From contig JAABSX010000027.1 in NCBI GenBank assembly GCA_011390205.1, forward strand, positions 1 to 53,423: DNA of 53,423 bases. The letters are read 5' to 3'. Below the pieces are notes generated by a model. That model made no database searches. It was not told the origin of the DNA and saw only the letters and a list, made by a program, of their open reading frames with translations. This document shows positions 1 to 53,423 of the stretch, piece after piece. Source of the stretch: Microscillaceae bacterium. Lineage in GTDB: Bacteria > Bacteroidota > Bacteroidia > Cytophagales > Microscillaceae. A program made the position numbers and the translations under genes. Each line of letters starts with the position of its first letter. The first letter of the stretch is position 1.

Positions 1-168
1 AGTCAGTGAGCTTTGTATGTGGTCAGTCAGTGAGCTTTGCTTGTGGTCAGTCAGTGAGCTTTGTATGTGGTCAGTCAGTGAGCTTTGCTTGTGGTCAGTC
101 AGTGAGCTTTGTATGTGGTCAGTCAGTGAGCTTTGCACTGAGCCAGTCAGTGAGCTTTGCACTAAGCC
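1..168. repeat. 24-bp direct tandem repeat, seven copies
   Basis: Seven head-to-tail units of 24 bp begin at 1, 25, 49, 73, 97, 121 and 145. Units alternate between two variants (tatgtg / cttgtg in the middle) and the last two diverge (cactgagcc, cactaagcc). Because 24 is a multiple of three, the repeat keeps the minus-strand reading frame and encodes an eight-residue period. The array continues off the left edge, so copy number is unknown. Confidence 0.97.
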
Positions 169-1062
169 ACTCACTGATGGGCTTGGTACACTCACTAGGT
201 TTAGAAAATTAATGAGTTCGTTATTGAATGTATCTTGTGGTGCATTGTCAAAGATTTTACTTTCTTCGGAGGTACGATGTGCATAAAAAACCAAAAACCA
301 CAGGCAAAGAAGTATTGAAAACTCCACAGCCAAAGACAACCAAAACCAAAACTCAATTTCAAAGCCAGTCTTTTGCTCAATGGATGCCAGGGCTTTGCTT
401 GAGTTGCTTTCCAGTGATGCCAGGGCTTTGCTTTTTTCTGCCAGTAAATTATCAATCCTAGTTTGGTAGGATGCCAGTGTACTTGCCACGGTCTTATCAT
501 TGATATTGATTTTACCTTGCCAAGACACACTATTTTTGAAGTCATCTAAGCCAGTTTTTTCGCTTGCAAGTTGATTGTCATAGTGTTTGGCAGTGCTATC
601 TACCTTTGTTTGATTTTGGGCTTTAAAATCACTTGTTTTGTTATCCAGTTGCTTATAAATCTCTTTTGCACCATTGACAGAGAGAAAGACCGACAAACCA
701 AACAAAGCCAGTGCAAACAAAGCCAGTGCAAAGCTCAAAGCATTGGTTTTGATGTAAGCCAGTTTGAAAGCAAGCGTACTCAGTTCTGCTTTTAGCAACT
801 CAATACTTATCAGCAAGACCACAGCCAAGACTACAGCCACATACAAATTAATGTAGCCAGTGAATTGGTAGAACAAAAAGCCAAAGCCAGTAATGATGCT
901 AAACATTGATAGTGTAGGGCGTAAGACTGCAATCAATCTTTTGAGTTTTAAGAACTCCGACACAAAGGGCTTTACTTCAAAGGTTTCTTTGGCTTTCTCA
1001 ATTTCTTTGTGCAATCCTTTGTTTTGCAGTTGCTTTTCATAGATTTTTCTTAGATTTTGCAT
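1..1062 (-). CDS. Multi-span membrane protein with C-terminal octapeptide repeats, 3' end cut by the window
   Basis: The frame is open from an ATG at 1062 to base 1 without a stop, giving 354 residues; the true C-terminus lies outside. Visible features: a charged N-terminal helix (1-45), hydrophobic segments at about 52-68, 70-90 and 108-128, a polar coiled-coil-like stretch (130-240), a fourth hydrophobic segment at about 248-271, and then from about 302 repeats of QSSLTDHI/QSSLTDHK. The reading frame is supported by the fact that hydrophobic blocks, charged helices and the eight-residue period all fall in this one frame. A palindrome-bearing gap separates it from the receptor gene upstream. 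I do not recognise the family. The repeats may be a surface-exposed or adhesive stalk or only a variable linker; that is inference. Confidence 0.8.
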   Translation of the reverse strand, partial: MQNLRKIYEKQLQNKGLHKEIEKAKETFEVKPFVSEFLKLKRLIAVLRPTLSMFSIITGFGFLFYQFTGYINLYVAVVLAVVLLISIELLKAELSTLAFKLAYIKTNALSFALALFALALFGLSVFLSVNGAKEIYKQLDNKTSDFKAQNQTKVDSTAKHYDNQLASEKTGLDDFKNSVSWQGKININDKTVASTLASYQTRIDNLLAEKSKALASLESNSSKALASIEQKTGFEIEFWFWLSLAVEFSILLCLWFLVFYAHRTSEESKIFDNAPQDTFNNELINFLNLVSVPSPSVSGLVQSSLTGSVQSSLTDHIQSSLTDHKQSSLTDHIQSSLTDHKQSSLTDHIQSSLT

Positions 1063-1456
1063 AATTTTAAGATTTTTTAAGAACACTTTTGTCCCTTATT
1101 TTTACAAAATTCAAGGAAATGTTATGTAAGTAACTCATTATCAGGCAATTATACTTAATCAGTGTATTTGTCATAGAATCCCGAGGAACAGAGGCCTTCT
1201 CCCATCTCAATTATAGTTTGATAAATAACCTAATGTTATCTATCTTCACGGCACACCCTAGACCAGACGGGGATTACTTTTCATTGACATATGTTACAAA
1301 AATTTTTCGTAACTTTTGTCTGATTCATTAGGGGGCTGTTTCAGGTATTAGAGAAGTGAAGGTAATCCCGAGTGTACGTTAGGAGAAGAAAAAAACAGGA
1401 ATGAGTCGAGAAAAATCAATCCCTCGACCCATCGCTAAATCAATCTCTTACTCCTT
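1063..1456. other. Non-coding gap with palindromic sequences
   Basis: No convincing gene is seen in this 394-base gap between two minus-strand genes. It holds an imperfect inverted repeat (listed separately), a near-perfect small palindrome at about 1293-1312 (GTTAC, an A5T5 core, GTAAC), and a short hairpin GTCGAG/CTCGAC at 1405-1428. That hairpin lies just downstream of the receptor gene and could help end its transcript, although no clear T-run follows on the minus strand. Confidence 0.6.
1268..1371. repeat. Imperfect ~100-bp inverted repeat
   Basis: GGGATTAC at 1270-1277 is matched by its reverse complement GTAATCCC at 1362-1369, and the similarity extends imperfectly a few bases on each side (ATTACTTTTCA against the complement of TGAAGGTAAT). 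A smaller AT-rich palindrome lies inside. The motif aatcccgag also occurs at about 1180, outside the element. This could be a degenerate miniature transposable element or a structured terminator; I recognise no family. Confidence 0.4.
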
Positions 1457-4252
1457 CTATCGTTGTATTATTCTCATTCCTCCTCTGCTAGAGAATCCTG
1501 AGGTGGGATTAAGAGCTTTATTAAGGTTATAGGTAAAGCTTATCATAAAATAGCGGTTAAGATTCTGGACAGTGTTTTGCTCCAAGAAGTTAATCTGTGC
1601 ATTTTGGCTTGCCCCTATATTCCTGTCTAATAAGTTTTGAATGGTAAATTTTAGCTCACCCGCTTGGGCTTTGAGGATAAATTTAGAAATAGACAGATTC
1701 CAAAGTGGAATCGCCTGCTCAAAATCAGTAGTAGTGCTGTTATAAACCAAATAATCAAAGACTGTATTGAGGTTAAACCCTAACGGAAGTGTAAGATTAG
1801 CATCAGCGGTATAAGTTTGGTTCAAAAACTGCTGATTTTGGTTTTCATCAAAGGCATAGCGGGTCGTCTGATTGCTTAGGTTGGCACTTAGTGAAAGATT
1901 AAATTTTTCTTCCAATGTATATTCATATCTCAATGTGCCACCTAAGATATTTTGGGTAATCTGGGTTTCTTGGTCATTTATAAAATTAAAACCTTCTGTA
2001 AGTGAGGTATTACTGCTGATATTGATTCTGCTTTTGAGTTTTTTGATAGGAAACCCAAAATTAATATTGCCATTGATTGTGAGGTTATCCTTTACATTGC
2101 GAGGGGTAGTAGTTCTTACTCCTTCATTATCAAAGGTTTGTGCATTGATAATGGCATGGGTGCTATAGACAGCATTGACAGTAGCAAAGAAATTGACAAA
2201 GTTAATGGCATCAAAGCTAAAATAATTTGCATTGATTTGATGTCTATAGGCAGGGCGTAGCTGAGGATTACCTACATATAGATTGAGTGGATCTCTATTG
2301 TCTATCACGGGTTGTAGTTGAGAGATGCTGGGCTCTTGCACCGAAGTCTGATAATTGAGACTTAGTCTTTTGAAGTTAGAAAAATCATAATTAAAACGCA
2401 TATTGGGCAGAAGATTGGTAAAATCACGCTTTACCTCACTATCCAATAAAGGAAACTGACCTTCTAGGTGAGAGTGTTGCAGACTTAGCCCTGTAGCAAA
2501 GTTGTATTTTTTGTGATTAAATCTTAGATTAAACCCTCCTTGATGGTAGTAATAGTCATTTTGATACTGATTACTTAGGGCATTGTTAAACTCCTCACGG
2601 CCATCTATTTGATCAAAAACACCTCTATTTACCTTGTTTTCATTCTTGCGATAAGCATAATTTAGCTCAAGATATTTTCGTCTTCCTATAGGTTCGGTGT
2701 AAGAGAGATTCCCTCCATAACTAAGGCTCTCATTGTCTTGAGTATTTCTCTGGTCAAATATATCTGTTCTTGGGTTATTCCTATAATAAGTATTGTTTGA
2801 TTTTAAGAAACCATCACTATTTTGGTTGTTTACCTCAAAAAGCACATTGGTAGAGAGTGTGCGTCCAGCCTTGCGAAAGCGATGACGGAATAATAAATTT
2901 GCATTTAGATGAATGCTATTTCCTTCCGAACCACTGAGTGTTTCCCCTTCATTGAGCAATACATCTTCAGCACTTTTATTTTGATTATCTGTATTGCTAT
3001 TTTGGCGTGTATCACTGTAATTGAGCGAGGTAGTCAGTTTGAGAGAGTTTAGAGAGTCTATCTTATGGTCTAGCGTTAAGTTTAATCTATGGTTGTCGTT
3101 TTGATTTAGTTGTTGGCTATTTTGGTTAAAAATAAGATCCCCTGTAGGCAAAAAGTTCTGCCTTAAGACTGTCTGATTGATATCGTGGTCAATATGGTTA
3201 TAAAAATAACTACTGTTGATTTCTGTTTTGGGGTTAAATTGATGATTTACATTCATTCCACCAGCCCAGTTGGTCATAATTCCGCTAGGCTGCCCACCAA
3301 AGTTGAGAGGTACGCCTCCACTATTATCACTATTGAATTGCACTCTGACACGTCCGCCTCCTCCTATATTCTGCGAGCCTCCCGTGAAGTTAAGGTATTC
3401 ACCAATGTCAAAGCCTTGTTGATTAATATTATTGCCCATTCCTAAGATAGAAAACTGAGTTTTGGCAGCAAATCGGTGAAGGCTCAACTTGCTTTCATAG
3501 CGTTCGTTTGTGCCTAGCCCAGCCATCACATTACCAAAAAAAGCTTTCTTATTTTTGTCTTTCAGTGTGATATTGATAGTTTTTTCCCTTTGTCCATCAT
3601 CAATACCTGAAAAAACAGCTTGGTCAGACTTTTGGTCAAACATCTGTAGTTTGTCCACAGCATCAGCAGGAAGGTTTTTAGTAGCTATTTTGGGGTCTCT
3701 TCCAAAGAATTCTTTTCCTTCTACCAAAACTCGTTGCACGGTTTCACCTTGTACTTTGACAGTGCCATCACGCTGTACTTCTACTCCGGGAAGTTTCTTG
3801 AGCAAATCTTCTACACTTCCATTGGGCTTTACGGCAAAAGAACCTGCATTAAACTCTATGGTATCTCGCTTGATGGTTACAGGATTTTTTTCACCCTCTA
3901 TCACTATATCATTCAGTATTTTACTGGCGGTTTTCATGCGGATAGTTCCCAAATCAATTAAAAGCCCATTTTTTGGTGAGATGGGAGTAGTATAATTTTG
4001 AAAACCTATAAAAGTAACTTTTAATAGATACTCATTATTTGGATTAATATTTTTAAGTTCAAAAAAGCCTTTTTCATTGCTTCTGCTAAAGTGGGCAAGC
4101 GAGGAGTCACTGGCATCGAGGAGCATCACTGTAGCAAACTCTAAGGGCTGTGCCGTGGAGTCTGTCAGTATTCCTTTGATAGTAAGTTTTTGTCCCCAAG
4201 CTGAAGTACTAAGACAAAGAATAGCAAAAGATAAGATAATAAATTTTTTCAT
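1457..4252 (-). CDS. Outer-membrane receptor-like beta-barrel protein with carboxypeptidase-regulatory-like N-domain
   Basis: The 931-residue protein starts with a signal peptide (MKKFIILSFAILCLSTSAWGQ). Residues about 22-105 form a carboxypeptidase-D regulatory-like beta sandwich (LTIKGILTDSTAQPLEFATV), about 107-225 resemble a TonB receptor plug (VEDLLKKLPGVEVQRDG, VLVEGKEFFGRDPK), and the rest is rich in alternating polar and aromatic beta strands like the outer-membrane barrel family typical of Bacteroidota. I see no clear TonB box. The last barrel-like strand (RYFMISFTYNL) is followed by an unusual polar extension ending GGMRIIQR. The GLPGLI gene lies 63 bases upstream on the same strand, so the two are probably co-transcribed. 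The ligand is unknown; uptake or surface sensing of a peptide or small molecule is inference. Confidence 0.88.
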   Translation of the reverse strand: MKKFIILSFAILCLSTSAWGQKLTIKGILTDSTAQPLEFATVMLLDASDSSLAHFSRSNEKGFFELKNINPNNEYLLKVTFIGFQNYTTPISPKNGLLIDLGTIRMKTASKILNDIVIEGEKNPVTIKRDTIEFNAGSFAVKPNGSVEDLLKKLPGVEVQRDGTVKVQGETVQRVLVEGKEFFGRDPKIATKNLPADAVDKLQMFDQKSDQAVFSGIDDGQREKTINITLKDKNKKAFFGNVMAGLGTNERYESKLSLHRFAAKTQFSILGMGNNINQQGFDIGEYLNFTGGSQNIGGGGRVRVQFNSDNSGGVPLNFGGQPSGIMTNWAGGMNVNHQFNPKTEINSSYFYNHIDHDINQTVLRQNFLPTGDLIFNQNSQQLNQNDNHRLNLTLDHKIDSLNSLKLTTSLNYSDTRQNSNTDNQNKSAEDVLLNEGETLSGSEGNSIHLNANLLFRHRFRKAGRTLSTNVLFEVNNQNSDGFLKSNNTYYRNNPRTDIFDQRNTQDNESLSYGGNLSYTEPIGRRKYLELNYAYRKNENKVNRGVFDQIDGREEFNNALSNQYQNDYYYHQGGFNLRFNHKKYNFATGLSLQHSHLEGQFPLLDSEVKRDFTNLLPNMRFNYDFSNFKRLSLNYQTSVQEPSISQLQPVIDNRDPLNLYVGNPQLRPAYRHQINANYFSFDAINFVNFFATVNAVYSTHAIINAQTFDNEGVRTTTPRNVKDNLTINGNINFGFPIKKLKSRINISSNTSLTEGFNFINDQETQITQNILGGTLRYEYTLEEKFNLSLSANLSNQTTRYAFDENQNQQFLNQTYTADANLTLPLGFNLNTVFDYLVYNSTTTDFEQAIPLWNLSISKFILKAQAGELKFTIQNLLDRNIGASQNAQINFLEQNTVQNLNRYFMISFTYNLNKALNPTSGFSSRGGMRIIQR

Positions 4253-4315
4253 GGTATATGGTTTTATTTTTTGATAAAGGCTTTCTAATTCATAGAGACT
4301 TAGAATTTTTCTGCT

Positions 4316-5047
4316 TTAATTTCTTATGATTCTCATTCCATTAGGGTTTTGTTTTCTAAACTCTTCTATGACTTCTTTAAATTCGGCTTCAGTTACAGTT
4401 TTGCCACCTGAAGGGATTTTAAGCTCATTCTTTTTGAGTGTGCGGTAGTTGATTTCTATTGCCGATACAGTCAGTTCGCCCTCATTAATATCTACCTCTA
4501 AAATAGCTCCTGGCAAAGAGTGAAATTTATCAGGCCCAATAGACATAAACATACTCTCAGCATACCAAGCACTGATGCTTTGGATAGCTTCTGGATTGTC
4601 TTTGTTTTCAAGAGTAGCTTTGCGGCAGACTAGCCCTTTGATGGTTTTGGTTTCATCAGAGATTTTCCAAGAGGGAGCTTTGAGCGTATCTTGGATTAAA
4701 AACTTCTTACCTATCAGGTCACGTTGTTCTATCTTCTTGTCATCTGCAAAATCAAGATAAACTTCACTTTGAGGAAATCTAAAACGTCGCATTCCTCCGC
4801 CTTCGATTTCTTCTTCTGTGTCTTCTTCTAAGGTGGTATAAAAAGAAATATTGGGTTTGAAGAATAACTGTGTTTTGAAAGTCTGAAACTCAGGAAGCAT
4901 ACTTTTTAACTCTGCTCGCTCTGCGGGGATGCGGCGGTGCATATTGATTTTTACTTCATAAGTAATTAGGCCTTCATCTTGGTTTTGGGCAAATAAATTT
5001 GTAGAAGCAAAGAGGCAAATCATTAAAAAAATCAGTGAATTTTTCAT
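4316..5047 (-). CDS. GLPGLI-family secreted protein
   Basis: The chosen start (ATG at 5047, 243 residues) begins a good signal peptide, MKNSLIFLMICLFASTNLFA; a longer frame to 5110 only adds 21 residues and puts the signal out of place. The family signature appears as SLPGAILEVDINEGELT at about 178-194, a variant of the GLPGLI motif, preceded by the typical block on conversion of residues in the mature protein (SAWYAESMFMSIGPDKF). Function of the family is not established; it is exported and commonly encoded beside a Bacteroidota outer-membrane barrel, as here. The C-terminus ends NGMRIIRN, almost the same as the tail of the downstream receptor. Promoter-like TAGCTTTG lies upstream on the minus strand. 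Confidence 0.85.
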   Translation of the reverse strand: MKNSLIFLMICLFASTNLFAQNQDEGLITYEVKINMHRRIPAERAELKSMLPEFQTFKTQLFFKPNISFYTTLEEDTEEEIEGGGMRRFRFPQSEVYLDFADDKKIEQRDLIGKKFLIQDTLKAPSWKISDETKTIKGLVCRKATLENKDNPEAIQSISAWYAESMFMSIGPDKFHSLPGAILEVDINEGELTVSAIEINYRTLKKNELKIPSGGKTVTEAEFKEVIEEFRKQNPNGMRIIRN

Positions 5048-5085
5048 GGTAATAAAGTTAAATGGGTTTAAAAATTTTGACAAGG

Positions 5086-5093
5086 CAAAGCTA
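5086..5093 (-). promoter_or_regulatory. Putative -7 box for the GLPGLI/receptor operon
   Basis: On the minus strand the sequence reads TAGCTTTG, matching the Bacteroidota primary-sigma -7 consensus TAnnTTTG. It lies 38 bases before the GLPGLI start at 5047. No clear -33 TTTG was seen at the usual spacing, so this rests on the -7 box alone. Confidence 0.4.
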
Positions 5094-5180
5094 ACAGGCA
5101 TTTTTAGCAAGTATGGTTAATCAAACTTTAAACAAGGTTAAAAATAGTTAATAGATTCTGCCCTTCCTATCAGAAAGATT

Positions 5181-5188
5181 TACCTTTG
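5181..5188 (+). promoter_or_regulatory. Putative -7 box of the kinase/regulator operon
   Basis: TACCTTTG matches TAnnTTTG and ends only four bases before the kinase ATG at 5193. The usual distance from the -7 box to the first transcribed base would put the start at or beside the ATG, which would make the mRNA leaderless. The -33 region (ttctg near 5156) is a weak match. Confidence 0.45.
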
Positions 5189-5192
5189 GGAT

Positions 5193-6731
5193 ATGAAAAA
5201 AATAAATCAAAAATATACCTTTGTCTTTTTGCTGATGAGCTTAAGTATGATTTTGCTTGTGCTTTTTCAAGGATTCTGGCTTCGGAAGATTTATGAAGAA
5301 GAGTGTAGGGTATTACAAAAAGAGACAGATAGCATTTTTCAGAAAGTATTGTTTGAAATGCAAGATTCTGTCATCCAGAGAAGCATCGAGTCTATCAAAG
5401 TACAAGGCTTAGAAGAGGGAGATTCTCTTTTAAATATTCCTATCAAAGAAATAGAAGCAGTAAAAATGGATGATTCGCCTCCAGCCTATCTTTGGCAGAA
5501 TAAAGAACGATTTAGACTCAGAAGAAAGGAGCTTAGCTTTGCTATAGATTCTTTGCGTGAAAAAGGGCTGACCAAAAAATCAGATTCGCTGTATGACCAA
5601 CAGGTTAAAATTTTTATCAAAACAAATGATAAAAAAGAAAAAGATAGCCAACAAATGATTCAACATATCCTCCGAAATAGAGAGATGCATCGTTTTATTG
5701 TCCAATTAAAAAATACAGATTCTTTAAGATTAAAAGAGGTTAAGCAAAATTATCAAAAAGCATTACAAACTGCTAGGATTGACTTACCTTTTCGGCTTTA
5801 TCGCTATGAGTCAATCAAAGATAAACCTCAGTTAACAGGGATTTTTACAGAACCCTTTGAGAGCCTTCCTCCCAAAAAAATCTTCTTCTTGGCAGATATT
5901 CAAGAGTATCAATTTTACATTTTTCAAAAAACTTGGCTCAATTGGGCTTTTTCACTCTTTTTGATTGCCATCACTGGAGGCTCTTTTTACCTTACTTGGA
6001 GGGCATTGATACAACAGCAACGCCTAGGAAATCTCAAAAATGAATTTATAGGCAATGTAACCCACGAACTCAAAACCCCTGTCTCTACCATCAGTGTAGC
6101 TATAGAGGCATTGCAAAATTTTAATATCTTAGAAAATCCTACACGTACTCAAGAGTATTTAGAGATTTCTAAAAATGAGCTTAATCGCTTGAGTATTTTG
6201 ATAGATAAAATCTTGAAAACAGCAATGTTTGAGAAGAAAGGTCTTACTCTCAAGCGTGAGCGAATCCAGATTACGGAGTTAGTAGGGCAAATCTTAAATT
6301 CTCTCAAACTACTCTTTGAAAAACATGGAGCAAAAGTGCATTTTACACAGTCAGGAGAGCATTTCAGAATAGAAGCAGATGCCGTCCACCTGACCAATGT
6401 AATCTATAATCTGATAGACAATGCCTTAAAATATAGCCCTGATACTCCCGAAATTCATTTACACTTACAATCTGATGACCAGCAGGTAATGCTTTCGGTA
6501 GCAGACAAAGGCATAGGAATTTCACCAGAATATCAAAAAAAAATCTTTGAAGATTTCTTTAGAGTGCCTACAGGAGATTTACACAATACTAAGGGCTATG
6601 GTTTAGGATTAAGCTATGTAGCCAAAGTAATTCAACAACACTCAGGCAAAATCACATTAGATAGTGAGATAGGCAAAGGCTCTTGTTTTCAGATTTATTT
6701 ACCTCTGGGCTTAGATATTTTACCCTCATAA
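5193..6731 (+). CDS. Membrane sensor histidine kinase
   Basis: 512 residues. A first membrane span is at about 10-29, a periplasmic charged sensor region at 31-247 has no recognised fold, and a second span is at about 249-270. The dimerisation/phosphoacceptor box is GNVTHELKTP with His291. The ATPase domain shows the N box (NLIDNALKYSP, 406-416), G1 (DKGIGIS, 438-444) and G2 (GYGLGL, 468-473). This is a complete HisKA-HATPase kinase without HAMP or PAS. The response regulator follows after 16 bases, and the receptor/GLPGLI pair is divergent, so the kinase may sense a state of the envelope or the receptor ligand and control that operon. The link is inference from position. Confidence 0.92.
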   Translation: MKKINQKYTFVFLLMSLSMILLVLFQGFWLRKIYEEECRVLQKETDSIFQKVLFEMQDSVIQRSIESIKVQGLEEGDSLLNIPIKEIEAVKMDDSPPAYLWQNKERFRLRRKELSFAIDSLREKGLTKKSDSLYDQQVKIFIKTNDKKEKDSQQMIQHILRNREMHRFIVQLKNTDSLRLKEVKQNYQKALQTARIDLPFRLYRYESIKDKPQLTGIFTEPFESLPPKKIFFLADIQEYQFYIFQKTWLNWAFSLFLIAITGGSFYLTWRALIQQQRLGNLKNEFIGNVTHELKTPVSTISVAIEALQNFNILENPTRTQEYLEISKNELNRLSILIDKILKTAMFEKKGLTLKRERIQITELVGQILNSLKLLFEKHGAKVHFTQSGEHFRIEADAVHLTNVIYNLIDNALKYSPDTPEIHLHLQSDDQQVMLSVADKGIGISPEYQKKIFEDFFRVPTGDLHNTKGYGLGLSYVAKVIQQHSGKITLDSEIGKGSCFQIYLPLGLDILPS

Positions 6732-6747
6732 TAAAGTACCTTTTAAA

Positions 6748-7443
6748 ATGTTAATACAAAAAGCAAAAATACTGTATGTAGAAGATGAGATTTTTCTAGG
6801 AAAAATTGTAAAAGATAGCCTAGAGTCTCGTCAGTTTGAGGTCATGATGATGACTGATGGCAAAGGTGTTTTAGAGGCTTTTGAGCAGTTTAAGCCTGAT
6901 ATCTGTGTGCTAGATGTGATGCTTCCTTACAAAGATGGCTACACTATAGCCCAAGAAATCAGAAAAAATAACCCCGCCATGCCCATCATATTTCTGACTG
7001 CCAAAAGCCAAACCGAAGATTTGTTAAAAGGATTTCAAGTAGGAGGCAATGACTTTATTCGTAAACCTTTTAGCTTAGAAGAACTCATCGTGCGGATTCA
7101 AAACCTACTTCAGCTGACGAACAAAAAAGAAAACAAAGTGCTGAAACAAGAGCATCAATTGGGACAATATACCTTTCACCCCAAACGCTATGAACTACAC
7201 CATAAAGAGCAAGTCCGCAAACTCTCACACCGTGAGACCGAACTTTTAAAAATATTTGCAGCCAGCCCCAATACCATCATTGAGCGCAAAGATATTCTGA
7301 TGAAAGTATGGAATGATGATTCTTTTTATAACTCTCGCAACCTTGATGTCTATATCACCAAGCTCAGAGATTTTTTGAAAGATGATCCAGATGTACAGAT
7401 TATCTCACTCAAAGGAGTAGGCTACCATTTTTTGGTAGGCTAG
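6748..7443 (+). CDS. OmpR-family response regulator
   Basis: 231 residues. The receiver domain (about 7-120) has the acidic pocket VEDE (11-14), phosphoacceptor Asp56 (VLDVMLP), Thr84 (FLTAKS) and Lys106 (IRKPF). The C-terminal winged helix (about 135-230) shows HRETELLKIF, a recognition-helix region ending VYITKLRDFL and the closing wing GVGYHFLV. It is the cognate partner of the upstream kinase (16-base gap, same strand) and should bind DNA as a dimer after phosphorylation. The divergent receptor/GLPGLI promoter is the most likely nearby target, which is inference. Confidence 0.95.
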   Translation: MLIQKAKILYVEDEIFLGKIVKDSLESRQFEVMMMTDGKGVLEAFEQFKPDICVLDVMLPYKDGYTIAQEIRKNNPAMPIIFLTAKSQTEDLLKGFQVGGNDFIRKPFSLEELIVRIQNLLQLTNKKENKVLKQEHQLGQYTFHPKRYELHHKEQVRKLSHRETELLKIFAASPNTIIERKDILMKVWNDDSFYNSRNLDVYITKLRDFLKDDPDVQIISLKGVGYHFLVG

Positions 7444-7544
7444 GAGGTAATCTTAACAGTAACAATAAGAGCTCATCAGTTTCTTTAATGCCCTCATTCA
7501 TAAGGTTAGGCTTATTGTCATTAGCTTGGATGCTAATTTTATCG

Positions 7545-7606
7545 TACTAGAATTAGAAAAAAGTGGTATACACACCCTCTGGTGCAGGGTGTGCCATTCT
7601 CTAGTA
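7545..7606. terminator. Nested hairpin downstream of the response regulator
   Basis: The inner stem CACACCCT (7571-7578) pairs perfectly with AGGGTGTG (7586-7593) around a seven-base loop. TGG (7564-7566) can pair with CCA just outside it, and the outer arms TACTAGA (7545-7551) and TCTAGTA (7600-7606) are perfect complements. No T-run follows, so it is either an atypical terminator or a structured RNA element. Confidence 0.5.
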
Positions 7607-7734
7607 TTAGCGTCTTCACATATCCACAACAGCAAACTGTTTTGAGCATATCGCTCAAAACATATCTTATGTATCATTTAGACTTAAATATAAAATTCTG
7701 AAATACTAAGATGTGCTTTTCTCGCTTTATAGCA

Positions 7735-7767
7735 AACCCTGACAAAGTTCCGAACTCTGTCAGGGTT
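7735..7767. terminator. 33-base palindrome, likely bidirectional terminator
   Basis: Arms AACCCTGACAAAGTT (7735-7749) and AACTCTGTCAGGGTT (7753-7767) pair over 15 bases with a single A-C mismatch and a three-base loop. It lies 12 bases after the stop of the minus-strand exporter and downstream of the plus-strand regulator. Confidence 0.7.
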
Positions 7768-7778
7768 CAAATGAGTAA

Positions 7779-9542
7779 CTATGCGATTGCCTTATACTGC
7801 ATCTTATGAAGATTTGCATAGAAGCCTTCTTTGAGCAATAGCTCTTGGTGTGTGCCTTGTTCTACGATTTCACCCTTGTCAAGTACCAGTATTTTATCTG
7901 CTTTTTGGATGGTAGAAAGGCGGTGAGCTATCACAATAGAAGTTCGTCCTTTCATGAGTTTTTCTATGGCAGATTGGATAAGTTCTTCTGTCTCAGTATC
8001 TACCGAAGAAGTAGCTTCATCTAGCACGATTACTTTGGGGTCATAGACCATCGCCCTCACAAAAGACACCAACTGACGCTGCCCTACAGAGAGTGTAGCT
8101 CCTCGCTCTTGCACATTGTAGTCAAAGCCTAAATCTAGTTTTTCAATAAATTTACGAGCACCTACTAACTCTGCAGCAGCCAGTATTTTTTCTCTTTCTA
8201 TGTTTTTATTGTTAAGGCTGATATTCTGAGCGATGGTATCCGAAAACAAGAATACGTCTTGCAACACTACCCCTATATTGGTTCTGAGCGACTCTAAATC
8301 ATATTCTTTGATATTTTTTCCATCAAAATAAATTTCGCCCTTGTTGATTTCGTAGAATCGGCTGAGTAAGTTAATCACAGAAGATTTACCTGCCCCAGTA
8401 GCCCCCACGAGGGCAATGGTTTCCCCCTCTTTTACTTCAAAAGAAATGTCTTTTAGCACATAATCTTCTTCTTGGTAAGCAAACCAGACCTTGTCAAATT
8501 TAATCTCTCCCCTTACTTCTTTGGGCTTGTATGTGCCACTGTTGGAGATTTGAGCGTCATCATCTAAAAGTTTCAGGATTCTGTTGGTACTGACCACACC
8601 CAGTTGTATGGTATTGAACCTATCTGCAATCATCCGAATAGGACGGAAAAACAAAGAAATATACATAATAAAGGCTATCAAAGTGCCAAGAGAAACCCCT
8701 TCACTCAAAACGCCTCTTGCACCATACCAGACGAGCAGCCCCATGGCCCCTGCGGAGATAATCTCTGCTACAGGAAAATAAACAGAATAATACATCACGG
8801 CTCTCAAGTGTGCACGGCGGTGTTCTCGGTTGATTTCTTGAAACTTTTGATACTCTACCTTTTCACTTCCAAAAATCTGGACAATGTTCATCCCTGTGAT
8901 GTGCTCTTGCACAAATGAATTGAGGTTAGAAACTGCCACACGGGTTTCGTCGAAGGCTTTTTTAACTTTTTCTTTGAACACATACGTACTCAATAACAAA
9001 AAAGGAAGCAATGAAAGACTGACAAAGGTGAGTTTCCAATTGGTATAAAACATCAGTGCCAAAATAAAGACAATCTGCAGAATATCACCGATGAGGGCAG
9101 CGATTCCTTCTGTAAAGACATTGGAAAGCGTCTCGATGTCGGAGATATTTCTTGTAACTAGCCTGCCTATGGGTGTTTTGTCATAGAATGAAAGCTTAAG
9201 CCGAAGGATGTGCTTATAAAGGGCTACTCTGATGTCTTTGACGATAGATTGCCCTAGCCAGCCTGAGAGGTAGGTGTGCATATACTGCACGTAAGCGTGC
9301 AAAAGAAGGAGGGCAATCATGAGCAGTGTCATGTTTCGCAATCCTTCATAATCGTTGAAAGAAATGTAGTGATTGATGGTGTATTCTATCAAAAAGGGAC
9401 GAATCGGGCCGAGCAGCCCCACCAAGATGGTCAGCAATACAAGCCAAGCAAAATAGGATTTGTAAGGTTTGGCAAACTGAGAGAGCCTTCTGAGGGCACG
9501 CCACTCTAAGATTTTCTCATCTACCTTTTCTTTATCACTCAT
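7779..9542 (-). CDS. ABC exporter, fused membrane and ATPase domains
   Basis: 587 residues, typical for a half-size type I (MsbA/LmrA-like) exporter. The membrane domain (about 25-310) has six hydrophobic helices; the ATPase domain has Walker A GATGAGKSS (380-388), Q-loop VVLQDVF, signature LSVGQRQ (484-490), Walker B VIVLDEA (504-510) and the switch His540 (IAHRLST). It should work as a homodimer in the inner membrane, pumping a lipid or drug-like compound outward. The substrate cannot be read from sequence. truA lies 31 bases upstream on the same strand, so the three minus-strand genes here are likely one operon. Confidence 0.93.
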   Translation of the reverse strand: MSDKEKVDEKILEWRALRRLSQFAKPYKSYFAWLVLLTILVGLLGPIRPFLIEYTINHYISFNDYEGLRNMTLLMIALLLLHAYVQYMHTYLSGWLGQSIVKDIRVALYKHILRLKLSFYDKTPIGRLVTRNISDIETLSNVFTEGIAALIGDILQIVFILALMFYTNWKLTFVSLSLLPFLLLSTYVFKEKVKKAFDETRVAVSNLNSFVQEHITGMNIVQIFGSEKVEYQKFQEINREHRRAHLRAVMYYSVYFPVAEIISAGAMGLLVWYGARGVLSEGVSLGTLIAFIMYISLFFRPIRMIADRFNTIQLGVVSTNRILKLLDDDAQISNSGTYKPKEVRGEIKFDKVWFAYQEEDYVLKDISFEVKEGETIALVGATGAGKSSVINLLSRFYEINKGEIYFDGKNIKEYDLESLRTNIGVVLQDVFLFSDTIAQNISLNNKNIEREKILAAAELVGARKFIEKLDLGFDYNVQERGATLSVGQRQLVSFVRAMVYDPKVIVLDEATSSVDTETEELIQSAIEKLMKGRTSIVIAHRLSTIQKADKILVLDKGEIVEQGTHQELLLKEGFYANLHKMQYKAIA

Positions 9543-9573
9543 GGAGGTATTTTTATGTATTTTTCTTCAAGAA

Positions 9574-10323
9574 TTAGTCAATAGGATGTAAATCATAAGG
9601 ATAGGTTACCTCACTTAAAAACAAGCCTTCGGGAGGAGCGGCTCGCCCTGCCTTTTTTCTGTCTTTGGCGAGTATAACTGTTTCAAAATCCTTTAAGTTT
9701 ATTTTTTTATCTCCTACCTGCATTAGTGTTCCTACGATGGCACGCACCATTCCACGCAAAAATCTATTGGCAGTGATATGAAATACATATTTGTCTTCTT
9801 TTTGTTTCCAATATGCCGTTTTTATTTCACAGTAGAAGTTATTCACTTCTGTTTTTACTTTGCTAAATGCCTGAAAATCTTTGTGTTGGGTCAGTAGCTG
9901 TGCGGCTTGGTTCATGATTTCGAAATCATACTGTCTGTAATCTAGGGTGCACAACTCTGTGTCAAAAGGATTTTTTTGGGAAGAAAGCTGGTATTGGTAG
10001 CTTCTTTCTTTTGCATCAAAGCGTGCATGGGCCTCTTCACTGACGAGGTAAATATCTTTGAGGGCAATGTCTGAGGGCAATACCATGTTAAGTTTTCGGA
10101 GGTGTTGGTATCTATTCAGAGTGATTTCTGTATCAAAATGTGCAAACTGCTGCAAAGCGTGCACCCCTGTATCGGTTCTTCCGCTTGCGGTGATGTTGAT
10201 TTTTTGAGAAAGAACTTTCTGTAGTGCCTGCTCTATTTCTGCCTGTATGGTATGTGCATTGGGCTGTATCTGCCAGCCGTGGTATTGTGTTCCCTTGTAG
10301 GTGATTTCTAAGAAATATCTCAT
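9574..10323 (-). CDS. truA: tRNA pseudouridine(38-40) synthase
   Basis: 249 residues, normal for TruA. The catalytic aspartate is Asp51 in ASGRTDTGVHALQQ, and the family motifs YKGTQYHGWQ at the N-terminus, HARFDAKERSY and NRFLRGMVRAIVG are all present. The enzyme converts U38-U40 of the anticodon arm of many tRNAs to pseudouridine. It follows a small charged protein by 13 bases and precedes the ABC exporter, on the same strand. Confidence 0.97.
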   Translation of the reverse strand: MRYFLEITYKGTQYHGWQIQPNAHTIQAEIEQALQKVLSQKINITASGRTDTGVHALQQFAHFDTEITLNRYQHLRKLNMVLPSDIALKDIYLVSEEAHARFDAKERSYQYQLSSQKNPFDTELCTLDYRQYDFEIMNQAAQLLTQHKDFQAFSKVKTEVNNFYCEIKTAYWKQKEDKYVFHITANRFLRGMVRAIVGTLMQVGDKKINLKDFETVILAKDRKKAGRAAPPEGLFLSEVTYPYDLHPID

Positions 10324-10336
10324 TTCGGGCTGCGTG

Positions 10337-10696
10337 TTAGGCTTGTGATTTTCTAGCTTTTTTTACTTCTTCGTTTTTTTGATTTCCATCTTCCCACACT
10401 TTAACGGCAATCTCTATGGTATCGTTTTTTTTCTTAGAGGTAATGTCTTGGTATTTTCCTTCTTTTCGGCGGCCAAGTTTTTTTCGGATACTTTTATGCT
10501 CACTTTCATAGCCTAACTCTCTGATTTTCAGTGCTATTTTAAACATCAGTTTGGCTACTTTTTGTTCTTCTTTTTCGGAAACTATTTGATGTTTATAGTT
10601 GATGAGGTTGCCTAGAATCATACTATATTCTTTGGTGCCAGTTTGACGTACATCACCTGGATAGTATTTCCGTTTTTGATTGCTGGATTCGTTCAT
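10337..10696 (-). CDS. Small highly charged protein of unknown function
   Basis: 119 residues, rich in Lys, Glu and Arg, no signal peptide or membrane span. The middle (EEQKVAKLMFKIALKIRELG) looks like an amphipathic helix and the C-terminal third is a basic/acidic low-complexity tail. It starts at an ATG at 10696 and ends 13 bases before truA, which suggests translation from the same transcript. I do not recognise a family; a role in RNA binding would fit the charge but is a guess. Confidence 0.7.
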   Translation of the reverse strand: MNESSNQKRKYYPGDVRQTGTKEYSMILGNLINYKHQIVSEKEEQKVAKLMFKIALKIRELGYESEHKSIRKKLGRRKEGKYQDITSKKKNDTIEIAVKVWEDGNQKNEEVKKARKSQA

Positions 10697-10733
10697 GATA
10701 AAATTATGATGTTAGGTAAAACAGTTATTCATT

Positions 10734-10741
10734 CAAAAGTA
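10734..10741 (-). promoter_or_regulatory. Putative -7 box of the truA operon
   Basis: The minus strand reads TACTTTTG, fitting TAnnTTTG, 37 bases upstream of the ATG at 10696. No clear -33 motif was found. Confidence 0.35.
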
Positions 10742-10944
10742 CAAAGCCTTTTTAAAAAACCCAATAAAAATTCGTGAAGACTTAATATTTCATCTTTTTA
10801 AGACAAAAGATGAGCTTTTTTTTCTTTTATTACTTTGATATTCAGGATAATCTATTTGTAGTGTATTCTAAATTTTGCTAAATTTTCAAATGTATCATTC
10901 ACCTTTCGAGAATTTTCATGTTAATTTTACAGAAAAGAATACTC

Positions 10945-11583
10945 ATGAACACATCCACACATCCAATCAAAGAAATTTACATTACTAGGCACGGGCAGAC
11001 AGACTACAACAAGCAGGGAATCGTACAGGGCAGCGGGATTGATTCTGTCCTAAATGAAGTAGGGCTACAGCAAGCTCAGGCATTTTATGAAGCATATCAA
11101 GACATTCCGTTTGACAAAATTTATATTTCTGAACTCCTCAGAACCTACCAAACTGTTGCACCCTTTGCAGAAAAGCGCATTCCGATAGAAAAACACGGAG
11201 GGCTTAACGAAATTAGCTGGGGCAAAAAAGAGGGCAGACCTATCTCACCTGAAGAAGATGCTTATTATTATTTTATGCTCTCAGAGTGGCAAAGAGGAGT
11301 GGTAGATTTGGCAATAGAAGGAGGAGAAAGCCCTCAGCAAGTCTATGACAGGCAAAAACCAGTTTTAGACCTGATACTCTCACGCCCCGAAGAGCAAAAA
11401 GTACTTATCTGTATGCACGGAAGGGCAATGCGTATATTCTTGTGCTTGTTGCTCAATTATGAGATAAAAGAAATGGAGCGTTTTGAGCACTCCAATGTCT
11501 GTCTTTATAAGCTTGTCTATACAGGTTCTATGTTTAGCATAGATACTTACTGTGATGTGGAGCATTTGCGTGAGCTGGTTTAA
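10945..11583 (+). CDS. Histidine phosphatase (phosphoglycerate-mutase superfamily)
   Basis: 212 residues from the preferred ATG at 10945; an earlier ATG at 10918 would add nine residues, but the purine-rich stretch agaaaagaa lies before 10945 and family members usually begin close to the motif. The catalytic signature RHGQTDYN holds Arg15 and His16; the second histidine is in CMHGRAMRIF, and ISELLRTYQT carries the conserved arginine. These proteins dephosphorylate small metabolites or phosphoproteins; the substrate is not predictable here. It overlaps the 3' end of the convergent murG gene by four bases. Confidence 0.88.
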   Translation: MNTSTHPIKEIYITRHGQTDYNKQGIVQGSGIDSVLNEVGLQQAQAFYEAYQDIPFDKIYISELLRTYQTVAPFAEKRIPIEKHGGLNEISWGKKEGRPISPEEDAYYYFMLSEWQRGVVDLAIEGGESPQQVYDRQKPVLDLILSRPEEQKVLICMHGRAMRIFLCLLLNYEIKEMERFEHSNVCLYKLVYTGSMFSIDTYCDVEHLRELV

Positions 11584-12674
11584 GTCTGAATAATTTTCAA
11601 GACTTCCTCAGCGATTTGCCTACTGGCTTTTGGCTTGGCGAGTTTTTGGATATTTTCTGAGAGTATTTTGCATTTGGCTGTATCTGTCAGTAGTTTAAGT
11701 GCTTCACTTACTACCTGGCTGCGTGCCTGTGCATCACCCACAAGGCAAGCGGCCTGTTGTGCTACAAGGCTTTCTGCATTCTTGGTTTGGTGGTCTTCTG
11801 CGGCAGTAGGCAATGGCACGAATACAGTGGGCTTGGCGGCAATACAAAGCTCAGAAACTGCCAGTGCACCTGCCCTAGAAATCACCACATCTGCTGCGGC
11901 ATAGCCCAAATCCATTTCATAGATAAAGACAGTCTTGTGTATGAGCGGATTTTTTGCAAGCTCCTGACTGTCAGGGGTTTCCTGAAAACTGTTTTTGCCT
12001 GTCTGCCATATCAGTTGTACTTCATTTTTTATAAACTGGTCTAGGTGCTGTGCGATGGCTTCATTGATGCTGCGTGCACCTTGGCTTCCGCCCACTACCA
12101 AGATGGTCTTTTTGGCAGGGTCTAATTTAAAATGCTGGAATGCTTTTTCTCTTTTGCCGTGTAGGTCTAGGATGTCTCCTCTGACGGGGTTGCCTGTGAG
12201 GATGATTTTTTCGGCAGGAAAAAAACGCTGCATACCAGGATAAGCGACACAAATCGTCTTTACCTTTTTGGCGAGCCACTTGTTGGTAAGCCCTGCAAAA
12301 GAGTTTTGCTCTTGGATGAGTGCCGGGATTCTGAGCTGTGTGGCAGCATAAAGCAAGGGGCCACTTGCATAACCTCCCACACCTACTACGGCATCGGGCT
12401 TGAACTGCAGGATGATTTTGCGGGCTTCTAGCAGACTGGCTGCGAGTTTGATAGGAAAGCTCAGATTCTGGAGAGTAAGTTTCCTTTGTATGCCACTGAT
12501 GGGCAAGCCTTTGATGGGGTAGCCTGCTTGCGGCACTTTCTCCATTTCCATTTTACCCTTGGCACCCACAAACAGGATTTCGGACTGGGGGTGTATTGCT
12601 TTGAGTTCGTTGGCGATGGCGATGGCAGGGTAAATGTGTCCGCCTGTTCCTCCTCCACTGATGATAAACCGCAT
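11580..12674 (-). CDS. murG: UDP-GlcNAc:lipid I N-acetylglucosaminyltransferase
   Basis: 364 residues, normal for MurG. The N-terminal Rossmann domain begins FIISGGGTGGHIYPA, the acceptor side shows VGVGGYASGPLL and IQEQNSFAGLTNK, and the UDP-GlcNAc site shows VVGGSQGARSINE and VISRAGALAVSELC. It adds GlcNAc to lipid I on the inner face of the membrane to give lipid II. It is the third gene of the minus-strand murD-ftsW-murG set but is separated from ftsW by an unusually long 292-base gap with inverted repeats. Confidence 0.97.
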   Translation of the reverse strand: MRFIISGGGTGGHIYPAIAIANELKAIHPQSEILFVGAKGKMEMEKVPQAGYPIKGLPISGIQRKLTLQNLSFPIKLAASLLEARKIILQFKPDAVVGVGGYASGPLLYAATQLRIPALIQEQNSFAGLTNKWLAKKVKTICVAYPGMQRFFPAEKIILTGNPVRGDILDLHGKREKAFQHFKLDPAKKTILVVGGSQGARSINEAIAQHLDQFIKNEVQLIWQTGKNSFQETPDSQELAKNPLIHKTVFIYEMDLGYAAADVVISRAGALAVSELCIAAKPTVFVPLPTAAEDHQTKNAESLVAQQAACLVGDAQARSQVVSEALKLLTDTAKCKILSENIQKLAKPKASRQIAEEVLKIIQT

Positions 12675-12743
12675 ATGGTATGTATTTTTGATTATTGGAT
12701 AAATGATATGTAAACGGACAGTTAAAAATTACTCAATATACTG

Positions 12744-12890
12744 ATTTTCAATTGCTTATGATTAAATAACAATATAAACTATTTTAGTAGAGGTACTTAA
12801 TTGAAAATAATCGTAACTTTTTGAGGATGTCAGTCAGTGGAGGCTCGAAACCACCTCAGAGATTTCACCCCTACGCCCTTGCAAAAAGTT
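12744..12890. repeat. Two inverted repeats in the ftsW-murG gap
   Basis: ATTTTCAATT (12744-12753) is perfectly complementary to AATTGAAAAT (12799-12808), and AACTTTTTG (12815-12823) to CAAAAAGTT (12882-12890). The second pair encloses a GC-richer segment with its own short stem (GTGG/CCAC around 12837-12853). No ORF is present in the 12675-12966 gap. It may be a miniature insertion or an RNA structure controlling murG; neither is established. Confidence 0.5.
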
Positions 12891-12966
12891 CTCTATCGAA
12901 CAATGTCCATTTTTTAGGTAAAAGACCAATCATTGGCAAATTTACTTAGATTACTTCGCTATTAAA

Positions 12967-14184
12967 TTAGCGAGCTGTATTCTCTGTGGGTTTATTGCCT
13001 TGTATGCTCTTATCTATATCTCCTCTGCTTACACTCAATATAATGCCCAAGGCAATGCCTGTGAAGAGCAATGATGTCCCTCCCATACTCAGCAGGGGAA
13101 GGGGCACACCTGTGATAGGCACTAAACCTACTGCCACCGACATATTGAGCATCGCCTGCAGCCCGATGCTGAAGGTGAGCCCTGCCGAGAGAATCCCCCC
13201 GAAGGCTTGACTCGTACTTGCGACCACCACTATCCCCCGATAAATCAGCAAAAGATACAGCCCAAGCACAAAAAGCCCCCCCAAAAGCCCATATTCCTCT
13301 ATGATGATGGCATAAATAAAATCAGAATAAGGATTGGGGAGAAAGTTTCGCTGGTCACTATTGCCTGGCAGCTTTCCTGTAAGCCCCCCAGTAGCGATGG
13401 CGATGTATGATTGCTCCGCCTGAAATACCGTCTCTTCTGCATTAAAATACTTGTCTATCCTACTCTGAAAAGTACCCATCCGCTGCCCAATGTACATAGA
13501 AAGCATCAGAGAAATGAAACCCACCAACACAAGCAAAGCCAACTGATTGAGCGGCACACGCCCTATAAACATGAGCAAAAGACTTGTAACGAAGAGCATA
13601 ATCGCCGTAGAGATGTCTGAAAGCCCTATGAGTGTGCAGATAATCCCTGTCCAGACCAGCACTGGAAAGATAGTTTCTTGAAAATCATCCACATTTTCTT
13701 GCCTTCTGGAGAGGATGCTAGCTATGCTCGCTATGAGGGCAAGCTTGGCAAGGTCTGAGGGTTGAAAAGTCCCTCCTATGAAAGGAATCGTAATCCAGCG
13801 TGAGGCACTGTTGATATTGGCTCCAAACTTCCAAGCAATCAATAGCAAAGGCACTGATACCAGCAAAGCCACCATAGAAATCCGTGAGTAATAACGGTAG
13901 TCTATCCGATGGCACACCCACACAGCAAGCAAAGCCATCAAGACTGTAGAGGCATGCTTGAATAAATAATGCTCTGTATTGCCATCCATCCGCTTGTATG
14001 CCAGTGAGCCCGTGGCACTATAGACCACCAAGATGCTGAGTAAAGAGAGCGTAACAATAATCCCCCAGATATATAAATCACCCTGAAGGGTTTTCTCTAT
14101 CCAAGTCATGAAAGGATTTTTATCAGCAGCCAGCCTCTTTTGTGTATTGATAGGTCTATTTTCTATGATATTTTCTTCTTCCAT
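12967..14184 (-). CDS. ftsW: Septal peptidoglycan glycosyltransferase FtsW (SEDS family)
   Basis: 405 residues with about ten hydrophobic spans. SEDS landmarks are present: VVYSATGSLAYK after the first span, ASRWITIPFIGGTFQPSDLAKLAL around 125-148, a loop with RMGTFQSRIDKYFN, the stretch NPYSDFIYAIIIEEYG with its conserved acidic residue, and VGLVPITGVPLPLLSMGGTS near the end. It polymerises lipid II at the division site together with a class B PBP. The cytoplasmic N-terminus is longer than in many homologues (about 35 residues). It follows murD by 71 bases on the same strand. Confidence 0.96.
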   Translation of the reverse strand: MEEENIIENRPINTQKRLAADKNPFMTWIEKTLQGDLYIWGIIVTLSLLSILVVYSATGSLAYKRMDGNTEHYLFKHASTVLMALLAVWVCHRIDYRYYSRISMVALLVSVPLLLIAWKFGANINSASRWITIPFIGGTFQPSDLAKLALIASIASILSRRQENVDDFQETIFPVLVWTGIICTLIGLSDISTAIMLFVTSLLLMFIGRVPLNQLALLVLVGFISLMLSMYIGQRMGTFQSRIDKYFNAEETVFQAEQSYIAIATGGLTGKLPGNSDQRNFLPNPYSDFIYAIIIEEYGLLGGLFVLGLYLLLIYRGIVVVASTSQAFGGILSAGLTFSIGLQAMLNMSVAVGLVPITGVPLPLLSMGGTSLLFTGIALGIILSVSRGDIDKSIQGNKPTENTAR

Positions 14185-14255
14185 CTATATTAATTCATTA
14201 ACTGATGATTGTGTGTCTGATTTTGAGAGAGTCTGTGGTCTTTCAGCAATTTAAC

Positions 14256-15629
14256 TTACCTCATTTTTCCTACTCTTTCTATTTTTTTAATCGTATCTTT
14301 AAATTGATTTCCTCTGTCTTCATAGTTTTTAAACAAATCAAAACTTGCACAAGCAGGCGAAAATAAGATAACATATCCTGGCTGTGCAAAGCTAAAAGCC
14401 TGCTCTACGGCATCTCGGATATTATCTGTTTGATAGACAATGTGTAAATCATTCTTAAAGGTATCAAAAAGTTTTCGGTTATCTTTGCCTAGGCATATTA
14501 AATATTTGACTTTTTTGAGCACTAGGTCTTTAATTTTCCCGTAGTCATTGCCCTTATCCACCCCTCCTGCTATCCAGATGATGGGTTCGTCAAAGCTATC
14601 TAGGGCAAAATACACAGAATCTACGTTGGTGGCTTTAGAGTCATTGATAAACTTCACATCTTTTACCACGGATACTTCTTCTAAGCGGTGTGGCACTCCC
14701 TCAAAATTTTTAAAGTAAGTCGTAAGTTCTTTGAGTCTCGCACCTACTTGCACACAAGCAAGCACGGCTGCCATGGCATTGCTAAGGTTGTGTTTTCCTT
14801 TGAGTGGTATTTCTTTGATGTCTATTGTGAAATCTTGCTTTGTTTTTTTGAGGTTAAAGACCAGTTTATCTTCTTTGATATACGCTCCATTTTCTTGATG
14901 TTCTTGGAGGGAGATGGTATAATGTGTGGCAGGTATTTTTCTTTTTCTGATTTCTCGGCTGATGGCTGCATTGTCTTTGAGATAAATAAAATGCTGCTTG
15001 CTGTCAAGATTCTGTGTGATTCTAAATTTTGCATCCACATAAAGCTGAAAGTTATGCTCATAGCGGTCAAGGTGGTCAGGGGTGATATTGAGCAAAATCA
15101 CAATTTCAGGGTTAAACTGATAGCAATCTTCTAGCTGAAAGCTGCTTATCTCCAATACCCAGTAGTCAGGTTTTTCGCTCATTACTTTTTGGGCAAAACT
15201 CTGCCCGATATTGCCTGCCATCCCTACATTAAAGCCACAAGATTTGAGCAAATGATAGACAAGCATTGTCGTAGTGGTTTTGCCATTGCTGCCTGTGATG
15301 GCGATAATCTTGGCAGAGGTGTATCTGGCAGCGAACTCTATTTCGGAGATGATGGGCGTATTGTTGGCTTTTGCTTTGAGCAATATGGGGATGTTACTTG
15401 GGATTCCGGGGCTTTTGATAATCTCATCTGCTGCTAAGATTTTCTCCTCAGTATGTTGATTTTGTTCATACTCAATTTCTTCGGCTTTGAGGATGTTCAC
15501 ATATTTTTCGGTGATTTCGTTTTTGTCTGATAAAAAAACTGAAAAACCCTCAGATTTTGCCAACAATGCAGCTCCTACACCACTTTCTCCACCTCCTAGG
15601 ATGAGCATTTTTTTCTCTGCCTTTGTCAT
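14256..15629 (-). CDS. murD: UDP-N-acetylmuramoyl-L-alanine:D-glutamate ligase
   Basis: 457 residues. The N-terminal UDP-binding domain starts LILGGGESGVGAAL, the ATP site is ITGSNGKTTTT (111-121), followed by VLEISSFQLE, a central-domain LLNITPDHLDRY and the C-terminal KGKHNLSNAMAA and FINDSKATNVDS. It adds D-Glu to UDP-MurNAc-Ala in the cytoplasm. First gene of the cell-wall set with ftsW and murG. The start at 15629 is chosen; an internal ATG seven codons on (MLILGGGESG) is possible. Confidence 0.97.
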   Translation of the reverse strand: MTKAEKKMLILGGGESGVGAALLAKSEGFSVFLSDKNEITEKYVNILKAEEIEYEQNQHTEEKILAADEIIKSPGIPSNIPILLKAKANNTPIISEIEFAARYTSAKIIAITGSNGKTTTTMLVYHLLKSCGFNVGMAGNIGQSFAQKVMSEKPDYWVLEISSFQLEDCYQFNPEIVILLNITPDHLDRYEHNFQLYVDAKFRITQNLDSKQHFIYLKDNAAISREIRKRKIPATHYTISLQEHQENGAYIKEDKLVFNLKKTKQDFTIDIKEIPLKGKHNLSNAMAAVLACVQVGARLKELTTYFKNFEGVPHRLEEVSVVKDVKFINDSKATNVDSVYFALDSFDEPIIWIAGGVDKGNDYGKIKDLVLKKVKYLICLGKDNRKLFDTFKNDLHIVYQTDNIRDAVEQAFSFAQPGYVILFSPACASFDLFKNYEDRGNQFKDTIKKIERVGKMR

Positions 15630-15785
15630 ATATTTTGATGATTATGTATGCGTTTTGTAATTTTACTACTGCTGCCTGCAAATATAAAGAATGATTTAAG
15701 TTTTTGATACAGTCAAAGGCTTATTATGTGGCATCTCTCATATTTGGGCTTTTGTGGGCATTCATTTCTTTTAAAGAGGGCGAGA

Positions 15786-15824
15786 AGGCTTCACTTTTTT
15801 AAGAATACTCTTTTAGTGAAGCCT
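15786..15824. terminator. Hairpin after the saccharopine-dehydrogenase-like gene
   Basis: AGGCTTCACT (15786-15795) pairs perfectly with AGTGAAGCCT (15815-15824) around a 19-base T-rich loop. It lies 11 bases past the stop of the minus-strand gene at 15835, upstream of murD. Confidence 0.65.
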
Positions 15825-15834
15825 GTCTTTATTT

Positions 15835-17181
15835 TTAGATTTGTATGGTTTTCTCTTTAAATTTTATGCCTTGCTCAGCAAGTGCAGCCAGAATAGGCTT
15901 GTATAAAACAGGCATTGTGGGGATATGAACCCCTCTGACTTTAATTTTGCCTTGCATAAGCAGCTCGGCAGCCAATGCCAGCGGCAGCCCTACAGTCTTG
16001 GCGATGGCAGTATGGTTTGCATCTTCTCCTTTGACATATAAATCTGCGGTAAATCTATAGGCTTTTTCATTTTTGGTATATTCAATCTGATGCTGCATCA
16101 CTATCATGTCTTTGTCTTGGGGCTTAAGATTCCATTTTTGTTGTAATCTATGCAGCAGCACCTGTGCGGGAGTCGCCTTGTCAAGTCCTATTTTTTCATT
16201 TTCTAGCAGTCCGAGCCATTGTATTTTCTGGAGTGCTTCTAGGTCTTCTTGGTCAGTGATTTTAAGGTATTCTTTCAAGTTTTGCAGTAAATCTTTTTGT
16301 GCGTCCATTTTGATGAAAGAAGCCGTAAAATCTTGGTAAGTCATGTGTGTCAAGTTTTGCAGGGTGATTTCGTCATTGGTCAGCCCCATTTGCACGAGTA
16401 GATTCCAAGCTTTGGAGAATCCAGGCCTTCTGAGTGTGCCTCTTTCTAGGGTTTTGACATGCTCTAAGTGGTAGGCAGCCTGGTATTTGAGCGAATCACG
16501 GTTGGGGTATGCCTCAAAACTTCCCAGCCCTTCTATTTCTATGGGCTGTACTCTCTGAAAAAGCTGCCAATAAGGGATGTATTGTTGTAGATTATTTTTC
16601 AGGAACTGTGCCATGCCATTTTGCCCTGCTTTGATTACATTCTGCGGATTCCAAGTAAATTTATAATTCCAAGGGTTATCTTCGGATTCGGGCGCTACCA
16701 ATGCTCCTGCAAAAGAGCGAAAAGCCTGAATTTCTCCTCCTTCTTTTCTGATTTGTGCTATGAATGCACAGGCTGATAAGTGGTCTAGCCCTGGGTCTAG
16801 CCCAGTTTCATTTAAGAAAAACAACTGAGCATCTTTTACTTTGTGCTCAAGTGCCTTGATTTCAGGGGGAAGATAGGATGCCGTCAGTAAATGGCATTGG
16901 GTTTGCAAACAATACTTGGCGACCAAGGGCTGAAAAGCAGCAGGCAACAATGACACTACGATTTCATACTCGTGAAATAGCTTCAAGGCTTCCTCAGAGT
17001 CCATAATATCTAGTGCATGCGTGTGAAGCATCGGAAATTGATGCCTTTTTTGCTCAAGCAATGTGTCTGAATGGTCTGAAAGACCGATTTTCCAAGTGTA
17101 AATTTGTGCTTTGGTGTGCAGGTAATCAAGCAGATAATGGGCAGAAAGCCCCGCACCAAGAATTAAAATTTTTTGAAACAT
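15835..17181 (-). CDS. Saccharopine dehydrogenase-like oxidoreductase (Lys9-type)
   Basis: 448 residues from ATG 17181 (MFQKILILGAGLSAHYLL); a longer frame needs a TTG start. The N-terminal Rossmann domain has the GAGLSA dinucleotide loop, and the middle shows family hallmarks NETGLDPGLDHLSAC, SFAGALVAPESEDNPWNYKF and WNPQNVIKAGQNG, as in the glutamate-forming saccharopine dehydrogenases. The known reaction of that subfamily is reversible oxidation of saccharopine or condensation of aminoadipate semialdehyde with glutamate. Whether this enzyme serves lysine breakdown, synthesis or another imino acid cannot be decided here; no lysine-pathway gene is adjacent. Confidence 0.87.
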   Translation of the reverse strand: MFQKILILGAGLSAHYLLDYLHTKAQIYTWKIGLSDHSDTLLEQKRHQFPMLHTHALDIMDSEEALKLFHEYEIVVSLLPAAFQPLVAKYCLQTQCHLLTASYLPPEIKALEHKVKDAQLFFLNETGLDPGLDHLSACAFIAQIRKEGGEIQAFRSFAGALVAPESEDNPWNYKFTWNPQNVIKAGQNGMAQFLKNNLQQYIPYWQLFQRVQPIEIEGLGSFEAYPNRDSLKYQAAYHLEHVKTLERGTLRRPGFSKAWNLLVQMGLTNDEITLQNLTHMTYQDFTASFIKMDAQKDLLQNLKEYLKITDQEDLEALQKIQWLGLLENEKIGLDKATPAQVLLHRLQQKWNLKPQDKDMIVMQHQIEYTKNEKAYRFTADLYVKGEDANHTAIAKTVGLPLALAAELLMQGKIKVRGVHIPTMPVLYKPILAALAEQGIKFKEKTIQI

Positions 17182-17335
17182 AAAGATTCGCAAGTTTTTT
17201 GATTAGGTAATTATCGATAAATTTACACAAGAAGTTGGAAATCTTTCACTTTGCCTATATATTTATCTCTGGAAAGGGCATATTATCCGAAATTAAAAAA
17301 TAGTTTTTTATCCAATTTTAAGATGAAACAATAAT

Positions 17336-20300
17336 ATGGGAGATTCAAAAAGCAGTGTGAAGTCTATACGTAACCGACTCATTTTGTTTTTTATGGTTTT
17401 TGTGATTACCATCAGTCTAAGTCATTTTTTAGCACGTACTGCCTTTGAAGACTTAGAGGTCTATCAGGTGGTGATTCATCAGGCATCACAAAATAATGAA
17501 ATCGTAGAGCAAATTATTAACTATGCCGATGAGATTGTAGATAATCAAAAAAATATACAAGCCCTCCTAAATAGTGATATTCGTAGATTTGACCTAAACA
17601 TAGAGCGCCTAGAAAGGGGCGGAACTGTCGTCTTTGATGGGCAACAAATGGAAATACCACCTACCCCCAAAGAAACAGAAGAACTTGTAGAGGAAATTTA
17701 CAAAGTGTGGTCTTCCAGATTCAAAATAGAGGCCCTCGTATTTGTAAATCAAGATGTGTTTGTAGAATCTCTCTACCGACAAGGGCAAAGGGAACTGACC
17801 CCTAGGGCTAGAATCGCTTTGCAAAACCTCCGCCAAAACCGTGAAATACTCCTCTCTCTCAATGATAAACTGATAGAAAAATACCTCAGTATCTCCAAAG
17901 AACAAAAAGACCAAGCCAACTTCTCCCTCTGGACTGTCCTTGTCATTAACTTCGTGCTTATCAGTATCGGGGTGTATCTGGTGCAGGTGCTTATTATTAA
18001 GCCTTTACAAGAGATTTCACACGTTGCCGAATCTATCGGAAGAGGAAACTTTGAGCAAAAAGTAGCTTATTCTCAAAATAATGAGGTGGGCTCAGTGGCA
18101 CAGGCCATCAACGGAATGGTCGATAAAATCAAAATGGCAACTAGCTTCATCAAAAATATAGAAGAAGGCAATCTGTCTATCTCTTATAGCGAGCAAAATG
18201 GGCAGTCATTAGAAAAAGACTCCCTCGTGGGGGCACTCATCAATATGCGTGACCGCATGAAAACCGTGGCAGAAGAAGAAGATGCCCGAAACTGGGCCAC
18301 AGAAGGGCTTGCCAAATTCGGACAAATCTTGCAAACTACCAGTGAAGATACCGAAACCCTCTCCTATGAAATTATATCCAATGTAGTAGAATATGTCAAT
18401 GCCAATCAGGGAGGAATCTTTATAGCCAATGATGAAGAGCAAGAAGAAGAAGAAGAGGAAACCCTAGAACTCGTGGCTTGTTATGCCTTTCAAAGAAGAA
18501 GATACATAGAAAAACAAGTCTTTATAGGTGAAGGCCTGGTAGGGCAGGCTTACAAAGATTCGGATACGATTTATATCACAGACATCCCGCCCAACTATGT
18601 AGATATCACCTCGGGGCTAGGTGGTGCAAAGCCCAGAAGTGTGCTTGTGATTCCGCTTAAACTCAGCGACAGAGTCTATGGAGTCATGGAGCTTGCCTCT
18701 TTTAATGAATTCGAGCCTTATGAAATCCTGTTTTTAGAAAAACTAAGCGAAAACATCGCCACCAACCTAAACGCTTCTAGAACCAACGAACGCACAAGAA
18801 AACTGCTCAACGAATCTCATAGAATCACGGAGCAAATGCGCAAAACAGAGCAAGAGCTTACTTTTAACTTACAAATGCTCAGTGATACGCAGCAAGAGAT
18901 GCAAAAAAACCAAGAGGCACTCGCTGCACAGTCTTTTGCTATCAAATCTACGCTCATCACCGTAGAGCTGGGCATGGACCAGCATATCTTATCAGCCAAT
19001 GACTTGTTTTTGAAAGCCATCAAATACAGAGAAGAAGAAATCATTGGTAAATCTCATAAAAGCCTCATCCCCGCAGGGCGTGTAGAAGAAACCCAATTCG
19101 CAAAACTCTGGCAAGACCTCAATGAGGGAAAACCACACTACGGAGAGTTTAAACACATAGCCAAAGATGGCTCGGAAATATGGCTTAAAGCTACTTACTC
19201 TCCGCTCAAAGATAAAAACGGAAGACCTTACAAAATCCTAAAACTTGCCTTTGATGTAACCGAAGAAAAAAGACTCAGGCTTGACTTTAAAGAACAGTTA
19301 GATTCATTCAAACGCTCCAGTGCTGTCATAGAGTTTAGCCCAGGAGGCAAAATCATAGATGCCAATGATAATTTCTTAGACCTTATGGGCTACAAAAGAG
19401 ATGAAATCATCGGCAGAGACCATACCCTTATCGTGCCTGATGATGAAAAACAAGGCAAATCTTACCTAGCTCTCTGGCACAAACTCAAACAAGGACGCTA
19501 CCACATTGGTGAGGTCAAGAGAATCACCAAGCAAGGGCAAATCGTGTGGTTTCAAGGAAGTTTTAACCCCATTCTTGATTTGAATGGAAGACCTTACAAA
19601 ATCATCGAGTTTATCATAGATGTAACTGCCCGCAAAAATGCCGAAGCACGCATCCTTGCTACCAAAGAAGAACTCCAGCAAAAAGAAGCCAACCTGAGTG
19701 CGCTCATCAACAATACAGATGACACCATTTACACCATAGGACGTAATTATAGGGTTATTCTGTTTAATGAAACAGCCGCAAGTTTTTATGAGGCACTCGG
19801 CGAGAGTCTCAGGCTTGGCTCTAATATGCTAGACCTCACTCCGAAAAACTATTACTATATCTGGAAGGGATACTACGACAGAGCGCTCGCTGGCGAAAAA
19901 TTCTCTATTGAGCAAGCCATCTTCAGTGATAAAACCAATCAAAAGTTTTACCTCAGTATGTCTCTTAATCCTATTTTAGATGAAAAACAAGAGGTAACAG
20001 GCGTATCGGTATTCTCCAGAAACATTACCCAAAGAAAACAACGTGAAATAGACATTGCCGATTTTACAAGAAAACAAGCAACCCGCACTACACGAATCAT
20101 AGAAAGCCAAAAACAAACGCTACAAGAGGCAATCACCAAGTCAGAAAATATACAACATCAGCTCAAAGAGGAGATTCAAAGCCAACAACAGTACTTAGAC
20201 AGCATCAGCCACGAGCTTTCTCTCCACCAAAACGCACCTACTGTGCTCATGACCATTGACCATGAGTATTGCATTACTTATTTTAACCAACAAGCCAAAG

Positions 20301-21100
20301 ACACTTACAAAGAGTGGCATTTTTATCTGCAGCCTGAATATGATTTGCTAGATACCTTCCCCATTCAAAGGTTTGACCTCTGGAAATCATACTGTGACCG
20401 TGTGCTGAAAGGAGAAGCGTTTACCATCTACCAGCCTTTCAAAAATAAATACCAGAAAGCAGCTAGAGTATTTGCCGTACATTTCAAACCCCTTGCCACT
20501 GATATCAATGAAGTGATACAGGCACTCATCGCCGTGTATGACATCACAGAGTATGCCCAATACCGAAATGAAAAACAAAGAAAAAAGGTACTCAACCAAA
20601 GAAAACGCTACCAATGGAGACTCAAAGCCTCTGACAAAGAACTCAAAGAACTAGAAGTAGAGGTAGCCTCTAAAATAAATACTGCAGATTATCAACTCAA
20701 ACAAAAAGATGAGGTTATCAAACTCTTAGATACCTGCCATGAGTCCGTAGTCTTACGCATAGACAGTAAATACTTGTGCAAACGGTACTCTTTCAAGACA
20801 AAGGCATTCTTAAAAGAATGGAATTTTTATTTGCAGCCTGACTATCACTTGCCTGATGTATTTCCTATGGATAAGTTTGATGAATGGATGGGCTATTTGG
20901 AACAAGGCTTTGAAGGAAAAACCTTGAAGTTTGAAGAGGTACTCATTAACCGTATCCTAAAAAAAATCTCCTTGCAGCAAATCACTGTCTTGCCCGAAAA
21001 GAGCAAAACAGGGAAAACTACTGCCCTAATTATCGAAATAAAAGATGTCTCTCATAAATTAAAGGCAAGAAGAAAACAAAAAAAGAACCTAAACGGATAA
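17336..21100 (+). CDS. HAMP-GAF-multi-PAS sensor protein without an output domain
   Basis: 1254 residues. Membrane spans are at about 15-33 and 199-221, with a 165-residue extracytoplasmic part between. HAMP spans about 215-272, then a GAF domain at 325-485 with an acidic low-complexity insertion (EEQEEEEEE near 368), a coiled coil (490-530), and five PAS-like units at about 535-645, 655-768, 785-898, 960-1072 and 1122-1240. PAS1/2 resemble each other (GRPYKI...DVT); PAS3-5 share W-x-x-Y-x-[DE]-x-[AVG]-[LF]. No His kinase, GGDEF, EAL, phosphatase or methyl-accepting domain follows; the protein ends in a basic tail. It likely signals by protein contact. Its 3' end overlaps exonuclease III by 12 bases. 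Confidence 0.9.
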   Translation: MGDSKSSVKSIRNRLILFFMVFVITISLSHFLARTAFEDLEVYQVVIHQASQNNEIVEQIINYADEIVDNQKNIQALLNSDIRRFDLNIERLERGGTVVFDGQQMEIPPTPKETEELVEEIYKVWSSRFKIEALVFVNQDVFVESLYRQGQRELTPRARIALQNLRQNREILLSLNDKLIEKYLSISKEQKDQANFSLWTVLVINFVLISIGVYLVQVLIIKPLQEISHVAESIGRGNFEQKVAYSQNNEVGSVAQAINGMVDKIKMATSFIKNIEEGNLSISYSEQNGQSLEKDSLVGALINMRDRMKTVAEEEDARNWATEGLAKFGQILQTTSEDTETLSYEIISNVVEYVNANQGGIFIANDEEQEEEEEETLELVACYAFQRRRYIEKQVFIGEGLVGQAYKDSDTIYITDIPPNYVDITSGLGGAKPRSVLVIPLKLSDRVYGVMELASFNEFEPYEILFLEKLSENIATNLNASRTNERTRKLLNESHRITEQMRKTEQELTFNLQMLSDTQQEMQKNQEALAAQSFAIKSTLITVELGMDQHILSANDLFLKAIKYREEEIIGKSHKSLIPAGRVEETQFAKLWQDLNEGKPHYGEFKHIAKDGSEIWLKATYSPLKDKNGRPYKILKLAFDVTEEKRLRLDFKEQLDSFKRSSAVIEFSPGGKIIDANDNFLDLMGYKRDEIIGRDHTLIVPDDEKQGKSYLALWHKLKQGRYHIGEVKRITKQGQIVWFQGSFNPILDLNGRPYKIIEFIIDVTARKNAEARILATKEELQQKEANLSALINNTDDTIYTIGRNYRVILFNETAASFYEALGESLRLGSNMLDLTPKNYYYIWKGYYDRALAGEKFSIEQAIFSDKTNQKFYLSMSLNPILDEKQEVTGVSVFSRNITQRKQREIDIADFTRKQATRTTRIIESQKQTLQEAITKSENIQHQLKEEIQSQQQYLDSISHELSLHQNAPTVLMTIDHEYCITYFNQQAKDTYKEWHFYLQPEYDLLDTFPIQRFDLWKSYCDRVLKGEAFTIYQPFKNKYQKAARVFAVHFKPLATDINEVIQALIAVYDITEYAQYRNEKQRKKVLNQRKRYQWRLKASDKELKELEVEVASKINTADYQLKQKDEVIKLLDTCHESVVLRIDSKYLCKRYSFKTKAFLKEWNFYLQPDYHLPDVFPMDKFDEWMGYLEQGFEGKTLKFEEVLINRILKKISLQQITVLPEKSKTGKTTALIIEIKDVSHKLKARRKQKKNLNG

Positions 21101-21859
21101 CTCTACTAGCACAGGGCAATGGTCTGAATGCTTTGCTTCAGCCAATATTAAAGCACGCTCGATGCGGTCTTTGAGTGGCTCACTGACCATGTGGTAATCA
21201 ATCCGCCAGCCTAGATTTTTATCTCTTGCCCCTGCCCTGTAGCTCCACCAAGTATAATGGTGTGGCTCTCCATTAAGGTGCCTAAAGGTATCTACAAAGC
21301 CCAACTCCACAAACGAAGAAAGCCACGCCCGCTCCTCAGGCAAAAAACCTGAACTATTGGCATTGGCTTTGGGGTTATGGATGTCTATGGGTTTGTGGCA
21401 AATGTTGTAATCACCACTGATGAGCAAATTGGGCTTGTGCTGCCTGAGCCAAGCGATGTATTCATAAAACTGGGCATTCCACTCCATTTTAAAATCCCGC
21501 CTTTCATCACTGCTAGAGCCTGAGGGCATGTACACACTTATGACCGAAAAATCCGAAAAATCAAGGCGAATTACCCTCCCTTCAGGGTCATCTAGCCCTG
21601 TCTCCTCTTCATAGCCATAGACTACATTCTGAGGCGTGATTTTAGAAAAAATAGCCACGCCGCTGTATCCCTTCTTTTGGGCAGATTGCCAGTAGGTCTG
21701 ATAGCCCATTGCCTCAAAAAGCTCCACAGGCACTTGCTCCTTAAGGGCTTTGGTTTCTTGCAGACAGATAATGTCTGCCTGTGTAGCATTGAGCCATGTG
21801 TCAAAGCCTTTTTTCAGCCCCGCCCTGATTCCGTTGATATTATAGGTAAGTATTTTCAT
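21089..21859 (-). CDS. xth: Exodeoxyribonuclease III (AP endonuclease family)
   Basis: 256 residues, usual for this family. Motifs in order: TYNINGIRAGLKKGF, the metal-binding glutamate in ICLQETKA, GYSGVAIFSK, SVYMPSG, the catalytic ISGDYNICHKPIDIHNPK, LGFVDTFRHLN, YTWWSYRAGARDKNLGWRID and SDHCPV near the C-terminus. It cleaves at abasic sites and removes 3' blocks in base-excision repair. The gene is convergent with the PAS giant and overlaps its end. Confidence 0.95.
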   Translation of the reverse strand: MKILTYNINGIRAGLKKGFDTWLNATQADIICLQETKALKEQVPVELFEAMGYQTYWQSAQKKGYSGVAIFSKITPQNVVYGYEEETGLDDPEGRVIRLDFSDFSVISVYMPSGSSSDERRDFKMEWNAQFYEYIAWLRQHKPNLLISGDYNICHKPIDIHNPKANANSSGFLPEERAWLSSFVELGFVDTFRHLNGEPHHYTWWSYRAGARDKNLGWRIDYHMVSEPLKDRIERALILAEAKHSDHCPVLVELSV

Positions 21860-22204
21860 GTATGTCTTCAGCCAAAAATTTGATTTGATAGCTCTTAAGC
21901 CTTCGGGTGAAGCACAAAGTTATGGAATATTCTCTAAATTTTCTTTGCTTTGTAAGGCTTGTACTTCCGAAAAAATGAAAGCCCTCAGCAGCTAGACAAA
22001 CAGAAAATCAATCCTGCTGTTTCTTCAGTAGCCTTGCCTATGATTGATTCTGAGAGATTTGCATTTTCCTAAAATACTCTTCTCCTTTTGCAAGCATCTT
22101 CGCTTAAACTAGGATGAATCTTACACCTCTAAATCAGAAATGAAAAACTTGCATAAAAATTGTAACTAAATCGATGCACAAAACTTAATTACTACAAAAA
22201 AATC
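21860..22204. other. Divergent intergenic region
   Basis: The 345-base gap between the divergent exonuclease and STAS-like genes shows no ORF that I would call. On the minus strand TAACTTTG (21915-21922) fits the Bacteroidota -7 box and could drive exonuclease III from about 50 bases upstream. No promoter was evident for the plus-strand gene. Confidence 0.45.
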
Positions 22205-22615
22205 ATGGAAATTTACAAAAGTGACTATTTACAACTGGTGTATGTCAAGGATGACGAACTCATAGAAATGATTTGGTTTTCCGAAAGCACACACATGAGC
22301 GATGAAGACTACAAAAAGGAATGCCTGGCTTATCTGGATGCCGTTACGAAATTTCGCCCTAGCAAGGCAATCCCTGATATGAGGGAAATGCAATTTCCTA
22401 TTACACTAGAACTACAAGAATGGACCAATCAAACTATTTTCCCCGTTTTGCTAGAATCGGGAGTCAGCAATGTAGGAATCGTGATGAGTGCCGAAATCAT
22501 ATCACAGCTTGCCGTAGAGCAGACCATGGAAGAGGTAGAGGGCATTAAATTTACCACTAGATATTTTGATGACAAGGAGGAAGCGAAATCTTGGATTTTA
22601 AACCTTAAATCTTAA
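22205..22615 (+). CDS. Small STAS/SpoIIAA-like cytosolic protein
   Basis: 136 residues, no signal or span. The alternation of short strands and helices and the pattern (strand at 9-13, KAIPDMREMQFPI around 56-68, helix TLELQEWTNQ, GVSNVGIVMSAE, C-terminal FDDKEEAKSWIL) resembles the SpoIIAA-like/STAS-type proteins common in Bacteroidota. The typical phosphorylatable serine loop is not evident. Function unknown; regulation by protein contact is the usual idea for the fold, and this assignment is only moderate. Confidence 0.65.
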   Translation: MEIYKSDYLQLVYVKDDELIEMIWFSESTHMSDEDYKKECLAYLDAVTKFRPSKAIPDMREMQFPITLELQEWTNQTIFPVLLESGVSNVGIVMSAEIISQLAVEQTMEEVEGIKFTTRYFDDKEEAKSWILNLKS

Positions 22616-22659
22616 AAAGACTCCGCAACTGTACTTACAAGTTCTTGTATTTCTAAGAA

Positions 22660-22691
22660 ACATCCTAAGAGCCTGAAAACCCTTAGGATGT
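22660..22691. terminator. Convergent-gene hairpin
   Basis: ACATCCTAAG (22660-22669) pairs perfectly with CTTAGGATGT (22682-22691) around a 12-base loop. It sits between the convergent ends of the genes at 22615 and 22706. On the minus side it is followed by ttcttag, so it best fits termination of the minus-strand gene. Confidence 0.65.
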
Positions 22692-22705
22692 AAGGCAACT
22701 CTTTA

Positions 22706-23911
22706 TCAAGATACCAAATGGTCTAAACCCTGACCTTTCATATAAAATCCAAGAGAGGAACTTGCGTGAATCTTGATTCTGTGCGGCTCCGTCTGAATGC
22801 CATACAGCTTAGGTTGCTCTGAATCAGGCCGTTGTGAAGTAATGCAATAGCTCCCTACCAGATGCTCGGCAATCTTGTCATGAAATCTTTTATTAATCCT
22901 AGAGACTGTCTGCGAAAAATCCTCTCTGTCAGGGATACTTAATTCTCGGTCTTTTTTTCCAGGTTCTTCTGCTTCTTTGTATAATATTTTAAGCTGCTCC
23001 CAAGCCGTTTCTTTTATCTCTTCATGCGAAATAAAATCTTGCGATTGCAAAGCCCTCATCAAGAAGTAAAAATAAAGCGTCCTGTCTTTGGCACGGTTAA
23101 TCCGGAGAGAGGCATCCAAATGTCCTGTAATCATGACCCTGTCACTATTGCTAATTTCAATCATAGGATTACCCACACTCAGTTTTCCTGAAAGGAATCT
23201 TTCTTTGATTATATTGATTTGAATCTGAGCAAGGGTTTTTTCTTCCTGACTCCGTGCTCTTTCTAAATTATCTATTTGCTTTTCAAGATATATATTCACC
23301 CCTTCTATGGTCAGTGTGCTATAATCAATAAACCCCTCTTGTCCGCGAAAGGTATTGGCAACATGATGTCTAGTGGATATATTATTGAATCCATTTTGTT
23401 GTCTTCGCAATACTTTCTTTGCTTGTTTAGCATATTCTGCAAGGCTTTTTGCCAAAAAAGCATCTAATTGGGCATATAAATCTGCGTCACTGGATAAATC
23501 GATAGATTCTTCTTGAATAATGTCATCAAGGGCATCTTTATCTGCCAAATAAGGAATCAAAGGGAAGAATATGAACTTGGGCTGCCGCACACGCCTGAGC
23601 TTGAGGGCTTTGTGTATATAATCTTTTAATACATTGAAGGGTCTGTTTTCTTCGAGTAGCTCAGGCGTAATCTCGTCTGAATCAATAAGTTCTCGATAAT
23701 TTTCTCTCCAGCTGGGCTGCTCTTCAAAAAACATAAATTCCACAGGAATCTTCTCCTGACGCTCACGCTGCTCCTCATCCTCTCGGGGGGCATTCCATTT
23801 TTTGTGCAAGCTCTCCCAATCACAAGCCAGTAAAAACTCATTGAGTTTTTCATCATATTCAGGGCTGGTAACGATCACAAGAGCTTTGAGTGGGTAGATG
23901 GGTTTGAACAT
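22706..23911 (-). CDS. Unrecognised 401-residue protein with a winged-helix-like C-terminus
   Basis: The start at ATG 23911 (MFKPIYPLKALVIVTSPEYD) is preferred; the longer open frame to 24049 gives an implausible basic N-terminus. Residues 1-120 begin with a hydrophobic strand then a charged alpha/beta region, and 165-280 are largely helical with a long coiled-coil-like segment (NIYLEKQIDNLERARSQEEK). The last 110 residues resemble an OmpR/SARP-type winged helix: a hydrophobic helix (YFYFLMRAL), ISHEEIKETAWEQL, FSQTVSRINKRFHDKI as the possible recognition helix, and a closing YGIQTEPHRIKI like a terminal wing. I recognise no family for the N-terminal part. It stands alone, divergent from a lipoprotein gene. 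Confidence 0.75.
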   Translation of the reverse strand: MFKPIYPLKALVIVTSPEYDEKLNEFLLACDWESLHKKWNAPREDEEQRERQEKIPVEFMFFEEQPSWRENYRELIDSDEITPELLEENRPFNVLKDYIHKALKLRRVRQPKFIFFPLIPYLADKDALDDIIQEESIDLSSDADLYAQLDAFLAKSLAEYAKQAKKVLRRQQNGFNNISTRHHVANTFRGQEGFIDYSTLTIEGVNIYLEKQIDNLERARSQEEKTLAQIQINIIKERFLSGKLSVGNPMIEISNSDRVMITGHLDASLRINRAKDRTLYFYFLMRALQSQDFISHEEIKETAWEQLKILYKEAEEPGKKDRELSIPDREDFSQTVSRINKRFHDKIAEHLVGSYCITSQRPDSEQPKLYGIQTEPHRIKIHASSSLGFYMKGQGLDHLVS

Positions 23912-24024
23912 ATTGGTTATTTTTTTAGGTGAATTAAATAAGGGTACAAAAGTAGATAAAAATTTCTTACTCTTTTTGACCTCGACAAGGTTGTCGAAGT
24001 CGCAGTTGCTATTTTTAGCCTCAC

Positions 24025-24032
24025 TACCTTTG
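24025..24032 (+). promoter_or_regulatory. Putative -7 box of the lipoprotein gene
   Basis: TACCTTTG fits TAnnTTTG and ends 32 bases before the ATG at 24065. A TTG at 24006-24008 could be a -33 element at slightly short spacing. Confidence 0.4.
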
Positions 24033-24064
24033 TGTTCATTAATAACCACAAAATTTTATATGGT

Positions 24065-24568
24065 ATGAAGTTAAAAAAACAAGTATTTTTTTTATTGATT
24101 CTATGGCTCATGGCAGCCTGCTCATCCTCTCCCACAGAGCAAAGTGAGTCGGAAGAAATAGAAGCAAAAGACACAGAAATGACTGCCGAAGCCAAACTAG
24201 AAGCTGCCAAAGAAGCCCTTTTAGAGGATGAAGTAGTCAAAGAGTATTTTGATACCCTAGAAGAAGCCATTGATGAGTATATGAAAATGCTCCTCAAGAT
24301 GACAGAACAAGCCGCCCAAAGCGAAAAAGACGGAAGTGCAGAAACCAATCCCATAGGAGCACTCGGTGGCATGATGGGCACAATGATAGAATCTGGAAAC
24401 AAAATGGCTGAACTCAGCAAAAAAATGGATGCCCTCAAAGAAAAAGCAGACGCTCTACGGGCAAATCTTGATGAAGAAAAAGAAGCTGCTTTTATCGCTA
24501 TGTATAGTAAAATCATGCTCCGAATGGCAGAGGCTGCCAGCCGAGAAGCCGATTCAATGAAAGAGTAG
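24065..24568 (+). CDS. Small helical lipoprotein
   Basis: 167 residues from ATG 24065, which opens a lipoprotein signal: MKLKKQVFFLLILWLMAACSS with the lipidated Cys at 19. A longer frame from 24032 would bury this signal. The mature part is acidic and helical (EAKLEAAKEALLEDEVVKEY, then MAELSKKMDALKEKADALR), with a flexible Gly/Met segment (GALGGMMGTM) in the middle. No domain is recognised. It lies upstream of the RDD membrane protein gene, 66 bases away on the same strand, and may share its transcript. Confidence 0.8.
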   Translation: MKLKKQVFFLLILWLMAACSSSPTEQSESEEIEAKDTEMTAEAKLEAAKEALLEDEVVKEYFDTLEEAIDEYMKMLLKMTEQAAQSEKDGSAETNPIGALGGMMGTMIESGNKMAELSKKMDALKEKADALRANLDEEKEAAFIAMYSKIMLRMAEAASREADSMKE

Positions 24569-24634
24569 CACAAGACCTATTTCTTGGCTAAATAGACTAT
24601 TTTAATTTTATTTTCAATCTTAAAAAAACACCTT

Positions 24635-25207
24635 ATGGAACAAACACAACGCATCGGATTCGGGACACGTCTTTTGGCGTATTTGATAGACACTGTGATT
24701 ATTTTTATTTTAGAATGGCCTCTTACTTTTCTATTGGCATTTATAGGTTTCGGTGCTGGAAGTGCCATAGGCGCAGGGGCAGGCAGCATGCAGGCCGAGC
24801 CTGGAGCAGCTGTAGTAGGGGGTATATTTGGGGCAATCTTTGGGAGTATCGGCTTCACATTGGTAGGCATGGTAGGTTTTGTTGCCTTGTATTTTGCTAC
24901 AGAAATCTTCACAGGTTATACCTTAGGCAAATACCTACTAGGCATTCAAATCTATGACGAAAACAAAATAAAGCCTAGCTTAAAGGCCTCTCTCATTCGT
25001 TTTTCGCTCAAAAGTAGCTATTTTATTTTGATTACCTTGTCTTTTGTATTTTTGTTTATTGCACCTGTGCTCTACTTAGTTTTTTCTACGGCTGCTCTGC
25101 TGATAGGAACCGTTTTTACACTGGGCTATTTTGCTGCCTTAGGCGCTAAAAAACAAGCCCTACACGACATCTTGAGCAAAACAGCTGTTTATAGGCGTAA
25201 AGAATAA
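24635..25207 (+). CDS. RDD-family membrane protein
   Basis: 190 residues with four hydrophobic segments. The family signature is visible: Arg in GFGTRLLAYLIDTVIIF at the first span with its Asp, a Gly/Ala-rich loop (GAGSAIGAGAGSMQ), GYTLGKYLLGIQIYDE after the middle span, and KKQALHDILSKTAVYRR at the end. RDD proteins are inner-membrane proteins of mostly unknown role, some proposed to be ion exchangers. The long Gly-rich insertion between spans 1 and 2 is larger than usual. Confidence 0.85.
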   Translation: MEQTQRIGFGTRLLAYLIDTVIIFILEWPLTFLLAFIGFGAGSAIGAGAGSMQAEPGAAVVGGIFGAIFGSIGFTLVGMVGFVALYFATEIFTGYTLGKYLLGIQIYDENKIKPSLKASLIRFSLKSSYFILITLSFVFLFIAPVLYLVFSTAALLIGTVFTLGYFAALGAKKQALHDILSKTAVYRRKE

Positions 25208-25236
25208 ATTTCTATAAAATCATAAGTGGTAGCTAG

Positions 25237-25268
25237 TCTGACATAGAAAATGAACTGTCTATGTTAGA
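25237..25268 (+). terminator. Hairpin after the RDD gene
   Basis: TCTGACATAGA (25237-25247) pairs with TCTATGTTAGA (25258-25268) over 11 bases with one G-T wobble and a ten-base loop. A T7 run follows slightly downstream (about 25279). Confidence 0.55.
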
Positions 25269-25391
25269 TTAACTGCTATTTTTTTGTGATTTATTAGAAA
25301 AATAAATAATTTTAAGCAAGCTACGCAAAAAAACTGCATAGTTTACCCTTTTCTTTGTAATCTCTTTTAACCATTAAATATTTTTACTACT

Positions 25392-25943
25392 ATGAAAAAA
25401 CCATCTATCACCTCTCAAATTCAAGGGCTTCACTGGATTGAATCCAGACAAACTATTCAAGGCTACATACACGAAGATTCTTGCTTTACCATCTACAAGC
25501 AAAGTGAAGACTGGGGCGAAGAAAGCGAACCCATAAATTATACCCTCAGTCTGAATAATGCCCTCAGCAGTGTCTTTCATAATTTTGATAGCTGCGTGTT
25601 CAATAGCCAAATAGAAGCCCAAGATTTTGCCGAATCACTCATCGATCGGTTCCTGCAAATCTTAGAAAAGCCTTTTAGGAGGCTCATAGGCAACAAATAC
25701 ATCTACTACCTTGACGAAATGCAAATTGCCAACATAGAACTCACTGTGATGGCTGAGGCAGAGAGTTGTTACAATACCGCAAATTTACCCACCGTGAGGC
25801 AAAGCCACAGATATGACCTCTCTCTGGATAGTTTTTTCTATAGCTTCTTCCCCAATTACAACACCGCTACTTTCCTAGACCTCGCCGAAGCCGAAGCCGA
25901 ACTCGATCGCCTTAGACAGGTTTTTATCGGGAGGTTTGTGTAG
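25392..25943 (+). CDS. Cytosolic protein of unknown function
   Basis: 183 residues from an ATG at 25392; acidic and aromatic-rich, with no signal peptide or span. Alternating predicted strands (HWIESRQTIQGYIHEDSCF) and a helix IEAQDFAESLIDRFLQILEK are seen; the C-terminus is an Ala/Glu/Leu helix (LDLAEAEAELDRLRQVF). No family is recognised. Codon usage looks like that of neighbours, so it is probably a resident gene, just before the degraded island. Confidence 0.7.
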   Translation: MKKPSITSQIQGLHWIESRQTIQGYIHEDSCFTIYKQSEDWGEESEPINYTLSLNNALSSVFHNFDSCVFNSQIEAQDFAESLIDRFLQILEKPFRRLIGNKYIYYLDEMQIANIELTVMAEAESCYNTANLPTVRQSHRYDLSLDSFFYSFFPNYNTATFLDLAEAEAELDRLRQVFIGRFV

Positions 25944-26073
25944 AGCTACAGCCATTCTATGATTTGGAAGCTCTGTGAAGTGAGGATTGGAGTATGAACT
26001 ACTTTTTTGCAAATACATTAGTAACAATGATTATATTGAATCTTCTAGAAACTATTAAGTAAAATACAATTCG

Positions 26074-26286
26074 ATGAACCAAAAAGTCCACAATCAAATA
26101 ATTAGTTTTGTATGGAGCATTGCAGACGATGTGCTGAGAGATGTTTTTGTGAGAGGTAAATACCATGATATCATTCTTCCGTTCACTGTATTGAGGCGTT
26201 TAGATGCTTTGCTTGTTCCCACGAAAGAGAAAGTTTTAGGAGCAAATGCTTTTCTTATCAAGCAGAAGGGTGTGATTTCGATATGA
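26074..26286 (+). pseudogene. hsdM: Remnant of type I restriction-modification methylase (N-terminal stump)
   Basis: The first ~55 residues (NQIISFVWSIADDVLRDVFV, then ILPFTVLRRLDALLVPTKEK) match the conserved N-terminal helical domain of HsdM, which is normally followed by a methyltransferase domain of several hundred residues. Here the match stops after about residue 54 and the frame ends at codon 70 without the SAM or NPPF motifs. No hsdS or hsdR is in the window. It is therefore a truncated, non-functional relic; deletion or recombination removed the rest. Confidence 0.85.
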
Positions 26287-26357
26287 TGTAGATTTTTAAA
26301 TTCAATGTGCATTTTTGAGTGATAGAAGCACTATTAAGATTTTGAATCGGAATATTT

Positions 26358-26392
26358 AGCCATGTTTTAAATCTATTTTACTTAAAATGGCT
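26358..26392 (+). terminator. Hairpin after the hsdM stump
   Basis: AGCCATGTTTTAA (26358-26370) can pair with TTAAAATGGCT (26382-26392) over 11 bases with a two-base bulge, and T-rich sequence (tattttagg) follows. It could be an old terminator or junction scar. Confidence 0.4.
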
Positions 26393-26419
26393 TATTTTAG
26401 GTATCTTTTTAAAGATTAA

Positions 26420-26775
26420 ATGGACTTAAAAGCCTTGAATAGGCTATTTTATTTACATCATACTGAAATCATACCCCCTGAAAACCGTCCAGTTGCTGAC
26501 TTTTTACCCACTATCAGCATTACTGCCAAAACTCTTGCTGCCGAAATGACGGGGTTAAATGTGGAAAGCAAAGACCTGACAGGACTAAATCCTATTGAAA
26601 AGGAACACATCGATAATAACCAAGCCGTAAGGAATATAACACATTTTGCAAGCACATTTTAAAGCCGCACAGACCAAAACTTCTAAAAGAACCTGCAAAG
26701 ACGACCCAAAAGAAATACGAAGTATTCACGAACAGTATTAAAATAAGTAAAACACCAAATACACAAGTAATTTAA
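26420..26775 (+). pseudogene. dinD: Fragment of DNA-damage-inducible protein D
   Basis: The open part, 26420-26662, encodes FLPTISITAKTLAAEMTGLN and NPIEKEHIDNNQAVRN, which match the C-terminal region of DinD/BRO-like damage-inducible proteins. The N-terminal BRO domain is missing. After about 26650 the similarity seems to move to another frame (KPHRPKLLKEPAKTTQKKYE), ending near 26775, consistent with a frameshift. dinD is often found beside type I restriction genes in islands, which fits the hsdM stump just upstream. The gene is broken at both ends. Confidence 0.65.
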
Positions 26776-26915
26776 AAAACGCTTATCAAATAGACATTCA
26801 CAAAGCACTGAATCTTTCGAGACCGAGCTACTTTGACAAGCCTACATAATATTTACACCACCATTTCTTACTAAATAAAACACGAAAAACCACGGAAAAA
26901 CGTTATTCTTGCATC

Positions 26916-27302
26916 GTGATTAAGCAACTGAGAAATAACGTCTTTACCAAAGTCCTTTGGATGCTCATGGGGCTTCATCTGCTCAACATAAGCGTTGATT
27001 CGGCAGACCCTGAGCCTGAGCATGTCCCAGAAGACTTGTCCTTCAATGACCAAGAAAGCATTGTGGAGATAGTGCTTGAGAAAATCTTAGGTTATGAAGA
27101 TGCCATCGAAGAATATGATGACCACGACACCGAAGATCATCATAAAAAAACAAAGACGCAAATAGATCTCATCACCCAATACATGGCCGATTCTGACATC
27201 TTACAGTCGTCTATGCCCACACAAAAACAAAAATTCTCTAGCTACATAACGTACATAAGTACAGGATTTTGCCAACTAGACACCCCTCCACCCAAGATTT
27301 GA
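26916..27302 (+). CDS. Conserved small protein of Bacteroidota mobile/metal loci
   Basis: 128 residues with a likely GTG start at 26916. A hydrophobic N-terminal segment (TKVLWMLMGLHLLNISVD) is followed by an acidic conserved block (EDLSFNDQESIVEIVLEK, then DAIEEYDDHDTEDHHKK) and a C-terminus ending CQLDTPPPKI. From memory, close relatives occur in Bacteroidota beside heavy-metal efflux (CzcA/CusA-type) genes and on conjugative islands; no such efflux gene is in this window. The His/Asp-rich stretch could bind metal, which is inference. The next gene, 83 bases downstream, belongs to the same type of locus. Confidence 0.7.
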   Translation: MIKQLRNNVFTKVLWMLMGLHLLNISVDSADPEPEHVPEDLSFNDQESIVEIVLEKILGYEDAIEEYDDHDTEDHHKKTKTQIDLITQYMADSDILQSSMPTQKQKFSSYITYISTGFCQLDTPPPKI

Positions 27303-27385
27303 TTTGTTTTCAATAAATTTTCTGTTTCCAAAAACTAGAGAATAGTTATTTGGATAATTTCATAACCTATAAAAACAAATCAAAC

Positions 27386-28246
27386 ATGAATCTAAAAATA
27401 TCATGGATGCTTATCATTCTATGTGCATCCTCAGTATATTCAGTGGCACAAGTAAGCAATTCTGAAAAAGACAGCATTTATATAGAGCAGGTAGAAAATC
27501 ATAAAACCCCTGACAAGGTTTTGCATGCCGAGCCGCTTTACATTGATTTAATACGTGACCTAGGGGCTAGAAAAGGAGAAAGAGAGTGGAATGTGGGTCT
27601 AGGGCTGACCGATAATCTAAAATTTGACACTTATGAAGCACTTATAGAATATGAATGGGCACCGATAGACAGGCTGGGACTGGAAGTAGAATTGCCTTTT
27701 ACACTTTACTCACCCGTGAACGGCACAAGTAATGACTCGATCCCTTCCAATAGCCTAAACAGTATTAAAATAGCAGCACAATGGTCTTTCTTTGTCAATG
27801 AAGCCATCGCTACTTCTATGGCGATTGGCTATATCAATGAGTTTGAACTATCTGATTTCAGAAACTTCGGGAAGCCTTTCATCAAAGGAAATGTTTACAA
27901 TCCTTTCTTGGTCATCGCCAAGCGATGGGGTAATAATTTTCATTCGTTGATTTATACGGGCCCTATGATTGCACAAGATTTTAGCACCAATAAGCTCCAC
28001 ACTACTTATGATATCAATACAAGTTTTCATTATTTAATCTCAGGCACAAGAAATTTTATAGGCGTAGAGTTTAATAAAACCATGGACAGTGGTAATTTTG
28101 ACATGGTGATGCGGCCACAAATGCGTCTGGGGATTGCCGATGATTTACTGATTGGAATTGTGGCAGGCATTCCTGTAAGTAGGAAAGATGAGCGACTAAG
28201 CTCTTTTATAAGACTAATATGGGAGCCGAAGCATAAGCACAAATAA
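27386..28246 (+). CDS. Conserved outer-membrane beta-barrel-like protein (HAEPLY type)
   Basis: 286 residues from ATG 27386, which opens a signal peptide (MNLKISWMLIILCASSVYSV); the longer frame from 27350 is not favoured. The mature part starts with the conserved block HAEPLYIDLIRDLGARKGE, then WNVGLGLTDNL and YEWAPIDRLGLEVELPF, followed by amphipathic strands suggesting a small barrel. From memory, this type recurs in Bacteroidota next to metal-efflux loci, together with the acidic protein upstream. Function is not established. It appears intact although it borders broken genes, so it may be under selection or recently acquired. Confidence 0.75.
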   Translation: MNLKISWMLIILCASSVYSVAQVSNSEKDSIYIEQVENHKTPDKVLHAEPLYIDLIRDLGARKGEREWNVGLGLTDNLKFDTYEALIEYEWAPIDRLGLEVELPFTLYSPVNGTSNDSIPSNSLNSIKIAAQWSFFVNEAIATSMAIGYINEFELSDFRNFGKPFIKGNVYNPFLVIAKRWGNNFHSLIYTGPMIAQDFSTNKLHTTYDINTSFHYLISGTRNFIGVEFNKTMDSGNFDMVMRPQMRLGIADDLLIGIVAGIPVSRKDERLSSFIRLIWEPKHKHK

Positions 28247-28318
28247 ATCAGGGTACTGCACGTCTTTCCTCTCTTTCTGTCTCCATCTTATGAAAGCAAA
28301 ACTTTCTCAGATTTTGCA

Positions 28319-28326
28319 TACCTTTG
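28319..28326 (+). promoter_or_regulatory. Putative -7 box of the lipoprotein gene at 28369
   Basis: TACCTTTG matches TAnnTTTG, 42 bases before the ATG. The -33 region is weak (ttatg near 28288). Confidence 0.4.
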
Positions 28327-28368
28327 AGAAAGGCGTGCAGTGTTTTTTGGTGTCAAAGTAGTGGTTTT

Positions 28369-29427
28369 ATGAAAAATATTTTTTACCTGTTCTTTGCCTT
28401 TAGCTTGGGGCTGACTGCCTGCAAATCTCGAGATATGGAGAGGAGTAGCATCAGTTTTTATTTTTGGCGTACACAGCTCGCTCTTGATAGCCTTGAGCGT
28501 AGCTACCTCAAGAGCTTAGAGGTGAAGAAGCTCTATGTTCGGTTTTTTGATGTGGCCTGGAATCCAAGACAAGGCAAGGCACAGCCACTCGGTATTTTGG
28601 GTTTTGGCACAGATACCCTGCCCCTCAGAGAGATTCGAGAAATCGTGCCTACGGTATTTATCACACACCAAACTTTGCTTACTCTGCCCGATTCTCTTCG
28701 GGCAGATTTAGCCCAGAATATCACCCAACAAATCAGTAAAGTAGCTGAAAATCAGCGTTTTAGACAGATATTTCCCTCCGCAAAAATCAGCGAAATACAG
28801 CTAGATTGCGATTGGACACCCAGCAGCAGGGCGGCGTATTTTGATTTGATAGCCCTCATCAAGGCAAGGCTTGACAGCACGCAGCGAGTGAGTATAACCC
28901 TTCGGCTGCACCAGTATCGCTATCCTCAGAAGACGGGCATCCCGCCAGCCGCCGCCGCCAGTCTGATGTGCTACAATACAGGCAATCTCCATGACCTTAG
29001 CACCCAAAATTCTATCCTAGATACCGAGACGGTAGATGCTTATCTGGTGAGCAAGCAGCCCTATCCGATAGCGTTAAATTATGCCGTTCCGATTTTTTCT
29101 TGGGGTGTGCTCATCCGCTCAGGGCGTGTGATGAATCTCCTCTCTGACATGCATGCCCACGATGTATCTTCTGCTAATTTTCAAGAATTAAAAGACAAAC
29201 CCCAGCATTTCAGGGTCTTAAAAAGTCATTATTTCAAGGGCGTTTATCTCTATAAAAATGACCTCATTCGCTATGAAGCCATTGATAATGAGACACTTCA
29301 CAGACTTGCAGCACTGCTCAGACAAGGCATCAAGGGGCAGCCTAGAGAGTGGATATTTTACCACCTCAACCACGCAGATTTAGAAAAATTTTCTGTAGAA
29401 TCTCTCCGAAAAATAGCCCAGCCTTAG
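28369..29427 (+). CDS. Putative lipoprotein, possibly a TIM-barrel glycosidase-like fold
   Basis: 352 residues from ATG 28369, where a lipoprotein signal begins (MKNIFYLFFAFSLGLTACKS, Cys18 lipidated). The body alternates strands and helices: SFYFWRTQLALDS, VKKLYVRFFDVAWN, then a conserved-looking EIQLDCDWTPSSRAAYFDL, and VSITLRLHQYRYP. The order of short hydrophobic strands ending in acidic residues (QLDCDW) suggests a TIM barrel like uncharacterised glycosidase-related lipoproteins, but I cannot name the family. It is convergent with the Ycf48-like gene, one base apart. Confidence 0.7.
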   Translation: MKNIFYLFFAFSLGLTACKSRDMERSSISFYFWRTQLALDSLERSYLKSLEVKKLYVRFFDVAWNPRQGKAQPLGILGFGTDTLPLREIREIVPTVFITHQTLLTLPDSLRADLAQNITQQISKVAENQRFRQIFPSAKISEIQLDCDWTPSSRAAYFDLIALIKARLDSTQRVSITLRLHQYRYPQKTGIPPAAAASLMCYNTGNLHDLSTQNSILDTETVDAYLVSKQPYPIALNYAVPIFSWGVLIRSGRVMNLLSDMHAHDVSSANFQELKDKPQHFRVLKSHYFKGVYLYKNDLIRYEAIDNETLHRLAALLRQGIKGQPREWIFYHLNHADLEKFSVESLRKIAQP

Positions 29428-29428
29428 C

Positions 29429-30490
29429 TTATTTTTGGGCTGTATTAGAGATTTGTAGCCTTGCGATTTTGCCTTTTGCTCCTGCTGCCCAAGCCCATTT
29501 TTTGTCTTGACTGAGGCTAAGTGTGTGAAATCCTGTTTGGCTGATTTTCTGCCAAGTTTTGCCACTATCATAAGAGATGTATTCGGCAGATTGCCCCACA
29601 GAAACAATCGTTTTATGGGCTGCAAAAGCCACCGCAGACTGAAATCCCGTGCTTTGAGATTTGCTTGCTTTCCAAGTTTTACCTCCGTTTTTGGTATAAA
29701 TGAGGGTAGGCCTAAGGGTATTTTTTTCTGTATAATCCCCTCCTACTGCCACTCCATATTTTTCGTTTTTAAAATCTACCGAAAAAATCCCTTCCGAACT
29801 CTCTCCGCAGAGCATAGGCGTATCGCTTACTTGCCAAGTTTTACCTGTATCTTTAGAATAAAAAACCCTTGCGACAGCTCCACCTGTGGCTATCCAAGCC
29901 ATTTGGGGGCTGTGGGTAGAGATGTGTGTGCCGCTGGCGGAGAATCCGTATTCTTCGGGCTTCATGGCAGGGATATTTTCGGGAGAGATACGCTGCCAAG
30001 TCTGTCCAGCGTCTTGAGTTTTGAGGAGGAAGAGCTTTCCCTCGATGGGGTCTCCTGCCAAGATGCCTTCTTGCGCATTCCAGAATGAAAATCCATTAAA
30101 AAATCCTTTGGGAAGGGTATTTTGGTAGGTGAGTTTCCAAGTTTTGCCTCCGTCTTGGGTGAGGTAAATCCTAGAATCCGTGCCAGGGCCTGCCCCCATC
30201 ACGATTGCCTTCTCTTCCGAAAAAGCCTGAATGTCTCTAAAATCTAGCGAATCCGTGCCTTCTATCCTGAATTGCTGCCAAGTCTGGCCGCCGTCTGTGG
30301 TTCTGAGTATAGTGCCTTGGCTTCCACCTAGCCAGCAGAGGTCTTGGCTAAGTGCTGAGATAGCTCTAAATGAGACAGTTACGGGGCTTTTTTTCATCTC
30401 CCAAGTAGGCTGTGCGTAACTTAGCGAAACACAAAAGCACATCAAGATGGCTGAGAGGAAGTTTTTGGAAAGAAAATGTGTCATCATCAT
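29429..30490 (-). CDS. Secreted Ycf48/BNR-like beta-propeller protein
   Basis: 353 residues with an N-terminal signal (about residues 3-26, ending SLSYAQ); three successive ATGs make the exact start uncertain. The protein carries at least five repeats of the form T-x-[DN]-[GA]-G-[QK]-T-W (TTDGGQTWQQF, LTQDGGKTWK, TQDAGQTWQR, SKDTGKTWQV, TKNGGKTWKA, SYDSGKTWQK), typical of the Ycf48/sialidase-like Asp-box propellers. Such proteins are exported and often bind or scaffold rather than catalyse. No sialidase active-site residues are evident. Confidence 0.83.
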   Translation of the reverse strand: MMMTHFLSKNFLSAILMCFCVSLSYAQPTWEMKKSPVTVSFRAISALSQDLCWLGGSQGTILRTTDGGQTWQQFRIEGTDSLDFRDIQAFSEEKAIVMGAGPGTDSRIYLTQDGGKTWKLTYQNTLPKGFFNGFSFWNAQEGILAGDPIEGKLFLLKTQDAGQTWQRISPENIPAMKPEEYGFSASGTHISTHSPQMAWIATGGAVARVFYSKDTGKTWQVSDTPMLCGESSEGIFSVDFKNEKYGVAVGGDYTEKNTLRPTLIYTKNGGKTWKASKSQSTGFQSAVAFAAHKTIVSVGQSAEYISYDSGKTWQKISQTGFHTLSLSQDKKWAWAAGAKGKIARLQISNTAQK

Positions 30491-30525
30491 ATAAATAAAG
30501 TGAGATTATTATTTCTAAAAAAAAG

Positions 30526-30562
30526 AAAGCACACAGTCAGCGCTGTGCCTTCTGTGTGCTTT
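30526..30562 (-). terminator. Rho-independent terminator of the M1 peptidase gene
   Basis: AAAGCACACAG (30526-30536) pairs perfectly with CTGTGTGCTTT (30552-30562) over 11 bases with a 15-base loop. On the minus strand the stem is followed by a T-rich run (cttttttttag), just past the peptidase stop at 30588. Confidence 0.85.
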
Positions 30563-30587
30563 TAGAGATTTTTTAACTTATATTTTA

Positions 30588-32420
30588 TTATTTTTCAGGC
30601 GTAAGTACATTGTTAGAGCGGTCTATATCTGCCATGCGTTCGCTAGGGTCTATTTCTACTTTGGTGATAGAAGCTGCGGGCTTGTCTATCGTCAGAGTAT
30701 AGCTCGGATATACCCAAGCCCAATCTGTATGCAAGATAGTTTTCATTTTTTGTATTTTTTTCTCCCCTCTCATGATTTCTAAGGGGATATAGTGCATCTC
30801 TTGGCTGCCATCACTGTAGCTGATTACCACTTCTACGGGCATGGGCATTCTTCCGATTCTCTCTAGAGTGATTTGTGTTTTTCCTGCTGCTTCTTTGATT
30901 TCTTTGATACCGTAATCTATGGTATAAGTCGTGTTTACGAAGTATTCTTTGTACCAATCTAGCTCCAAGCCTGATTCTTTTTCCATGATTCGGATAATGT
31001 CATTGTCATTGGGGTGTTTGAATTTCCAGGTGTCAAAATACGTTTTCATTCCTTTCATAAGTGCTTCATCCCCGATGACATAGCCAAGCTGTGCCAAGAA
31101 AATACAGCCCTTAGAATACGCCGCCATTCCGTAGGCACTGTTGTACTCAAAGTGGTCTGCATGGGTGCGTAAAGGCTCTTCTATTTTTCTCTCCACAATT
31201 CTGAAATACGACTTATACGCACCAGTAAAAGGATTCTCGCCTCCTCTGATGTAGCTTCCTGCAAAGGTATTAAAGCCCTCGTCCATCCAAGCATAGAGGC
31301 TTTCGTTGGTAGCGATGACCCCTTGGTACCAGCTATGGATAAGCTCATGCACTGTAACACCTACCAAGCCATTGAGAGAACCGTCACCTAAGATAAGAGT
31401 AGCCATGGGGTATTCCATACCGCCGTCTCCGCCCTGTATCACAGAATAGACCTCATAAGGATAGACCCCAAAATTTTCATTCATTTTTTGGAATGCTTCT
31501 ATCGTATATTGTGGGAGTTGTTTCCATTTGGCGGTTCTTTCTTCATTTCCTTTGAGGTAAAAAAACCTCAAGAGTGGGCCATTGGGCACTTGTGCCGTTT
31601 CGTGGATATAGTCAGGGTCGGCTGCCCACACAAAATCATGTACATTCTCAGCTTTGAAGTGCCAAGTGAGCTGCTTGCCTTTGGGCTGTTTTACTTTTTG
31701 CCCTGCGTCTTCATATCCGTAGCCTATTTCTTGAGGGTTCTGGAGGTATCCTGTGGCAGCGAGTACATAGGATTTGTCGATGTTGATTTTCACATCAAAA
31801 TCTCCCCATACACCGTGAAACTCTCGCCCGATATAAGGGTTGGCGTGCCAGCCTTGGTAGTCATATTCACACATTTTAGGGTACCACTGTGCCATAGAGT
31901 AATCTACACCTTCGGCATTGTTTCTTCCTGAGCGGCGAATCTGCACAGGCACTTGTGCCTCAAATTCCATCTCAAATACAGCTTTGCTGTCTGGGGCGAT
32001 GGGCTGTGCAAGGGTAACTTCGAGGATAGTGCCTACTTCTTTGAAGCTCAGTGCTACACCATTTTGGGTCAATTTTTTTACCCTTTGGTAGCCGATTTCT
32101 TCGGGGCCAAGCTTAGAGATTCTATCCCCTACACGTGGGTCAGGGTCAGAGATAAGCCTTGAGCGGGTATCCATCATGCTTCCTGGCTGGAATGCATTAA
32201 AATAAAGATGATAGAATACTTGGTCAAGTGTTTCGGGGGAGTTATTGTAATAGACGAGTGTCTGTTTTCCAGAGAGTTGGTGTTTTTTCACGTCCATGTC
32301 TATCTCCATGGTATATTCAGCTCTTTGCTGCCAGTAAGTATCCTTTTGGGCAAATGCATGGAAGCTCTGCACTGTAGAGAAACAGGCAATTAAAAAATGT
32401 AAAGCAATTATTTTTTTCAT
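30588..32420 (-). CDS. Secreted M1-family zinc metallopeptidase
   Basis: 610 residues from ATG 32420, with a signal peptide (about 1-24, ending FHAFA); the longer frame needs a TTG at 32453. The N-terminal beta domain precedes the catalytic domain with the exopeptidase-like GGMEYP (333-338; GAMEN in classical members), the zinc site HELIH (358-362) and the third ligand Glu381 in WMDEGF. The catalytic motifs are complete. Export to the periplasm or cell surface suggests peptide digestion. It stands alone, divergent from the TerB-like gene, with its own terminator. Confidence 0.92.
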   Translation of the reverse strand: MKKIIALHFLIACFSTVQSFHAFAQKDTYWQQRAEYTMEIDMDVKKHQLSGKQTLVYYNNSPETLDQVFYHLYFNAFQPGSMMDTRSRLISDPDPRVGDRISKLGPEEIGYQRVKKLTQNGVALSFKEVGTILEVTLAQPIAPDSKAVFEMEFEAQVPVQIRRSGRNNAEGVDYSMAQWYPKMCEYDYQGWHANPYIGREFHGVWGDFDVKINIDKSYVLAATGYLQNPQEIGYGYEDAGQKVKQPKGKQLTWHFKAENVHDFVWAADPDYIHETAQVPNGPLLRFFYLKGNEERTAKWKQLPQYTIEAFQKMNENFGVYPYEVYSVIQGGDGGMEYPMATLILGDGSLNGLVGVTVHELIHSWYQGVIATNESLYAWMDEGFNTFAGSYIRGGENPFTGAYKSYFRIVERKIEEPLRTHADHFEYNSAYGMAAYSKGCIFLAQLGYVIGDEALMKGMKTYFDTWKFKHPNDNDIIRIMEKESGLELDWYKEYFVNTTYTIDYGIKEIKEAAGKTQITLERIGRMPMPVEVVISYSDGSQEMHYIPLEIMRGEKKIQKMKTILHTDWAWVYPSYTLTIDKPAASITKVEIDPSERMADIDRSNNVLTPEK

Positions 32421-32638
32421 CAGATATGTTTTTTCTTTAAAACTATTGTTCAATTTTAGGTATAATTTGAAAAATAAAAAAAATCTTTGTGAATAGTATT
32501 GTTAAAAACTTGATAAAAACCTATTTTTAGGTCTGGTAAGTACCTTGCTAAAAGTAGTTTGGTGCAAATCAATGAAGAACAAGTGATAAGTAGTACACAC
32601 ATTGGCTGTTACCCAAATCTAACTAAAAATTTATTCTT

Positions 32639-33217
32639 ATGAATTTACTCTCTGAATACATTGCAGACCTGCGCAACCAACAAGAAATATGGCCCAAAGT
32701 AGAGCCTTTGGTGAAACACATCACCTACCTTGAGGCAGAGCTAAGGCTTGCCAAACTACGCCTAGATGGGCACCCTATCTCAGATGAAGCTGACAAGAAG
32801 CACTTCTCAAGTGTAAAATCTACCAAAAAAAACAAAGACATTAGCCTAGAAGAGCGCAACCTTTACAGGGCAGTAGGTGAGCTTTCTTTTGTAATTGCGA
32901 AGGCAGACAATGTCTTGCGTGAGAGTGAACGCCAAGCATTTCATCAGGTGATACTTGAGGAGTTTGGCGAAAATAGCTGGATAGCCGAAGACCGCTTTCA
33001 TCTCATTGAAAAGACTCCTACTTCTGATGCCGAAAGTACTTATAACCACGTTCTTTTTATGATAAGACAGAATAAGAGCCGCCTGACACAAGAACTGGTA
33101 GAGGTTTTTATACGTGTCATTACGAGGGTGGCAGAAGTGGCCAATATCCACGAAAATCAAATGAACTATATCAACAGGTTTGAAGATGATTTAAGGAAAA
33201 TATTTGCCCAAAAATAA
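32639..33217 (+). CDS. TerB-like cytosolic helical protein
   Basis: 192 residues, no signal or span. The region from about 78 to 185 fits the all-helical TerB fold: AVGELSFVIAKADNVLRESE, then a helix-rich middle and LTQELVEVFIRVITRVAEVA with the acidic VANIHENQMNYINRFEDDL. The conserved early Asp (ADNVL) and Glu of the fold are in place. TerB relatives are linked to tellurite resistance and stress/phage response, but no other ter gene is nearby, so a specific role is not claimed. The next gene follows after 53 bases. Confidence 0.75.
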   Translation: MNLLSEYIADLRNQQEIWPKVEPLVKHITYLEAELRLAKLRLDGHPISDEADKKHFSSVKSTKKNKDISLEERNLYRAVGELSFVIAKADNVLRESERQAFHQVILEEFGENSWIAEDRFHLIEKTPTSDAESTYNHVLFMIRQNKSRLTQELVEVFIRVITRVAEVANIHENQMNYINRFEDDLRKIFAQK

Positions 33218-33270
33218 GCAATAAATGATAAAGCCACTATTTAAAAGATTACTCATTTAAAAAAACAAAC

Positions 33271-34080
33271 TTGTTAGTAAACTTCTCACAGTCTCATTTT
33301 TTCAGGACACTTCAGATTTCATTGGTGGCACTGTTGCTGCTCATAGTGATAGGCTATGGGATGTTTTCACACCTTGTTCATTGTCATTTTGTTAAATATT
33401 CTTCTTTTAAAGAATATCCTGAGCAGGTCTATGTAAGCCCTAGAATGCCCCAAGAGCTTGTGCCAAGCATTCAACTGATTATCAAGGAAGCCAAGCAGCG
33501 CAACCGTGAATTTTGGAATAGCTTGCGGAGCAAACCCACGTTTATTTTTTGTGTGGATGATGATGAGTTTGGCAAATTTGGCAAAAACTACGGTACACCT
33601 GCCATGGTGCATCTCACTTTACAGGGGGTTTTTATCATCGTGAAGCCTGACGGGGTCAATGTAGATGTCATTAGCCACGAACTATGCCACGCCGAGCTGT
33701 TTGAGCGGGTAGGCTGGTATGCCAAGATTCACAAAATCCCTGCTTGGTTTGATGAAGGGCTTGCGCTGCACCTTGATTATAGATACCCTGGCAATGGAGG
33801 CAATCATTACGAAGATTATCAAAAAAAATGGCTAATTTATACCCGACAAGGTAAGGACAGCCTTGTGCTCAAAGATCTGGAGCAGATTGATAATTTTTTT
33901 AGGGCAGACCAGCACCACACCAACCTAGCATACCTCACATCAGGGCGAGAGGTAGCACGCTGGTTTGACAAAGTCGGTGCCGCAGGGCTCAAGACACTCA
34001 TCAAAGAAGTCGGAAGTGGTGCTGATTTTAAAAAGACTTATCAAAATTTAGATAAAAAAACCGCTCGGCAAAAGCCCTAA
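33271..34080 (+). CDS. Membrane-anchored zinc metallopeptidase-like protein
   Basis: 269 residues with a TTG start at 33271; no ATG lies between the previous in-frame stop and codon 31, and the N-terminal anchor (LQISLVALLLLIVIGYG, 14-30) needs the earlier start. The zinc motif is HELCH (136-140), followed by AWFDEGLALHLD where Glu162 is the probable third ligand, as in gluzincins. Most of the protein lies outside the membrane. The family is uncertain (peptidase MA-like). Substrate unknown. Confidence 0.8.
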   Translation: MLVNFSQSHFFRTLQISLVALLLLIVIGYGMFSHLVHCHFVKYSSFKEYPEQVYVSPRMPQELVPSIQLIIKEAKQRNREFWNSLRSKPTFIFCVDDDEFGKFGKNYGTPAMVHLTLQGVFIIVKPDGVNVDVISHELCHAELFERVGWYAKIHKIPAWFDEGLALHLDYRYPGNGGNHYEDYQKKWLIYTRQGKDSLVLKDLEQIDNFFRADQHHTNLAYLTSGREVARWFDKVGAAGLKTLIKEVGSGADFKKTYQNLDKKTARQKP

Positions 34081-34204
34081 ACCTACCTGCCCAAAAATTA
34101 GCCCTGTTTTATCTGCCCTCAAAGCCATGAATATGGTGAATAAATTTCCATGTTAAGGTGATATTCTTTAATTTTACTTTTCTAAAAAGGAATCATCACA
34201 TACC

Positions 34205-37200
34205 ATGAAAAAATTACTCCTACTCTTATTCGTTTGCCAAATCATCACACTCGGCGTGGCACAACACAAACCAAGCACACAGCCCGAAGTATTAGCACAA
34301 GCACTCTCCGACAAAAAAAATCTGCTCAAATTTATCCCTAACCAAAATCAATGGGATAACTCCGTAAAATACCGCACAGAAATCCCTGGTGGGCATCTTT
34401 ATCTCCAAGAAAATGCCTTCAAATATGTATTCTATGACTATGGCCTTATCAGAGATATGCACGCCCAAGCAAATCAATCTTCTGTTACTCCCGAAAAAAT
34501 CAAAGGGCATAGCTTTTCCGTAAAATTTTTAAATGCCCGCCCGCAAGCCCAAATCCGCCCTTCTGAGCCTAGCAGCACCAAATACAATTACATCATCGGC
34601 AATCAAGCCAGCAAATGGGCAACTGGATTGTCAGCTTATGCCAAGCTAGATTACTTAGCCATGTATCCAGGCATCAACCTAAGCGTGCTCCAGCACAAGC
34701 AATCACTCAAATATGAATTTGAAGTGCTGCCTTATGCTGAGCCTAGCCAGATTCTGATGGAGTATAGTGGCATAGACAAAATATTCCTCCAAGAAGAAAA
34801 CCTACACCTAGAAACAAGCCTCGGCAGTGTGATAGAAACAAAACCTTACTGCTACCAAATGAAAGACGGAAAAAAAATAACTGTCCCTGCTCGTTTTGTA
34901 CTGGTAGGCAATCAGTTACACTTTGAGTTTCCAGAAGGATATGATAAAAGCAATACACTCATCATAGACCCCGAATTGCTCTTCTCTACCTACTCAGGCT
35001 CAACAGCAGATAACTGGGGAAGCACCGCCACTTTTGACAATGACGGCAATCTATACTCCGCAGGAGTGGTATTTGACGCAGGGTTTCCGACTACAAATGG
35101 TGCATTTGATACAAGTTTCAATGGCATCGTAGATATTGCCATCCTAAAATACAATACTACTGGCACTTCACTGCTTTATGCCACACACTTGGGTGGAAGC
35201 GGTGGAGAATTTCCGCACAGTCTGATTGTAGATAATAACAATAACCTACTGGTTTTTGGCACTAGCAGCTCTAGTAATTATCCGATAACAAGAGATGCTT
35301 TCCAAACTGATTTTGCAGGTGGAAATGTCATCACGCCCATCAGTGGGATTAACTACAACGCAGGGAGTGATATTGTCATCACTAAATTAAGCACCTCTGG
35401 CAGTCAGCTACTTGCTTCTACCTACATAGGCGGCTCAGGCAATGATGGCATCAATCAATCTCGTGGAACAGGTTTGTTTAATTATGGAGATGTGTTTAGG
35501 GGTGAAATCATCGTAGGAGCAGACAACAGCGTTTATGTTGCTTCTACTACATTTTCTAGCAACTTCCCGACAGTCAATGCCATTCAACCCAATTTAAGTG
35601 GTACACAAGATGGCGTACTCTTCAAAATGAACAACAATCTCAGCAGCTTGCTCTGGAGTACTTACATCGGAGGAAGTGATTTTGATACGGTATTCTCTCT
35701 CAAACTCAATAGTACAGGAGATTTGTATGCCTGTGGTGCTACCAGCAGCAATAACCTCCGCAACCTGGTGCCAGTAGGTGCTGGCACACCCCTGCAAGCC
35801 ACACGTGCAGGGGCTGATGATGGTTTTGTGCTTCGGATGAATACTTCTGGGCAGCTTACACAGCTGACTTACCTCGGCACTACTGACAATGACCAAGCTT
35901 TTTTGATTGATTTTGATGAAGCCTCAAACCCCATCATCGTAGGGCTGACCTTTGGCAATTATCCTGTAAGCACTGGAGTATATGCCAACCCAAACAGCGG
36001 GCAATTTATAGACAAACTAAACCCCGAGCTGTCTGCTAGGCTTCTCTCCACAGTAATAGGCACGGGCAAAGGAGCTCCAGACATTTCTATCACGGCTTTC
36101 TTGGTCAATGACTGCAGCAATATCTATATAGCGGGCTGGGGGGGCAGTCTAGGAATCGGCAATCTCTCTACTACAGGGCTGCCTACTACATCCGATGCTT
36201 ACTCTGTAACCACAGATGGTTCAGATTTTTACTTGCTTATCTTAGAAAAAGATATGCAATCTTTGCTCTATGCTACATTCTTTGGAGGAACACAATCTGC
36301 TGACCACGTGGATGGAGGTACTTCTCGATTTAGCAAAGACGGCGTAATTTACCATGCAGCCTGTGCCTCTTGTGGAGGTGTTGATAATGATTTTCCTACT
36401 ACACCCAATGCTTGGTCTGCCACCAACAACAGTGGCAACTGCAACAATGCCGCTTTTAAATTTGATATTGGCTCACTATCAGGTGATTTTGATATACTAG
36501 ATGCCTCGATAGGCAGTATCGTTACACAGGGTTGCCAGTTTCCTTTTGAAGCTACTTTTGATTTTGAGGGGCAGGGTGTTGCTCTTTGGGAGTGGCGTGT
36601 AGATGGTGTATTTGCTGGAGATACGCCCAGCATTGATTGGACTTTTACTGCCAATGGCATCTATGATATTCAGCTTACCATCAGCAATCCTGCCAGCTGC
36701 TTAGAGTCTATCACGCTCAACAAACTTTTCCCAGTTTCTATGATTAGTGTGGACGCTGGCTTTGCAGAGACCATCTGCCAAGGCGAAGACATCGCCCTGA
36801 CGGCAAACATTGATTCCTCTAACCCCTATACTTTTCAGTGGTCACCTACCACAGGGCTAGATAACCCCAATGTGCTGAACCCTACTGCCACCCCCAATCA
36901 ATCTACCAACTATGTGCTGACAGCCACAGATGACAATGGCTGTGTAGCACAAAAAACAATCGCTGTAACGGTCATCCCACCCTTGAATGATGATTTTGAT
37001 ATCAGAAATGCCTTTGGTATATCTGTAAGCAATGATTGTGTGCCTGCTGACGTAACCTTTATCTATAACCCACCTACTGTAGATAACCCCACTTGGACCT
37101 GGGACATAGAGGGCTTCGGTACATTCGAAAATCAAAGAAATTTAGTAATTACGTTTACAGAGACGGGTGAATACCTCATCAGGCTGACTGCTATCAGGGG

Positions 37201-37978
37201 TGGGCAATGCCCCGAAAATATTACCATAGAAAAGACCCTCATATTGAGTGAGTTGAGCCTAGTCGCCAGCCCTGACCAGCAAATATGCTTTGGTGAAAGT
37301 GTGCAGCTAGAATCTCAAGCCTCTAATAGCTCTACCTACTCATGGTTACCTACCACAGGATTGAGCAACCCTGCTATCCCTAATCCCATCGCCTCACCTA
37401 CTCAAACCACAGAATATACTGTCAGAATCCAGAATGAAGTAGGCTGTATCCGTGAAGAAAAAGTATTGGTAGAGGTCTTTCCTGAGTTGTTCATTGATTT
37501 TGACCTAGAAATAGGCTCTGACTGTGCCAAACCCAGTGTGCTCAAATTTATTAACCGCTCCACAGGAGCAAGCCGCTATGAATGGAGCATCAGTGATGGG
37601 GCTTTCTTTACGGATGAATCTCCTGCCGATTATACCTTTGCACGGAGAGGCACTTATGAAGTTACTTTGCGTGTTTTTAATGGAGAAGATGATTGTGAGG
37701 CGTTCCAGACGGTAAGCATAGAAGTAGAAGACAACCAAACCCTTCCCCCTAATGCCATCACGCCTAGCAAAGAAGATACTAAGAATGATACTTTCCAAAT
37801 TGCGGCTTTTCGTAGAAATTACAAACTTCAAGTCTATAACCGATGGGGAGGGCTGATGTATGAAAATGACAACTACAATGATGAATGGGGCAAAAACGTG
37901 GACGCAGGTGTCTATTACTATATCCTTACCTCTCCTCAAGGTGTAAAATGCAGAGGCTGGATAGAGGTAGTCCGTTAG
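34205..37978 (+). CDS. Large secreted protein with propeller and PKD-like domains and T9SS type B sorting domain
   Basis: 1257 residues. A signal peptide (MKKLLLLLFVCQIITLGVA) is followed by a DUF7948-like N-domain (about 40-260, FIPNQNQWDNSVKYRTE), SBBP-type beta-propeller repeats (265-760; LLYATHLGG, LASTYIGGSG, LLWSTYIGGSD, LLYATFFGG), and several PKD/Ig-like domains (about 775-1165; SWLPTTGLSNP and FQWSPTTGLDNP are near-duplicates). The C-terminal ~90 residues are the gliding-motility-associated (CHU_C) sorting domain, LQVYNRWGGLMYE and GVYYYILTS, with a divergent start (NAITPSKEDTKNDTFQI in place of the usual FTPNGDG). It should be exported by the type IX system and attached or released at the surface. 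Confidence 0.92.
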   Translation: MKKLLLLLFVCQIITLGVAQHKPSTQPEVLAQALSDKKNLLKFIPNQNQWDNSVKYRTEIPGGHLYLQENAFKYVFYDYGLIRDMHAQANQSSVTPEKIKGHSFSVKFLNARPQAQIRPSEPSSTKYNYIIGNQASKWATGLSAYAKLDYLAMYPGINLSVLQHKQSLKYEFEVLPYAEPSQILMEYSGIDKIFLQEENLHLETSLGSVIETKPYCYQMKDGKKITVPARFVLVGNQLHFEFPEGYDKSNTLIIDPELLFSTYSGSTADNWGSTATFDNDGNLYSAGVVFDAGFPTTNGAFDTSFNGIVDIAILKYNTTGTSLLYATHLGGSGGEFPHSLIVDNNNNLLVFGTSSSSNYPITRDAFQTDFAGGNVITPISGINYNAGSDIVITKLSTSGSQLLASTYIGGSGNDGINQSRGTGLFNYGDVFRGEIIVGADNSVYVASTTFSSNFPTVNAIQPNLSGTQDGVLFKMNNNLSSLLWSTYIGGSDFDTVFSLKLNSTGDLYACGATSSNNLRNLVPVGAGTPLQATRAGADDGFVLRMNTSGQLTQLTYLGTTDNDQAFLIDFDEASNPIIVGLTFGNYPVSTGVYANPNSGQFIDKLNPELSARLLSTVIGTGKGAPDISITAFLVNDCSNIYIAGWGGSLGIGNLSTTGLPTTSDAYSVTTDGSDFYLLILEKDMQSLLYATFFGGTQSADHVDGGTSRFSKDGVIYHAACASCGGVDNDFPTTPNAWSATNNSGNCNNAAFKFDIGSLSGDFDILDASIGSIVTQGCQFPFEATFDFEGQGVALWEWRVDGVFAGDTPSIDWTFTANGIYDIQLTISNPASCLESITLNKLFPVSMISVDAGFAETICQGEDIALTANIDSSNPYTFQWSPTTGLDNPNVLNPTATPNQSTNYVLTATDDNGCVAQKTIAVTVIPPLNDDFDIRNAFGISVSNDCVPADVTFIYNPPTVDNPTWTWDIEGFGTFENQRNLVITFTETGEYLIRLTAIRGGQCPENITIEKTLILSELSLVASPDQQICFGESVQLESQASNSSTYSWLPTTGLSNPAIPNPIASPTQTTEYTVRIQNEVGCIREEKVLVEVFPELFIDFDLEIGSDCAKPSVLKFINRSTGASRYEWSISDGAFFTDESPADYTFARRGTYEVTLRVFNGEDDCEAFQTVSIEVEDNQTLPPNAITPSKEDTKNDTFQIAAFRRNYKLQVYNRWGGLMYENDNYNDEWGKNVDAGVYYYILTSPQGVKCRGWIEVVR

Positions 37979-38024
37979 GCAGTATCTTGCCCAAAGTGAT
38001 TTTATGATTGTCTTTAATTTTATG

Positions 38025-38032
38025 TATCTTTG
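38025..38032 (+). promoter_or_regulatory. Putative -7 box of the AIM24-partner operon
   Basis: TATCTTTG fits TAnnTTTG, 44 bases before the ATG at 38077; a TTG at 38008-38010 could be a -33 element at short spacing. Confidence 0.4.
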
Positions 38033-38076
38033 GTTTTATATAAATTTCTCAAATACAAAACAACACAAACAAAACC

Positions 38077-38337
38077 ATGGCAAAGAAAAAGCAAGATAAA
38101 AACGTACAAAAAAATTCTTCTATCAAAGTCAGTGATAAACTCAAAGAATTTGACATTCAAATCAATTCACTCGGTGAAATTATCTCTAACTATGACATAG
38201 ATAAAATCAATGATTTTTTGAATAAAAACCTAGATGATAAAAAACTCACCAACAGAGAAGATAATCTACTAGAAGAACTCCGCAAAAAATCAGATGACGA
38301 ACAGAATAAAGACGATATAGAAGAAGATACTAAATGA
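38077..38337 (+). CDS. Small charged protein, partner of the AIM24-like gene
   Basis: 86 residues, lysine- and aspartate-rich, no signal peptide. It starts MAKKKQDKNVQKNSS and has a helical middle (LKEFDIQINSLGEI, YDIDKINDFLNKNLD) and an acidic tail. It overlaps the next gene by four bases (ATGA), so the two are translated together and probably interact. No family recognised. Confidence 0.75.
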   Translation: MAKKKQDKNVQKNSSIKVSDKLKEFDIQINSLGEIISNYDIDKINDFLNKNLDDKKLTNREDNLLEELRKKSDDEQNKDDIEEDTK

Positions 38338-39398
38338 GTGATGCACTAGACTTTAAAATCTATGGCGACTCCGCCCAAGTGCTAGAAATCACACTGCCCC
38401 CCAATGCTACACTTGTGGGTGATGGAGGTGCTTTGCTTTATATTGACCACGAAATAGGCATCGAGACCAAAGACACGGACGGTTCAGAAGATTTTCAAAC
38501 AGAGGAAGCACAAGCCAAAGAAGACGAACCAGAAGATTTTGAGCCTGAGCCTGAGCCAAGCCCCATTGTAGATGATTTTGAAGACTTTGAAGAGAGAGAC
38601 CAAGAAGGAAACCTCCTACAAAAACTATGGGTGGCAGCCAAAAGAAAGGTCATAGAACGTGTCATGAAAAATAGTGAAAAAGAAGCTGACACACAAGATG
38701 ATGATGATGAACCCGAACCAGAAGAAGAGCCCGAACCAGAAGAAGAACCCCAAGAAGAAAAAGAACCCATTTTCTCTTGGTATATTACGCACTTTACCAA
38801 TCACAGTGAATTTGTCCGAAAAATCGCATTTACTGCTGCCAACTCTGGAATAGTCTTGCCCATAGACCTCAGTGAAACCATTGACAATGAGCTGGTGATA
38901 CAGCATGGCATCTTCATGTGTGCCAAAAAAGGAATCCAGTTAGAAAAATTTCTTGATACCAAACTAGGTGTAAACTTTGCCAAAGACAAACTCTTCAAAC
39001 TAGATAAAATCAAAGGAGAAGAAACTGTATTTCTGCAATGTGAAGGGCAGACCATCGCCTTAGACCTAGACAACGATGCCATCAGAATAGGGCTTTTTTC
39101 TTTGATTGCTTTTGAATCTACCTTAGAGCTAGATTTGGAAAGCGTAATAGAAGTCCAGTCTATGAATTATGAAGATGATACACAGTTTATCACCCTTTCA
39201 GGCACTGGCAAATACTGGCTACAGACTGCCAATGTGCAGCAAATGATGCACCGCCTTGCACCATTTATGTTTGAACCTGAGGAGGATGGTGTCTTGAATG
39301 CCCCTGTCCCCCCACAAATAGATGATGATGAAGAGGAGGATGAATACCCACTAGACTCCCCTCCCTCTGAAGATTTAGGAGAATTTTTAAGACAGTAA
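38334..39398 (+). CDS. AIM24-family protein with a large acidic insertion
   Basis: 354 residues. The N-terminus DFKIYGDSAQVLEITLPPNATL and GDGGALLYIDHEIG matches the AIM24 (TIGR00266) start; then, instead of the usual short loop, about 90 residues of Glu/Asp/Pro-rich sequence are inserted (about 48-145, EPEPEPSPIVDDFEDFEERD, EPEPEEEPEPEEE). The core resumes at WYITHFTNHSEFVRKIAFTA and continues through VIQHGIFMCAKKGIQLEKFL, ETVFLQCEGQ and GLFSLIAFESTLELDLES. The C-terminus is again acidic. AIM24 proteins form beta-prism-like assemblies of unclear role. It is translationally coupled to the small charged protein. Confidence 0.8.
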   Translation: MSDALDFKIYGDSAQVLEITLPPNATLVGDGGALLYIDHEIGIETKDTDGSEDFQTEEAQAKEDEPEDFEPEPEPSPIVDDFEDFEERDQEGNLLQKLWVAAKRKVIERVMKNSEKEADTQDDDDEPEPEEEPEPEEEPQEEKEPIFSWYITHFTNHSEFVRKIAFTAANSGIVLPIDLSETIDNELVIQHGIFMCAKKGIQLEKFLDTKLGVNFAKDKLFKLDKIKGEETVFLQCEGQTIALDLDNDAIRIGLFSLIAFESTLELDLESVIEVQSMNYEDDTQFITLSGTGKYWLQTANVQQMMHRLAPFMFEPEEDGVLNAPVPPQIDDDEEEDEYPLDSPPSEDLGEFLRQ

Positions 39399-39399
39399 A

Positions 39400-39418
39400 C
39401 ACAAGGCAAACCCTTGTG
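39400..39418. terminator. Short hairpin between convergent genes
   Basis: CACAAGG (39400-39406) pairs with CCTTGTG (39412-39418), a seven-base stem with a five-base loop, in the 32-base gap between the convergent AIM24-like and uvrA genes. Confidence 0.5.
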
Positions 39419-39430
39419 CCTACTCCAAAT

Positions 39431-42286
39431 CTACTCAAACTTTTCTTTCAGAAAGTGTGCAGTGTGATTTCCTTCTAGCTTGATAAGCTCTTCGGGAGTG
39501 CCCTCAAAACAAATCTGCCCTCCCTTTTCGCCACCTTCAGGGCCCAAATCTATAATCCAGTCAGCATTTTTGATAAGCTCCAGATTATGCTCTATAATCC
39601 AAACAGAATTGCCCAACTCTATCAGTGCATTCAGGGCAGCAAGCAGCTTCCGAATGTCATGAAAGTGCAAACCTGTAGTAGGTTCATCAAAAATAAACAG
39701 TGTATTGCCTTGTTTTTCTTTCAGAAAAGAGGCGAGTTTTAAGCGCTGCGACTCACCTCCAGAGAGGGTGTTGGTAGATTGCCCTAGGCGGATGTACCCC
39801 AGACCTACCTCTACCAAGGGCTGGATAGATTGGATAATCTTGGCTTGGTCTTCAAAAAACAAAACTGCCTCATCTATGGTCAAATCCAATATGTCTGAGA
39901 TGTCTTTTTCTCTGTACTTTACCTCTAGCACTTCTTTTTTAAATCGTTTGCCTTTGCAGGTTTCGCAGGTCAAGTAAACATCTGCCATAAACTGCATTTC
40001 TACTTTAATCCTACCATCTCCTTGGCAAGTTTCGCAGCGTCCTTTGTCCACGTTAAAAGAAAAATGGGCAGGCGTGAAGCCTCGCTGGCTAGAGAGCGGA
40101 AGGGCTGCATAGAGTGTGCGGATATAGTCATAGACTTTGGTGTAGGTGGCAGGGTTAGAGCGAGAAGACCGCCCTATGGGGTTTTGATCTACAAATTCTA
40201 GGTTTTTAATAAACCGTACACTGCCTTCTAATGATTTGTACTCTCCTAGTGCGTCTGGGCTTTGGTCTAAACTTTTGAGAAGGGCAGGGTAGAGAATATT
40301 TTTGACCAAAGTAGATTTACCTGAGCCGCTTACACCTGTGATGAGTGTCATGACCTCAAGAGGAAATTTCACAGATACATTTTTGAGGTTGTTCTGGGTA
40401 GCTCCTATCACTTCGATGTATTCTCTCCACGTCCTTCTTTTGGCTGGGATGTCTATTTTTTCCCATCCTCTCAAAAAATTAAATGTGTGCGAATCTTCTA
40501 AATTAAATTCAGGGTTTACCCAATCTTGGAGGGCTTTGGGTGTTTTTCTGTTGCCTTTGTACTTGGCGATGTCGCTGTATGGAATATTAAAAATGAGTTG
40601 CCCTCCATGCGCTCCTGCATCTGGGCCTATGTCTATGATGCGGTCTGCGGCACGCATGACCTCCTCTTCGTGCTCTACCACGATGACGGTATTGCCCAGT
40701 TTTTGCAAATCCCTCAGCACACTCACCAGCCTGCTCGTGTCTCGGGGGTGCAAGCCTATGCTAGGTTCATCCAAGATATACATAGAGCCCACTAGAGCAC
40801 TTCCTAGCGCCGTGGCAAGTTTGATGCGCTGATACTCTCCACCTGAGAGAGAGGCGGTCAGTCGGTTAAGGGTAAGGTATCCAAGCCCCACTTTATCGAG
40901 GTATTCTAGCCTGTTTTCTATTTCTATTCTAAGCCTTCGGGCTATTTTTTGCTCATTTTCAGTAAGTTGAAGTGTATTAAAAGTATCCCTTAGTTTCTCT
41001 ATGGGCATCAGCACAAGGTCTTGTATGCTGTATCCGTCTATTCTGACATAAGAGGCATCTTTTCTGACACGTGTGCCTTTGCAATCTGGGCAGGTAACCT
41101 TCCCTCTGTATCTAGAGAGCATCACACGGTATTGTATTTTGTGAGATTGAGATTCTAAATGCTCAAAGAAAGCATTCAATCCTTCAAAATAGGCGTTTCC
41201 ATTCCAAAGAATATCTTTCTCTTTTTCGTTGAGGTCTTCGTAAGCTCTATGAATCGGAAAATCAAAGCGAATGGCATTTTTGACAAGGGGGGCTTTCCAA
41301 ACGCTCATTTTTTCGGTTTGCCAAGGCAGCACTGCCCCTTCATAGACAGAAAGTGACTTGTTGGGGATGACCAAATTTTCATCTATGGCAAGGGTATTGC
41401 CAAAACCTCCACAACGCTGGCATGCACCATAAGGATTGTTAAAGCTAAAAAACTGCACACTGGGCTCTTCGAAGGCGATGCCATCTAAATCAAAACGGTC
41501 TGAAAACTGTTTCTTTTCTTTTCCTATCAGGTCAATCATACAAATGCCCCTGCCCTCATAAAAAGCTGTTTGTATAGAATCTGCTAGGCGGTATTGGTTG
41601 TCTTCATCCCCATGCTTGACCACATTTCGGTCTATCAGCAAGTCTATGGACTGCCCAATGAGGGCTTTTAGCTGGGTGGCATCTTCTAAGATTTCTTCTA
41701 TAAACAAAGTTTCGTCTTCTGCCAGTATGCGTGTAAACCCTTTCTGAAAGACTACTTTTAGCTCATCTTCTAAGCTACGCCCCTCCCCTATCACTAGCGG
41801 CGAAAGGATAAGGAGCTTCTGCCCTTGTTCTGACTGCTGCACGTAATTGACTACATCTGTGATGCTGTCTTTCTGCACAATCTCCCCCGAGACGGGCGAG
41901 TAAGTCTTGCCGATACGTGCATAGAGTAGCTTGAGGTAGTCATAAATCTCTGTGGTAGTGCCTACAGTGGCACGGGGGTTTCGGGTATTTCCTTTTTGCT
42001 CTACGGCGATGGCTGGCGATACGCCCTTGATATATTCTACATCGGGTTTTTCCATTCGCCCCAAAAACTGCCGTGCATAAGAGCTCAGGCTTTCTACATA
42101 CATCCGCTGCCCTTCTGCAAAAAGTGTGTCAAAGGCGAGAGAAGATTTGCCTGAGCCCGATAAGCCTGTGATGACCACCAACTCATTTCGGGGGATGGCT
42201 ACATGGATATTTTTCAAGTTATTCACTTTTGCCCCTTTGATAAGAATACTTCCTCTAGGGTCAATTTGGTCAATGTCAGCAAACAT
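39431..42286 (-). CDS. uvrA: Excinuclease ABC subunit A
   Basis: 951 residues, normal for UvrA. First ATP site GLSGSGKSSL (41-50), SLSSYARQFLGRMEKP (UvrB-binding region), the zinc-linked CQRCGGFG and CPDCKGTRV, signature LSGGEYQRIKLA, LDEPSIGLHPRD; second site GVSGSGKSTLV, zinc finger CETCQGDG/CETCKGKRF, LSGGESQRLKLA, FDEPTTGLHFHD. The first CxxC pair usual in the E. coli signature-domain zinc module is absent; this appears normal for Bacteroidota. The protein recognises bulky DNA lesions as a dimer and loads UvrB. Confidence 0.97.
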   Translation of the reverse strand: MFADIDQIDPRGSILIKGAKVNNLKNIHVAIPRNELVVITGLSGSGKSSLAFDTLFAEGQRMYVESLSSYARQFLGRMEKPDVEYIKGVSPAIAVEQKGNTRNPRATVGTTTEIYDYLKLLYARIGKTYSPVSGEIVQKDSITDVVNYVQQSEQGQKLLILSPLVIGEGRSLEDELKVVFQKGFTRILAEDETLFIEEILEDATQLKALIGQSIDLLIDRNVVKHGDEDNQYRLADSIQTAFYEGRGICMIDLIGKEKKQFSDRFDLDGIAFEEPSVQFFSFNNPYGACQRCGGFGNTLAIDENLVIPNKSLSVYEGAVLPWQTEKMSVWKAPLVKNAIRFDFPIHRAYEDLNEKEKDILWNGNAYFEGLNAFFEHLESQSHKIQYRVMLSRYRGKVTCPDCKGTRVRKDASYVRIDGYSIQDLVLMPIEKLRDTFNTLQLTENEQKIARRLRIEIENRLEYLDKVGLGYLTLNRLTASLSGGEYQRIKLATALGSALVGSMYILDEPSIGLHPRDTSRLVSVLRDLQKLGNTVIVVEHEEEVMRAADRIIDIGPDAGAHGGQLIFNIPYSDIAKYKGNRKTPKALQDWVNPEFNLEDSHTFNFLRGWEKIDIPAKRRTWREYIEVIGATQNNLKNVSVKFPLEVMTLITGVSGSGKSTLVKNILYPALLKSLDQSPDALGEYKSLEGSVRFIKNLEFVDQNPIGRSSRSNPATYTKVYDYIRTLYAALPLSSQRGFTPAHFSFNVDKGRCETCQGDGRIKVEMQFMADVYLTCETCKGKRFKKEVLEVKYREKDISDILDLTIDEAVLFFEDQAKIIQSIQPLVEVGLGYIRLGQSTNTLSGGESQRLKLASFLKEKQGNTLFIFDEPTTGLHFHDIRKLLAALNALIELGNSVWIIEHNLELIKNADWIIDLGPEGGEKGGQICFEGTPEELIKLEGNHTAHFLKEKFE

Positions 42287-42360
42287 GGGTATGAGGGTTT
42301 TTAAAACTAAAATTTTACACTGCTAAAACCCAATGAGAGGCTTAGAGTTTTAAGAGAGGC

Positions 42361-42368
42361 AAAGTTAA
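42361..42368 (-). promoter_or_regulatory. Putative -7 box of uvrA
   Basis: The minus strand reads TAACTTTG, a match to TAnnTTTG, 75 bases before the uvrA ATG at 42286. No LexA-like box was identified between them. Confidence 0.45.
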
Positions 42369-42450
42369 GTGAAAGCCCTTGAACCATTCTATAAAATGAC
42401 ACAAATTTATAGGTTTGCCAGATGAAGAAAATATACCGATTTTTCTTGAC

Positions 42451-44283
42451 TCACTCAGGGCAAAAAGCGATACACTCCCCTCCGTGATTGATTTCAAACT
42501 GCTTCGCACCTTGCTTCACCATTGCACGTCCGTCTATAAAACTAAATACCTCTTCATATTGAGGTGCTATAGCCCACTCTCCCCTTGTGTTGATAAAGCC
42601 CCACTGATTACCCTCTCGGGCAGCGGCGAATCCTTGGTAAAAATTCCTAACTTCTACGAATGTAGGTTTGATGACCTCAGTGCCTTGAGTATTGATAAAG
42701 CCCCAGTACCCGTCTTTCCTGACGGCAGCCATTCCATTCTCAAAATCACCTCCGTAATCATACTCAAAATCTATCAAATATTGATGCTTGGCATTGACAT
42801 AGGCAGTTTTTCCGTTAAGGATGACCCTTGCCAAGCCCTCCTGAAACCTTCCTATCCAATCATATTGAAACGGGATGATGGTTTTGCCTTGGTTGTCTAT
42901 GGCACCAAATTTTTGGTTAAAGGCGACCCTGGCAGCTCCCTCGTGAAAATTATCTGCCCACTCATATTTAAAATCAATGATTTTATCTCCATTTTCATTG
43001 ATATATCCATATTTTCCTTTTTGAATTACCTTCGCCACCCCATCAGCGAAGCGGTTTACGAATCCGTATTTTCGAGCAAGCTCTTTGGGGCTGATTACTT
43101 CTTGATAAACAGGGTTTTTTAAGATTCTGACGGGGCGGTCAGGCAGTCTATAAGAGCCTAGTTGCACGGTACTCAGCATTGCTACAGCTACAAGGGCAGC
43201 CCCTCCTAGCACTGATTTTATCACGGCAGGCAGGTTATTTTTTTGCTGATAATGCTTTGGTGAGTTTTTAAATTGTCTTTTGCGTGTCTGAGGGTTAAGT
43301 GCAGGCAGGGGCTTAGACACATTTACTGTTTGAAAAGCCTCTTCCCATTGTTTGGCTGAGGGGCGGAGGGTTTCTTTTTCATATCCTTCTTCAAAGCAAG
43401 TCTTGAACAAATACTGAATTTGAGCATCGAGATGATAAAATGCTTGGTGCGGCAATGGGATAATTCTAAAATGTTTGTTCATTTGCCCCATCGGGAATAA
43501 GCCCTCTCTGATTTTTTGGGCATATGTGTCTAGCTTATCAAAAGGCGGGTGGCAAGTGCCTGTAAAAGGATGCAAACCCAATAAAACCTTGTAAAAAACC
43601 ACTGAAAGCGAGAATCTGTCCCAAGTTTCACGCATTACATCTGAGGGGATAAGTTGCTGGGTTTTGAGCTCGGCAGGGCTGTACTCAGGGCTTGCTTTTT
43701 GGGCTGGAAACAAAAGACGTTCTTGGGCAATCACTGCCACAGAATCTACATCTAGCACAGTGATTTCTCCCTCAATATTCACTTTGATATTTTCGGGCTT
43801 GATGTCCACAAACACATAGCGTTGTATTTGGTGTATTTGGGCAAAAGCAGTGGCTATGTTTTTACAGACTTGCAACCTATTTTGCAGCCCTATGAGGGTG
43901 TTTCGGTCAAATTTATACTGCCATATCTTGTCTATTTTGTCAGATACATAAGGCGTGCAAAGCTGTGTAAGGTCTATGGCATCGGATATTTTAGGCATAA
44001 GATACCCCACAAAATCCAGACAATCGGACGTTTTATAAATCAATGCCTTGGGCCAAGCAAGGGTTGGCTTACTTGGCTGATAAAGCGGATTGGCAAGCAT
44101 ATACGCAAGCTTTTGCTCACGGGCAGGGGTTTGCTCTTTGCTGTGATACACTTTTATCACAGTGTTTTTGTATTTGGGTGGAGAGATGACTTCATAGACT
44201 ACACCTTCTCCCCCTCTTCCCAATGGTTTGGGGTGGATTGTGAGCAGTTCGTTTTGAGATGTGTAATAAGATGTATGAATCAT
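42451..44283 (-). CDS. Membrane-anchored protein kinase with C-terminal WG repeats
   Basis: 610 residues from ATG 44283 (the frame extends to 44349 but family similarity starts here). Kinase domain at about 15-320: glycine loop GRGGEGVV (22-29), VIKVYHS with Lys44, catalytic FVDIKPENI with Asp160 and Asn165 in place of HRD, and LDVDS (Asp178/Asp180) in place of DFG, as in the YegI/HhH-associated bacterial kinases. A basic linker, one membrane span (about 352-378), then roughly six WG repeats (KYGYINENG, KFGAIDNQG, YWGFINTQG, QWGFINTRG). Topology would put the WG repeats outside the membrane. Targets unknown. Confidence 0.87.
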   Translation of the reverse strand: MIHTSYYTSQNELLTIHPKPLGRGGEGVVYEVISPPKYKNTVIKVYHSKEQTPAREQKLAYMLANPLYQPSKPTLAWPKALIYKTSDCLDFVGYLMPKISDAIDLTQLCTPYVSDKIDKIWQYKFDRNTLIGLQNRLQVCKNIATAFAQIHQIQRYVFVDIKPENIKVNIEGEITVLDVDSVAVIAQERLLFPAQKASPEYSPAELKTQQLIPSDVMRETWDRFSLSVVFYKVLLGLHPFTGTCHPPFDKLDTYAQKIREGLFPMGQMNKHFRIIPLPHQAFYHLDAQIQYLFKTCFEEGYEKETLRPSAKQWEEAFQTVNVSKPLPALNPQTRKRQFKNSPKHYQQKNNLPAVIKSVLGGAALVAVAMLSTVQLGSYRLPDRPVRILKNPVYQEVISPKELARKYGFVNRFADGVAKVIQKGKYGYINENGDKIIDFKYEWADNFHEGAARVAFNQKFGAIDNQGKTIIPFQYDWIGRFQEGLARVILNGKTAYVNAKHQYLIDFEYDYGGDFENGMAAVRKDGYWGFINTQGTEVIKPTFVEVRNFYQGFAAAREGNQWGFINTRGEWAIAPQYEEVFSFIDGRAMVKQGAKQFEINHGGECIAFCPE

Positions 44284-44516
44284 AGTTGAGATGATTTGTA
44301 TAAAACTTTCTAAATACTCATTTCTGTAAGGCAGCATAAATATACTCAAAAAGATGCTAAAGATAAAAAAATTTGGTTAAATCATTTTTTACCAGGCATC
44401 AAAAGCATATTCAGACCTACACAAGGGCATCAATATACAGTATATCAAGACATGGCACTCTTTTTGTCTTTTTGGGGGGAGATGAATCCTATTTTATTAA
44501 CTCAAACCTTTTTATC

Positions 44517-45194
44517 ATGACTAAGAAAATTTTATTATTAACAGCTATCTTTTGGCTTGCTGCAGTATTTTTTGCCTTTGCCCAAGATGATTCAGAAGAA
44601 AATGAATACCTTAAGCCAGATTATGGAATGCTCACGGCTGAGTATCAGTTTTCGCCGCTCAGTCCTAATCCACTCTCTATAGAAAACCTAAGATTGCGTT
44701 ATTTTATTGATTACAACCTTGCACTTCGTGCAGGCTTAACCCTTGACTATCAGAATGACAGCCCTACGGATTCACTTTCTTTGAATGGATTCAGGACAGG
44801 GCTTAGGGCAGGGCTAGAGTTTCACTTCCCTGGCACGAAGCGTTTGTCTCCTTACTGGGGCTTTGAGCTGCAGTTCTTATCTCAGGGCTACAATGCAGAA
44901 GAAACAGATGATGGAGATGTTACGGAAGTGAGAGGACAACAAGTAGATGCCCTTGGCAATTTTGGTGAGAGGGGCTATTTCAGTTTTGGTGGCACTGCCT
45001 TGCTTGGTTTTGACTTGTACCTCGCCAAAAACTTCTACATGGGTGCAGAGCTAGGGCTAAGTGCCAATTCTCGCTCTTTTAAGGATACAGAAGTTACTTT
45101 TAATGGCACGAGCAGTATCATACAAACTGGTGGAAATGAATTTAGACTGGGCATCAATGCCAATAACCTCATCAGGATAGGTTATGCTTTCTAA
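44517..45194 (+). CDS. Small outer-membrane beta-barrel protein
   Basis: 225 residues from ATG 44517, which opens the signal peptide MTKKILLLTAIFWLAAVFFA; upstream codons of the longer frame do not look coding. The mature part contains alternating strands (LALRAGLTLDYQ, FRTGLRAGLEFHFPG, NFYMGAELGLSANSRSF) and ends in a strand with terminal Phe (LIRIGYAF), the classic insertion signal for outer-membrane barrels. Likely eight strands, OmpW/OmpA-like porin type. A strong terminator follows. Confidence 0.83.
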   Translation: MTKKILLLTAIFWLAAVFFAFAQDDSEENEYLKPDYGMLTAEYQFSPLSPNPLSIENLRLRYFIDYNLALRAGLTLDYQNDSPTDSLSLNGFRTGLRAGLEFHFPGTKRLSPYWGFELQFLSQGYNAEETDDGDVTEVRGQQVDALGNFGERGYFSFGGTALLGFDLYLAKNFYMGAELGLSANSRSFKDTEVTFNGTSSIIQTGGNEFRLGINANNLIRIGYAF

Positions 45195-45217
45195 AATGGA
45201 CTTTTACGTCTGAATGA

Positions 45218-45251
45218 AGGCTTAAAAAAAGGCAATGCTTTTTTTAAGCCT
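45218..45251 (+). terminator. Strong rho-independent terminator
   Basis: AGGCTTAAAAAAAG (45218-45231) pairs perfectly with CTTTTTTTAAGCCT (45238-45251), a 14-base stem with a six-base loop, followed by TTTTTT. It closes the barrel gene's transcript. Confidence 0.92.
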
Positions 45252-45337
45252 TTTTTTACATCCCTATTTCTAAGATGTATGCACTTTCAAGATTTATTAA
45301 TGCCTCTTCCTGCCTTAGAAAAAATACCCTTCAAACG

Positions 45338-45372
45338 TTTTGAACAAAAGTAAGTAGTTTTTTGTAGATTTG
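45338..45372 (+). promoter_or_regulatory. Putative promoter of glmM
   Basis: TTTTG (45338-45342) and TAGATTTG (45365-45372) fit the Bacteroidota -33/-7 pattern with 22 bases between, near the usual spacing. The ATG at 45397 would have a leader of about 20 bases. Confidence 0.6.
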
Positions 45373-45396
45373 CATTTCAAAAAATGAAACAAAACT

Positions 45397-46782
45397 ATGA
45401 CGCTTATCAAATCTATATCAGGAATCAGAGGAACTATCGGTGGGAAAAGTGGCGAATGCCTTAGCCCTTTTGATTTAGTAAAGTTTGCATCGGGCTATGG
45501 GTCTTGGCTAAATGAAAGGTCGGAAGCTTCTACAGTCATCATCGGGAGAGATGCACGCCCTACGGGTGAGATGGTTACCCAAATCGTGGCGGCTACCCTC
45601 CAAGCACAAGGGATTGATGTGATAGATTTGGGCTTATCTACCACACCCACAGTAGAGATGGCGGTCATGTTTGAGAAAGCTCAAGGAGGCATCATCATCA
45701 CTGCAAGCCATAACCCTGTGCAGTGGAATGCCCTCAAAATGCTCAATGAGAAAGGAGAATTTCTGAGCAAAGAAGACAGTGAAGAAGTGCTCCGCCGCTC
45801 AGAGGCAACAGAGGAGTTTAGGTATGCAGAGCTTAAAAAACTGGGTACTTATAGGCTAGATGATACATTTCTTCAAAAACACATTGATGCCATCTTGGCA
45901 CTCCCCCTAGTAGATAGAGAGGCCATCAAGACACGAGATTTTAGTGTGGTGCTTGATTGTGTAAACTCTTGTGGAGGACTGGCTTTGCCTCCTTTGCTTG
46001 AGGCGCTTGGGGTGCAGTATGTCCACGAAATGTATTGTGAGCCTAACGGAAATTTTCCGCACAACCCTGAGCCATTGTCAGAAAATCTCACAGACATTTA
46101 AAGAGAAATGCAAAAAGGAAACTATGATTTGGGCATCGTGGTGGACCCTGACGTGGATAGGCTGGCACTACTCTGCGAAGATGGAAGCATGTTTGGTGAA
46201 GAATATACACTCGTGGCTGTGGCAGATTACATACTCCAAAACCAGCCTGGTGCTACTGTTTCTAACTTATCTTCTACCTTGGCACTGCGTGATATCACAC
46301 ACAAAGCAGGGCAGACCTATACTGCCTCAGCAGTAGGTGAAGTAAATGTAGTGGCTAAAATGAAGGAAACCAATGCCGTCATAGGGGGCGAAGGCAATGG
46401 AGGGGTGATTTACCCCGAGCTGCATTATGGGCGTGATGCCTTGGTAGGGATTGCACTTTTCTTATCACACTTGGCTAAATTTGGCAAAACGGCTTCTAGG
46501 CTTAAGGCTACTTTTCCGAGCTACCATATTTCTAAAAATAAAATCTCGCTGACTCCTGAGGTCAATGTAGATGAAATATTGAGCAAGATAGAAGAAAAAT
46601 ATAAAAACCAACCCATTAATACAGAAGATGGTCTGAAGATTGAATTTGATAAATCTTGGGTGCACTTGCGTAGGTCTAATACAGAGCCTATTATTCGGAT
46701 TTATTCGGAGGCTGACTCAGTAATCACTGCTGATAATATTGCCCACAAAATCATGAATGACATCAAAGAGTTTGTAAACTAA
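45397..46782 (+). pseudogene. glmM: Phosphoglucosamine mutase, interrupted by one in-frame TAA
   Basis: The gene is 462 codons long, normal for GlmM, and every motif is intact: phosphoserine loop ITASHNPVQW (Ser104), metal loop DPDVDR (250-255), sugar-binding GGEGNGGVIYPE and phosphate-binding RRSNTEPIIRI near the end. A single TAA at codon 235 (46099-46101) lies between ENLTDI and REMQKGNYD, with the same frame continuing on both sides. GlmM converts glucosamine-6-phosphate to glucosamine-1-phosphate for peptidoglycan, so loss should be harmful unless there is a second copy. Sequence error, readthrough, or a split two-chain enzyme (second ATG at 46108) are all possible. A good promoter precedes it. 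Confidence 0.9.
46099..46101 (+). other. In-frame stop codon within glmM
   Basis: TAA at codon 235 of the glmM frame. A single substitution from TTA, TCA, AAA, CAA, GAA or TAT/TAC would restore sense. A restart at ATG 46108 would give 224 residues including the metal loop and phosphate-binding motif. Confidence 0.93.
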
Positions 46783-46960
46783 ACCCTTGGCTGGCTTAAG
46801 TGCCTAGACATATTGAGTTTGTGTTACTTTCTGTGTAATCTGCTGAAGATTAGCACATTGGCAAGTGCGCAAATTTGTATATTTTAGACAACATGCCCTC
46901 AATAATACCCTAAAATTGATTAAAAAAATAATTGTTCCTGACATCAAAAAATAAATGCTT

Positions 46961-48106
46961 ATGAAGGTCTATTTTGACAATGCTGCCACTACTGCCATCG
47001 CTCCCGAAGTGCTCGAGGTGATGCTTCCCTTGCTTCAGAATGTGCACGGAAACCCCTCTTCTATCCATGCCCCTGGGCGTGAGGCAAGGTCTATCATAGA
47101 AAAATCACGTAAAAAGATAGCCCAACTGCTCAATACCTCTCCCTCAGAGATTTTTTTTACTTCAGGAGGAACAGAAGCCGATAACTTTGCCCTGAGCTCA
47201 AGCATAGAAAGCCACGGCATCAGGCACGTCATCAGTAGCCCGATGGAGCACCATGCTGTGCTGCACACGCTGGAGTATCTTGCCAAAATAGGCAAAATCA
47301 AATTACACCTCCTAGAAGTAGATCAGCAAGGAAACCTCAATTATGAACAACTAGAGGAATGGCTCAAAACACTCTCCCCTACCTTGGTATCTCTGATGCA
47401 CGCCAACAACGAAATCGGGAATCTCTGTGATTTAGAAAAAGTAGGCAATCTATGCAGAGCACATCACGCCCTTTTTCACTCAGATACTGTACAGACTATG
47501 GGGCATTATAGACATGATTTACAAAAAATCCCTATTGATTTTATAGTCGGCTCGGCACATAAATTTCACGGACCAAAGGGCGTTGGCTTTATTTATATCA
47601 ATGCCCAAAATAAAATCCCTCCTTACTTGCACGGAGGAGCACAAGAGCGAAATATGAGAGGCGGCACGGAGAATATCTACGGCATAGTGGGCATGGCAAA
47701 GGCATTGGAAGAAGCCTATCAGGAGATGGAGCAGCATCAAAGACATATTCTCTCCCTCAAAAAAAGATTTATCACAGAGATAAAAACACACATCCCCGAT
47801 GTTTATTTTAATGGAATGAGCGGTGAAGCAGAAAACAGCCTCTACACCGTGCTGAATGTGAGCCTACCCCCCTCAGCCCAAAATGATATGCTCCTCTTTA
47901 ACCTTGACATCAATCAAATCTCGGCATCGGCGGGGAGCGCCTGCTCAAGCGGCTCAGAAGTAGGCTCACATGTGCTCAGGGCAATCGGGGCAGAGGCAAG
48001 CCGTGCTGCAGTTCGTTTTTCTTTTAGCAGATACAACACCGAAGAAGAGGTAGATTATGCCGTGGGCGTACTCTCAAAAATCTATGCAGCCTCTATCTCT
48101 GCCTGA
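46961..48106 (+). CDS. Cysteine desulfurase (NifS/IscS family)
   Basis: 381 residues from ATG 46961 (MKVYFDNAATT); an ATG six bases earlier is equally possible. PLP lysine is Lys201 in GSAHKFHGPKG; the catalytic Cys328 lies in SASAGSACSSGS; conserved SGGTEADN and HANNEIG are present. The length and mobile Cys loop fit group I desulfurases that supply sulfur for Fe-S clusters or tRNA thiolation. No iscU or suf gene is adjacent, so the acceptor is not known. Confidence 0.93.
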   Translation: MKVYFDNAATTAIAPEVLEVMLPLLQNVHGNPSSIHAPGREARSIIEKSRKKIAQLLNTSPSEIFFTSGGTEADNFALSSSIESHGIRHVISSPMEHHAVLHTLEYLAKIGKIKLHLLEVDQQGNLNYEQLEEWLKTLSPTLVSLMHANNEIGNLCDLEKVGNLCRAHHALFHSDTVQTMGHYRHDLQKIPIDFIVGSAHKFHGPKGVGFIYINAQNKIPPYLHGGAQERNMRGGTENIYGIVGMAKALEEAYQEMEQHQRHILSLKKRFITEIKTHIPDVYFNGMSGEAENSLYTVLNVSLPPSAQNDMLLFNLDINQISASAGSACSSGSEVGSHVLRAIGAEASRAAVRFSFSRYNTEEEVDYAVGVLSKIYAASISA

Positions 48107-48221
48107 TAAACGATAAATTTGCAAAGTTTTTGTAATAAGCCACTCAAAGGCAGAGGCAATCCCTAAGATTTACCTCTGCCATATGCATCAAAATAAAATT
48201 TAGCGTTTCAATTCTTACATT

Positions 48222-51200
48222 TTGAATACTAAAAATAAAGGCTTCCATTTCATTGGCGTTTTGGGTTTGTGTTGTTTTCTGATGACAGTCTATGCACTGT
48301 ACTGGAGCACGCAAAGTAACCCAGCACGTGCGCCTGAGTTTTATCAAAGCCTGAAAAGCAAAGTACAGAATGAGATGAATACGCTGCAGCAAGCCCACAA
48401 ACAATGGCAAGCAATGGCTTTTACCAACCCTGATACGCTGCTGTTCTCTCAAAAATTTTCACAAAATTACCAATATTTCTTACTTCAAAACCAAAAAATC
48501 TTGTTTTGGTCTGACTTCAGGTTCGTACCTGATGCCTCTTGGCTTCAAGGGGAATATGATTTTAGGCTAGGGGCTAGAGAGGGCGATTTGTACCTCATAG
48601 CACAATCGGCTCAAATACAAGAAACGGACACACTCCGTGCCTACAGCCTGCTGAATATCTACCAAAACTACAAGATAAAAAATGCCTACCTCAAATCAGG
48701 AGTCAATCAGGATGTCTTAAGTTATGAAGATATTGAGATTATACAAGCCCCTCAAGAGCAAGAGTATCAAAATATATACTCTCCGAGAGGTGAATTTTTA
48801 TTTGCCCTGAAATGGAAGAAAGACCATCTCCCTCACTCAGCGTATCTAGACATTTTAGGAGGAATTTCTTTTATTTTGGGGGTTTTGCTGATGGCATTTT
48901 GGGTCAGCGGGCAAGCCTTTCAGCTTGGGCAGCAAAATCAATATTCGAGGGCATTTTTGGTGTGGCTAGCCTATGGCATCTTAGTCAGGGCTGTGATGCT
49001 TTTGGGGCAAATCCCTCAGGTGTGGCTCGGGAAGCTGCACTGGCTGAGTGCTAAATATTATCAGGCTGGCTGGCTGACTCCTTCACTGGCTGATTTGGTA
49101 CTTAATTTACTTTTTCTGGGGCTTTTGATGATGTATATTCTCAAAAATTTCAGACATTTTTGGTGGACTCGCAGCTTGTTGGCTTTGTATCCTCGCCATC
49201 AATCAGGGATGCTTGGCATAAGTATTCTTGGGGTTTTATCAGTGTTGCAGCTTTTTTTATACTTGCTGCGCACACTATTTTTTGATTCTGAAATCACCCT
49301 TGACATTACCCGAAATCTTGATTTTGGTCATCGCAGTCTGAGTGGTATTGCGGTATTTGGCTTGAGTGCTTTAGTGTTTTTCTTGGTTTTGCATTTTTTT
49401 GCTCGCTTATTTTTGCAGTTTGCTGATAAAAAAGACAAGCAGACCTTTCCGACACTTTTTGTCGTCTTTCTGCTCTATGCCCTGCTGATGTATCTCTTTG
49501 GTGAGTTATCACAAGGGCTGGTCATTCTTTTTTATACAGCTTTCTTTTTTGTGGGGGTTCTTTACCTTGATTTACCTCGGTATCTGTACCGCTTTGTATA
49601 TGCTACTTTTATTTACTTTTTTGTAAGTGCCATTTTATTTGCCTCTTTAGGAGCTTATGCCCTCTATCAGTATGGGCAACAAAGAAGCCTCAAAGAAAGG
49701 CGGGCATTTGCTACACTGCTCATCCCTGAGCAAGACCCCCTTTCGGAAATGCTCCTAAGCCAAGCCATACAGCAGATAAAAGCTGATAGCAGCCTTAGGC
49801 AGGCACTGCAGGACAGCAGCTACCAAAAAGAAAAACTCATTGCCCAGATAAAAAAACAATATCTTAGCAAAAACTTTGACAGCTATGAAACGGATATTCT
49901 GATATTTGGCACTGATAATCAATCACTTGACCCACAACGCCCCGAACTCAACTACCAAGATTTTTATACCAGATACCAAAGGATAGACTATGCTACTTCT
50001 AGCCCCGAAATCTTCTTCATAGACCTCTCAGGCATCAACCTTGTCAGGCATTATGTGGCTTTTGTAGAGCTTAAAAATGCCAACAATACGGCTTTTAATA
50101 TCTTGGTAAATCTCACACAAAATAGAGACCTCTCCAACAATGTCTATCCTGAATTACTCATAGACCAAGCCAACAGGCAGAGCCAAAAAAGTAAACACTA
50201 CAGCTATGCTTTTTATGACAACAAACAACTGGTCTATAGCTTAGGGAACTATAACTATGCCCGTGATTTTAAGGAAGTATATTTTAATGAAGAGTCTCTT
50301 TTTTTTGAAGGACTTCGTGTAGATAACTATGAGCATCTCTCTGTAGAGGTTTCGTCTAAAAAAGTAGTGGTTTCTATCCCAGTTTACGCTTGGAGTGCGA
50401 TATTCTCTAATTTTGCTTTTCTGTTTTTGGTATTGATGTTTGTGATTTTGGGCTTTATACTCATTTATAGCTTCTTAAATAGGCTGAGGGGCTTCAAAGG
50501 AAATTTTGCGACAAGGATACAGTTTTACCTGAATATTGCTTTTTTTCTGCCTTTGCTTACTGTCAGTATTACTACCCTCAGCATCATCAGCACCAATTAT
50601 AGAGAAGATTTTTCGAATAGCTTTACTAAAGATACTCGCCGAGTAGCACGCAACCTTAGCCCCTCTCTAGATGAATATCTGCAGAAAGGGCTTGGGCAAG
50701 ATGATTTTACGAACCAATCTCTCCAAATAGCCCGCATTGCAGGGCTAGACATCAATGTGTTTGACCCCTCGGGCAGGCTTATCACCACTAGCCAGCCTGC
50801 CATCTACGAGATAGGCATTTTATCAAAATACATCAACCCCGAAGCACTCAAAGAGATTAAATACCAAGGAGAGACGCAAAGCATCCAGAAAGAATCTGTG
50901 GGGGGGCTTGCCTATCTGACGGTCTATATGCCTCTAAAATCTTATGAATCAGAACAACTCTTGGGCTTGGTAAGCATTCCGTTTTTTGACTTTCAGTATG
51001 AGCTAGAGCAAAGACTGGTGGAAGTACTCAGCACGATTATTAATATTTTTGTGAGTACACTGATTGTGTTTTTGTTCTTGTCTTATATGGCTTCACAGAT
51101 TTTAATTATCCCGCTGAGGCTCATCACCCAAAAAATCCGAAAGACCTCTTTTTATGATTATAGCGAGCCGCTTGTGTGGGAGTCAAAAGATGAAATAGGG

Positions 51201-51941
51201 TTGTTTGTAAAAGAATATAACCGAATGCTCCAAAAACTAGACAAAAGCATGGAAGCCCTTGCCCGAGGACAGCGTGAATCGGCTTGGCGTGAGATAGCAC
51301 AGCAAGTAGCCCATGAAATCAAAAACCCACTTACGCCTATCAGACTGACTCTCCAGATGATGCAAAGACGCTTAGAAGGGCAAAGTGAAAAAATCAAGGC
51401 GACCTTTGAGCGTTCTATTGATACCCTCATAGAGCAGGCTGATATCTTGAATGACATTGCTACTTCTTTTTCTTCTTTTGCCAAAATGCCTATCCCCAAT
51501 AGTGAAAGATTTGAAATCACGGAGCTACTCCAAAGCACTGAAAGCCTGTATGCTGATGAAAAAATAGAGGTCAGTCTGAATATTAGTCCAGGTACATTTT
51601 ATGTGCAAGGAGACCGCAAACTGATGGGTAGGATATTCACTAACTTGGTAAAAAATGCCCTAGAAGCTACCCCCGAAGGGCAAGATGCCAAAATGGAAAT
51701 CTCACTCACTGCTGAGGTAGAGGGAATCATCAAATTGGCCTTCAAAGACAATGGAGAAGGAGTAAGCCTTGAGGCTCAAGACAAACTTTTTATGCCCAAT
51801 TTTACCACCAAAAGCACAGGCTCGGGCATCGGGCTGGCAGTCTCTAAGCGAGGCATAGAGCATGCAGGTGGGCGAATCTGGTTTGAAACTACCCTTGGCG
51901 AAGGTACTACTTTTTTTATAGAATTACCCTTGGTAGATTAA
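48222..51941 (+). CDS. NtrY-like multi-span histidine kinase
   Basis: 1239 residues with a TTG start at 48222; no ATG precedes the first span. An N-terminal span (about 10-27), an extracytoplasmic domain (30-205), a cluster of about seven spans (208-480), a second extracytoplasmic domain, a span near 720-745, another extracytoplasmic part, a further span and a HAMP region (SQILIIPLRLITQKIRK). The phosphoacceptor His1031 is in QQVAHEIKNPLTP (NtrB/NtrY class), and the ATPase shows NLVKNALEATPEG, DNGEGVS and GSGIGLAVSKR. No response regulator is adjacent. It may sense an envelope or nitrogen-related signal; the class name only describes sequence type. Confidence 0.9.
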   Translation: MNTKNKGFHFIGVLGLCCFLMTVYALYWSTQSNPARAPEFYQSLKSKVQNEMNTLQQAHKQWQAMAFTNPDTLLFSQKFSQNYQYFLLQNQKILFWSDFRFVPDASWLQGEYDFRLGAREGDLYLIAQSAQIQETDTLRAYSLLNIYQNYKIKNAYLKSGVNQDVLSYEDIEIIQAPQEQEYQNIYSPRGEFLFALKWKKDHLPHSAYLDILGGISFILGVLLMAFWVSGQAFQLGQQNQYSRAFLVWLAYGILVRAVMLLGQIPQVWLGKLHWLSAKYYQAGWLTPSLADLVLNLLFLGLLMMYILKNFRHFWWTRSLLALYPRHQSGMLGISILGVLSVLQLFLYLLRTLFFDSEITLDITRNLDFGHRSLSGIAVFGLSALVFFLVLHFFARLFLQFADKKDKQTFPTLFVVFLLYALLMYLFGELSQGLVILFYTAFFFVGVLYLDLPRYLYRFVYATFIYFFVSAILFASLGAYALYQYGQQRSLKERRAFATLLIPEQDPLSEMLLSQAIQQIKADSSLRQALQDSSYQKEKLIAQIKKQYLSKNFDSYETDILIFGTDNQSLDPQRPELNYQDFYTRYQRIDYATSSPEIFFIDLSGINLVRHYVAFVELKNANNTAFNILVNLTQNRDLSNNVYPELLIDQANRQSQKSKHYSYAFYDNKQLVYSLGNYNYARDFKEVYFNEESLFFEGLRVDNYEHLSVEVSSKKVVVSIPVYAWSAIFSNFAFLFLVLMFVILGFILIYSFLNRLRGFKGNFATRIQFYLNIAFFLPLLTVSITTLSIISTNYREDFSNSFTKDTRRVARNLSPSLDEYLQKGLGQDDFTNQSLQIARIAGLDINVFDPSGRLITTSQPAIYEIGILSKYINPEALKEIKYQGETQSIQKESVGGLAYLTVYMPLKSYESEQLLGLVSIPFFDFQYELEQRLVEVLSTIINIFVSTLIVFLFLSYMASQILIIPLRLITQKIRKTSFYDYSEPLVWESKDEIGLFVKEYNRMLQKLDKSMEALARGQRESAWREIAQQVAHEIKNPLTPIRLTLQMMQRRLEGQSEKIKATFERSIDTLIEQADILNDIATSFSSFAKMPIPNSERFEITELLQSTESLYADEKIEVSLNISPGTFYVQGDRKLMGRIFTNLVKNALEATPEGQDAKMEISLTAEVEGIIKLAFKDNGEGVSLEAQDKLFMPNFTTKSTGSGIGLAVSKRGIEHAGGRIWFETTLGEGTTFFIELPLVD

Positions 51942-52006
51942 GTGCATGGTTTCAAAAGTTTACTTATGCTGTAACCTGAAACTCCAGTTTCGAGTAGTAT
52001 GGCTTT

Positions 52007-52028
52007 GCCCGAGCTAGGAAACTCGGGC
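52007..52028 (+). terminator. Rho-independent terminator of the NtrY-like gene
   Basis: GCCCGAG (52007-52013) pairs with CTCGGGC (52022-52028) around an eight-base loop and is followed by tacttttttac. Confidence 0.8.
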
Positions 52029-52144
52029 TACTTTTTTACTTCCAGACCTATAGCCACACTATCTGGAGATGTTTTTTTCCAATCGGCCTGACTGAGGCGT
52101 CCCCCACTTTCGGTACCAAAACCCAGCAAAATTAAGATGTAAAA

Positions 52145-52270
52145 TTAGGCAAATCTCTCACTTAATTTCTTAAACTCTTCTTTTGATAAACCAATACTTG
52201 GCCTAAATTGTCTATCATTCTTTACATTATTAAAAATACTGCTTCTTGCTTCTATATTTTTAAATATATT
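52145..52270 (-). pseudogene. Remnant of an IS5-like DDE transposase (N-terminal part)
   Basis: On the minus strand a 41-codon open segment reads IEARSSIFNNVKNDRQFRPS and continues IGLSKEEFKKLSERFA before TAA. The pattern (QFR..IGLSKEEF..L...F) resembles the helix-turn-helix start of IS5-type (DDE_Tnp_4) transposases. There is no ATG and no catalytic DDE part, and a stop lies directly upstream, so this is a dead scar. Terminal inverted repeats were not found. Confidence 0.55.
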
Positions 52271-52601
52271 TTATGAATTACTCAAAATTAAAGAATATAC
52301 CCTCATTATCAATAAGTAACAACTCTATATATTAATTTCTGAAATAGTATACTAATTTTAAGAGTGATTTAACTTGCTAAAATAGGGGTTTTTCTTACCT
52401 TAATGGGTGTGAACAGCCGTTTGGCAAAAAAGCGGATTCAATGCTTAGTTGAAGCTTTGTGCTAGCAGACAATCAAGTGCTTCAAAACTGCCCAACGTAA
52501 ATCTGCAATCCCTTAGATTAAAGTTACTTTATGGCACAACTTAAAGCACTTATTATAAGTATAAATGAAATCTATTCTAACAATAAAACCTGTTAATAAA
52601 T

Positions 52602-53045
52602 ATGTCATTAAGAAGAAAAATTGGCGCTATCCTGATGGTGTGCTGGGGGGCACTCATGACGGGAGGGGCACTTATCAACATTGATAAAGGAGATTATGAA
52701 AATAGCCTTGTTACGGAGTTGGTACTTATGAGTCTTTTTGGTGTATTGCCACTTATTATAGGCGCTTGGCTTCTCTGGGACGGCGTACGCAAGGCAAAAA
52801 CCACGCAAATCAACCAAATACAAGTAACCCTACTCAAGCAAGCTCAAGCATCTAATGGCAGAATTACCATCACTGAGGCGGCTTTGGTACTAAAAAAATC
52901 CATAGGTGAGGCGAAGGCTGTTCTTGACGAAATGCAATCAAAAAGTATTTTTGAAATTGCCATTACTGATGATGGCACACTGGAGTATGTCATCTGCCAA
53001 ACACTTGATCACATCAAGCCCCAAGAAGGCTCTAGCTATGTCTAG
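52602..53045 (+). CDS. Small membrane protein with a winged-helix-like cytosolic tail
   Basis: 147 residues. Two spans (about 7-25 and 40-62) enclose a short loop (NIDKGDYENSLVTE). The cytosolic part (about 75-140) has a helix-turn-helix-like pattern: QIQVTLLKQAQASNGRITIT, EAALVLKKSIGEAKAVLDEM and a beta-like end FEIAITDDGTLEYVI, as in small winged helices. No family is recognised. It stands alone and is followed by a terminator. Confidence 0.75.
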   Translation: MSLRRKIGAILMVCWGALMTGGALINIDKGDYENSLVTELVLMSLFGVLPLIIGAWLLWDGVRKAKTTQINQIQVTLLKQAQASNGRITITEAALVLKKSIGEAKAVLDEMQSKSIFEIAITDDGTLEYVICQTLDHIKPQEGSSYV

Positions 53046-53144
53046 TCATCAGGTTTAGTATTGCTTGGGGAGGCGGAAGCCAGTGTGTTTTTTTATGCTT
53101 ATTTCTAAATCCCCCCACTACCCCGCGAGACTGCCACTAAAGCC

Positions 53145-53179
53145 TGTTCCAAATGCGGTTATCACCGACACTTGGAACA
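53145..53179 (+). terminator. Terminator of the gene at 52602
   Basis: TGTTCCAA (53145-53152) pairs perfectly with TTGGAACA (53172-53179); inside, CGGT and ACCG form a second stem around tatc. T-rich sequence (tttattgctttttta) follows. Confidence 0.7.
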
Positions 53180-53232
53180 TTTATTGCTTTTTTATTGGTA
53201 CACTTGTGGTGTGCTAGAGATTTACTTAGATT

Positions 53233-53423
53233 TTATTGGTGCGTGTCTTCGTCAGATTCCTCACCCTCATCGTATTCCTCGTCTTCGTCAGATTCCTCAC
53301 CCTCATCGTATTCCTCGTCTTCGTCAGATTCCTCACCCTCATCGTGTTCCTCGTCTTCGTCAGATTCCTCACCCTCATCGTGTTCCTCGTCTTCGTCAGA
53401 TTCCTCACCCTCATCGTGTTCCT
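53233..53423 (-). CDS. C-terminus of an acidic dodecapeptide-repeat protein, 5' end outside the window
   Basis: On the minus strand a frame enters at the right edge and ends at TAA 53233-53235. It encodes repeats of EYDEGEESDEDE / EHDEGEESDEDE and ends DEDTHQ. There is no start in the window because the gene begins outside. A second frame on the same strand is also open (with ATGs) but gives a basic repeat (MRVRNLTKTRNT) and is probably the shadow; the acidic frame is favoured because such Glu/Asp-rich tails are common. The one Tyr/His change is silent in the alternative frame, so the choice is not fully certain. Function unknown. Confidence 0.6.
   Translation of the reverse strand, partial: EHDEGEESDEDEEHDEGEESDEDEEHDEGEESDEDEEYDEGEESDEDEEYDEGEESDEDTHQ
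53245..53423. repeat. 36-bp direct tandem repeat, five copies
   Basis: Units of 36 bp start at 53245, 53281, 53317, 53353 and 53389 (the last lacks one base at the edge). They are identical except for one site: gta in the first two, gtg in the last three. The period is a multiple of three and keeps a coding frame. The array runs off the right edge. Confidence 0.97.

Follow-up and report, generated by a model that had tools for sequence, protein, structure and literature searches.

A single in-frame stop codon in the glmM gene of a Microscillaceae draft genome as a probable consensus error

The only glmM-type gene found in the draft genome of a Microscillaceae bacterium (GenBank assembly GCA_011390205.1) is interrupted by one in-frame TAA, which, judged from indirect evidence, is probably an error, so that the cells would make a normal GlmM. 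The gene is located in the window, which denotes here the whole stretch of 53,423 nucleotides that was analysed (contig JAABSX010000027.1). Its frame opens with an ATG at position 45397 of the plus strand and closes with a normal TAA at 46780-46782 (45397-46782 in all); it consists of 461 codons plus this stop, and codon 235, at 46099-46101, is the internal TAA. The single stop had been noted in a sequence-only reading of the window and is confirmed in the sequence. It divides the gene into an N-terminal open frame of 234 amino acids (45397-46101, plus strand), which carries the phosphoserine motif and comprises domain I together with the greater part of domain II, and a C-terminal open frame of 224 amino acids (46108-46782, plus strand), which starts from an in-frame ATG and comprises the remainder of domain II, where the metal loop lies, as well as domains III and IV. 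This ATG, pointed out earlier as a candidate restart soon after the stop, is separated from it by six bases. Over the length of the gene, each of the five alternative reading frames contains 13 to 48 stops, and a frame of 461 codons that is open save for one stop is therefore not a product of chance.

The gene is assigned to phosphoglucosamine mutase by the NCBIfam profile TIGR03990, of whose 444 positions 3-222 are matched upstream of the stop and 227-443 downstream, so that the two halves together cover the profile end to end. The halves score 239.8 and 246.7 bits; the cut-off of 439 applies to the whole protein, which was scored here on halves only. With an X placed at the stop, a Pfam scan recovers the four phosphohexomutase domains PF02878, PF02879, PF02880 and PF00408 in this order, each above its cut-off, and PF02879 (domain II, residues 163-263) spans the stop. 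The cut-off of TIGR01455, the model of the classical bacterial GlmM, is missed (183.5 versus 447.55 bits) and is passed in eight of 14 control genomes. The nearest solved structures carry the names phosphoglucomutase/phosphomannomutase or phospho-sugar mutase, and phosphoglucosamine mutase chains rank lower. The name GlmM is thus a putative one, based on TIGR03990 and on the absence of another candidate gene, and the conversion of glucosamine-6-phosphate to glucosamine-1-phosphate is the predicted reaction.

Four motifs, all on the plus strand, are found in the reading frame: TASHNP (residues 102-107, 45700-45717), which we take to be the phosphoserine motif with S104 as the phosphoserine; DPDVDR (residues 250-255, 46144-46161), which lies beyond the stop and is presumably the metal-binding loop; GGEGNGG (residues 330-336, 46384-46404), presumably the sugar-binding loop; and RRSNTEP (residues 425-431, 46669-46689), in which we recognise the phosphate-binding loop of GlmM. 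Their core residues are invariant in an alignment of 38 sequences, completely so for the first three motifs and in six of seven residues for RRSNTEP. The earlier view that glmM is whole and its catalytic motifs are all intact is borne out by these motifs and by the two halves of one profile. The gene resembles other members of the TIGR03990 family in its full length, its four domains and its motifs, with 76% identity to the nearest relative found, and differs from them in the one in-frame TAA of the deposited sequence.

A stop that serves recoding would be expected to be conserved; however, none of 105 distinct near full-length relatives has a stop at column 235, where serine (62), alanine (30), cysteine (9), isoleucine (3) and threonine (1) are found, and the same holds for all 109 other aligned loci, which include two identical pairs. 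The commonest codon in this column is TCA (20 of the 109 loci), and a single substitution converts TCA to TAA. At the level of whole genomes, 33 of 36 other near genomes have a GlmM-level match, two have a match at the level of phosphoglucomutase only and one has none. No internal stop was detected in the 33; in one of the near genomes (G009) the match is cut at residue 387, and in another (G016) it consists of two pieces that belong to one open frame. In a sample of the order, 371 of 390 genomes match, the genome under study included, and among the best 150 of these 371 matches an internal stop is present in this genome only. In a sample of the phylum, 127 of 128 genomes match, again with the genome under study and its interrupted glmM among them, and none of the 126 others has an internal stop, four natural C-terminal stops being set aside; the four entries had been flagged with one stop each, and the fetched sequences showed these stops to be natural ends, at query positions 458-460. 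The near, order and phylum samples overlap, and some genomes are counted in more than one of them. A natural nonsense codon in glmM was not described among the best-ranked titles of a literature search.

The frame past the stop is undamaged. No further stop, frameshift or relaxed constraint, which would be signs of a pseudogene, was found in glmM. A programmed frameshift was considered and rejected, as inspection by eye revealed no slippery heptamer and 27 and 48 stops, respectively, occur across the gene in the two alternative forward frames. Among 197 columns conserved in at least 95% of sequences, glmM departs at five of 90 before the stop and at two of 107 after it, in keeping with the earlier statement that the gene is free of frameshift and decay elsewhere. 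The total of seven exceeds the mean of the relatives (2.4, with 1.2 on either side of the stop), which counts against an error, although as many departures or more are seen in eight of the 105 relatives. Compared with the nearest relative, the part before the stop is 71.7% identical and the part after it 81.3%. Mean identity of the window protein to the 105 relatives is 62.1% before and 72.5% after the stop, compared with 65.2% and 73.1% among the relatives themselves, and 16 and 35 of the 105, respectively, have lower values than the window protein. On these alignments the first half of GlmM diverges slightly more than is usual, and the part past the stop does not. Decay initiated by the stop would give the opposite pattern.

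The genome (4.51 Mb in 124 contigs, 96.86% complete) was searched with PF02878, PF00408, TIGR01455 and the protein itself. This genome-wide search for a second glmM or pgm, a check suggested by the sequence-only reading, yielded no second glmM; each of the four queries returned the interrupted gene and one phosphoglucomutase of 593 amino acids on contig 29, which is 24% identical to it. An intact glmS is present on contig 80, and three open frames at 11580-15629 of the window are recognised by us as murG, ftsW and murD. The pathway that needs GlmM is therefore present, if these identities are right. GlmM is essential in other bacteria, from which its essentiality is taken over here.

These observations favour a single-base error in the draft consensus, which could have originated from a base call, from the assembly or from a minority variant that entered the consensus. 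In that case the cell would carry an uninterrupted glmM and make one GlmM of 461 residues, which would turn glucosamine-6-phosphate into glucosamine-1-phosphate for the synthesis of UDP-GlcNAc. An error is favoured because the gene is the only one of its type found and its product is needed, as the intact glmS and the presumed murG, ftsW and murD frames indicate, and because the relatives sampled lack the stop, TCA, the commonest codon at this column, is one substitution away from TAA and no decay is seen past the stop. The sequence-only reading had offered four options, namely a base error, read-through, two chains and another mutase; the first is the one we favour, and the other three came out weaker. 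Further support for an error comes from the numbers: 4.0% of random substitutions in glmM yield a stop. In PMC2330054, error rates of 1 to 100 per 100 kb are given as suggested values and one miscall per 88 kb as a measured ceiling. At the latter rate, 4.51 Mb would contain about 51 miscalls, and one or two false nonsense codons would be expected if 0.88 of the genome is assumed to be coding; modern drafts may do better, since PMC2330054 concerns older sequencing. The same source provides a precedent. In version 1.0 of the Vibrio fischeri ES114 genome, glmM (VF_0481) was annotated as two pieces through a draft error, and it is listed there among the genes that were fused once resequencing had corrected a frameshift error. 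In contrast to the present case, in which a nonsense codon is seen in the deposited sequence alone, the V. fischeri error was a frameshift and was resolved by resequencing (PMC2330054).

The position of the stop, 7.3 kb from the contig end and hence in no edge region, counts against an error, as does the cleanliness of the rest of the sampled sequence. The sample consisted of 80 stretches plus the window (1,254,265 bases, 28% of the genome), in which 380 stops are flanked by 60 or more open codons on each side. A codon-pair filter passed 25 of them as candidates, that of glmM included, and a Pfam scan, which displays only the best stretch per family, revealed a family crossing the stop only in glmM; no family crosses the stop in the 24 others, two of which have no match at all. 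The codon-pair filter replaced an earlier single-codon filter, which had been applied to 0.51 Mb and missed glmM; its three candidate stops are not crossed by any family. Both filters ignore stops near frame ends and genes of unusual composition. A scan for start codons detected six of 704 coding frames without a start codon at their head, two of which are known exceptions (prfB and infC); the recovery of prfB with its CTT TGA C site indicates that the scan works. The infC frame, which we recognised as such on contig 48 near position 10632 of the minus strand, has no ATG, GTG or TTG at its head, and rare start codons of infC are known from other organisms. The general error rate looks low since the sampled sequence is otherwise clean; errors thus look rare in the draft, yet a single substitution needs no high rate.

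Some further features of the assembly were recorded. Contig 2, which is 6.4 kb long, contains a Cas2 gene and a RAMP-family gene followed by an AAA ATPase gene (578-1585 and 2953-5637); these are parts of a CRISPR locus, which is probably of type III. No ordinary tRNA-His is among the tRNAs read in the genome, and a 16S rRNA gene was not found by a search that also misses it in five of 14 well-known control genomes. These gaps mark the draft as incomplete and possibly as a metagenome bin.

Could the TAA be real and recent, with enough full-length GlmM being made by low-level read-through or by a suppressor tRNA? The undamaged frame past the stop is what would be expected if full-length protein were still produced, but most of the evidence on decoding speaks against this explanation, which we regard as unlikely. 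Among 42 tRNA-like matches, 40 have a readable anticodon and none of these reads UAA, in a search that scored 150 of 270 first-look candidates; a suppressor could have been missed, since only these 150 were scored and the genome is about 97% complete. The genome has two release-factor genes, one of which is prfB as judged from its frameshift site; the second is taken as prfA. As an ordinary terminator TAA is used most often, closing 293 of the 468 long frames of the sample. RNA folding downstream of the glmM stop is average (z -0.08), and in the 1.25 Mb covered no family extends across any of the 24 other candidates. An alternative code was rejected on the same grounds, only the stop of glmM being crossed by a family among the 25 candidates in 1.254 Mb while TAA is the commonest stop; the genetic code is standard.

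The remaining two of the 42 tRNA-like matches are tandem elements on contig 73 (9998-10379, minus strand), which the ordinary tRNA scan does not call and which were considered as suppressor tRNAs and rejected. They match the Rfam family YrlA with 40.0 and 36.7 bits, below the curated threshold of 69, and a TROVE/Ro60 gene (PF05731, E 2.9e-29) lies nearby at 7263-8783. Because of the Y RNA-like match and the nearby Ro60 gene, the two elements are most likely Y RNAs. A scan that allows introns joined one of them to distant sequence as a doubtful tRNA-His. As an observation in its own right, contig 73 carries a probable bacterial Ro60-Y RNA locus.

The prfB gene itself, on contig 47 (about 11690-11760, plus strand), may be compared with glmM. 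It contains CTT TGA C, which we take to be its programmed frameshift site. Both are essential genes whose frame meets an early stop, near 11750 in the case of prfB. Downstream of the site, however, the prfB frame is shifted, whereas glmM stays in the same frame across its stop.

It is also conceivable that the TAA is real, that translation stops at codon 235 and restarts at the ATG six bases on, and that the pieces of 234 and 224 amino acids assemble. Both halves of GlmM are well conserved, and PMC6728339 describes termination-reinitiation as widespread in bacteria where stop and start codons overlap. However, the residue at the restart, Met238, did not arise as a start, since methionine is found at this position in eight of ten near relatives (all but the loci L010 and L012); across the 105 relatives the column holds valine (43), leucine (30), methionine (16) and isoleucine (16), and Met238 would thus be an ordinary residue. 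In an AlphaFold2 model computed for the read-through protein (mean pLDDT 90.4), residue 235 falls inside the helix 232-240 of domain II, just ahead of strand 245-249 and the metal loop. A split enzyme would be expected to be divided between domains or at a linker, and at the same place in its relatives; here the predicted break lies within a helix, and no split GlmM was seen in the near genomes, the 105 relatives or the phylum sample. In the model, S104 and the metal loop would come to lie on separate chains, and with S104 on the N-terminal and the metal loop on the C-terminal piece, neither piece should be active alone, given the roles that we presume for the motifs. Nothing here shows an adaptation of glmM to production as two chains. 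A natural two-chain GlmM that assembles through a broken domain II and works as an essential enzyme in one bacterial lineage only is very unlikely, and so is the restart that would produce it.

We consider it highly improbable that glmM is truly broken and that the product comes from the phosphoglucomutase of contig 29 or from GlcNAc salvage. The genome does have one phosphoglucomutase, and some such enzymes have a side activity on glucosamine phosphate according to PMC6797236; the same paper states, however, that the B. subtilis phosphoglucomutase PgcA, even in its improved G47S form, cannot replace GlmM and that overexpression of the E. coli PGM did not rescue a glmM mutant. Furthermore, 30 of the 36 other near genomes keep both glmM and a phosphoglucomutase at the search threshold, and the glmM gene studied here is not decaying. 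The least probable explanation is a harmful mutation caught by chance, real but confined to the sequenced strain or to a fraction of the sampled population, which would look identical to an error in a consensus and for which the missing 16S rRNA gene, as a sign of a metagenome bin, would be a weak argument given the five control genomes that lack a hit as well, but where an essential gene is present in one copy only, a nonsense mutation in it should stay rare and not reach high frequency.

A consensus error in glmM thus remains the probable explanation, in which case the TAA base would be wrong, and nothing seen in these comparisons suggests a biological meaning of the stop. A real stop would be striking, because an essential enzyme would then depend on recoding or on a split through the interior of a domain. 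The present case mainly shows that one doubtful base in a draft can mimic recoding, and that a doubtful stop can be judged by comparison with relatives, by the tRNA set and by the remainder of the genome.
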